From a virus: DNA of 41,717 nucleotides. The stretch is from positions 1 to 41,717 of the IMG/VR virus record IMGVR_UViG_3300042691_033319; one strand, 5' to 3'. Made by a program: the position numbers and the translations under genes. The notes under the pieces are model-generated. The model made no database searches and was not told the DNA's origin. It worked only from the letters and a program-made list of their open reading frames with translations. Position 1 is the stretch's first letter. The number at the start of each line of letters is the position of its first letter. Positions 1 through 41,717 of this stretch are shown here, in pieces.

Positions 1-935
1 GTGGTTTTGGAGGTATATCCTTTGGTGTAAGAGGTATTTCCGACCCTACTTGGGTGGGTTATGGGAAACCAAATGATAGTTTTGTCTACTCCACAGTTCG
101 TTCTAACGGTTTAAACATAATGAGCGCACCTGGCATAGGAACTGAAGATTATATTAGATTTTATGCAGGAAATGATGCTGATGGTACTATACCTGACATG
201 TACATTCAAGGTACTGGTACTACAAGAGGCTTTATTGGTATGGGTACTGAAAATCCTTTAGTTAAACTACATGTGAGTGGTGATACAATAGTTTCAGATG
301 GTTTAACTGCGGACACATTAAATATTTCTTCAACACCTAACACAGATACACAACTTAATACAGAATATTTAACAAGAAATAGTTTAACGGGTGAAGTAAA
401 AATTAAACAAATTCCAGGGCCTACTGTTTATGGGTTATTTGCACAAACAGGTAATAGTGTAACAGTTTCAGGAACAACAGGTGAGACATCTATTATAGGT
501 TCAGGAATTGGCACTCTATCCGTACCTGCTAACGGTTTTTCGGTAGGTGATTCATTTGCAATAAAAATATCAGGCGATATTGGTGCAAATAATGGTTCTA
601 CGTTGACATTAAGAGTAAAATCAGGAAGTGTTGTTTTTGGTCAGGTAGGCCCTATATCAATGCCAAATGTAACTTCATCTCACTTTAGTTTTGATATTAA
701 CTTTACCATAAGAGCGACAGGTACAACAGGAAATGCCTCAATATTGTCTTCAGGATATTTTATTTTTACTCAAAATGCGTCTAACAGTTTTGAGGGAGAT
801 AACTTCAGTACATTGAACAATACTACGTTTAATACAACTGTTCCTAATACTTTATCAATAACTGCTCAATTTAATAGTACTAATGCCGATAATTTTATTT
901 TCACGGAACTTTTGGTTTTGAATAAAATATTCTAA
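1..935 (+). CDS. Tail-fibre protein, C-terminal part (5' end outside window)
   Basis: The frame is open from base 3 with no stop, so the gene begins upstream of the window; the GTG at 54 is an internal codon, not a convincing start. About 311 residues are visible. The sequence is Gly/Ser/Thr/Asn-rich and beta-strand-like, with almost no charged helices. It contains the phrase 'GMGTENPLVKLHVSGDT', the motif often seen just before the C-terminal part of phage tail fibres and of Bacteroidota surface proteins that end in a chaperone domain. No S74 intramolecular chaperone follows; instead there is a roughly 170-residue beta-rich domain ending 'ELLVLNKIF'. It is probably a structural fibre or spike exposed on the virion. 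It lies first in the plus-strand fibre group and converges, with one base between stop codons, on a small minus-strand gene. The family assignment is inferred from composition and context; no catalytic residues are seen. Confidence 0.6.
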   Translation, partial: GFGGISFGVRGISDPTWVGYGKPNDSFVYSTVRSNGLNIMSAPGIGTEDYIRFYAGNDADGTIPDMYIQGTGTTRGFIGMGTENPLVKLHVSGDTIVSDGLTADTLNISSTPNTDTQLNTEYLTRNSLTGEVKIKQIPGPTVYGLFAQTGNSVTVSGTTGETSIIGSGIGTLSVPANGFSVGDSFAIKISGDIGANNGSTLTLRVKSGSVVFGQVGPISMPNVTSSHFSFDINFTIRATGTTGNASILSSGYFIFTQNASNSFEGDNFSTLNNTTFNTTVPNTLSITAQFNSTNADNFIFTELLVLNKIF

Positions 936-936
936 A

Positions 937-1119
937 TTATTTTTTTTCTTCGGGATTGGTTTTACCTATATCCCCGTATAACTTCATAAGTCTACGAGTT
1001 TCTTTTAGATTTTTCTCTAATCTATCTAACTCTCTTTCACTAACCCCTTTTTCTGCCGCAATGTCATAAGCCCTTTGCGACTCTTCTACTAACTTGTGTA
1101 TTGTTTTGAGTAATTTCAT
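937..1119 (-). CDS. Small charged helical protein of unknown function
   Basis: This 60-residue protein is rich in Lys, Glu, Arg and Leu and has no Pro until its last few residues; residues about 5-52 read as one amphipathic or coiled-coil helix. No family is recognised. It is the only minus-strand gene in the first 10.6 kb and lies between a fibre gene and a glycosyltransferase. Support for reality: it starts with ATG, has a phage-like composition unlike an antisense shadow, fills a gap that would otherwise be non-coding, and its ATG is preceded at exactly four bases by the TATTTATA element found before several other genes here. There is no Shine-Dalgarno sequence. It could be a small regulator or a virion accessory protein; the sequence does not decide. 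Confidence 0.6.
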   Translation of the reverse strand: MKLLKTIHKLVEESQRAYDIAAEKGVSERELDRLEKNLKETRRLMKLYGDIGKTNPEEKK

Positions 1120-1123
1120 ATAC

Positions 1124-1131
1124 TATAAATA
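1124..1131 (-). promoter_or_regulatory. TATTTATA element 4 nt before ATG
   Basis: An exact TATTTATA on the minus strand sits with four bases (GTAT) between it and the ATG at 1119. It is one member of the recurring start-site element described in the findings. Read on the plus strand the same bases are TATAAATA, the T4 late-promoter core, so an alternative is a plus-strand promoter for the glycosyltransferase gene starting at 1191. Confidence 0.45.
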
Positions 1132-1190
1132 TGTCCATAATTAGAGTTTATTAAGTTTAATCATGGTTTATATTTATTTTCAAATACCAT

Positions 1191-2171
1191 ATGGAAAGAG
1201 AATTAATTTTTGTAACCGCTCAGCCTGATGTCCCATATTTTCATTGGCAAGTAAAAGTTTATGTACATAATTTTATCGAAAAAGGAATAAATCCAGAACA
1301 AATTCATGTTTTATTTGCAATGGTTCAAGGTAACCGTGAACCATCAAAAGGGTCTTTAGAATTAAAATCATTAGGTATAAATGTTCACCACTATTTGGAC
1401 GAAAGGATTTCTAAAATTTATATTCCAAGTATTAAACCTTTTTTAATTTACAAATGGTTAGAACAGTTTCCAAAATATGGTGATTGTTTTTTCTTGCATG
1501 ATGCTGATATCATTTTCAGAGAATTACCTGATTTCAATAAATTAATACAAGATGAAATTATTTATCTTTCTGATACCATAGGATATATTGGTTACAACTA
1601 TATAATGGATTGTTGTTTACGTTATGAGAAACAACATCCTTCTTCCGTAAAAGGTCAGTTATTAACTGAAATGGCTCAAGTTGTTAATATCGATACCGAA
1701 ACAATAAAGAATAATCAAAATAATTCAGGTGGTGGTCAATATATTATAAAAGGAACTAATAGTGAGGTTTGGGAAAAAATCTATTTAGATTGCACTCCAC
1801 TATATAATCAAATGTTAGACTATCAACAAAGATTTCCAATTCATCCTGGCGAAATTCAATTTTGGACTGCCGAAATGTGGTCTTTATTATGGAATTTGTG
1901 GCGTTTCGGATTTGAAACTAAAATAGTTGATGATTTGAACTTTTCTTGGGCAACAGATAACTTAGAAATATACAACCAAAGACCAATTTTACATATGGCG
2001 GGAGTTACTGAAAATTTAAGAAATACCAAATTTTTTAAAGGAGATTATATTAATGTTAACCCATTAGATAAATTAAAAGAAGATATCGATTTTTTTAATT
2101 ATATCGATTCTGAAAGTTCGACCACAGAATACGTAAACGTAATGAAAAGTATAATCAAAAATAGTAAGTAA
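1191..2171 (+). CDS. GT-A-like glycosyltransferase (HPAT/SERGT-like appearance)
   Basis: A 326-residue soluble protein with no signal peptide or membrane segment. It opens with a strand-like 'ELIFVTAQPDVPYFHWQ' start and carries a DxD-type metal/nucleotide-sugar motif 'FLHDADIIF' (D104-A105-D106). Further motifs are 'GGGQYIIKG' (about 180-188), 'EIQFWTAEMW' (221-230) and a late histidine in 'ILHMAG' (H268). This order (N-terminal strand, DxD, acceptor-side Gly/aromatic segment, E-x-x-W, late His) is that of retaining GT-A enzymes. The overall look recalls the plant hydroxyproline O-arabinosyltransferase / peptidyl-serine galactosyltransferase group; that resemblance is from memory and needs a profile search. 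It is encoded between fibre genes whose proteins carry long Pro-Thr and poly-Thr linkers, so a virion-protein acceptor is plausible, although the host surface or phage DNA are other possible acceptors. Confidence 0.6.
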   Translation: MERELIFVTAQPDVPYFHWQVKVYVHNFIEKGINPEQIHVLFAMVQGNREPSKGSLELKSLGINVHHYLDERISKIYIPSIKPFLIYKWLEQFPKYGDCFFLHDADIIFRELPDFNKLIQDEIIYLSDTIGYIGYNYIMDCCLRYEKQHPSSVKGQLLTEMAQVVNIDTETIKNNQNNSGGGQYIIKGTNSEVWEKIYLDCTPLYNQMLDYQQRFPIHPGEIQFWTAEMWSLLWNLWRFGFETKIVDDLNFSWATDNLEIYNQRPILHMAGVTENLRNTKFFKGDYINVNPLDKLKEDIDFFNYIDSESSTTEYVNVMKSIIKNSK

Positions 2172-2174
2172 ATG

Positions 2175-2182
2175 TATTTATA
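2175..2182 (+). promoter_or_regulatory. TATTTATA element 4 nt before ATG
   Basis: An exact TATTTATA lies four bases (TTAA) before the ATG at 2187. It occupies almost all of the 15-base gap after the glycosyltransferase gene, in the place where a Shine-Dalgarno sequence would be expected, and none is present. Confidence 0.5.
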
Positions 2183-2186
2183 TTAA

Positions 2187-4415
2187 ATGGCTTGTACTTC
2201 TTATTTAGTAAATATTAATTCTTCACCTTTTGCACCAACATATTCATTTGTTGATTGCTATGGTCAAACTATAACTTTATCAGGTTATTCTTTATTTGAT
2301 AATTTTATTATAAATGCAGACAGTGGTACTCCACCTCCAAGTGCTTTGGGTTTGGTCATAAAAACTCAGGACGGAGAAATTTTTAAATACGATGTTCTCG
2401 ATTGTTGTTACCAGTTTGGTGGGAACATGTATATTAAATCAAATGCAGTACCGACATACACATTCTCGGTTGAAGAAGTATATTACTCAAATGGAGTGGT
2501 TATTACAGGTCAAGGTACTAAATGTATGTCATATGGTAGTGGTGTATCATTTGGTTTTACTGAGGCAATTAGTGCCCTTAAATATTTGAAATTTATCTTT
2601 GATAATTGTGAATCGTGTCTTATAAAATTTCCATGTAACACAGAATATTTTTTATCTTGTTGTTCACCTTGTAATTTATTTAATGTTAAACCTAACTATT
2701 GTTTTGTTGGTACTCAAGGTGATATTAGTGGAGGACCTACAGTAGATAACATTACATATCCCTTAACAATAAGTGGGGTATTTAGTGGTGTGTGTCATAC
2801 TCAACTCGATAAACCAATTTTATCGGGTTACAACATGTATGATGTTGTTACTTATAATACAACATTTTATAACATATCAGTTGACAACCAATACGAGTTT
2901 TGTATTGATTGTGTTAATGACCACCCTTGTGAAATTCCTGAACCTTCTCCAACACCTACACCTACATTAACACCTACACCTACATTAACACCAACACCTA
3001 CTAAAAAACCAATTCCAACCCCTAAAGTTTTTGACTTTGTCAATGAATGTGCGGTAATTACTTTATTCCCAATGGGGGTTGATTGTACAGTGGTACATCC
3101 ATCACCTGAAGGTACTGATGGTGTTGCATCCTTAATAATTTCAGGGGGTACTCCTCCTTATACAATAGTTTGGGACAACGGTAACGTTTCCCCTGTTATA
3201 TATAATTTAGTTGCAGGTTCTTACGGAGCGACTATCACTGATTTTTACGGAGATTTTACCGCAAGAACAACTTGTGTTTTAACAGGTTCAACCCCGACTC
3301 CAAGCCCAACGCCTACACCAACACCTACCACTCCTTACGTTGAGTATGTCATGTGTATGGAAACAAGACTTTTAAAGGGTGATGCTTATAATATAAGTAA
3401 AACAACTTACTATCCTGATGTTTTATTCAATAGTAGACCTTCTTGGATTAGTGGTGATTCAACTAAAAAAATTGTTTGGGATATTTCAGTAACACCCAAT
3501 AGATGGATTGTATCAGCAACAACACCAACTACCTATATTATAACAAATTCAAATCCAACATACCCACCGATTTACGGAGGATGGTTTGTTATTGGTGGAG
3601 GTTCAACAGGAAGTGCAACTGTTTTTTCAGGAGCTTGCGAAGGTCAACCACAATTATTAAATAAAAAATCTATCATGATTGAAGAAATACAACCCTTAAC
3701 TATAAATGTTAGTAAAAATGATACAATATGTGGTTGTGACGGTGGTATAACTATATTAGCCAATGGTGGTAATCCACCTTATTCGTATTCTATTGACTCA
3801 GGGCTAACATATAAAAAATTCCCAATATTTAACGATTTATGTTCAGGAATATATACAGTTAAAGCTTTAGACAGTAGAAGAAATGAAATTAGTACATCAG
3901 TAACTTTACCATTACCTACCAGTCCAAAAACTTACACAGTAAGTCTTAAAACAACAAATAAAACAAGTAGACTTGGTAGTTTAGAAAAAACTGTAGAATA
4001 TTTTACAAAAGTTAGTGTATTCCCTGAATTACCTGATGATGTAACAATAACTTTTGATTTACATCATACTAATATTTCTAAATCATCACCAAAAGAAGAT
4101 TCTTCAACTGTTGAATCGGAATCTATTTTAGATATCGATGGTAGGACTATTAGACCAGAATCAAATACTGAATCAAGTTCAAAAACACTTAGTACTTTAG
4201 TTGGTTGTCAATTAGATACTCTTTTTATCAATTCAGTTTCAGAATCATGGAATTCAATAACAATATCAAATAAAACAGAACTTTTATTAACAACAATAAC
4301 CAAAACCTATAAAAATGAAGATAATGATTGTTATGTCGGTTTAAGTGACGATACATATCAAATAACAAATCTTTCAATAAAAGGTTGTTATTGTTGTAAT
4401 GTAATTACTTCATAA
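2187..4415 (+). CDS. Modular fibre/adhesin with SprB-type repeats and Pro-Thr linkers
   Basis: A 742-residue Cys- and Thr-rich protein. The N-terminal ~245 residues form a beta-rich domain with many cysteines ('CCSPCNLFNVKPNYC'). A Pro-Thr linker follows (about 250-280), then a SprB-type repeat (about 305-368) with the hallmark 'GGTPPYTIVWDNG', 'LVAGSYGATITD' and a closing Cys. A second PTPTP linker (about 368-383) leads to a separate ~115-residue domain. A second SprB-like unit follows (about 505-572, 'GGNPPYSYSIDSG', 'LCSGIYTVKALD'). The C-terminal ~170 residues are Ser/Thr-rich and end in 'GCYCC'. SprB repeats are known from the SprB gliding adhesin of Flavobacterium. Role inferred: virion-exposed host-binding fibre. 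It is encoded between the glycosyltransferase and a larger fibre of the same style. There is no Shine-Dalgarno; the start is supported by the TATTTATA element. The function is inferred from domain type, not proven. Confidence 0.7.
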   Translation: MACTSYLVNINSSPFAPTYSFVDCYGQTITLSGYSLFDNFIINADSGTPPPSALGLVIKTQDGEIFKYDVLDCCYQFGGNMYIKSNAVPTYTFSVEEVYYSNGVVITGQGTKCMSYGSGVSFGFTEAISALKYLKFIFDNCESCLIKFPCNTEYFLSCCSPCNLFNVKPNYCFVGTQGDISGGPTVDNITYPLTISGVFSGVCHTQLDKPILSGYNMYDVVTYNTTFYNISVDNQYEFCIDCVNDHPCEIPEPSPTPTPTLTPTPTLTPTPTKKPIPTPKVFDFVNECAVITLFPMGVDCTVVHPSPEGTDGVASLIISGGTPPYTIVWDNGNVSPVIYNLVAGSYGATITDFYGDFTARTTCVLTGSTPTPSPTPTPTPTTPYVEYVMCMETRLLKGDAYNISKTTYYPDVLFNSRPSWISGDSTKKIVWDISVTPNRWIVSATTPTTYIITNSNPTYPPIYGGWFVIGGGSTGSATVFSGACEGQPQLLNKKSIMIEEIQPLTINVSKNDTICGCDGGITILANGGNPPYSYSIDSGLTYKKFPIFNDLCSGIYTVKALDSRRNEISTSVTLPLPTSPKTYTVSLKTTNKTSRLGSLEKTVEYFTKVSVFPELPDDVTITFDLHHTNISKSSPKEDSSTVESESILDIDGRTIRPESNTESSSKTLSTLVGCQLDTLFINSVSESWNSITISNKTELLLTTITKTYKNEDNDCYVGLSDDTYQITNLSIKGCYCCNVITS
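2938..3023 (+). repeat. Pro-Thr linker-coding low-complexity tract
   Basis: Short CCWACACCTACA-like triplet repeats encode a (PT)n/(LTPTPT) linker between the N-terminal Cys-rich domain and the first SprB-type repeat. The same kind of tract recurs in three other genes of the window. Confidence 0.8.
3287..3335 (+). repeat. Second Pro-Thr linker-coding tract
   Basis: Encodes a run of alternating Pro with Thr or Ser directly after the first SprB-type repeat, so that this repeat is bracketed by two linkers. Confidence 0.75.
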
Positions 4416-4429
4416 AAATGAACAACACA

Positions 4430-4437
4430 TATTTATA
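4430..4437 (+). promoter_or_regulatory. TATTTATA element 4 nt before ATG
   Basis: An exact TATTTATA is separated by four bases (ATCG) from the ATG at 4442, in the 26-base gap between two fibre genes. No Shine-Dalgarno sequence is present. Confidence 0.5.
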
Positions 4438-4441
4438 ATCG

Positions 4442-7400
4442 ATGGGATACATAATTAAAAATACATCAGGATTAGTTAATACAAGATTAACGGACACTGG
4501 AAGATTAAAATTATCACAAGGTAATTTTAATATTTCCTATTTTCAAATTGGGGATAGTGAAGTTTCGTATAACACATTGCCTTCAACTTATAACCAATTT
4601 GAGACTTTCGTTTTAGAGCCGAGTTTTAACGCTCAAAATTCAGCAGGAGCTCCTCAATCTAACAAAGAAAATGTTAAATATCCTTATTATGTAGACGGAT
4701 TTACAGGTAATACTTATGGTATTCCATTTATGGATTCAATTATTAGTCCTGTATATAATAGAGCGGTTATGAGAGGTTTCTTTACAGGAAATACTAGTGA
4801 AGAACCTATTAATTGGAGTGCGTTAACTAATAACCAATACGCAGTAAACTCAAATTATGTAATCCAAATGAACCAACTTACAGGTTCTAATAAAATTGAA
4901 TTACAATATGATGAATGTAATGGTAATAGTGTAAGAGGCCCTATGGTTGGTGATATTATCACTATTTTTTATGACGGAAGAGGACTGGAAGATTGTAATT
5001 GTTCAAATGTACCCATTCCAAGCCCTACTCCAACACCTACACCAAGTTCAACTCCCGCTCCTTGCTGGGAAAATGGATTTGTTGCTAACGTTTATCAAGA
5101 AGTCCAAATAAACCCTGGTGATTACCTTAAAATACCTTTTGAAAAAACGGGTACTATAATAAATGGTAAACCATATTATTCTTCATATTCATTTGGTTTT
5201 ACTATTTATTGGGACGGGGTTCAATGGGTAATATATTCTTTATTTGCTAATACAACATTCCCTTTAGGTTCTACTCCTTTAGGTGAATTCGCTTTCGATT
5301 TTGGAGAAAATTTAACTACAGGATTTACTGAGTGTGGTTCTAGTTGTATAATTTGTGTTAACAAGTGTGCGGATAAATTTTGTGAACAGAATCTTTATTT
5401 TGAATCATTTTTAAGTGGAAACACTGTTTATTCACCATATGACGAGTCTGAATTAGTAATTATTTATTCTTCTGAAACTCAAAGTTGGGTTTTATTTGAA
5501 CCTTCAACTGAAATGATAAATGGGGAACTAACGGGATTAACATCAAATGATTGTCCTATTGGTCAATTTATTCCAACATTTCCACTTACATCACTTGAAA
5601 CATCAGAAGGTTACTGCCCATCTCAAACTTGTGACTGTATTAGATTTACTTCACAAGATAGTGGTGCAACAATTAATTATTTTGATTGTGATGGTGTTGT
5701 ACAAAATATACAACTTGGGGCAGTACCTGTTACCGCTTGTGTTTTTGACAATCAATATCTGATTGTTTCAGGTTCATCAAGTGTCGATTATTGTTGTGCG
5801 ACAACAGTATTTTCTACAAACAAATCAACTTGCGTATTAACATATAAAAATTGTGATGGTCAAATAATCGATTTAACTATTCCAGGTTTTAACTCTTACA
5901 CTGACTGTATTGATACATCATTTACACCAATATTTGACACTGAATGTTTATCGGCAACAATTTCAGATTCTTGTTTACAATGTGGAACTCAACCAACAAC
6001 TTATAAATCACAAGTAACAATCGAAGTAAAATCAAATACAGACCCTTGTGCGTCTCCAACACCTACACCAACACCATCGGCAACTTTTTGTCCAACACCT
6101 ACTCCAAGTAAAGCATGCCCCCCACCTCCACCACCTGATTGTGTTGTGGATACTAGAAGTTGTTATCCTATATTAACTTATAGAATTACAGATGTTTGTT
6201 TTAACACAATTACATTAGATAGACCAACGCCAGACTTTTCATTCTTGTTAGGTCCTTGTTACGCGAGAACTATTATCTACCCACCTTCAATGGTTTCTTT
6301 CTATGATAGTTATACTCCAAGACCTCATTGGAATGATAATGTAATTAACTTCGAGTCAGTTTGTTATACAGATGAGTTTGATGTTAAAATTTGGAATATG
6401 AATATTCCATGGTCTGAAAATCCTGCAGGTCTTAACTCAGCAATAAGTAAGGATTATACTCAGTTTGGTTCTATCCAATACTTAGGTACTAAAGAATATT
6501 TGGGGTACGCTTCAAGTAGTGGTCAAACTGATACTGATTCTGTTTACTACTTCAACTCTTTTGGTGATAAGATTATTGTAACACCTGAAGAACAAAAAGC
6601 AATTGCAATTATTCACTATACTAATCAAACAGTAGATTTTTTCTATGGTGAGAAATTTGCTTTAGAACCATTTGAAAACGTTGATGACACAACAGGTCAA
6701 GCAAGAAACTTTAAACTACATATTCCATGGTTGATGTGGCATAAAAATCCTGATTGTTGTCATGGTCAAACATTTTGGGTTGACCCTCCAGGATTTGATG
6801 AACTTGAATTATTTAAGGTTCATTACATTCAATCTAAGAAGAATGTTGACATGAATAACCCAGGTATTAGATACTACCATCTATGGGATAATAATCCAAA
6901 TGTTAACGGATATCCTAATAGAGTCGGTAAAGTATTTCCTGATGCTAAAATTATAATCGTTGATGATGAGGAGCTAATTGCTGCAATGTCTTATAAATCA
7001 AATAGGAATTGGACTCTTCCCGCACCAAGATTATCTTTAATCACTCCAAATACATGTGGAACTGATATTAATTCTGCAGTGGGTATTTTAACAGGTGAAT
7101 CAGAAACATTATATGTCACATATAGATTAACAAATACAAACGTATTTACAAACTCATTACATAACAATTATTACTCCGTAATTCAAGGACCTAATCTTTG
7201 TTTGCCGTTCTCATCTCAAAATGTCGCGGTTAGATTTGGTGGTGAGTTTAATTGTTTAAACCAACCTTCTCCATACGTTCCTACCACAACAACTACAACA
7301 TTTAACCCTTACACAACAACTACAACATTTAACCCGTCAACTACCACAACAACTACTTCTGAACAAATATGTGGAAAATGTTATCAAATTATTAGAGATG

Positions 7401-10030
7401 GGGATGATGGAACACTTTCATATACTAACTGTGATGGTTCAACGGTCGTAATTAATGTAGGTATTCAATCAGGGACTCCTAAATTTGTTTGTTCTCCAAT
7501 AGAACCTATACCACCAATAAAAATTTCAGTAATACCATTAGGTGATTGTACACCTTTAACTGACTGTACCCCTTGTTGGATGACAGGTTTTACATTCAGT
7601 TTCTTATTCCCTGGAGCGTATGGTGACCCTAATGCAACTTTTAATTTTGTTTTCTATAATAGTGGTAGTTATGAAAGTGGTTATCCTGTATTCACAAATT
7701 CCGCATTTCTTGCAAACATTTTTTACAACGGTGTTGAATGGGTATTTAACAATCTCGTAAATTTCCCTACAAATTCTGTAATGTTTACAGGTATAACTCC
7801 TTTAAACCAATTTGACTTCCTATTTGAGGGTAGTCAATTTAGTGGTGAAACTAGTTGTAAAGAACCTGATAATTTTTGTATGACTGTTACAAAAGATGAT
7901 GGAGGAATTTTAACAGTATCAACCTTTGATTTCTTTTCTATTACGACAACAGGTGGTACTTATTACGCTGAGTTATTTGACTTAGGTTATGATGTTAGAT
8001 TTTCAGGGGGTACTTGGATTCTTTATGACCCTCTAACTGATACAACTATATCGACCTTACCAGGTGTTTTATCAACCGAAGTTCCGATTGGTACTTGGTC
8101 TACTGACCCAGGAACAACAATAGTAACTACTTTAGGGGATTGTCCATCAACTTGTAATTGTTATAATTTCTCAGGAGATTCTCCACTAAACACTGTTAAT
8201 TACGTTAATTGTGATGGAGTTAATTCTGAGTTAATTTTCCCAAATCCTAGTAGTGGAGATATTTGTATAAAAGACGAATTATTTGTTTTAGTTACTTCAG
8301 GAATTACGACAGGTACTTGTGATTCGTTAATTTGTAATCCAATTACATTAAGTAATCCTTTAGAACCATGTTATAATATAACCCAACTTGAGTCTCTTGA
8401 AACAGGTGCTCAACCTCAATCAGGTATTTACGTACCATGGAACAGGTATTTGTACACAATAAATATAGGAAGTCAAAATGTTACAGTAATTGATACAATG
8501 ACAAATACTTTTGTAACAACAATACCTTTACCTAATATACCATTTGTATCCCAAAGTTACAAAACTATTGTTTATAACCCAGACAACTTCTGTGTGTATA
8601 TTAGTGACGTATCATCAAATACAATTCAAGTTATTGATACAACAACAGACACTATAACCGCTTCAATAACGGTTAGTACTCAACAAAATCAATTATTTTA
8701 TAAAGACAATCAAAATAAATTATATGTAAAACCAACATTAACTACTGATTTAGATATAATTGACACAACAACAAACACAGTAATAATTACAACATCAGTC
8801 GTGTTATCTGAACACATAACCTATAATCCAATTAATGAATGTCTATACTTTAAATCTTACGGACCAACTCCTATTGTGATTCAGGTGTTTGATACTATAA
8901 CTGATTCAGTTATAAGTTCCACCCCTACCGCAATAATAAATACTGGTGAAATTTTTTATTGTTCTATAAATGATAAATTATATGCCTCAGACACTCCTAA
9001 TTTATTAAAGTACAATCCATATACTTTAGCGTTAGAGTCAACAATATTTGTTGGTAATAACCCTTCTTTTATAAAAGAAACACCTAATTATTTATATGTT
9101 TTAAATCAATCTATGGATACTGTAACCACAGTTGATTTGACAACAGATTCAACAACAACAATTTCTGTTTCACCAGGAGCCCAAAATACTGTATATAATT
9201 CTACAAATGGTTACATGTATGTAATATCAAGTACTCCGTTTTCAACATCTATCAATATGATAGATGTTTTAACAAACACAATTGTTCAAACTTTATTTTT
9301 AGAAATGCCAATACCTAATTCGGTATCAAATTTTGGTATTTTCATTCCAAACTCAGGTAATGTATTTGTTAACGCTTTTGACAAATTATCAGTTAATGGT
9401 TTCATGATAGAATTAGGTTGTCCTACAATTCCAATTGTGACCACAACTACAACAATACCATTCCCAATTGTGACAACTACAACAACATTCTGTCCTCCAT
9501 ATTGTGATACGGTTTCAGGATTCTACGCAGATAAATTCGAAATTATCGCTCAGAAAGTTCCTACAGGTGAAAGACCAAGTTCTTCTGAATGGAAAATACT
9601 TGACTTCACTGACCAATTGTCAGCAACAACTATCAATGGTTTCATAACTCAAGAAGGTTTAACAGGTAATACATTTGTTATAACGCAAGAGGATTATGAT
9701 AACGCCCCTTACTATAACTTAAACGATTATATTGATTTAACACCACAAGGATTTACAGGTTCTCAATTAAATTTTGGGGATGAGTATTACTTCTATGGTT
9801 CATTAGAAACTGATATTCAAGCAACAATATATGAGATGAGATATAAAATAAATTTAGGTCAATCTGAATTTTTATCTCCTTCAAATCCTTCTTGGACAAA
9901 TGGTAATCAGTCATATGTTACAGAAATTGGTCTTTACGATTCCGACAAAAATCTTATGATTATATCAAAAATGCAGTCTCCTGTATTAAGACAAGGGATT
10001 CAGCAGTTTTTAATCAAATTTGATTTATAA
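4442..10030 (+). CDS. Giant modular tail fibre with duplicated Cys-rich cassettes and a YVTN beta-propeller
   Basis: An 1862-residue protein. Residues 1-190 form an attachment-like start ('LTDTGRLKLSQGNF', 'FQIGDSEVSYN'). After a PTPTP linker come three Cys-bounded modules: A1 (from C208), B1 (from C314) and C1 (from about C397), the last with a 'YFDCDG' motif. A further CDG module and a PTP linker follow. Residues about 560-935 are a unique ~375-residue core ('HIPWLMWHKNPDCCHGQ'). Poly-Thr linkers (about 945-975) precede another CDG module and then A2 (from C1045), B2 (from C1146) and C2 (from about C1238), matching the first set in order. Residues about 1323-1660 are a YVTN-type beta-propeller with repeats such as 'NTIQVIDTTTDTI'. 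More poly-Thr follows, then a C-terminal domain (about 1683-1862) ending 'EIGLYDSDKNLMI...'. Role inferred: long receptor-binding fibre. No signal peptide or enzyme motif is seen. Confidence 0.72.
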   Translation: MGYIIKNTSGLVNTRLTDTGRLKLSQGNFNISYFQIGDSEVSYNTLPSTYNQFETFVLEPSFNAQNSAGAPQSNKENVKYPYYVDGFTGNTYGIPFMDSIISPVYNRAVMRGFFTGNTSEEPINWSALTNNQYAVNSNYVIQMNQLTGSNKIELQYDECNGNSVRGPMVGDIITIFYDGRGLEDCNCSNVPIPSPTPTPTPSSTPAPCWENGFVANVYQEVQINPGDYLKIPFEKTGTIINGKPYYSSYSFGFTIYWDGVQWVIYSLFANTTFPLGSTPLGEFAFDFGENLTTGFTECGSSCIICVNKCADKFCEQNLYFESFLSGNTVYSPYDESELVIIYSSETQSWVLFEPSTEMINGELTGLTSNDCPIGQFIPTFPLTSLETSEGYCPSQTCDCIRFTSQDSGATINYFDCDGVVQNIQLGAVPVTACVFDNQYLIVSGSSSVDYCCATTVFSTNKSTCVLTYKNCDGQIIDLTIPGFNSYTDCIDTSFTPIFDTECLSATISDSCLQCGTQPTTYKSQVTIEVKSNTDPCASPTPTPTPSATFCPTPTPSKACPPPPPPDCVVDTRSCYPILTYRITDVCFNTITLDRPTPDFSFLLGPCYARTIIYPPSMVSFYDSYTPRPHWNDNVINFESVCYTDEFDVKIWNMNIPWSENPAGLNSAISKDYTQFGSIQYLGTKEYLGYASSSGQTDTDSVYYFNSFGDKIIVTPEEQKAIAIIHYTNQTVDFFYGEKFALEPFENVDDTTGQARNFKLHIPWLMWHKNPDCCHGQTFWVDPPGFDELELFKVHYIQSKKNVDMNNPGIRYYHLWDNNPNVNGYPNRVGKVFPDAKIIIVDDEELIAAMSYKSNRNWTLPAPRLSLITPNTCGTDINSAVGILTGESETLYVTYRLTNTNVFTNSLHNNYYSVIQGPNLCLPFSSQNVAVRFGGEFNCLNQPSPYVPTTTTTTFNPYTTTTTFNPSTTTTTTSEQICGKCYQIIRDGDDGTLSYTNCDGSTVVINVGIQSGTPKFVCSPIEPIPPIKISVIPLGDCTPLTDCTPCWMTGFTFSFLFPGAYGDPNATFNFVFYNSGSYESGYPVFTNSAFLANIFYNGVEWVFNNLVNFPTNSVMFTGITPLNQFDFLFEGSQFSGETSCKEPDNFCMTVTKDDGGILTVSTFDFFSITTTGGTYYAELFDLGYDVRFSGGTWILYDPLTDTTISTLPGVLSTEVPIGTWSTDPGTTIVTTLGDCPSTCNCYNFSGDSPLNTVNYVNCDGVNSELIFPNPSSGDICIKDELFVLVTSGITTGTCDSLICNPITLSNPLEPCYNITQLESLETGAQPQSGIYVPWNRYLYTINIGSQNVTVIDTMTNTFVTTIPLPNIPFVSQSYKTIVYNPDNFCVYISDVSSNTIQVIDTTTDTITASITVSTQQNQLFYKDNQNKLYVKPTLTTDLDIIDTTTNTVIITTSVVLSEHITYNPINECLYFKSYGPTPIVIQVFDTITDSVISSTPTAIINTGEIFYCSINDKLYASDTPNLLKYNPYTLALESTIFVGNNPSFIKETPNYLYVLNQSMDTVTTVDLTTDSTTTISVSPGAQNTVYNSTNGYMYVISSTPFSTSINMIDVLTNTIVQTLFLEMPIPNSVSNFGIFIPNSGNVFVNAFDKLSVNGFMIELGCPTIPIVTTTTTIPFPIVTTTTTFCPPYCDTVSGFYADKFEIIAQKVPTGERPSSSEWKILDFTDQLSATTINGFITQEGLTGNTFVITQEDYDNAPYYNLNDYIDLTPQGFTGSQLNFGDEYYFYGSLETDIQATIYEMRYKINLGQSEFLSPSNPSWTNGNQSYVTEIGLYDSDKNLMIISKMQSPVLRQGIQQFLIKFDL
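5011..5062 (+). repeat. Pro-Thr/Ser linker-coding tract
   Basis: Encodes alternating Pro with Thr/Ser between the N-terminal domain and cassette A1 of the giant fibre. Confidence 0.75.
6052..6135 (+). repeat. Pro-Thr and Pro-rich linker-coding tract
   Basis: Encodes PTPTPTPS-type and PPPPPP segments separating the first Cys-rich cassette from the unique core of the giant fibre. Confidence 0.75.
7280..7355 (+). repeat. Poly-Thr linker-coding tract
   Basis: ACA/ACT triplet runs encode three successive poly-Thr stretches split by 'FNP' (TTTTTFNPY, TTTTTFNPS, TTTTTT). They mark the border between the unique core and the second Cys-rich cassette. Confidence 0.8.
9436..9492 (+). repeat. Poly-Thr linker-coding tract after the beta-propeller
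   Basis: Two 'PIVTTTTT'-type stretches lie between the beta-propeller and the C-terminal domain of the giant fibre. Confidence 0.75.
10022..10029 (+). promoter_or_regulatory. GATTTATA variant of the start-site element
   Basis: GATTTATA (one mismatch to TATTTATA) ends four bases before the ATG at 10034. It overlaps the last codons and stop of the preceding fibre gene. Confidence 0.35.
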
Positions 10031-10033
10031 CAT

Positions 10034-10633
10034 ATGAAAAAAACAATTAAGGAAAGCCCAAAAGTATTGGGGTTAGATGTGTCAACCAAAACTATTGGTT
10101 GGGCTTTGTTCGATATACAGACTAAAGAACTTTTGGAGTTAACTCACGTATCTCCTGTTCCCAAACCTAAAGTTGATAACAAAATCAAAGAGTTGATTTT
10201 AAAAAGTGAAATTTTTAGAACTAAACTCTTACAATATAAAGACTTAGGTATTACTAATGTTGTAATTGAAGAACCTCTTTTGAATAGTAACAATGTCTAC
10301 ACTATCCAAACTTTGATGAGGTACAATACCTTGATTACTAAAGAGATTTATGATGTATTAGGGATTGTACCTGAATACATTTCAACATATAACTCAAGAA
10401 AAAATGCTTTTCCTCATTTAGTTCAACCAAATAATAAAGGTAAATATGTTTTATTTGGTTCTCACCCTAAAGATTGTGATAAGAAACTTATTATTTGGGA
10501 ATTAGTTGCTAAAAGAGAACCTCAAATTACTTGGTCTTATACAAAAAATAATACTTTAAAGAAAGAAAACTTTGACCAATCAGATGCCTATTGTTGTGTG
10601 TTAGGTTACATGAAGCAAGAAGGTATTTGGTAA
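10034..10633 (+). CDS. RuvC-like Holliday-junction resolvase / RNase H-fold nuclease
   Basis: A 199-residue protein with the RNase H-fold acidic pattern of RuvC: D15 in 'VLGLDVSTKTIGWAL', E79/E80 in 'VVIEEPL', and D181 and D184 in 'NFDQSDAYCCVLGY'. These match the four carboxylates that bind two Mg2+ ions in RuvC-family resolvases, and the length is close to the ~170-200 aa of the family. The expected role is cutting branched DNA during recombination-dependent replication or before packaging, in the cytoplasm; T4 uses an unrelated enzyme (gp49) for this. It follows the giant fibre gene by three bases, so it is probably co-transcribed with the late fibre genes, and it is closed by a strong terminator at 10660-10690. 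The fold assignment is confident; the exact substrate is inferred. Confidence 0.85.
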   Translation: MKKTIKESPKVLGLDVSTKTIGWALFDIQTKELLELTHVSPVPKPKVDNKIKELILKSEIFRTKLLQYKDLGITNVVIEEPLLNSNNVYTIQTLMRYNTLITKEIYDVLGIVPEYISTYNSRKNAFPHLVQPNNKGKYVLFGSHPKDCDKKLIIWELVAKREPQITWSYTKNNTLKKENFDQSDAYCCVLGYMKQEGIW

Positions 10634-10659
10634 TATCGTTTAAAACGGTGATAATTTTG

Positions 10660-10690
10660 AATATCGGTTAATTAACCGATATTTTTTTTT
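10660..10690 (+). terminator. Palindromic Rho-independent terminator after the resolvase gene
   Basis: A perfect 24-base palindrome (10660-10683, centred on TTAATTAA with a CGG/CCG core) is followed on the plus strand by an unbroken T run to 10690. It ends the plus-strand fibre/resolvase unit. The stop codon of the convergent minus-strand gene (10689-10691) lies inside the same T run. On the minus strand no good T run follows, so I read it as mainly plus-strand. Confidence 0.8.
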
Positions 10691-13600
10691 ATATACCCCC
10701 TCCATCACTTATCACCCATAATTTTGTTCCTGTTAAATATGTATGTGAAGCACCTGCGGTTGAAACAGTGTATACCGTAGTACCAGCTCCGAATGTAACT
10801 CCTGATTGTAATGAACCTCCTAAAGAAGCCCATCCATTTAATAATGAATTATAGTTAGTTGTTGATAATGATGTAGAATTTAACATATTAGTCATGTTAT
10901 TTACGTTTGAAACGTCCCAATTTCCTAAATTTTGATTAAAGTTTGTCGCCCCATTAAACATATCAGACATATTAGTAACACCTGAAACATTCCAACTTCC
11001 TAAATTTTGATTAAAGTTTGAAGCCGAGCCGAACATATTAGACATATTGGTAACACCTGAAACATTCCAACCGCCAATATTTTGGTTAAAATTTGTCGCT
11101 CCGTTAAACATACCGAGCATTGTAGTTACTGAGGAAACATCCCAACCTCCAATATTTTGGTTAAAATTTGTCGCTCCGTTAAACATACTAAACATTGTAG
11201 TTACTGAGGAAACATCCCAACTTCCAATTGGTTGATTAAAGTTTGTCGCTCCATTAAACATACTAGACATTGTAGTTACTGAGGAAACATCCCAACTTCC
11301 AATTGGTTGATTAAAGTTTGAAGCCACTTGGAACATACCCGCCATATTAGTAACACCTGAAACATTCCAACTTCCAATTGGTTGATTAAATATTGTTGCT
11401 TGCGAGAACATCAGATTCATATTAGTAACCGAAGAAACATCCCATGTGTCAATTCCTGCAGTACCTCCATTATTGAATACACTACACCCTCGGAACATGC
11501 CGCTCATTATATTTACATTTGAAACATCCCAGCTACTTAAATTGTCATCAAATGAAGAACAAAAAGCAAATAAATTAACCATACTTGTAATTGATGAGAC
11601 ATCCCAAGAACTAACATTATTTATCGTGGTTAAAGATGAACAATTAATAAAAACTCTACCGAGACTAGTTGTCCCTGAAAGATTTAAAATATCGTTTACA
11701 GTATCCAATTCTAAGTTAGAACATCCTGCAAAACCTGCTACACTTATATTACCTGCCCCCAAACTAAAAGGACCCCATTGTAGTACATTCAATATTTTTT
11801 CATTATCTCCACCATTAGGGGTAATAAGTGGGTCAAATACCCATCCTTCAATAGTACCTGTAATTCTAACTATATAATCGCCAGGTGTCAGGTAAGTATG
11901 AGTGGTTTCAGATTGATTCCAAGTTGTTATAGTGTCTGTAGGTCCTCCGTCACCCCAATCCACAACAAAACTGTACGTTCCCGCGCTTATTAATGGAAGT
12001 TGGATTTGATTTGATGGTGTCGACCCTGAAGATGTGTTTGTTGTTCTCCACGTACTTACAAAGGCAACCTCAAAATTAGTATCAATACAACTTGGTACTT
12101 GAGAAGCTCCAAAAGGAACACCAAAAACAAAACCTACAGGAGTTATTGTGTATGGTGGACTTGATAGTATATTATACACATTACTTGTTCCTCCATCCAC
12201 AATATATATGTTTCCACTGTCAACAAAAATACCGTAAGGTTCTGCGATTGTAGGACTTATTTGGATGTCCACCTCTAATGTTCCTGTACTAAAATCGTAT
12301 TGACTAATATATCTAGTAAGAGGTCCCACGATTGGGTTATTCGTGATAATAACTTTATTAGTTGTTGTTAACATAATATCTCCAGATATTGTTCTTCCTG
12401 ATAATATTGGGAATTGAGTTGTTAATACTGCGGTGCTTGTTGTTATATCTAAAGTCACAATCTCTCTAGGTGTAACATCAGTTCTTAAAGCGATTAATGT
12501 TGTGTCATCAATTGCTCCTAATCCAGGTCCAATTAGATTAGGTATTGTAATATCCCTATTGACCGTAGATGTAAACGGTGATAATGTAATGTCCCATTCT
12601 CTAATACCTATTCCTGAACTTACCCACAATTTGGTATTAGTGTGAGCAATGTCTGCAATATATGTTACAGAAGAAACTGGTAATAGTGTCGATGTATTAG
12701 ATAATACATCATATGAATAAACTTCATAATCAGGGGTATTATATAACACACTACATAATGGTACAATTACTTGAGGTGTAGGAGTCGGAGTTAAGGTAGG
12801 AGTTGGTGTTGGAGTTAAAGTTACAAACGGGGTACAAGACCCAACAATAGGAATAATAGGTGGTAAAGCGCAAATACCACTATTTGTTGGTTGAGATACA
12901 GAACAAACATAATAAGTTCCTGGACTACCAAATGTTACAGTATCATAAACGTTATTAAAACAATCATATAGTTCAAAAGTACAAGGTGATGAAAGATTTA
13001 TTTCCCATTCATTATAAACACATGGTGATGGTGTTGGTGTTGGTGTAACAGGTATATCACAACTAACACAAGAAATGTCATATTTTATATTTAAATAAAC
13101 ATTCAAAGTAACTCCCTGTAAATTTTCAGCTACCTCACAATCTGTAATAATAGAAACTTTATTATTAATTGCGTCTATAATAACTTGACCAACTATAGGA
13201 TAAGTTAATAATAATTCTTCTAAAACATCATAATATACGTTATCTAAAGGAAAGTCATTTAAAGAAGTTCCTGTGTAAAAAGATTGACTTTTGGTCACTC
13301 CATCAACAACTGTTATTAATTCAAAAATAGATTGATTTAAAATACAATTTGTATCACCAGTCGTTAAATCATGGAAACCTTCAAGTAAAAGTTGTTGAGG
13401 CCCTTTTCTACCTAAATCTCCTGTCTGAGTAAAATCATCATTACAAATTGTTAATACTTGATATGAATTTAATTTATTAAATCCTTCAATTGTAATATTT
13501 CTAACTTTTATACAACCGTCACCATCGGTAACAGTAAGAGTATATGTCCCTGCAGACAAACTTGTCACAGTAAGACCTGTCTGTCCATTCACATTTGGAC

Positions 13601-15185
13601 TCCAACTCCAACTAAATGGAGGAGTTCCACTTGTTATCAAACCTTGAACCGTACCATTAGTTCCATTTGTCGAATCAGTTCCAACTAAAATAAAATCAAC
13701 AATGGATGATGAAGCTATTGTAAATGGTAATAATTGTTCACAGAATGTTGAATCGGTAACTGTCGCAGTATAATTACCCGCAGTTATATTTGTAAACGTG
13801 TATGAACTTGCGCCTGTAATTACAAGTTGTCCGTCAATTTCATAAGTATATGGTGCAGTACCTCCACTTGAAATTAAAAGTTCAACACTTCCATTATTTT
13901 GATTACAAGTTGTTCCTGTGGTGTTAACAGATAATGTAAACTTTTCAGTATTATTAACAGTATAGGTATGTGTAAATACACAAGGTCCTAAATCACTTAT
14001 CTCTAAGGTATATGAACCTGACGATAAACCATTAAAAGGCCAATTTGTAAAACTACCCGTTACAACATTTTGTAATGATGTTGAGTTGTTAGTCAAAGTG
14101 TATGTATACGGTGGAGAGCCTCCAAATATTGTTACATTAATCATCCCACCTGAATTATTACAAGTTGACCCCGAGACATCTACTGAAACTACAACAAATG
14201 ATGATGGGGTTAATAAAACCGTAGATTCCGTATCGTTACACAAACCAGCATCTTGTACATAAACAGAAAAGAATCCCGCAGATAAACCTGTGAAAGTAAA
14301 TGTGTTTGAATATGTAATAATTGAAAATCCGTTCGACCCCGAATAATAAAAAGGCGCAGTTCCTCCAACAACTGTTACAGTTGCTGAGCCATCATTGCTA
14401 AAACATGATGGACTTTCAGTAATTATTGATGCAATATTTAAAGCGGGTACAGTTGAAACTACAGTACCTAAACTATTTGTACAACCTAATGAATCAGTGA
14501 CAATAACATTGTATGAACCTGCGGTTAGACCTGTTATATAACTGTTAGTACTTCCGTTACTCCAAAGATAATTAAAAGGTGGTGTCCCAGTTTGCCCTGT
14601 AACATAAACTGAACCTGTGGACGCTAAACAAGGTGAATTATTGATTGTGTATAGACCAAAACTGAACGTAGTTGAGGATTTAACAATACATGTTTCTGAC
14701 CTTCCTGTACAACCTCCTCCATCATCAGCAATAACATAATAAAACCCTGCAGGTAAATTATCAAAAATGTAAGGATTTGTTACGGTTGTTCCTGAATTTA
14801 TAAAACCAATAGTTTCCTCATAGAGTTGGAAAGTAAGTGTTCCATAGTCAGTAGATGTTGAGGCGGTTAATGAACCATTATCAAGTCCACAAGTAGTATG
14901 TTGTTCATCATCAATTGATACACACGTACCACTTGAAATAAAAACGTTAATGGGTGAGGAATTATTGAACGGTAAACATGAGTCAGTTAAAATATAAGTG
15001 TATGCCCCAGGTGCTAAATCGGTTTCAGTGTATGCGGAAATAATCCCTGAAGTTGTTCCCGATACAGGGGAAACAATTGTGTAAGGAGGGGCACCACCAG
15101 GTGGTATTGTTATAGAAACAGAACCTAATCCTGAATTGGTACAATCGCCTGTAACACTTAAGTTATATGAAAAGATACAAGACAT
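10689..15185 (-). CDS. Giant adhesin/fibre: seven SprB-type repeats, beta-propeller, PKD and DUF285 repeats
   Basis: A 1498-residue protein. Residues about 1-570 are seven successive SprB-type repeats, each ~80 aa with 'GGTxPYxY', 'LxAGxYxVxVTD' and flanking Cys. Residues about 570-710 are a distinct domain ('[14 protein letters not shown]'). Two Pro-Thr linkers (about 711-721 and 785-805) flank a small Cys-rich domain. Residues about 811-1035 look like a beta-propeller ('[15 protein letters not shown]'). Residues about 1042-1115 are PKD-like ('[16 protein letters not shown]', '[13 protein letters not shown]'). Residues about 1128-1475 are DUF285/BspA-type 25-residue repeats ('[21 protein letters not shown]'). 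All are known extracellular-protein modules; SprB and DUF285 are common in Bacteroidota surface proteins. No signal peptide is present, as expected for a virion protein. It is last in the minus-strand tail operon, and its ATG overlaps the stop of the upstream gene by one base. Role inferred: host-binding fibre. Confidence 0.75.
10846..11682 (-). repeat. 75-bp tandem repeat array coding DUF285 units
   Basis: The AACATCCCAA-type landmark recurs with exact 75-base spacing at 10920, 10995, 11070, 11145, 11220, 11295, 11370 and 11445. After one 87-base unit the 75-base step resumes (11607). Each unit encodes 25 residues of the DUF285 repeat. Units ending at 11145 and 11220 are nearly identical in DNA, pointing to recent duplication. 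Confidence 0.85.
12765..12830 (-). repeat. Pro-Thr linker-coding tract
   Basis: GGAGTTGGTGTT-like repeats (minus strand encodes [14 protein letters not shown]) directly precede the beta-propeller of the 1498-aa adhesin. A shorter tract of the same type lies at 13022-13052. Confidence 0.75.
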
Positions 15186-18100
15186 TATTGATTACATAAA
15201 ATTTCAAAGTTTATCCCTATATTCAATTTGAAGTTAATCCCTGATTCTGAAACAGAACATACCTCATTATAAATAACTACGGTTTCACTATCAGTTAAAT
15301 AATAGTTATATCCATAATTTTTTAAATCATCTAATGAAATAATTAAAGCATCGTAATAATCGTCAATACTCGGAGTACTGAATCCTGGCGTAGAGTATCC
15401 AATACCATCATAAAAAGAATTTTTAACAACGCTAATTCCATCAACAGATAAATCAACGAACCATTCTGTCTGTAATCCATCTAATAGACAATCATTTAGT
15501 GCATAACCGTTAGAGGTTAAATATTGAGTTAACAATACACCTAAAACTCCTGTCATTCCTTGAATTTGCGGATTAGTTGCCCAAGGATAAATAGGGCATT
15601 CTACCGCCTCAATAGGACAATCATAAGTAAATAAATTGGTTACTAATGAACATGGTTTACATGGTATAGGTATTAATTTACATCCTTCTTGTCTTCTCCA
15701 CACAAACTTTTGTCTGTGGAAAGCCGAGTTTTCCAATTTTGTCCCTGTGTTCCAAATTGTAGTTGCAGGAATCATTTGTTCAACTAATCTTATCCAATAA
15801 TCTCCTATACCATTCACATAATCCATCATTGTTCGATATGTGAAATTGTTGTTAGGTACATTTATTGCTTGACCTGATTCCAAATATTTCCAATATATTG
15901 ACTCTAAGGTAGGGTATCCACCTGTTTTACCATTAGATGAAAACTGTCTGTTTCTAACATTAATCATGTTCTTCCAAAAACTTTGGGCGAACTCAAAGAA
16001 TGTTTTTCTTTTTGGTTGTGGGTTAATTTCAGTCCAATCCACCCCTCCTCTTCTTGGATATGGTGAATATGGGTCAGGATTACAATATGTTGGGGGTACG
16101 TAATTCAAACCTTCATTTGGTATTGGGTAATTGAATTGTCTTGACATGAACCAAACATCATAGACTAAACCTTGAGCAGGATTCATAAACAAATCAACGT
16201 TTTTAACATTAAGAACTAATTTATCATTCTCTACAATGTATCTTGCGGTAAATGAACTGTCTAAATTACTTCTTAGACCTACTTCATTATCAACCCAACT
16301 TTTATTATTATCTATAGTAGGAGTTAGATGATATCCCAAACTCATGAATGGGAATTTTCTAAATCTATTTAAATATATTTGTCCGTAGGTGTATGGTATC
16401 AAAGTTGTTTGGAAGTTGGGGTTATTTCCCACAAACACACTATTGGTTATATCTACCTCTTCAGGGGCTCTATGTTGTGGTGTTTGTTCAAACCATCCAC
16501 TACCTTTTTGGAAAAAGAAATCCTCACTATCAGGTGGTGCACTAGGATATCCTAAATTATCCATAGGATATTCGTCAATAGTTATATTAACATCTTGGAA
16601 ATCACTTGTTGTTGTGAATCCTGTGTATTGTTGTCCAAATATTGAAAACAAATTTGTCGTTTCTAAAATTGGTATTTGTTCAACATATGTTCCTCCTGAT
16701 ATTTGTACAAACTGTGAATTAAATTGAGATAGGTTTATTGCTTGGTCAGCAACATAAACATATTCATTAAATTCAACTAAAGCTTCTGGAGCCCCTATCA
16801 ATCTTAATAAAACCTCAATTGATTTTCTTGTACCTTTAGACTTAAATAAAAATGCGGAATTAAGAATTAAGTTTCTATAGAACTGATAATTTAATTCATC
16901 AGGTGTGGTTTGTTTAGATACACCAGGATAAACAGATTTACTATAATTTTTTTCACCAAAAACAGAAGTTAAAAATTGTTCGTTAGAGATTGGTGATACA
17001 TTAGTTGCCCATCCTAAAGTTTGGGCTAAATTTTTTAATAATTGTGATGGTATATCATTACCGACATTGTAATTAACCGAATTCATAAAAGAAAGTGCGG
17101 TTATAAATTTCAAAGTTTCATCAAAACTTCTACCATAAAGTTGTAAAACCTTTTCAGTTTTTTGACCAACGGTATCAAACTCTTTAAATGCACCTGTTGT
17201 TAAAAATCTAGAAACTAAGTTTGTTTTATATTCATCGTAAGATTCTGCAACATTATTTAATGTTGTGATGTAATTTGCGAATGATTGGGTAATAATATCA
17301 ATATTCCATTCACCGCTCTTTGGCCATGTAATTTGTAAATTTTCAACATAATATGAACCGTCTTCAGCTTCTCGAGGAACTTTAAAAGTACAAGTATAAA
17401 CAGGAATTACATTTCTATTTAAAAGAAAATTCTCAACTTGGTCAAATTCTTCATTAAAGACTTTGTTAACCTCAAAATCATTTGGTCGAATGACAAACGA
17501 CTCGTTAAAAAGACTTTGTCCTGAGAATGGATTTCCTTGGACATATATCTTTAGAGTTCCACTTGAGTTACTACTTGTTGGTATTAAACCTGTAACGGTG
17601 TATCCTGTACCAAATAGATATAAAGAGTACTTGGCAAAATTAACCGTCATATCCCTTAATGGAGAAACTTGGATTTCTTTTAGAGATAAATTTCTGGTTG
17701 AATTTACTGTGAAATCAACATCAAATGGGTTTCTTAATCTACTAATATTTAACTCAAATGATGTTTCATTATTTTGTTGGTTATAAATAATATTTTCAGC
17801 GGTAGGTCCTGTTGTATAATCTAAACCTAAATAAGTAGATTCTAAACCGCCAGGGAAATAACTAATAATTGTAGTGATAGATTCTGATAATCTTTTAACT
17901 AAAGAACCGTACTGAGTAAAATTAGTAATTTGACTTAAATCATAATTTGGATAAACTTTAAAATTATTTTCAACTATCGCTTTAGATTGATTAATACTAT
18001 CAATCCCCATTGATTCTAAACTAATAGGGTTTGAAAAAGTTCCTGTGGTAAATGTTCTGTTCACCTTTTCATTAGCAGAACTAATGAACTCAAAATTACC

Positions 18101-18208
18101 TTGCGTAAGTCCTCCTCCAGCAACTAATTGTAAACCAACTAAGTTATCTGAAAAAGTCCCTTCACCTGAAGCGGTTTGTGGTGGACATGTATATTTAACT
18201 ACCGCCAT
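15185..18208 (-). CDS. Baseplate wedge/tail protein with a tail-protein-I-like segment
   Basis: A 1007-residue virion protein without membrane or signal segments. Residues about 350-490 are helical and carry the pattern '[20 protein letters not shown]', then '[12 protein letters not shown]' and '[19 protein letters not shown]'. This resembles the region of P2 gpI / tail protein I proteins where a 'GT...ai..ll..lg' helix is conserved. The C-terminal ~350 residues are beta-rich, with many Tyr/Trp/Pro and two Cys pairs ('[13 protein letters not shown]'). The length and operon position with gp6- and gp25-like genes suggest a large wedge or peripheral baseplate subunit, comparable in size to T4 gp7, although I cannot claim homology to gp7. 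The gene overlaps both neighbours by one base, suggesting translational coupling. Confidence 0.6.
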
Positions 18209-19116
18209 TATTGTGTTATGTTTGTAAAGTTTTTACTAAAATCAATATTATCACCTCTATCTTCTCTAACCTCATATAGAAGCTCATTAAATTGGTCTCT
18301 AATTTCGTATAGATTGTATTGTCTATAGATATTGTTATCAGAATCATATAATGTGTAGATTCCGTCATCCATAGATTTAGTTTGATTACCAAACAATGCA
18401 ATCGCCAATGTAGAGAAGTCGTGTTCCGCAACTTCAATGTCTAAAGTTATTGGGTTGAAAAAAGTATTAGAAATTATTATGTCCTGGTCGGGTTGTCCAA
18501 TATATGGAATTGCATTTGGTTTGTTTGTTGGTGCTGATGAAGGTGTTAAAGTGCAAAATACAATATTAGTATTATTATCAGTATACCTATATCTAATCGC
18601 TTTCTGAGAAGTATTTGTAAGATTTTGTACTACAGGTTCACAGAAAAAAGAAGAAGTTATGATTCTGAAAAAGTTAGGTATTTTTGTACCGTCAGAATTC
18701 AAATATTCTATTCTAAATCCAACCAATCCTTGATTGACAAATTTGTTTCTATATTCAGAAGGAACTTGCGATATATCAACAACAATTCCTCTAACGTTAG
18801 GTAATGCAGACAAAACTCCACAATCCAAAATTTTAGTTCTGATTTGAGCTGGTCTAATATATAATGTATAAATTCCTAAACGATTAAATTGGTCTGATGG
18901 TAATGTGAGGTTATATAACCCACCCAATATTTCTATATTAGGATTACCACCTGTTTCACCATTATTAAAATAAGGTCTTAAAATAGATTTAGCATCTAAC
19001 TTTGTTAATACAAAATTTTCTGTTTCATCTCTAGTTGGTGTATAATTCAAAATTATCTCCACATCTTCTGGAGATACATCAGCGGGTCTTATTGTTCCAT
19101 ATGTTCCTGTTGCCAT
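18208..19116 (-). CDS. Tail/baseplate structural protein of unknown function
   Basis: A 302-residue protein that starts 'MATGTYGTIRPADVSPEDVEI'-like and is mostly beta-rich. A central part contains 'GGLYNLTLPSDQFNRLGIYT' and 'GVLSALPNVRGIVVDIS'. The C-terminal part has 'DDGIYTLYDSDNNIYRQYN', followed by a charged helix ('LYEIRDQFNELLYEVRED'). No family is recognised. It is tightly packed between two tail genes: its stop overlaps the start of the 1007-aa gene by one base and its ATG is one base from the upstream stop. It is therefore almost certainly part of the same virion assembly. No enzyme motif or membrane segment is visible. Confidence 0.6.
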   Translation of the reverse strand: MATGTYGTIRPADVSPEDVEIILNYTPTRDETENFVLTKLDAKSILRPYFNNGETGGNPNIEILGGLYNLTLPSDQFNRLGIYTLYIRPAQIRTKILDCGVLSALPNVRGIVVDISQVPSEYRNKFVNQGLVGFRIEYLNSDGTKIPNFFRIITSSFFCEPVVQNLTNTSQKAIRYRYTDNNTNIVFCTLTPSSAPTNKPNAIPYIGQPDQDIIISNTFFNPITLDIEVAEHDFSTLAIALFGNQTKSMDDGIYTLYDSDNNIYRQYNLYEIRDQFNELLYEVREDRGDNIDFSKNFTNITQ

Positions 19117-19117
19117 A

Positions 19118-20302
19118 TTATATAATATTAATTATGTTAAAAAATTTGTATCCATACTTTTCAAGGTCTCCAACATTATCGACTTCTCCTAGTCTCTGAA
19201 CTCTCTCAAATGCCGAATTCTTTCCTCTTTCTATAAATACATTAGATTGTATTTCTGCCTCATCAATTACGTTAAGTAATACCTCATTTTTTGTTATTGC
19301 AGAACATACCAACCAATCAGGGGTAAAACCTGATGACTGAACCATAAATAAAGTAGTTCCGTCATTATAGTCGTAATAATCTATATCGTTTATTGTGTAA
19401 GCGGTATATAAACCATCTATTGACGGTCCCCAAAAAGTTCCCACAGATTGTGACGTTCCTGTCACTTGAACCCCTACTTTATATTTTCCCGCAAACCTTG
19501 TTGGGTCAAACTTACTACCCCATTGTTCTAAGTCAGTCACATAAGAATTTGTATAACCTGTGACTAAGAAAGGTACGGTTGTGTAATTGAAACTTGATTG
19601 TAAGTTTACATCACAAAAAGAATCTCCTGTAAACAAATAATCATACATTAAAGGTGTACCTGACCAACTTCCCCCTAAAGGAATAAAATAAGCAGTTCCA
19701 TTTGGGTTTGGTATTGGTAATAATGTTACAGGTATTTGGATTTCTTTTTGTATTACATTTAATCCCCATGGACTTGCTCCTGACATTGTAATAGTGTAAG
19801 TCCCATCTTGAATATATGTATGTGAATAGGACGTTGGCGCGGTGTTTGGGACAGACTCAATTGTCCCGTCTCCCCAATCAATACTGTAGGTTGAAAAGGC
19901 TAAGTATTTTTTTAATTCTAACTCAGAAGTATTGTAAAAATGAACTATGTAACTATTAAACGGGTCTCCTGAAAATAGGAAATTCGTCATAGTGTCTTTT
20001 TGTAAAACAAATCCATCAAAAACAGAATAATAACCAATATCTACAGTAGTTTCGGTTAAAAAAATTGGAACTGTTAGTCCTGTTAATAATGAGTTTCCGT
20101 TTGTTCCTCCTGAAAGTATATCAGTCATTGAGGAGTAAACATACGTATACCCTGTTACAGGCACAGTTGTAGTTGTTGTAGTTTCATTACAACAGAATTC
20201 ATCGGGAAACAATGATTGATTTCCTTGATTATAATCAACAACAAATAAATCGTTGCGGATTACTTCAGGAGATATTTTTATGTAATACCATCTACTATCC
20301 AT
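19118..20302 (-). CDS. Tail/baseplate protein carrying a PKD-like domain and poly-Thr linker
   Basis: A 394-residue protein. A short N-terminal arm ('MDSRWYYIKISPEVIRNDLF') leads to a Cys-Cys-Asn-Glu-poly-Thr linker (about 38-47). A beta-rich region follows, with a PKD-like unit at about 130-200 ('YSIDWGDGTIES' and 'SYSHTYIQDGTYTITMSG'). The C-terminal ~60 residues contain 'NVFIERGKNSAFERVQRLGE' and 'VDNVGDLEKYGYKFFNI', a compact charged segment that looks like an interaction or attachment region. The likely reading is a conserved tail component whose middle carries an inserted surface domain. It is one base downstream of the preceding gene's end region and co-directional with the other tail genes. 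PKD assignment is good; overall function is inferred from position. Confidence 0.62.
   Translation of the reverse strand: MDSRWYYIKISPEVIRNDLFVVDYNQGNQSLFPDEFCCNETTTTTTVPVTGYTYVYSSMTDILSGGTNGNSLLTGLTVPIFLTETTVDIGYYSVFDGFVLQKDTMTNFLFSGDPFNSYIVHFYNTSELELKKYLAFSTYSIDWGDGTIESVPNTAPTSYSHTYIQDGTYTITMSGASPWGLNVIQKEIQIPVTLLPIPNPNGTAYFIPLGGSWSGTPLMYDYLFTGDSFCDVNLQSSFNYTTVPFLVTGYTNSYVTDLEQWGSKFDPTRFAGKYKVGVQVTGTSQSVGTFWGPSIDGLYTAYTINDIDYYDYNDGTTLFMVQSSGFTPDWLVCSAITKNEVLLNVIDEAEIQSNVFIERGKNSAFERVQRLGEVDNVGDLEKYGYKFFNIINII
20160..20192 (-). repeat. Poly-Thr linker-coding tract
   Basis: The minus strand encodes Asn-Glu followed by six Thr codons near the N-terminus of the PKD-containing tail protein, the same linker style as in the giant fibre. 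Confidence 0.7.
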
Positions 20303-21123
20303 TATGGATTAATATATTCATACCATTTTATGGGATTTCCATTCCCTGTTCTATTATTCAAATAATCAAAAATTTGATACGTTTTTGTTGTATAATCCAA
20401 CTCGACTTTGTAATAAAAATATCTAGTACCATCAAATAGAAATTTGTTTGGTAAACTTGATTGTGGTTCATTCATCATTTTAACAAAGACTCCTAATCTT
20501 CCATCAAAAAATTTGGCGGTCATATAAAAGGTCGAAAGTTTCAAGTAATCAAAATTCTTTAACCAATAAATAAAAAATCCTTCTTTGTCCCCTACATAAT
20601 CCAAAAAATAAGAAGGTTTCCTTATTTGTACGATAGGTAATAAAGGTGAAACAGTTGCTGGTTCGGTACCTCCTTGTTGTACGGGAATTATTATTGTAAA
20701 ATAATTTATCTGACTTTGGCTATCAGGTGTGTCATAAAAGTCTAACTTAAAAAATGATTTAGTGAAAGGTTTTTCATAATAATAAACTTGAGTCGCACTA
20801 AACCCTGATGGTGTGGCGTTAGGGAATAAATAACTATTAACCCAGTCACTTGATGAGGTTGATGCAGTTACAGGTAATGAAGAGTTATAAAAATAAAAAT
20901 CATAATTAATAACTGTTTTTTCATTTACACCGTAATCTTTGTGAGCAAATCTCAATACTTCAAAATCCTCCGCAACACCAATAATATCTTTCAAAACTTC
21001 ATCTTCATAAAGTTCAATACTATCAGTTCTACCATAAAAATCCCAATTCATTTCAATAGGAATTGTTATAGTCTGATTCTCTGTCGGTCTTACTATTAAA
21101 TACTTATTACTCACAAGGGTCAA
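20302..21123 (-). CDS. Tail/baseplate structural protein of unknown function
   Basis: About 270 residues, aromatic- and beta-rich ('YFYYKVELDYTTKTYQIFDY'), with no cysteines and no membrane or signal segment. No family is recognised. The start is uncertain: the longest reading uses TTG at 21123, giving a 17-base overlap with the upstream gene; a GTG at 21114 overlaps it by only 8 bases and places the start codon next to the upstream TAA; the first in-frame ATG is about 24 residues in. I favour the GTG because such short overlaps are the rule in this operon. Its last base is shared with the first base of the next gene's ATG region, so translational coupling is likely. Virion role inferred from position. 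Confidence 0.58.
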   Translation of the reverse strand: MTLVSNKYLIVRPTENQTITIPIEMNWDFYGRTDSIELYEDEVLKDIIGVAEDFEVLRFAHKDYGVNEKTVINYDFYFYNSSLPVTASTSSSDWVNSYLFPNATPSGFSATQVYYYEKPFTKSFFKLDFYDTPDSQSQINYFTIIIPVQQGGTEPATVSPLLPIVQIRKPSYFLDYVGDKEGFFIYWLKNFDYLKLSTFYMTAKFFDGRLGVFVKMMNEPQSSLPNKFLFDGTRYFYYKVELDYTTKTYQIFDYLNNRTGNGNPIKWYEYINP

Positions 21124-22900
21124 TTGTTGGTTCTGCGATTATGTTGTTATCATTATAATTAGTTCCTTCTGAAATTATTCTAAAAATATAATCTCCATAA
21201 GGATAATGAGCACCGTTTAAAAATGGATAGTTTACGCCCAATCCATTAGTATCAATAAATCCATAAGGATACAAATCTCTCCAAACAAATAAATTTTTAG
21301 TTGTTGAGAAATATGAATAATTAGGAATTCCAACTACATTTTTCACATCTCCGTCTTCAATATAATCAGAATAAACTCTAGTTGTAACTAAATGATGTGG
21401 TTTATAATAATATCCTTTTTGATTTGCGTTATTTGAAGACCCTATATTGAAAGCAAATGGGTTAAAAGTAAATTTGTGATATATCTCTGAAATTACTCTT
21501 TCTTTCTGTTCATAATCATTCCACTCACAATAATCACCATCCAATGTGTCGTCAATTACTAAAGAATCCACATAGGTGAATACTAAACTTGTTCCACCAG
21601 GCCCTAAACCAGCACCTTGTGAAGTGGTGTAAGTACTCATAGGTATTCCAACGTCAGCATTTGAGTTAGTATTTGACCACCATACTGTTGGTTGGTTTGT
21701 TATAGGATTAGGTGTTAAATTAAACTCCCACCCTTGTTTCAATCCCTCATATCCTCCACTACCATTTTGCAATCCAAAAGTCCAACCAAAATAACCTCTC
21801 CAAATTACAGTAAAAAATAATTCACTTATTGGTCTTTGTTGATTATCGAGTAAAGGATTGATTAAAATATCTCTACTAAAAGAAAGTGTGTAAGATTGAG
21901 CACCCTCTTTAATTGAAACTCTCGCAGTTTGATTAGGGGTAAATCCACTACTTTCATATTTTTTACTAATACCAAAAATATTCTCTTCAAACCCCGCTTT
22001 AACCATAACCGCTTCTTCAGGATTTGTTAGTATTTTATGTCTTCTAACATAATATTTTGAAGTTGTATCAGATTCGTTATCGGCCAAAATAACTCTCTTG
22101 AAAGTTCCTGTGGTGTTAACATTGAATGTTGAGCCAACATAACCAACATTTATTATGTTGAACGTGTACTCATCACTTCCCGCAACCTCAGTTCCTAAAG
22201 AATCGACAATAAAGATATCAGTTCCATTATATGAAAAACTTAATTTAACATATTCACCAATAGACAATCCATGTTTAACTGGACATCTAAAGGAAATAAT
22301 ACCTAAACCATTAGGATTACTTTGTTCGATTATAAAAGGTATGCCATCGCCAGCAATCCAATTTAAGGTTATGTTAGTTTTTTTATCCAAATAATACATT
22401 TCTTTAGTAAAGTCATTTTCAAATGCGTAACTTGCATAGAAATTCCAATTGTAACTTGATGCACTTTTTGGAATAAACGTCAAATGATTATTTGGTGGTT
22501 GTGTATATCCAGGAACGTTAAAGTCATTTCTTATAAAATCGAATTCGTTGTACTGTGGTAAACCTGTCCATGACACTGCCGTTGCTCCGTTTAGACATTG
22601 GGCGTTTGCCGCAGCGTCAGAATTCAAATAATATAAATTATTTTCAAATGGTGGGTAATTAGTTTGTCCACTGTAAGAATTATTAAATAACATTGCAAAT
22701 TTACCTATTGGTCTAAAAATGTCAGAGTTTTGTCTTTCGTTATCGTAAACTTGCTCTAAGCCAACATCTATACTTCTATCAAATTCAGTTATTTCTTTAG
22801 TATTTTGAATTAAAGGAACTTGAAAAAATAAATTAGTGTCTGGAGCGGATTTATATCTTAACGAACCTAAAACAACTCTTGTATCAATTCTATTACCCAT
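21107..22900 (-). CDS. Tail/baseplate structural protein of unknown function
   Basis: A 597-residue protein that begins 'MGNRIDTRVVLGSLRYKSAP' and is rich in Tyr, Asn and beta-strand-like segments. The middle has a compact motif 'ISFRCPVKHGLSIGEYVKLS' (about 200-225), resembling a small beta-barrel unit. The C-terminal half contains 'PHHLVTTRVYSDYIEDGDVK' and 'LFVWRDLYPYGFIDTNG'. No catalytic signature, coiled coil or membrane segment is seen, and no family is recognised. It sits one base after the 1696-aa gene in the tail operon and overlaps the next gene, so it is very likely co-translated with them and part of the baseplate or its outer appendages. Confidence 0.6.
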   Translation of the reverse strand: MGNRIDTRVVLGSLRYKSAPDTNLFFQVPLIQNTKEITEFDRSIDVGLEQVYDNERQNSDIFRPIGKFAMLFNNSYSGQTNYPPFENNLYYLNSDAAANAQCLNGATAVSWTGLPQYNEFDFIRNDFNVPGYTQPPNNHLTFIPKSASSYNWNFYASYAFENDFTKEMYYLDKKTNITLNWIAGDGIPFIIEQSNPNGLGIISFRCPVKHGLSIGEYVKLSFSYNGTDIFIVDSLGTEVAGSDEYTFNIINVGYVGSTFNVNTTGTFKRVILADNESDTTSKYYVRRHKILTNPEEAVMVKAGFEENIFGISKKYESSGFTPNQTARVSIKEGAQSYTLSFSRDILINPLLDNQQRPISELFFTVIWRGYFGWTFGLQNGSGGYEGLKQGWEFNLTPNPITNQPTVWWSNTNSNADVGIPMSTYTTSQGAGLGPGGTSLVFTYVDSLVIDDTLDGDYCEWNDYEQKERVISEIYHKFTFNPFAFNIGSSNNANQKGYYYKPHHLVTTRVYSDYIEDGDVKNVVGIPNYSYFSTTKNLFVWRDLYPYGFIDTNGLGVNYPFLNGAHYPYGDYIFRIISEGTNYNDNNIIAEPTIDPCE

Positions 22901-22901
22901 C

Positions 22902-25900
22902 TTAGTCAGTTATTGTATCAAATTTTATCCATTGTTTAGCAAACCTATCAAATGCAGTTTTACCTTTTTTAAGTCCAAAATAGAAATGGAAAGGTGCTCC
23001 AACGGTAATTATTCTATCAGATGGACTAAATGGAGCGGCATTTGGGTCTTGAGTAGAAGGAGACCATGACAAATCATTAGTTATTGGGTCTACTGAGTAT
23101 ATGTATCCTTTAAAGTATTGTGTCTGAGTACTACCATTCGTTCTAAAATATCTTGATGTTGGTTGTAACCTATCCATTGACTGATATCTGTTTTGTAAAA
23201 ACGACGACCCTAACGGAGACGTATACCAATCATTTGATTGAGACCCAAAAATACTGTTTTGGCCAGGATTTTGTTTAATATCCCACTGATAAAACGGAAC
23301 TGTTTGCGAAAATACTCTGAAATAATTAAACGCACATGGGTCTGTTACAGTTGCGGTTGGTGAAATAATAGTTCTTTTTGGGGTTATAAAATCTCTTAAC
23401 TGAGTATCAGAAGAGTAAAATATACCAAAAACAACATCCTCATCATTAGCGTTTCCGAAATAAATTGGGTCTTGGGTAGGTACTGAAGGATAGTTAGCCG
23501 ATTCAAAATCCGCAATTCCCAACTCCGAACTTATAGATATCATCTGCGCATAATCACCATCAACAAAGTTTTTACTTCTTTGGTCAAAGTAGGTTAGAAC
23601 ATTAGCACCACCACCTCCGAAAAGTGATTCCAAAAATTTAGTATTTGTAAGTCGATTCAAAATGAAAAGATTCAAAATGTCTTCAACGTCAGTAAAAGAA
23701 GTTTCATTTAATCTGTTAACTACGTATCCATCATAATCATCAGACATAATTAGTTCTTGTAAATAGAAAGACCTAGGCCCTAAATCCATTATAGTTGTCG
23801 GATATTTTAAATTCCTATTGTTTCCACCGTAATTACCAAACACTCCTGAAGGCGGGTCTGAACCAATAAAATTAGTACCATCATAAGGACTACTTCTATA
23901 GTAGAAATTATTTGTTGGATGTAGGTATACCGTGTCTCTACAATAAACAGAATATGGTTGATTAGGATTTGGTGAGGTTGGACTTGTGAAAAATCTATCA
24001 TTTTTAAATGAAAATGCGTATAACGTTCCATTTATCCAACTATTAGTAAAGACGTGAGACCATACATTTCTACATGCCGCAAACGTTATTTGTATCCTTG
24101 ATGACCACTCGGTTAACAACTTAAAGTCTTTTCCATTAACCAAAGTACCCAAAATAGATGATACCAAAATATAACATCCATTTTCAAAAATAGACCTTCC
24201 TTCAACACCATTTTCGTAACATGAAGCTGGTCTTGAAAAGTATGATACTTCACCATTAGGTAGTGAGTAATAACATTCTAAAGGAATCATGTTACCACAG
24301 TTGAATGTGTTTAACACGTTATTAGGGTCAGGTAAATCTTGATTGTTCTCCAATCCTTCTTGAGGGTCTCCTGCAGTAGGGGTATTAGAAGATTGTGGTT
24401 CGTTTTGAGATGTTCCGTCATCTTCTAAATAATATACACTAAAATTAGGATTACCATGTAAAGCAAGACTATTGTTTAGTAGATTAGTTGTGGTCGTTGA
24501 GGTAGGTAATCTATCAGACCTCATAACAATTTGATTGTTAGTCACTGTTACGTTATTGTTAAATGTAAATGGTGTTACAGTGTAACTAGGTGCGTATAAA
24601 TAACCTGTTTGTGTAATAGGTCCTCCAAATGGAATCGAACTGTTTTGTAAGAACACAGAACCACCTTCAACAATCTCATTAACAAAATAACCTCTAGTAT
24701 CTGTAGACGTGTTTTGAACGGGTGAGTAGAAATTACATGGTATTGTCGTTACCAAATTAGTGTACTGAATTGTAAAACCGTTATAAGGTGACAAGAAATT
24801 TTTCACTCTAGCTCCATAAGTACCACTAAAATTACATGGTAACCCTAAGTTTCCTGGCGCTCCTCCAGGATTGAATGTTGAAGTTGTTCCATCTAAACTT
24901 GAATAATAACTTGGTAAAGTAGATGTGAAAGCGGTAAAGGTTGCTCCCGTACCTCCAACTGATGGTTGGAAATGAAATGAATCATAATATAGATTTAAAC
25001 CTGTAGAGTTTGACGTATCTGTAACTGTAGTGTCGGCAACCATGTTTGTATGAGACACTGATTTATAACTCCCTTGAATCGGATAATTCATTTTATAATC
25101 CCCTGTTACAACAAATTGTCCTGAGTTGTGATAAAAATTATATCCAAATAAAATACTTAAGTCATATGTATGTTGTCTTCTTGACGTATTAGGGTCAACC
25201 CCTCTAACTAAAAATACAATTCCTTGGTTTCCAGAGTCATTGAAGTAGGACATAGGATTTGTTGTACTTGGTGCTTGTAACCAACATCCACTACTATCAA
25301 CAACATTATATAACATGGTGTTATTGAGGATTCTATTCAAAAGTGAGTTTGCATTTGAGAGGTTAGAATCTGACGAAAATGAACTATATGTCATTGCAGT
25401 TATAACTTGGAAATATTCCATGTCCATACCAAATTTATGGTACGTAGCATCATCAACGTCTTGAGTAATTATGTAATTAGAATGTGAAGGACTTATTGTT
25501 CCGACACCTGTTGGGTCCGCATAACTAATTTGTATTGGGGTAGGTCCTATGTTTATTGAGGTACCTGTCATGGACGATGTACCAAATTGATTCCAACTTG
25601 TAAAACCTGTTAAGTTTAAATCTTGACTTAATTCAGGATTCTGAAAAGTTATAATTTTACCCTGTGTAAACTTAGGAAGCTGGGATGGGACTACTGAAAG
25701 TGCAATTACGTTATCTAAATGCCATTTATCTGATGGTAATGGAGTAGGTGACGTTGGAGCAATGTTAACGTTAGACTCAAATGTAACTCGTATTTTATTT
25801 ACCCCTCCACCAGGATTATTTGAATTCGCATCAAAATACTTCGCTTTATTATTAAACAAATTTAATCTTTCAGGAATTGTTAAACTGTTAGTGAATATAT

Positions 25901-27992
25901 AATTTCCTGAACCTGTATCATATTCTAAAAGTTGAGGAACTGAATTAGTAGAACTTGGGCTTCCAGTATCAATTGGTTGTCCTGCAAATAAATTTGAGAT
26001 GACCAATGGATATGAAAAAGTAGTAGTATTAAGACTCTGAATATACTCTCCATTGAATCCATACTTAGATAATACCGCGTATAAACCACTATCTTGGATT
26101 AAAGTTTCGGAATCTAAACCACTACCTGATGGGTCTGAAACCCCAGGGTCAGGACTTCCACCTTGTTTACAATCACAAAGTTCACAGTCAGAATATGATA
26201 AGTTTGGAATTGCCAAATTAGTAAAATACTTATACAAATCTAACATAGTTTGTACGTAATCGTACATATCAATTAATTCTTCACACTTACTACCCAAACA
26301 ACCAAAACATAACCCTTGTACGATATAACAAATTATCAAAATTACCGTAACTATAATAGCAACAACAACTGCTAATATAGGACCTAAAATATACTTCAAT
26401 AAGAAGGCTAATATGTGAACAACGATTAGTAAAACATATAAAATCGGTTTGAATAGGAATATCATTATGACAAAAAGTAGATATATCAAATCAAACCTTA
26501 GTATAGCATCATTGTTAGGAAACTTAACATTTTCACTTTCACAAGCATCGTCAAGATTATTTTTTAATGACACCATTCTGTTAGGAAGATATCCTTTCCT
26601 ATATTGGTCAATCAACTGTGAAACGGTATAAACTTTATTATAAACCATAGGATAAAATCTATCCTCACAGTCAATCGCTTCTTGAATCATTTGTAACCCT
26701 AAAGGGGTGGTATCCCCATAGTCGTCCCAATCTAAACTAAAAGTGTAAGATTTAATAGCATAAATTGTATCGGGTATTGTATTTTGTAATGGGTCAGTTC
26801 CACTACCTTGAGTCCACCCATACTCTTTAATATTTGGAACTAAAAAATAACCTCTTTTTATTGCCTCATTTAAGGTCGGTTCTTGATTCCACTTAACTTT
26901 AAATCGATATTTACCTTTAGTTGGAATTCCTTTTGATGGGTCATTAGATATGACTCTTTCTCCAAATTCATTAGTTACTACGTAATCTAAGTTCATTGGT
27001 ACATCAATCATCCAAGCACCATTTTCATCAATAACTTGACCACCTTGTTCTAAATCATATACTTCAAGTACAGGTCTACCATTTATATCCTGTTGTATTG
27101 TTTGTCTTATCGCCAAAATTTCACCAGGTCCTGCAACTAAATTACATAGATTACCTTGTTTTAACTTTGGTTTACAACTTCTTTTTTGGTATTGGTCATC
27201 ATTTGATGAAATTAATGACCCCATAAAAATGGCGGTAGGTGTTATAGTAATATTGGCTTCTGCAGTTAAATCAAAATCAGTTCTTGTGATACCTATATTA
27301 CAAATTTCAGGTTGACCCCATAAAGGTTCAACTTCAATAGTCCTATTAATTGTTACAATTTGAGGTAACTCATTAAGATTGTTTGAACTTTTAAAGTTAG
27401 TACCCGCAACTTGAGCTGGTGTCGCAACACCCATTCTAACTAAATCTTGTGGTGATAGAGAAAATTCACCGATGTCGGACAAGTCAACATCAACGTGTAT
27501 TGTTTGAGCACCAATTGGTACTCCAAATATCATATAGTCACCACTATCATTTGTTCTTGCGGTGTAACGATAATATTTGTCAAAAACTTCTATTAGTGTT
27601 GGGTTAGTTAAAACATCTTCTCTGTCAAAAAATGTTCCTGTTGGGTTGTGTCCACTATGTTGTTTTACATAAGGTAATAAGTTATATCTATACCCGTCTT
27701 CATTTAATTCTGTTAAGTTTTTATAAGGATATAAATCCGCGATGATTGGATTTGTTTCATCTTCGGAAGTTAAGGGTATAAAAATTGAAACTTTGGCGTT
27801 AGGAATACCAAATCCGTCATTAGCGGTTACTCTACCAATTACAACACCATAATCAGAACATGGTCTTGTATAAATTTGACTCTGTAATATTTTTAAAGAC
27901 AATATCTCTAAAAATTCAAAGTCTTGGTCTAAAAGTACTTTTAATGATTTATCAACACCTACTTGTGTTCTTATTCTATATGAATTCGACAT
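22902..27992 (-). CDS. 1696-aa baseplate-region protein with CarboxypepD-like start and internal membrane helices
   Basis: The N-terminal ~200 residues look like a carboxypeptidase-regulatory/CNA-B type beta-sandwich: 'YGVVIGRVTANDGFGIPNAK' and, later, 'YRYTARTNDSGDYMIFGVP'. Residues about 240-480 are a further beta-rich domain. Residues about 497-560 are a continuous hydrophobic block ('LLFVIMIFLFKPILYVLLIV', then 'GPILAVVVAIIVTVILIICY') that can form two or three membrane helices. A Cys-rich stretch follows ('CFGCLGSKC', 'CELCDC'). The remaining ~1100 residues are Ser/Thr/Asn/Gly-rich and beta-like, with aromatic segments near the C-terminus ('FHFYFGLKKGKTAFDRFAKQ'). It is the largest gene of the minus-strand tail cluster, directly after gp25 and gp6. 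A membrane block in a virion protein is unusual and suggests contact with the host envelope. Function unknown. Confidence 0.6.
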   Translation of the reverse strand: MSNSYRIRTQVGVDKSLKVLLDQDFEFLEILSLKILQSQIYTRPCSDYGVVIGRVTANDGFGIPNAKVSIFIPLTSEDETNPIIADLYPYKNLTELNEDGYRYNLLPYVKQHSGHNPTGTFFDREDVLTNPTLIEVFDKYYRYTARTNDSGDYMIFGVPIGAQTIHVDVDLSDIGEFSLSPQDLVRMGVATPAQVAGTNFKSSNNLNELPQIVTINRTIEVEPLWGQPEICNIGITRTDFDLTAEANITITPTAIFMGSLISSNDDQYQKRSCKPKLKQGNLCNLVAGPGEILAIRQTIQQDINGRPVLEVYDLEQGGQVIDENGAWMIDVPMNLDYVVTNEFGERVISNDPSKGIPTKGKYRFKVKWNQEPTLNEAIKRGYFLVPNIKEYGWTQGSGTDPLQNTIPDTIYAIKSYTFSLDWDDYGDTTPLGLQMIQEAIDCEDRFYPMVYNKVYTVSQLIDQYRKGYLPNRMVSLKNNLDDACESENVKFPNNDAILRFDLIYLLFVIMIFLFKPILYVLLIVVHILAFLLKYILGPILAVVVAIIVTVILIICYIVQGLCFGCLGSKCEELIDMYDYVQTMLDLYKYFTNLAIPNLSYSDCELCDCKQGGSPDPGVSDPSGSGLDSETLIQDSGLYAVLSKYGFNGEYIQSLNTTTFSYPLVISNLFAGQPIDTGSPSSTNSVPQLLEYDTGSGNYIFTNSLTIPERLNLFNNKAKYFDANSNNPGGGVNKIRVTFESNVNIAPTSPTPLPSDKWHLDNVIALSVVPSQLPKFTQGKIITFQNPELSQDLNLTGFTSWNQFGTSSMTGTSINIGPTPIQISYADPTGVGTISPSHSNYIITQDVDDATYHKFGMDMEYFQVITAMTYSSFSSDSNLSNANSLLNRILNNTMLYNVVDSSGCWLQAPSTTNPMSYFNDSGNQGIVFLVRGVDPNTSRRQHTYDLSILFGYNFYHNSGQFVVTGDYKMNYPIQGSYKSVSHTNMVADTTVTDTSNSTGLNLYYDSFHFQPSVGGTGATFTAFTSTLPSYYSSLDGTTSTFNPGGAPGNLGLPCNFSGTYGARVKNFLSPYNGFTIQYTNLVTTIPCNFYSPVQNTSTDTRGYFVNEIVEGGSVFLQNSSIPFGGPITQTGYLYAPSYTVTPFTFNNNVTVTNNQIVMRSDRLPTSTTTTNLLNNSLALHGNPNFSVYYLEDDGTSQNEPQSSNTPTAGDPQEGLENNQDLPDPNNVLNTFNCGNMIPLECYYSLPNGEVSYFSRPASCYENGVEGRSIFENGCYILVSSILGTLVNGKDFKLLTEWSSRIQITFAACRNVWSHVFTNSWINGTLYAFSFKNDRFFTSPTSPNPNQPYSVYCRDTVYLHPTNNFYYRSSPYDGTNFIGSDPPSGVFGNYGGNNRNLKYPTTIMDLGPRSFYLQELIMSDDYDGYVVNRLNETSFTDVEDILNLFILNRLTNTKFLESLFGGGGANVLTYFDQRSKNFVDGDYAQMISISSELGIADFESANYPSVPTQDPIYFGNANDEDVVFGIFYSSDTQLRDFITPKRTIISPTATVTDPCAFNYFRVFSQTVPFYQWDIKQNPGQNSIFGSQSNDWYTSPLGSSFLQNRYQSMDRLQPTSRYFRTNGSTQTQYFKGYIYSVDPITNDLSWSPSTQDPNAAPFSPSDRIITVGAPFHFYFGLKKGKTAFDRFAKQWIKFDTITD

Positions 27993-27994
27993 TC

Positions 27995-28043
27995 TTTATC
28001 TTTTTTTGATAAATAGTTTATGCTCTATTTTCAAAAAGATAAA
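27995..28043. other. Imperfect inverted repeat immediately before the 1696-aa gene
   Basis: Arms 27995-28009 and 28031-28043 pair over 13 positions with a two-base bulge (seven T against five A). After one mismatch the stem continues with 28011-28016 against 28024-28029, around a loop of 7 bases. It begins two bases from the minus-strand ATG at 27992. No T run follows on the minus strand, so a terminator is unlikely; a structured leader is possible. Confidence 0.45.
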
Positions 28044-28066
28044 TCACTTTTTTATAAAATAAATTA

Positions 28067-29905
28067 TCAAGAGAAATTAACAGTCTTAAGATTTTTAACT
28101 CTAACAATAACATCTTTGCTTGGGAATCTTAATTGATACGTTTGACTTGGTTCTGCAAAAATTGTATCGTCAATTAATTCAATTTGTTTTGTATCCTCAT
28201 TCGCATATCTTTGCGATGTTTGTGATGAAGAATATTGACCTCCGATTTTGTTGAATACTTGAATATCTGCAACAGAAATAACACCATTTTCACTTTGTAC
28301 TAAACGTCTTATTTCAGATACATAAACGTTTTGCCCCATTTGTCGATTAGATGGACTCATGTATTCTGTGATAACATTCACTATTTGAGAAATAACAGTT
28401 CCTTGATTTTGACTATTATCTAATACCACATCAATATTGATACCTAAATCAATTACATTCGCACTTTGAATCGAAATATAATCATTAATCATTCTATAGT
28501 TTGAGAGATAGTTAGCAACATTATTTTTCAAGGTGTTTGAGACGATTTCGGTTAAACTCCCTGATTCGTCATACGCCAACATTTTAATAATGATTTTATT
28601 GTTTTCTTCAGTAATTGCAACTTTTGCAGGTGCCCCAAATTGGGATGGCATTGTTCTTATAATTGAGTCATAATCATTTATAGTTACCGCTCTGTTTTGT
28701 GCGGCAAAGTTAAATGCTACTAAGTTTCTTACTTCTTCTGTTGTTGGTGATGGAGCACCTCCAATCGCTGCAGTTACGTTGGTACATGATAATGAGTTAA
28801 CAACACTTGTATTAATAGATTCTGAAGGTCCGTTAACAAAGAAGGATATATTACCAATTTGTGTGATAACATTAACACCTAAATTACTCGCAGTTCCTCC
28901 TCCAATTCTATACTGAACAAATAATGTTGAGTTCCCTTTTAAAGTACTACCCAAAGCAAAGTTGTTTGAGTACTTATAAAGGTCTAATTGATATCCGTTT
29001 CTCGCAAATTCTCTTAATTGTTCGTCAGCAGATTGAGTACCTCCACCAAAAGTCATCTTTAAAAATCCTTCGGGAGTAAACTCAGTTATAAATTTAGTAT
29101 TTGTTTGTACATATCTACCAACTTTGATTCCAGGGTTGTCAGATACTTTAGTTGGGTCTTCAACAAATACTCTATCTTCAATTAATGCTTTAACTTCATA
29201 CCATCTATTATCTAAACCTAAGAATTCTTGTGCAGATGGTACGTTTGAATATTGAGTACCGTCTTTTAAGAGTACGCTTGTCACTCCTAATACATTTTTT
29301 TCAGGTAAAAACAATTCGAAAAAAGGTCTTACATCGTTTGGTGTAATAACTCGTTTGAATACTTTAGTGATACCATTAACTACAGTTTCTCGTTTAACTA
29401 TGGTGTAATTTAATAGTTTGTTATTTGCATCAAAATTTGGTATTTTTAACCTATTCGGGAATCCTTCAGCGTTAATTGCCGATGCAAAATCTATATCATA
29501 AACGGTTTCAAAAACTTGTCCTGCTCCGTTTACTTGAGAACCTCTCCTTAAGATACCACAATATCTTAAATCTTCTTTATCTCCAAAAGCGGGTACTGTT
29601 ATTGAAAAATCAACAAGAGCTACAGATGGTCTTTGTCCAGGAATTTTTAATCCGTAAGTTCTTGCGATATTAAAAATAGATGACCTTTGTTGAGCATACT
29701 GAAGTACAGTTTCCTGAATACTCCTATCAATATTAAATTGTAAGTTATCGGTAACCGCAGCATTTAAATCCAACAATGCGGAAAAAACGGAAGCATCATT
29801 AAAATTATCAATTAATTCAGGATAGTAAGTTCTTGTAAAATTAACAAGTTCAGTTCTAATAGACTGAAAATCCCTTGTGGTATATGATATTTTTTTATTA
29901 GCCAT
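28067..29905 (-). CDS. Baseplate wedge protein, gp6-like (baseplate J family)
   Basis: A 612-residue protein. It has the classic start of T4 gp6/baseplate-J proteins: 'ISYTTRDFQSIRTELVNF', 'FNDASVFSALLDLNAAVTDN' and 'GLKIPGQRPSVALVDFSI'. The middle carries the conserved segment 'NRAVTINDYDSIIRTMPSQF' (about 410-430), in which a Glu/Asn-Asp-Tyr unit precedes the inner-wedge helix. The C-terminal part is the 'VISVADIQVFNKIGGQY' region. gp6 dimers form the continuous ring of the inner baseplate and control its hexagon-to-star change. The length is close to T4 gp6 (660 aa). The gene follows the gp25-like gene by six bases, the same pairing as in many contractile tails. It is transcribed ahead of the 1696-aa gene. 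Confidence in family is high. Confidence 0.9.
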   Translation of the reverse strand: MANKKISYTTRDFQSIRTELVNFTRTYYPELIDNFNDASVFSALLDLNAAVTDNLQFNIDRSIQETVLQYAQQRSSIFNIARTYGLKIPGQRPSVALVDFSITVPAFGDKEDLRYCGILRRGSQVNGAGQVFETVYDIDFASAINAEGFPNRLKIPNFDANNKLLNYTIVKRETVVNGITKVFKRVITPNDVRPFFELFLPEKNVLGVTSVLLKDGTQYSNVPSAQEFLGLDNRWYEVKALIEDRVFVEDPTKVSDNPGIKVGRYVQTNTKFITEFTPEGFLKMTFGGGTQSADEQLREFARNGYQLDLYKYSNNFALGSTLKGNSTLFVQYRIGGGTASNLGVNVITQIGNISFFVNGPSESINTSVVNSLSCTNVTAAIGGAPSPTTEEVRNLVAFNFAAQNRAVTINDYDSIIRTMPSQFGAPAKVAITEENNKIIIKMLAYDESGSLTEIVSNTLKNNVANYLSNYRMINDYISIQSANVIDLGINIDVVLDNSQNQGTVISQIVNVITEYMSPSNRQMGQNVYVSEIRRLVQSENGVISVADIQVFNKIGGQYSSSQTSQRYANEDTKQIELIDDTIFAEPSQTYQLRFPSKDVIVRVKNLKTVNFS

Positions 29906-29911
29906 ATATTA

Positions 29912-30367
29912 TTAAATATTGATAATCACAAAATCACTTTCATTAAATGCTGAGTCAGTGATAATATAATCTATTTTTATTTTTGCGGTATGTTCCATTT
30001 CTCCAATACCAGGAACTTTGTAAACTCTTTTATCATCTTCAATATAAGACCCTTTATTTTCTTCACCTTCAGATGCGGGTTTAACACTTATATTTTGAAT
30101 TGTAATCCCTGGCATGTACTCAGATACAGAATCCCTAATTTCAGCTTCAATATCTGAAAATGTTGGTCCGTCCATTGGTTCAAAAATAAATTCATATAAA
30201 CGAGTACCAAAGTCAGGTAAATAATATCTAGTCCCTTTCCTTGTTAAAAGTAAGTGTACAAGATTACTTCTAATTTCAGCATCTCTATCTTCAGAAAGAC
30301 TTAAATAATTACCTTTCGAGGAGTCTTGAAATGGGAAATTTATACCATATGTTTTACCTTCTGCCAT
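29912..30367 (-). CDS. Baseplate wedge protein gp25-like (GPW/gp25 family)
   Basis: A 151-residue protein, near the size of T4 gp25 (132 aa). It carries the family signature 'LLLTRKGTRYYLPDFGTRLY' at 39-58, directly followed by 'EFIFEPMDGPTFSDIE', including the Glu-Pro pair typical of the group. gp25 is the inner-baseplate component that nucleates sheath assembly together with gp6 and gp53; despite old descriptions it is structural, not a proven lysozyme. The gene is the first after the nrdA terminator and is six bases ahead of the gp6-like gene, so it starts the minus-strand tail operon. Two TATTTATA-like elements precede it; there is no Shine-Dalgarno sequence. Confidence 0.9.
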   Translation of the reverse strand: MAEGKTYGINFPFQDSSKGNYLSLSEDRDAEIRSNLVHLLLTRKGTRYYLPDFGTRLYEFIFEPMDGPTFSDIEAEIRDSVSEYMPGITIQNISVKPASEGEENKGSYIEDDKRVYKVPGIGEMEHTAKIKIDYIITDSAFNESDFVIINI

Positions 30368-30371
30368 ATCT

Positions 30372-30379
30372 AATAAATA
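30372..30379 (-). promoter_or_regulatory. TATTTATT element 4 nt before the gp25 ATG (with an upstream exact copy)
   Basis: TATTTATT (one mismatch) lies four bases before the ATG at 30367. An exact TATTTATA lies further upstream at 30398-30405, just after the nrdA terminator, where a late promoter for the tail operon would be expected. Confidence 0.45.
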
Positions 30380-30402
30380 TATGTCGAGATTATTTCTTAT
30401 AA

Positions 30403-30440
30403 ATACATAAAAAATAAAAATCCCGACATAGTGTCGGGAT
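30403..30440 (-). terminator. Rho-independent terminator after nrdA
   Basis: On the minus strand an 8-9 bp stem TCCCGACA/TGTCGGGA (30421-30428 with 30432-30439) with a 3-base loop is followed by TTTTTATTTTTT. It separates the replication/nucleotide cluster from the baseplate operon. Confidence 0.9.
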
Positions 30441-30451
30441 AAGTGTCGTGA

Positions 30452-32884
30452 TTAAGATGAACATCCAAAACAATCAAACTGACTATTTTCAGGTTTTGGT
30501 GGTAAGTTCATTTGACTAAAATCAACTTTAGGTGGTTCAGGAGTTGTCTTGGGTTTTTCAATTTTAGAAATGTCAACCGCCAAGTGTTTTGCCCCTGTTG
30601 AAATTGCCTTAGTTCTTACATAATAACACAGAGTCTTAAGACCTCTTTCCCAACTGTAAAAATGTGAGGAAGAAATTTTGGATAATGTAGGATTCGCCAT
30701 GTATATGTTCATTGACTGTGATTGGTCAATAAACGGTGCTCTATCAGCCGACATTGTGATTAATTCTTTCTGTGAAATTTCCCAAATAGTTTTATACTTT
30801 TGGATTAAGTGTTCAATTCGTTTAACTTTAGAATTGTATTTTTTATCCTCCAAATCTAAATAGTTGTTGAAATTAATGTTTTGTACAGAACCTTCGTTAA
30901 AAATAATCTCATTTTTTAAGTCTTCGCCCCAAATACCAATCTTCTCAAAATCATTAATCAAGTATTTGTTCACAATCATAATTTCACCTCCAACAACTCG
31001 TCTATTGAATATTGCCGAATGTGCTGGTTCAGTCATTTCGTATGAACCTGTAATTTTAGCCGAAGACGCTACAGGCATCTGTGCGGTAAATAATGAGTTA
31101 CAAACTCCATGTTCCTGAACTTTAAGTTTCAACAATTCCCAGTTCCATCTTCCTGATAAATCTCTCTCAGTCAAACCCCACATATCAAATTGGAATACCC
31201 CTTTTGACATTGGTGACCCTTCAAAATATGAGTAAGGTTTATATTCACCTATTGCACATAATTCATTACTTTCAGTAATTGCTGCAAAATAAATTGTCTC
31301 AAAAATTTCTCTGTTTAGTTTTTTAGCTTCATCTGAGGTAAAGACATAATCCATTAAATAAAAAACGTCCGCAAGTCCTTGAGTTCCGATTGCAATTGCT
31401 CGTTGTTCCAAACCACCTTTTTTACCTTTTTTGGTTGAGTAGTTATTAATATCCACTACTTTATTTAAAGCTCTAACAACTTTTCTAGTTTCTTTGTATA
31501 AAAGATTGTGGTCAAACTCACCATCTTTAACATAATTCTTTAACACCATTGATGATAGTGTACAAATTGCAGTTGTTGTCTCATCTGTATATTGATATAT
31601 CTCATTACACAAATTAGATTGTTTAATAACTCCAATATTTTGGTGGTTAGTTTTATTATTTGCATTGTCTTTGGAACATAGGTATGGTACACCTGTTTCA
31701 ATCTGTGATTCAATAATTTTATTCCAAATTTCTTGAGCTCTTACTTTTTTACCAAGACCCATGTTTACCGCTAATTGATAATTTTCCTCATACTCAGTCC
31801 CGTAACTTTCTTGTAGTGGTTTTATACCCGCTCTTTTAATATCGTTAGGACAGAAAAGATACCAATCTTCATTGTTCTTTACCGCCTTCATAAAGTTATC
31901 AGGTATCCAAAGAGCAGTAAATAAATCACGAGCTCTTAATTCTTCAGCTCCTGTATTTTTCTTAATATCTAATAAATCAAAGATATCTTTGTGCCAAGGT
32001 TCTAAATAAATTGCTGCAGAACCTGGTCTACGTCCTTGTTGATTAAAAAATCTAAGGGATTCGTTTACAATTTTTAGATATTTTAAAAGACCTCCAGCAT
32101 ATCCACCTGAACTGTTAATACGACTTTCTTTACTTCTTTGATTTGACATACAAAGTCCAATTCCAGCAGCGTCAGATGAATAAGTTGATATATCATTCAT
32201 AGTATTTAAAAGGCCTTCTCGAGAATCTTCATCATTGTAGTGTAATACACAAGAAGCTAATTGAGGTACTTTTGTTCCTGCGTTTATCATTATTGGTGTT
32301 GCAGGGGAAATCCTTTGAGATGATAGTGACTTGTAGTACTCTACCGCCTCTTCGAATGATTTTGTAACCCATATTGAGACTCTCATATACATGTGTTGTG
32401 GTCTCTCAATCACTTTACCACTAGGTAATTTCAATAAATACATTTCAGATAATGACCTCCAAGCGAAATAATCAAAGTTATAATCATTGTCGTGGTTTAT
32501 CACCTCATCTATTTTATCTTTACCATAGGAATTAATTAAATTCATCATATCATCATTAATGATACCGTTTGAGTGTAGTTCACTCATGGTTTCACTAAAA
32601 CTCGGATTAGTTTCTTTGTGATAAGATGAAATTGCAACTGAAGACGCTAAACGAGAATAGTCGTGGTGACTACCTGTGTATGCTGCAGCAATCTCATAGA
32701 TTAATTTATCCAATTCTTTTGTTGTGATTATCCCTTCAGTAGGTACTGAAGTAATAACCTTAATAAAGATTTCGTCAGAATTTACATTTAATCCTTTAGA
32801 AGCTCTTTTAATTCTGTTATAAATTTTTTGTGGGTTAAATGACGCATCATCCCCACTACGTTTTTTTATTCTTAGTGACATCAT
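30452..32884 (-). CDS. nrdA: Class I ribonucleoside-diphosphate reductase, large subunit
   Basis: An 810-residue catalytic subunit that reduces ribonucleoside diphosphates to deoxyribonucleotides. The N-terminus is an ATP-cone (about 3-90, 'LRIKKRSGDDASFNPQKIYN'). Active-site residues are visible: redox Cys C212 ('QLASCVLHY') paired with C441 ('AICTLSSMVL'), thiyl-radical C426 with N424 and E428 ('NLCNE'), and the radical-relay tyrosine pair at about 754-755 in 'GLKTLCYYVRT'. The C-terminal 'DCFGCSS' holds the swinging Cys pair (C805, C808). All key residues are intact, so the enzyme should be active. Of two consecutive ATG codons the first (32884) is chosen, because the AATTTATA element lies exactly four bases before it. 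It follows nrdB by 10 bases in one operon with the helicase, supplying dNTPs for phage replication. Confidence 0.97.
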   Translation of the reverse strand: MMSLRIKKRSGDDASFNPQKIYNRIKRASKGLNVNSDEIFIKVITSVPTEGIITTKELDKLIYEIAAAYTGSHHDYSRLASSVAISSYHKETNPSFSETMSELHSNGIINDDMMNLINSYGKDKIDEVINHDNDYNFDYFAWRSLSEMYLLKLPSGKVIERPQHMYMRVSIWVTKSFEEAVEYYKSLSSQRISPATPIMINAGTKVPQLASCVLHYNDEDSREGLLNTMNDISTYSSDAAGIGLCMSNQRSKESRINSSGGYAGGLLKYLKIVNESLRFFNQQGRRPGSAAIYLEPWHKDIFDLLDIKKNTGAEELRARDLFTALWIPDNFMKAVKNNEDWYLFCPNDIKRAGIKPLQESYGTEYEENYQLAVNMGLGKKVRAQEIWNKIIESQIETGVPYLCSKDNANNKTNHQNIGVIKQSNLCNEIYQYTDETTTAICTLSSMVLKNYVKDGEFDHNLLYKETRKVVRALNKVVDINNYSTKKGKKGGLEQRAIAIGTQGLADVFYLMDYVFTSDEAKKLNREIFETIYFAAITESNELCAIGEYKPYSYFEGSPMSKGVFQFDMWGLTERDLSGRWNWELLKLKVQEHGVCNSLFTAQMPVASSAKITGSYEMTEPAHSAIFNRRVVGGEIMIVNKYLINDFEKIGIWGEDLKNEIIFNEGSVQNINFNNYLDLEDKKYNSKVKRIEHLIQKYKTIWEISQKELITMSADRAPFIDQSQSMNIYMANPTLSKISSSHFYSWERGLKTLCYYVRTKAISTGAKHLAVDISKIEKPKTTPEPPKVDFSQMNLPPKPENSQFDCFGCSS

Positions 32885-32888
32885 AGTT

Positions 32889-32896
32889 TATAAATT
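32889..32896 (-). promoter_or_regulatory. AATTTATA variant of the start-site element before nrdA
   Basis: AATTTATA (one mismatch) ends four bases (AACT) before the first ATG of nrdA and overlaps the end of nrdB. It lies inside a tightly packed operon, which argues that the element may serve translation rather than only transcription. Confidence 0.35.
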
Positions 32897-33842
32897 AAAA
32901 ATCGTCAGTAAATGATAGTGTTTCGTTAAGTTTTGCTTTTTGATACTCAACGGTTCTTGATTCGAAGAAATTACCTTTAGTTTCTACCGCAATTTGTTCC
33001 ATGAATTTAAAAGGTTGTTCAACATTAAAATGTTTCTTACATCCCATTTTAACTAAAAGTCCATCAACTACAAATTCCAAATACTGTTTCATAAGGTTTT
33101 GATTCATACCAATTAAAGAAACAGGTAGAGATTCAGTAATGAATTCTTTTTCAATTTCTAAAGCAGATAATAAGATTTCCTTAATTCTTTTTTCACTTGG
33201 TTTGTTTTCGATGTGATTGTTTAACAAGTGAATTGCGAAATCACAGTGAAGATTTTCATCTTTAAAAATAAGAGCATTTGCATTACATAAACCTTGCATG
33301 ATACCTCTTGATTTTAACCAAAAGATTGAACAGAAAGACCCTGAAAAAAATATTCCCTCAACCGCAGCAAAAGCTACTAATCTTTCTTGGAAAGACGCAT
33401 TACTAATCCATTCTAATGCCCATTTAGCCTTTTTCTGTACCGCAGGTAATCTGTCTATAGCGTGGAAACAATCGTCCTTTTCTTGTGGATTAGATACGTA
33501 TGTATCAATTAACAATGAATACATTAAAGAATGAATATTTTCCATCATCAACTGAAACCCATAAAAGAATTTTGCTTCAGGATATTGAACTTCTCTATAA
33601 AAGTTCTCAGCTAAATTTTCATTTACAATACCGTCAGAAGCCGCAAAAAATGAAAGTACATTTTTTACAAAATACTTTTCATTATCTGAAAGGTTTTCCC
33701 AATCTCTAATATCGTTAGATAAGTCAACTTCTTCGGCAGTCCAAAACGCCGCCTGGTGCATCTTATAATATTCCCATATATCATTATACTGAATAGGGAA
33801 AATTACAAATCGGTCAGGATTTTCTATTAAAATTTTTTCCAT
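32895..33842 (-). CDS. nrdB: Class I ribonucleoside-diphosphate reductase, small (radical) subunit
   Basis: A 315-residue ferritin-like subunit that holds the di-iron/tyrosyl radical. Metal ligands can be placed: D40 ('EEVDLS'), E101 and H104 ('[15 protein letters not shown]'), E162 ('[10 protein letters not shown]'), and E196 and H199 ('DENLHCDFA'). The radical tyrosine is Y108. The spacing and the '[14 protein letters not shown]' text are of the eukaryote/Bacteroidota type rather than the E. coli type. The C-terminal 'LSFTDDF' matches the tail that docks into the large subunit. It lies between the helicase (gap two bases) and nrdA, clearly one transcription unit. There is no Shine-Dalgarno sequence; the leader is A/T-only. 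Confidence 0.97.
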
Positions 33843-33844
33843 AA

Positions 33845-35230
33845 TTAATTATTATTTTTTTGTTCTCTTTGTTTTCTTTTTTCCAACAAATCTTTAACTC
33901 TTTGTCGGTTTTGTTCTTCTTTTTGTTCTTCAAGACCTAAGAACGTTACTGATGATTCAGTATCAATTTCCAACATACCGTTGTCAAACTTACAATTTTC
34001 AAATACGATTCCATCATCACCAATTCTTGATTTAGTTATCGCAATTGTCGCTAATTTCATTTCTTTCTGTTGTAGTGTTTTAGCGACTGATATAATTACG
34101 TGACCAACTTGTGCTTTCTTAATTGACCCACCCATTTGGTCTGTTGTTACCACTTCAGATGAAATTGAACTTCTGTTACCTTGAGTAGCAGTCCACCCAA
34201 CCAAGTTTAGTTCGTGACACATCGCTTCAAAAGCCCTCATTACAGAACCCTCTGATTTCCATTCATCACCTAAATTTTTATCAGGTACAACACAGTCAAT
34301 GTAATCTAAAAGTATCATATCAATTTTAATCCCATCAGCAATCATCTTTCTGATTTGATTTTTGATTTGTAACATTGTCATTGTGTCTGAAGGTAATTTT
34401 TTTAATACAAGTTTGTTATCCATATTATCCCTAACTTCTTGTACTTTTCTCATCACTTCTTCTTTCTTATTGGACATATCATCAGGGTGTACTTTTGTCC
34501 AAAGAGTAAAATGTTTCCTTTGAATAATTTTAGGATTATCTTCAAAAAATATCTGAAGTACATTATACCCCAAATTAAACGCGTGATTAGAAATTTTTGT
34601 TAGTAATGTTGATTTACCAACCCCTGTTGGAGCTAATACAACACCAATTTCTCCTTTAGCCAATCCACCTTTCAATAATCTATCAATAGATGGGATTCCC
34701 ATAGGAATTGGATGTCTAAAGTCTTCGTTCAGTACGTCATCTAAATTAGCGAAAACATCTGACATTCCGTCTTCTCTTTCACCAACTTGTAAAGCCTCTC
34801 TTATAACAGTCTCAACGGTTTCGTAGTTTTCAAATTCACCGCCATCAATCACTTTTTGAGCTTTAGTAATTGCTTTTTGTAACTCTTGTTGTTTACAAAA
34901 TTTAAGTGCTTTGTCTTGAACAAATGAACCACCATCTATTGGTGCGTCTTTAATTTTAGTTAAAGTATCTAAAACTATTTTAGACGCTAATTCTTGTTGT
35001 AATTCAGACTTTGTTATTTGTTCTAAAGTTTCGAACGTTGGGGTATGTTCGTATTTTGAATAATACTCCTTAATCATTTGAGTGATTATTTTGAAGTACT
35101 TATTATCAAAATAATTCACGTCCATAACATCGATAATTGACCTAGAAAAGTCTTTGTCCACGATGATTTGATTCAATAATTGAATCTGAAAAGTGTTACC
35201 TAAATAATCAAAATTTTTGTTTGTCGCCAT
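33845..35230 (-). CDS. DnaB/gp41-type replicative DNA helicase
   Basis: A 461-residue protein. The N-terminal ~150 residues are helical (DnaB-N-like, '[20 protein letters not shown]'). The C-terminal RecA-type ATPase has Walker A 'APTGVGKST' (200-208), a Glu/Asp-containing segment 'FFEDNP' and Walker B 'IDMILLDY' (303-310). A later 'TQGNRSS' and 'VISVAKT' follow the usual helicase motifs. The enzyme is expected to form a hexamer and unwind the lagging-strand template 5'->3' at the phage fork; T4 gp41 is the analogue. It is the only gene in the window with a clear Shine-Dalgarno (35238-35243, seven bases before ATG). It is followed two bases later by nrdB. No separate primase is seen in the window, and no primase motif is visible in this protein. 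Confidence 0.93.
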
Positions 35231-35237
35231 ATTTTTT

Positions 35238-35243
35238 TCCTCT
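35238..35243 (-). promoter_or_regulatory. Shine-Dalgarno sequence of the helicase gene
   Basis: AGAGGA on the minus strand, with a spacer of seven bases to the ATG at 35230. It is notable because other starts in this window lack one. An exact TATTTATA lies just upstream at 35252-35259, directly after the stop of the preceding gene. Confidence 0.6.
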
Positions 35244-35259
35244 ATTGTTTTTATAAATA

Positions 35260-35712
35260 TTAGGCCTTAAGAGGAATTCCCATGTACTCGTATGTTAATT
35301 TTTTGGAAGAAAAGATGTCAGTCAAATCCGAAAGTAGAGTTTTTATGTGCGGACGTATGTCTACGGTGTATCTTATTTTAGGAGGGAATATTTTGGCGTC
35401 CATCATTCTATGACAAATTGTCACATCATTTATTTTAATAAAAATTTTAAAGTGTTCAGGACCTTCAGTATTTGATGTATCTAGTACCGCAGGATTGGAC
35501 ATGATTTCATAGGAATTCGCCAACATATAATCCACAGATTTCATCTTCAAATCATACTCTAATAGTTCCTTAAACTCATTTAGATATTCATACAATTCTA
35601 AAGAGTTTTTTGCATCAGGATTAAAGTCTCTAACATTGAAAAATCTTTGTACGATGATATTATCGTTAACCATCATAAGGAATTCCAACTTTGTTGATTC
35701 TTGTTCTTTCAT
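35260..35712 (-). CDS. Unknown 150-aa protein of the replication cluster
   Basis: A 150-residue protein of mixed alpha/beta character, with charged residues throughout and no membrane segment. It begins 'MKEQESTKLEFLMMVNDNII' and has a central helical part ('LYEYLNEFKELLEYDLKMKS') and a later beta part ('HFKIFIKINDVTICHRMMDA'). No nucleotide-binding or zinc motif is seen and no family is recognised. It sits four bases after the exonuclease gene and 29 bases before the helicase gene, all co-directional. Its position suggests a helper of replication or recombination, for example a helicase accessory factor, but the sequence alone does not show this. Confidence 0.6.
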   Translation of the reverse strand: MKEQESTKLEFLMMVNDNIIVQRFFNVRDFNPDAKNSLELYEYLNEFKELLEYDLKMKSVDYMLANSYEIMSNPAVLDTSNTEGPEHFKIFIKINDVTICHRMMDAKIFPPKIRYTVDIRPHIKTLLSDLTDIFSSKKLTYEYMGIPLKA

Positions 35713-35716
35713 AATT

Positions 35717-36727
35717 TTAGTTTTTGTTTGTTTTGAATTTTTTCTTTTCTTTTCTTGTTAATTTTAAAAATGGAGTTAAAAAATTTACCCAATTATTATC
35801 TCCTTTAGGTAAAAATTTGAAGAAACCGTCCTCCATCATCATTCTAATAATGTTTCTATGTCCTCTACCATCAGGGTCTAACGTTTCCGAATAATATAAC
35901 TCAACTATTTCTCTACCTTCTTCAGTTATTAATGGATTAGACAAATCTATAATTTTTTCGTTGATTTGAAAAAACTCGTCTCCATAAATTCCTGTTTTTG
36001 TTTTACCTGTTAAAAGATTTTTTAAGACTGTATTGTTTTTATCTTCTTCAAACAATTCGTTAGCCTTTTGTAAAATATCGGTTATATTAACAGGTCGGTC
36101 AAGTAACTCGGGAAATAATTTTACTAAAGTTTTTTCACCCAAATAATATATTCCGTCAATATTATCTGACTTGTCACCCATTAATATTTTACATGTTTTT
36201 ACGTTATCGTGAGGAACTTCAATTTCGTACAACTTAATGTTGTCACCTTTTTTATAAAATTTTTTAGTATTTGGTGAATAGATAGATACTCTATCAGAAA
36301 TTAATTGGGTTAAATCCCTATCACCAGAATAAATGGTTATTTGTTCGTTTTCCGCAATTTGACAGTAATAAGCGATTAAATCATCCGCTTCATTATTTTC
36401 AATGTTTATTTGTCTAATAAACATTTCTTCTAAGTATTGTTTTACTCTTTCTTTTTGTGAGTTGAAGGAATCTTCTTTTAATTCGTTTGTCTCTCTTACT
36501 CTTTTTTCTTTATACTGAGGATAAAGTATTTTACGTGTTAATGAGTTTTCGTTACCATCCCAAAAAACAACAACCTTATCAAGGTTTTCCTCCTCAATAA
36601 AACGTCTTAAAGTATTTAAAAAGTGCCAAGTACCTCCAACATGATTTCCTTCATGAAAGAAGTCCCTGACACCATGAAATCCAATTTTTAGAAGATTGTT
36701 TCCGTCAACAAGTAACGTCTTAATCAT
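35717..36727 (-). CDS. 5'->3' exonuclease / RNase H of the FEN (T4 rnh) type
   Basis: A 336-residue protein, close in length to T4 RNase H (305 aa). Acidic residues of the PIN-like active site are all visible: D8 ('LLVDGNN'), D57 ('VVFWDGN'), E113, D115 and D116 ('NEADDLI'), D136 and D138 ('YSGDRDLTQL'), and D185 and D188 ('MGDKSDNIDG'), the last leading into the helix-hairpin region 'LGEKTLVKLFPELL'. Enzymes of this type remove RNA primers and 5' flaps during Okazaki-fragment processing. The C-terminal end is very Lys-rich. The gene follows the uvsX-like gene by 22 bases and precedes the unknown 150-aa gene by four bases, in the replication operon. Confidence 0.9.
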   Translation of the reverse strand: MIKTLLVDGNNLLKIGFHGVRDFFHEGNHVGGTWHFLNTLRRFIEEENLDKVVVFWDGNENSLTRKILYPQYKEKRVRETNELKEDSFNSQKERVKQYLEEMFIRQINIENNEADDLIAYYCQIAENEQITIYSGDRDLTQLISDRVSIYSPNTKKFYKKGDNIKLYEIEVPHDNVKTCKILMGDKSDNIDGIYYLGEKTLVKLFPELLDRPVNITDILQKANELFEEDKNNTVLKNLLTGKTKTGIYGDEFFQINEKIIDLSNPLITEEGREIVELYYSETLDPDGRGHRNIIRMMMEDGFFKFLPKGDNNWVNFLTPFLKLTRKEKKKFKTNKN

Positions 36728-36749
36728 TTGATTAGTTTAAATCGGTTTG

Positions 36750-37757
36750 TTACTCTACTTCTTCTTTTTCTGTTTTTAAAACAAAGTCTCCGTCGACACC
36801 AATAATCTCTTTCCAATATTCAGCATATTCGCTTTTATATCTTTCAATTGAAGACTTTTCTTCTGCCGCATCTTTTCCTGGTAAAAACCCATGAGGGGTC
36901 ACAATTATTTTACCATCCTCAAAACCAAGTCCGTTAATGTGATTCTTAAGAACCGAAATTTTAGTTCTTGAAGCAAATTTAACAGTTCTCTTGTCTTTTG
37001 TTGCACTAATCTTTGTTGTTCCCGCACCTTTTTGATTACCAAATAAAAATACCAAAGAAGAGTTCAACCAAATTGCTTCACCACCTTTAGCTTTAATTTT
37101 TGGTTGTCCAAATGGATTATCAGGTAATTCAACCCAAGGTTGGTTAACTATGATAAGTGTATTTTCATACTTAGAATCCGCCTTACGTGAACCTGAAATA
37201 CGTTGATTAATACCCATACCAATCTTATCTGCCAAAGTACTTGCGTTGTGTTGTTTACCTCCTTTACCTTCGTAAGTCATTTTACATGGTACAGAACCAA
37301 CTGAGTCCCACATAATACAAAGTGAATAATCTAATTCACCTTTTTCTTGTGCATCTAACAAACTATTTATATAATCAGTAATCTGCTCGATATAGTCAAA
37401 GTTGTTATTGAATAAGAAAAACCCGTCCCAAGTTAATTCACCTGTTTCTTCATCAACAACTTCTTCACATTCAAACCCCATTATTTTTGAGTGTTCAAAT
37501 GACCATTTTTGTTCTGTAATGATAAACACAGGAAGAATTCCTTTCTTTTGTGAATCAACCGCAGTTTTAATTAGTGCGGTAGTTTTTCCTGTGTCAGAGT
37601 GACCTAAGAACATATTTAAATGTCCAATTGCAGGTCCTGGTAATCCAACGGCATCCAAAAAATCAGGACCTAAATCAAAAAACCTTTGTGGTTTGTATTT
37701 TGCGTCTGATGAAAACTTTTTCTTTATAGAACTAAAGTCGTTCTTCTTGATTGCCAT
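36750..37757 (-). CDS. uvsX: UvsX/RecA-type recombinase
   Basis: A 335-residue RecA-fold ATPase. Walker A is 'GHSDTGKTT' (52-60), the form typical of UvsX rather than bacterial RecA. The catalytic Glu region is 'FIITEQKWSFEH' (E82). Walker B is 'LCIMWDS' (146-152) and the signalling glutamine segment is 'TLIIVNQPW'. Downstream are the basic 'KDKRTVKFASRTKISVLKNH' segment and an acidic C-terminus ending 'EKEEVE', as in UvsX. It pairs homologous DNA and loads replication forks for recombination-dependent replication, working with gp32-like SSB, which is encoded just upstream. It starts two bases after a small 74-aa gene; there is no Shine-Dalgarno sequence. T4 UvsX is 393 aa, so this is a somewhat shorter version with all core motifs intact. 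Confidence 0.92.
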   Translation of the reverse strand: MAIKKNDFSSIKKKFSSDAKYKPQRFFDLGPDFLDAVGLPGPAIGHLNMFLGHSDTGKTTALIKTAVDSQKKGILPVFIITEQKWSFEHSKIMGFECEEVVDEETGELTWDGFFLFNNNFDYIEQITDYINSLLDAQEKGELDYSLCIMWDSVGSVPCKMTYEGKGGKQHNASTLADKIGMGINQRISGSRKADSKYENTLIIVNQPWVELPDNPFGQPKIKAKGGEAIWLNSSLVFLFGNQKGAGTTKISATKDKRTVKFASRTKISVLKNHINGLGFEDGKIIVTPHGFLPGKDAAEEKSSIERYKSEYAEYWKEIIGVDGDFVLKTEKEEVE

Positions 37758-37759
37758 AA

Positions 37760-37984
37760 TTAATTGTATTTATAAAATTCTTTAATAGTTTCTAATTTGT
37801 CTTTAGCCCCCGCAATTTTATCTACCAATTTATCCATTTCTTCAATATGTTGTGGATGCTCTCCAATTCCAACAGGTGAAGTAAAATAAACAAGTAAAGA
37901 AGATTCTGCATCAGCCATTTCCGCTTCATATTTTTTACATAAAGCTTCGTACATTTTCTGTGTAACTTTATTTTCTTTGTTCAT
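37760..37984 (-). CDS. Small helical protein upstream of uvsX
   Basis: A 74-residue, strongly charged protein. Residues about 1-30 and 46-72 are predicted helices, separated by a Gly/Pro-containing turn ('YFTSPVGIGEHPQHIEE'). No family is recognised. It is the first gene after the ssb terminator and lies two bases before uvsX, so the two are almost certainly co-transcribed and probably translationally coupled. The tight coupling suggests a modulator of recombination (a UvsY-like role would fit the position), but UvsY is about twice as long and no similarity can be claimed. Confidence 0.6.
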   Translation of the reverse strand: MNKENKVTQKMYEALCKKYEAEMADAESSLLVYFTSPVGIGEHPQHIEEMDKLVDKIAGAKDKLETIKEFYKYN

Positions 37985-38000
37985 ATAAATTAAAATTTTT

Positions 38001-38050
38001 GATTAAAAAAATAGAACTTGGACACTTTGTCTAAGTATGTGTCCAAGTTC
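38001..38050 (-). terminator. Rho-independent terminator after ssb
   Basis: A 12-bp perfect stem (38014-38025 with 38039-38050, sense GAACTTGGACAC/GTGTCCAAGTTC) with a 13-base loop is followed on the minus strand by TATTTTTTTAATC. It ends the single-gene ssb unit. Confidence 0.88.
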
Positions 38051-38058
38051 AAATGAAT

Positions 38059-38907
38059 TTAGAATGGCATATCGTCATCCGCGTCATCATTAGCCTGTGG
38101 GTCAACATAGGTTTCTTTTTTACCACCTATACTAACTTCAGACTCTTCAGAGTTACTATAAACATAACCACCCTTTTCGCTATCCCATTTAGGTGTTTCA
38201 CCTCTTGCGATTGCTTCAAGATATTCTACAGGTTTTTTAGAATAAACGTCTTCCCATGTTAATTCATCATTAACCCAAGTATTCGCAGTTTCTTTGTCTT
38301 CATGAATTGGAGCTGGGTCATCATACATAACTGTTTGAATTACAGTGTATACCGCTCCTGTAGGAGTTTTTGCCTTAGTGAGTTCCAAAATGATATCACG
38401 TCCTTTTTCAGGGTCTGTGATGTCACCTTTCGCTCTCCAAATTGGGATAATCTTATCCAAGATACCCTCGTTTTTGTAATTGTGTTTGAATCTCCAAAAT
38501 TTAACACCGTCTTGTTCGTTATCTCTATCGACAACTTTAACAATATAGAATTTACGAGGTTTATAAGTAGCCGCCAATTTCTTGTCACTTTCTTTACCTG
38601 TAGCCATCAATTCCTCATAAACTTCTGTAAGTGGGGAACGTTCATTGTCATTTTTTCCTGGGTCGTAGAATTTTTGCCATTTACCATCTACCTGTACTTC
38701 ATGAAACCATACTTCTTTAAATGGTGAAGACCCGTCTTTTGTTGGAAGGATTCTTAGTCGTTTTTGACCTTGTTTTTCATTGTCTTTGAGGATTGCCGCA
38801 AAGTACTTTTTCATTCTTTCATCTTGTGTCATTGAGGAAGAAGATGAACCTCCTTTTGTTGCTTGTTCGTACTGTGCTAGTACTGCGTCTAAACTGTTTG
38901 TCGCCAT
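38059..38907 (-). CDS. gp32-like single-stranded DNA-binding protein
   Basis: A 282-residue protein, near T4 gp32 (301 aa). The N-terminus 'MATNSLDAVLAQYEQATKGG' and a Ser-rich linker precede an OB-fold core rich in aromatic and basic residues ('KRLRILPTKDGSSPFKEVWF', 'WQKFYDPGK', 'KPRKFYIVKVVDRD', 'KFWRFKHNYKNEG'). The C-terminus is an acidic tail, 'ANDDADDDMPF', the hallmark of SSBs that recruit partner proteins. No cysteine is present, so the structural zinc of T4 gp32 is absent. Function: coats single-stranded DNA at forks and during strand exchange. The gene stands alone between two terminators, with a consensus-like promoter just upstream, which would allow separate and high expression. 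It is followed by the uvsX-exonuclease-helicase cluster. Confidence 0.88.
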   Translation of the reverse strand: MATNSLDAVLAQYEQATKGGSSSSSMTQDERMKKYFAAILKDNEKQGQKRLRILPTKDGSSPFKEVWFHEVQVDGKWQKFYDPGKNDNERSPLTEVYEELMATGKESDKKLAATYKPRKFYIVKVVDRDNEQDGVKFWRFKHNYKNEGILDKIIPIWRAKGDITDPEKGRDIILELTKAKTPTGAVYTVIQTVMYDDPAPIHEDKETANTWVNDELTWEDVYSKKPVEYLEAIARGETPKWDSEKGGYVYSNSEESEVSIGGKKETYVDPQANDDADDDMPF

Positions 38908-38933
38908 AATATATAGATTTAAATTGTTTACTA

Positions 38934-38962
38934 ATAATAAGTGTCTGCCTTGTGTTTGTCAA
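38934..38962 (-). promoter_or_regulatory. Sigma70-like promoter before ssb
   Basis: On the minus strand TTGACA (38957-38962) and TATTAT (38934-38939) are separated by exactly 17 bases, just after the terminator of the preceding gene, which predicts a leader of about 20 bases. Bacteroidota housekeeping promoters usually differ (TTTG / TAnnTTTG), so recognition by the presumed host polymerase is uncertain. Confidence 0.45.
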
Positions 38963-38991
38963 ATAAATATGGCCTCATTGAGGCCATATTT
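38961..38991 (-). terminator. Rho-independent terminator after the Pro-rich gene
   Basis: A 12-bp stem AAATATGGCCTC/GAGGCCATATTT (38965-38976 with 38980-38991) with a 3-base loop is followed on the minus strand by ATTTATTTG. It directly abuts the stop codon of the 226-aa gene. Confidence 0.85.
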
Positions 38992-39671
38992 TACTGTAAT
39001 CTTCTAAAGTTGTCTATTTCAGGTTCTTCATCACCAAAAGCTCTAAAACTTCTTTTAATATCTGAAGGGGAATAACTTTCAACATCTTGTTGTGTTAAAA
39101 CATATTCATTTTTTCCTGATTTTTCAATATCTTCTTGTTTGTCAACAAAAAAATCACTTAATTTTTGATTGTAAGGTCCTGAATCTAAACTGCGTAGTTC
39201 CAATTTTTCTTCAGGTGTTTTTACTCTGTATTTTTCAACTTTAGTTTCTAAATCATTTAGTTTGTTCATGATTTCATCCATCGCAGATAATTTAGTTTCT
39301 AAATCATTTAAATGGTTAAATAAAGTATCAAAATATTCTTCTTGTTTTTTCTCAACATTTTTTTGAGATTTTACCAAGTCAGTAACTTCAATTTCTTTTC
39401 CTTTTTTATCGGTTTCTCCAACCTTCTCAACTTCAGGGTCTGTCGCAGTATCAACAGGTTCTCCTACAGGTGGTACTTCACCTGTTGGTGGTGGTGCTCC
39501 CGCGTCCCCTGGCGGTGGTGGTGGAACCGCACCTTCTGCAGGTGGTGGAGGTAATGCTCCCGCATCTCCCGCAGGTGGTGGAGGAGGTAATGTGGCTTCT
39601 TGTTCGGTGATATAGTTATTTATTTTTCTATATCTTTCAAGTTCTTCAATAATTTTTATGTCAACTTTCAT
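38991..39671 (-). CDS. Pro/Gly/Ala-rich protein with coiled coil, function unknown
   Basis: A 226-residue protein in three parts. The N-terminal ~25 residues form a helix ('VDIKIIEELERYRKINNYIT'). Residues about 28-80 are a low-complexity linker of poly-Pro blocks separated by Ala, Gly and Asp ('LPPPPPAGDAGALPPPP'). Residues about 95-160 are a charged coiled coil ('FNHLNDLETKLSAMDEIMNK'), followed by a ~65-residue charged tail ('TPEEKLELRSLDSGPYNQKL'). No family is recognised. The layout (anchor helix, flexible arm, coiled coil) suits a structural or scaffolding-type virion component. It lies after two late-type genes and ends at a strong terminator. The Pro-rich DNA (about 39465-39600) is GC-rich compared with its surroundings. 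Confidence 0.6.
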   Translation of the reverse strand: MKVDIKIIEELERYRKINNYITEQEATLPPPPPAGDAGALPPPPAEGAVPPPPPGDAGAPPPTGEVPPVGEPVDTATDPEVEKVGETDKKGKEIEVTDLVKSQKNVEKKQEEYFDTLFNHLNDLETKLSAMDEIMNKLNDLETKVEKYRVKTPEEKLELRSLDSGPYNQKLSDFFVDKQEDIEKSGKNEYVLTQQDVESYSPSDIKRSFRAFGDEEPEIDNFRRLQ

Positions 39672-39677
39672 TTTTTA

Positions 39678-39902
39678 TTATCCGTTTAATAATTGTTTAA
39701 CTCCAGTTGTAGTTTCAACTTGAATTTTTTTATTTTTTTGTAAGGTGTTATCAACTCTTTCAATAAGACCATCTTTCATTCTTATAGTGTAACAGTCTCC
39801 TGTTTCCATGTCACAAACTTGCTTTGTTCCATCACCCATATCTTTTTCTGTAACTTTGGTATTTTTACCCAAATAGTTATCTAAAATTAATTTTGTGTTC
39901 AT
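39678..39902 (-). CDS. Small 74-aa protein of unknown function
   Basis: A compact protein with a beta-hairpin-like centre ('KQVCDMETGDCYTIRMKDG', with two Cys) flanked by charged segments. It starts 'MNTKLILDNYLGKNTKVTEK'. No family is recognised. It is six bases ahead of the Pro-rich gene and 43 bases after the hub/hydrolase gene, co-directional. Its leader carries an exact TATTTATA at 39917-39924, but 14 bases before the ATG, not four. Probably a real gene, because the cluster is tight and the composition is protein-like. Confidence 0.58.
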   Translation of the reverse strand: MNTKLILDNYLGKNTKVTEKDMGDGTKQVCDMETGDCYTIRMKDGLIERVDNTLQKNKKIQVETTTGVKQLLNG

Positions 39903-39945
39903 AATATCATTTTTAATATAAATATCGTTGTATGTTAAAAAAACC

Positions 39946-41717
39946 TTACGGAGTTGGTGATGGGGTTGGTGTAGGAGTAGGGGTTATTTGTTCCATTGAC
40001 TTCCATATATCAATTGCTTTTTGTGCTTTAGCTTCTAATTGTGATAGTGTTGCAGGTTGGGATTGTAATTGACTATAAACAGAATTCCCTTGTGATGTAT
40101 TAGCACCAAAATTAATTGACCAAAATTTAAATAAACTGTTACCATCTATTGAGGTTATTTGACTTGTTTTACTTCTCCATCTATCAATTAAAACTTTAAT
40201 ATTATTTGTTAAATCATCAAATACTGCATAAGGTTTAGTGTTACCATCACTACCTTTCAAACAGAAAAACTGTTGATTTCCATTAAAGTATTGTGATTGA
40301 TTTCCCCAATATTGATTCAAATCAATACCCGCAAAGTTATTCTCGTATGCTTCAAACCCTGTTGAGTTTCCAGATTCAAGGTACAGTGCAACAAATACCG
40401 CGTATTTTAGTTTACCATCGTCTCCTCCAACTGAAACTAATTGTTGTATAGTACCTTTTACAATACTGTAAGCCAACTTTTGAGTTGTCGGTGTTATAGG
40501 TACAAACGTACTATACTGAGATACCGATGGATTACAAGTATTTGTTTGAGTAAATTCTTTACCACCGTTAGCATTAGATGTTACATTATTTGATTGAGAT
40601 ATAACGTTACCATTGGCATCTTTAGTTTTGTCTTTAGATTTTTCTTTATTTTTTTCAATTATAGATTTTAATAAATTATTTTTTAAAGACTGAAGATAAC
40701 TGTCTATTTTAGGTAATGCCGCAACAGGTTGTCTTATACCTGTGAAATTGGTTTCAAATACCCCAGGCCCTATATTATGAGTAACCTCCAAAATCATATA
40801 AGGACCACTAAACATAGGGACATATCTTAAATTGAAGTACATGGTTGGTTGAATCATGGCGTTACCTAACATCTGAACATTACAATTGTAACTTCTATTT
40901 TTATATACGTTATATAATGATAGACTTTGTGTCGCTCCTCCTCTATTTCCCGCCTGATTCGCCATTTGGTTCAATACCTGTAAAGACTCCGCAGTTGCAA
41001 CTCCACTACCTTGACTTACCGCAAAATTGGTGAACACTCCTTGGTTTTGAGGCCCCATATCAACATTAAATCCAACAACTTTATTTGATTTATCCCAATC
41101 GTTTTTATTTTTTAAATCCTCAACTAATGGATTATCGCTAGCCCTTCTTAAATCAAATACATCATTTCGATATCTATAATCAACATTATTTTTTATATCT
41201 AAGATTTCACTTGGTTTACCTCCATAAAAACAAACCAACTTTGCACTTGAATCTCGGTAGTCAACAGACATATGAGTTCCAAATAAAGTATTCGCAAATT
41301 CTAAACTACCTTCAGCTCTTGGTTTAGGATTTTTAACCGCGTCTTGTACATTATAAAAATTAACATATGATGGTATATTCATAACAACAAAATGATTCTC
41401 AACCAAAATTGATTCAACCATTGCCATCATATCAGATTTTGGATTTATATTAGTTAATCTATTTTTTAGTTTATAAATGTCAACCAAAACTTTATCACCA
41501 ATATTTCTACTTGCCCTATCTAACAATAAGACATCTTCAAAAAATGTTTTGGTACTAAAATCGTTTCCTGATATCCATTTATCATTTAAAGATTTAAACG
41601 ATTCCCACAAATCGACTTTAGTTGCTGGTCCTTCTAAATCAGAGTCTACTTGACCTTCCGAAACACTATTAACATTAGGTAATGAGGTTTGTAATTTCGG
41701 CATCAAATTATTAATAA
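39946..41717 (-). CDS. Baseplate hub-like protein with C-terminal peptidoglycan-hydrolase-like domain (5' end outside window)
   Basis: The frame stays open to the right edge of the window; the TTG/ATG codons near 41703-41706 may be internal, so the N-terminus is probably missing. About 586 or more residues are visible. Residues about 190-335 (counted from the TTG at 41706) resemble hub/late-control type folds: 'MIQPTMYFNLRYVPMFSGPY' and 'MILEVTHNIGPGVFETNFTG'. A Lys-rich, Asn/Ser-rich linker follows. Residues about 425-530 look like a glucosaminidase or lysozyme-like domain: a candidate catalytic Glu in 'ALYLESGNSTGFEAYENNFAGID', then 'KPYAVFDDLTNNIKVLIDRW'. The protein ends in a short Pro-Thr tail ('[12 protein letters not shown]'). 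Role inferred: tail-tip hub that locally opens peptidoglycan, as T4 gp5/gp27 do. The hydrolase call is moderate; the hub call is weaker. Confidence 0.52.
   Translation of the reverse strand, partial: INNLMPKLQTSLPNVNSVSEGQVDSDLEGPATKVDLWESFKSLNDKWISGNDFSTKTFFEDVLLLDRASRNIGDKVLVDIYKLKNRLTNINPKSDMMAMVESILVENHFVVMNIPSYVNFYNVQDAVKNPKPRAEGSLEFANTLFGTHMSVDYRDSSAKLVCFYGGKPSEILDIKNNVDYRYRNDVFDLRRASDNPLVEDLKNKNDWDKSNKVVGFNVDMGPQNQGVFTNFAVSQGSGVATAESLQVLNQMANQAGNRGGATQSLSLYNVYKNRSYNCNVQMLGNAMIQPTMYFNLRYVPMFSGPYMILEVTHNIGPGVFETNFTGIRQPVAALPKIDSYLQSLKNNLLKSIIEKNKEKSKDKTKDANGNVISQSNNVTSNANGGKEFTQTNTCNPSVSQYSTFVPITPTTQKLAYSIVKGTIQQLVSVGGDDGKLKYAVFVALYLESGNSTGFEAYENNFAGIDLNQYWGNQSQYFNGNQQFFCLKGSDGNTKPYAVFDDLTNNIKVLIDRWRSKTSQITSIDGNSLFKFWSINFGANTSQGNSVYSQLQSQPATLSQLEAKAQKAIDIWKSMEQITPTPTPTPSPTP

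Follow-up and report, generated by a model that had tools for sequence, protein, structure and literature searches.

Exchangeable Cys-bounded modules at two fixed sites of a conserved protein frame in uncultured, apparently Bacteroidota-infecting phages

A phage protein of 1862 residues carries the same three-module cassette at two fixed internal sites of a conserved frame, and in close relatives of this protein the same sites are empty, filled or refilled with other modules. The gene (positions 4442-10030, + strand, as are all its parts given below) lies in a stretch of 41,717 nucleotides, the whole of IMG/VR virus record IMGVR_UViG_3300042691_033319, which we call the window. We consider it likely that a T4-like phage uses the protein as a tail or baseplate adhesin, whose conserved frame has two slots into which cargo is exchanged.

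Results

Two homologous, collinear cassettes in one protein

An earlier note on this DNA had described a divergent but collinear repeat of three Cys-rich modules, A, B and C, in the 1862-residue protein. All ten of its landmark motifs (WDGVQWV/YNGVEWV, PLGEFAFDF/PLNQFDFLF, SWVLFEP/TWILYDP, PIGQF/PIGTW and NYFDCDG/NYVNCDG) were found where they had been placed, and the positions of the six Cys residues (C208, C314, C397, C1045, C1146 and C1238) were exact. Because a self-blast of the whole protein reported the trivial self-match alone, the copies were compared with each other directly. A blastp comparison of residues 205-470 with residues 1036-1300 gave a single alignment running in order through A, B and C (27% identity, 46% positives, E 2e-23). 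The Smith-Waterman score between the copies was 256, against a mean of 43 and a maximum of 80 after shuffling (z 28), and each module stood out over shuffles by itself (z 13.8 for A, 12.8 for B and 9.6 for C). Copy 1 spans residues 205-456 (5054-5809; A ~205-300, B ~301-394, C ~395-456; supported by blastp, HMM and AlphaFold) and copy 2 residues 1042-1302 (7565-8347; A ~1042-1140, B ~1141-1236, C ~1237-1302; blastp and HMM). The three-module repeat is confirmed, and the two copies are homologous and collinear across all three modules.

Profiles of the modules were built from 13 cassettes. Those of A and B matched each other (hhalign P 5e-5; reversed control 0.04), and that of C matched neither. 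Since A and B are homologous, the cassette is best written A-A'-C and not as three unrelated domains. Cys residues lie near both ends in 18 of 36 modules where 5 were expected, a count taken over related, non-independent sequences; the modules may be domains closed by disulphides. An AlphaFold model of copy 1, resting on an alignment with copy 2 and 11 relatives, reached a mean pLDDT of 88.6 and is nearly all beta; strand lengths follow a similar order in A and in B. Searches of Pfam, PHROGs and PDB sequences with the cassette returned only sub-threshold chance matches, among them a short Cys-rich match to a coronavirus spike segment (Pfam, E 0.02-0.04), which we rejected. Comparison of the model with PDB structures gave no convincing fold (the best Foldseek E was 0.14, and the best VIA Z was 3.9, over 41 residues). 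What the protein offers is an all-beta cassette, confidently modelled, for which no relative is recognised.

The surroundings of the two copies differ. Copy 2 is preceded by a single C-type module (residues 977-1041, 7370-7564), which the HMM for such modules matched at E 3e-22, being itself one of its seeds, and which an independent model matched weakly. Behind copy 1 lies a stretch (residues 457-530, 5810-6031) with a weak C-like resemblance at its start (7.8 bits near residues 452-492).

A conserved frame with two variable sites

When IMG/VR was scanned with the single sequence of either copy, no relatives came up; the N-terminal block and the core of the protein found them. The first 176 residues were confirmed by tblastn in 131 IMG/VR stretches and the core (residues 566-939) in at least 386, with 67-77% identity among the best 80. 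We kept the best 80 of the 131 and the best 80 of the 386, and dissected 90 distinct complete proteins, that of the window and 89 relatives; because each scan gave its best 80, this set is biased towards the kin of the window.

Three blocks make up the frame: an N block (residues 1-190, 4442-5011; ~56-77% identical to relatives by blastp), a core block (residues 532-943, 6035-7270; confirmed in IMG/VR stretches by tblastn) and a C block (residues 1684-1862, 9491-10027; 58-82% identical to relatives). All 90 proteins have each block once and in the same order, and their length varies only between the blocks. The ~835-residue spacer between the copies had been said to include a unique core; residues 532-943 are instead the most conserved part of a widespread family.

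Site 1, between the N block and the core, is rich in Pro and Thr and measures 9-372 aa (median 54) across the 90 proteins. Site 2, between the core and the C block, is poly-Thr in most members and measures 8-752 aa (median 42). Both are mostly short and empty, and the window protein is by far the longest of the set (1862 aa; next 1174). In this protein, site 1 (residues 191-531, 5012-6034; 372 aa) has Pro/Thr linkers on its left (residues 193-205, 5018-5056) and right (residues 537-556, 6050-6109), and site 2 (residues 944-1683, 7271-9490; 752 aa) has poly-Thr linkers at residues 948-972 (7283-7357) and 1667-1682 (9440-9487).

The family lies outside the reference collections that we searched. 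No match to the frame was found in Pfam, PHROGs, PDB sequences or cultured phages, and tblastn with the whole protein, the N block, a relative's cassette, the C modules or the propeller described below found nothing in 50,697 phage records. The frame core was likewise absent from 84,980 bacterial and archaeal species genomes, and a search of bacterial and archaeal genomes with the cassette found nothing. In Foldseek and VIA, a structural model of the frame gave only weak matches to phage virion proteins (best Z 7.5 to the SPO1 capsid and 6.8 to the crAss001 tail), which we set aside because the pLDDT of the model was only 59.

Different cargo occupies the same sites

Which modules sit at the two sites? 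Among the 89 relatives, 12 carry the cassette, each in a single copy and always at site 2. The window protein, from one metagenomic contig, is the only one of the 90 with a cassette at both sites, or with any cassette at site 1. No cassette was found in the other genes of the fetched loci. The remaining cargo comprises C modules on their own, a related module G and a short module E; the window adds a YVTN propeller. C modules occur at site 1 in L015 and L163 (relatives are named here by locus) and at site 2 in L003 and L101, and both C and G modules are present in neighbouring genes as well. In parallel to the window, the frame proteins of L056 and L131 each have an E module at site 1 and another at site 2. 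Site 1 of L163 holds a 251-aa insert made of two different C modules in series with a Pro/Thr linker between them.

The YVTN-type beta-propeller of the window follows copy 2 (residues 1310-1660, 8369-9421). Residues 1338-1493 match PDB 1l0q (E 6.7e-19), and TIGR02276 repeats pass the curated cut-off (35.5 bits against 27.85). PDB 1l0q is the YVTN beta-propeller of an archaeal surface-layer protein, whereas here the propeller is one cargo module of a phage protein. Propeller modules are also found in other genes of the same phage group. That of the window is 37% identical to one in the L059 homologue of another window ORF (10689-15185), where it is flanked by Pro/Thr and not by poly-Thr linkers.

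At site 2 of L082 (residues 630-777 of the frame protein), a 74-aa unit of linker plus G module stands in tandem, with 221 of 222 bases identical. This is either a very recent duplication or an effect of assembly.

Cassettes are exchanged between frames, with breakpoints in the linkers

Well-supported branches of the frame tree force the cassette through at least 4-5 changes of state, in a count that does not tell gain from loss. Cassette and frame identities are discordant. Frames that are 87% identical (L015/L018) or 83% identical (L057/L111) hold cassettes at 28% and 30% identity, and frames that are 74% identical (L018/L057) hold cassettes at 75%. Filled and empty sites occur at even closer range: the frames of L111, with a cassette, and L112, without one, are 93% identical, and the two sequences diverge inside TTTTTT linkers, with ACAACCACAACAAC on either side of the cassette. 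Comparison with fibres of related phages, which the earlier note had proposed, thus found the cassette present, absent or replaced between close frames (12 carriers among 89 relatives). Across the family a conserved anchor is combined with exchangeable modules, at fixed sites and with discordant identities of frame and cassette.

Thr runs within a gene share synonymous codons slightly more often than expected (0.598 against a shuffle mean of 0.560, with none of 200 shuffles as high), a small effect in sequences that are related and not independent. This likeness of Thr codons fits recombination through linker DNA and may reflect it.

Genomic setting

The immediate neighbours of the frame gene are a fibre-like gene with SprB-like repeats and Pro/Thr linkers (2187-4415, + strand), homologues of which usually lie just upstream of the frame gene, and a RuvC-like gene immediately downstream (10034-10633, + strand). 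RuvC-like homologues lie directly downstream of the frame gene in 80 of 87 cases, in loci with the frame gene. Homologues of baseplate wedge proteins (phrog_219, phrog_261 and phrog_43) are encoded in the same window, 18-20 kb from the frame gene. The closest relatives of the wedge protein are an uncultured huge phage (29%) and then, as the closest cultured ones, Flavobacterium phages (26%). The window also encodes a DnaB-type helicase with matches to helicases of T4-like phages. SprB repeats, familiar from gliding adhesins of Bacteroidota, are carried by fibre-like proteins of the window, those of the neighbouring fibre genes included.

Most loci have a strongly conserved gene (1191-2171 in the window, + strand; phrog_4417) that precedes the frame gene by ~2.5-3 kb. 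From its DxD-like motif HDADIIF it might be a glycosyltransferase acting on the Thr/Pro linkers, a reading for which Pfam, NCBIfam and PDB sequences gave no support. On the minus strand, the ORF at 10689-15185 encodes a protein of 1498 aa in which SprB repeats and Pro/Thr linkers occur together with a DUF285 repeat domain; the homologue in L059 carries a C-terminal YVTN propeller instead. The same poly-Thr or Pro/Thr linkers also occur in the products of 19118-20302 (- strand), 39946-41706 (- strand) and 2187-4415 (+ strand).

Discussion

How did one gene come to hold two cassettes? By identity, copy 1 is closest to the cassette of L067 (32-33%) and copy 2 to that of L033 (31%). As the copies are as like the cassettes of other phages as they are like each other, separate acquisition is favoured, and on these comparisons two separate acquisitions from a diversified pool would more likely explain the gene than a recent duplication. 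We think it unlikely that an ancestor copied the cassette within the gene, from one site to the other in either direction, and that the copies then diverged to 27%. Such a copy would readily place both cassettes in one gene in the same A-B-C order, and duplication of a linker with its module is known within site 2 of L082. The cassette tree, which is poorly resolved and has both window copies on long branches, does not unite them, yet does not reject their forced joint clade either (AU p 0.32). Against a copying event, however, the two are no closer mutually than to cassettes of other phages, and their flanks differ, with a C module before copy 2 and other sequence after copy 1. Nine proteins are nearest to that of the window in the frame tree, with up to 78% frame identity, and none has a cassette. 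As cassettes can be 75% identical in frames that are 74% identical, the copies, at 27%, have also diverged far more than the frame has within its clade. The earlier note had proposed that a whole cassette, bordered by low-complexity linkers, was duplicated and moved. Movement is well supported, with breakpoints in the linkers; the comparisons do not show duplication within the gene, as the copies are no nearer by identity to each other than to other cassettes.

Two further explanations appear very improbable. Were both sites filled in the ancestor, with repeated loss of one or both cassettes in most lineages, losses alone could give the patchy distribution, and the counts of state changes do not separate gain from loss. 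No other of the 90 proteins has a cassette at site 1, however, and the divergence of cassettes is discordant with that of frames, which requires exchange in any case; we give this account the least credence of all. Scarcely more credible is an artefact of assembly in which two alleles were joined through the linkers. The linkers are indeed repetitive, only one metagenomic contig has the cassette at both sites, and a length of 1862 aa is an outlier when the next protein has 1174. Yet the gene is one unbroken ORF with the three frame blocks once each and in order, it has a single RuvC neighbour in the usual place, and L056 and L131 also carry the same module type at both sites.

Separate acquisition is part of the explanation that we propose. 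The protein would act as an adhesin at the tail or baseplate of a T4-like phage, with a conserved frame that provides two fixed slots, a Pro/Thr linker after the N block and a second linker, poly-Thr in most members, that joins the core to the C block. These slots would gain, lose and exchange Cys-bounded cargo (A-A'-C, a single C or G, a short E or a propeller), which would also be duplicated in tandem. Each slot of the window phage contains A-A'-C, most likely through separate events, and slot 2 a propeller as well. Recombination via linker repeats is the presumed cause of the exchange. The reading that we find best is an adhesin borne on the tail of a Bacteroidota phage; both its location in the virion and its binding are inferred. 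The ligand would be on the cell surface and is probably a glycan or an adhesin. 'Moraphages' are large aquatic phages with predicted Bacteroidota hosts (PMC12619734).

A bolder version of this model seems to us possible but rather doubtful. Here the protein would be a standardised plug-in system, its two slots each with a linker code of its own, its modules drawn from a pool common to the slots and to structural genes, and the DNA repeats of the linkers serving as recombination sites. If so, the specificity of host binding would change by exchange of whole modules with the frame untouched.

Domain shuffling in phage fibres is already well known, mostly as the swapping of one end behind a conserved anchor. 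Otherwise different phage proteins share movable domains, with receptor-binding and tail proteins as hotspots (Smug et al. 2023, PMC10684548). The usual layout there is a conserved N-terminal anchor with exchangeable domains downstream, whereas in the window frame conserved blocks flank each slot, which is an internal linker, fixed in place and marked by an amino-acid signature of its own. In crAss-like and other gut phages, tail proteins carry BACON domains repeated in tandem; the repeats arose in some lineages by transfer of separate domains and elsewhere by serial duplication (de Jonge et al. 2019, PMC6949934). Our case is similar in having a repeated domain in a probably tail-associated protein of a Bacteroidota phage. 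It differs in that other domains are involved and that, in place of a tandem array, a composite cassette of 250 aa stands at two distant slots. What sets it apart is the geometry: two fixed internal slots with their own linker types, flanking conserved blocks, and cargo common to slots and genes. Hundreds of uncultured, apparently Bacteroidota-infecting phages share the frame, which was not found in any of the cultured phages or protein libraries that were searched. As its slots can be compared empty, filled and swapped, the frequency of exchange, its guidance by linker repeats and the matching of modules to hosts can be addressed by sequence alone.

The ends of the frame protein also weakly resemble the two halves of the attachment domain of P2 gpH. 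A stretch of the N block, TRLTDTGRLKLSQGNFNISYFQIGDSEV, and a C-terminal one, SYVTEIGLYDSDKNLMIISK, align with gpH residues 7-43 and 87-119 in the same order. Profile-profile comparison of the two ends with gpH, in which the gpH side held near-identical sequences only, gave P 0.21 and 0.014. No match to PF12571 (Phage_tail_fib) was found in the window at E <= 10, nor among 43 relatives. Compared with the gpH domain, the putative halves are separated here by ~1750 residues. We treat the resemblance as a possible lead only; the weakly gpH-like ends lie at window positions 4442-4620 and 9900-10027.
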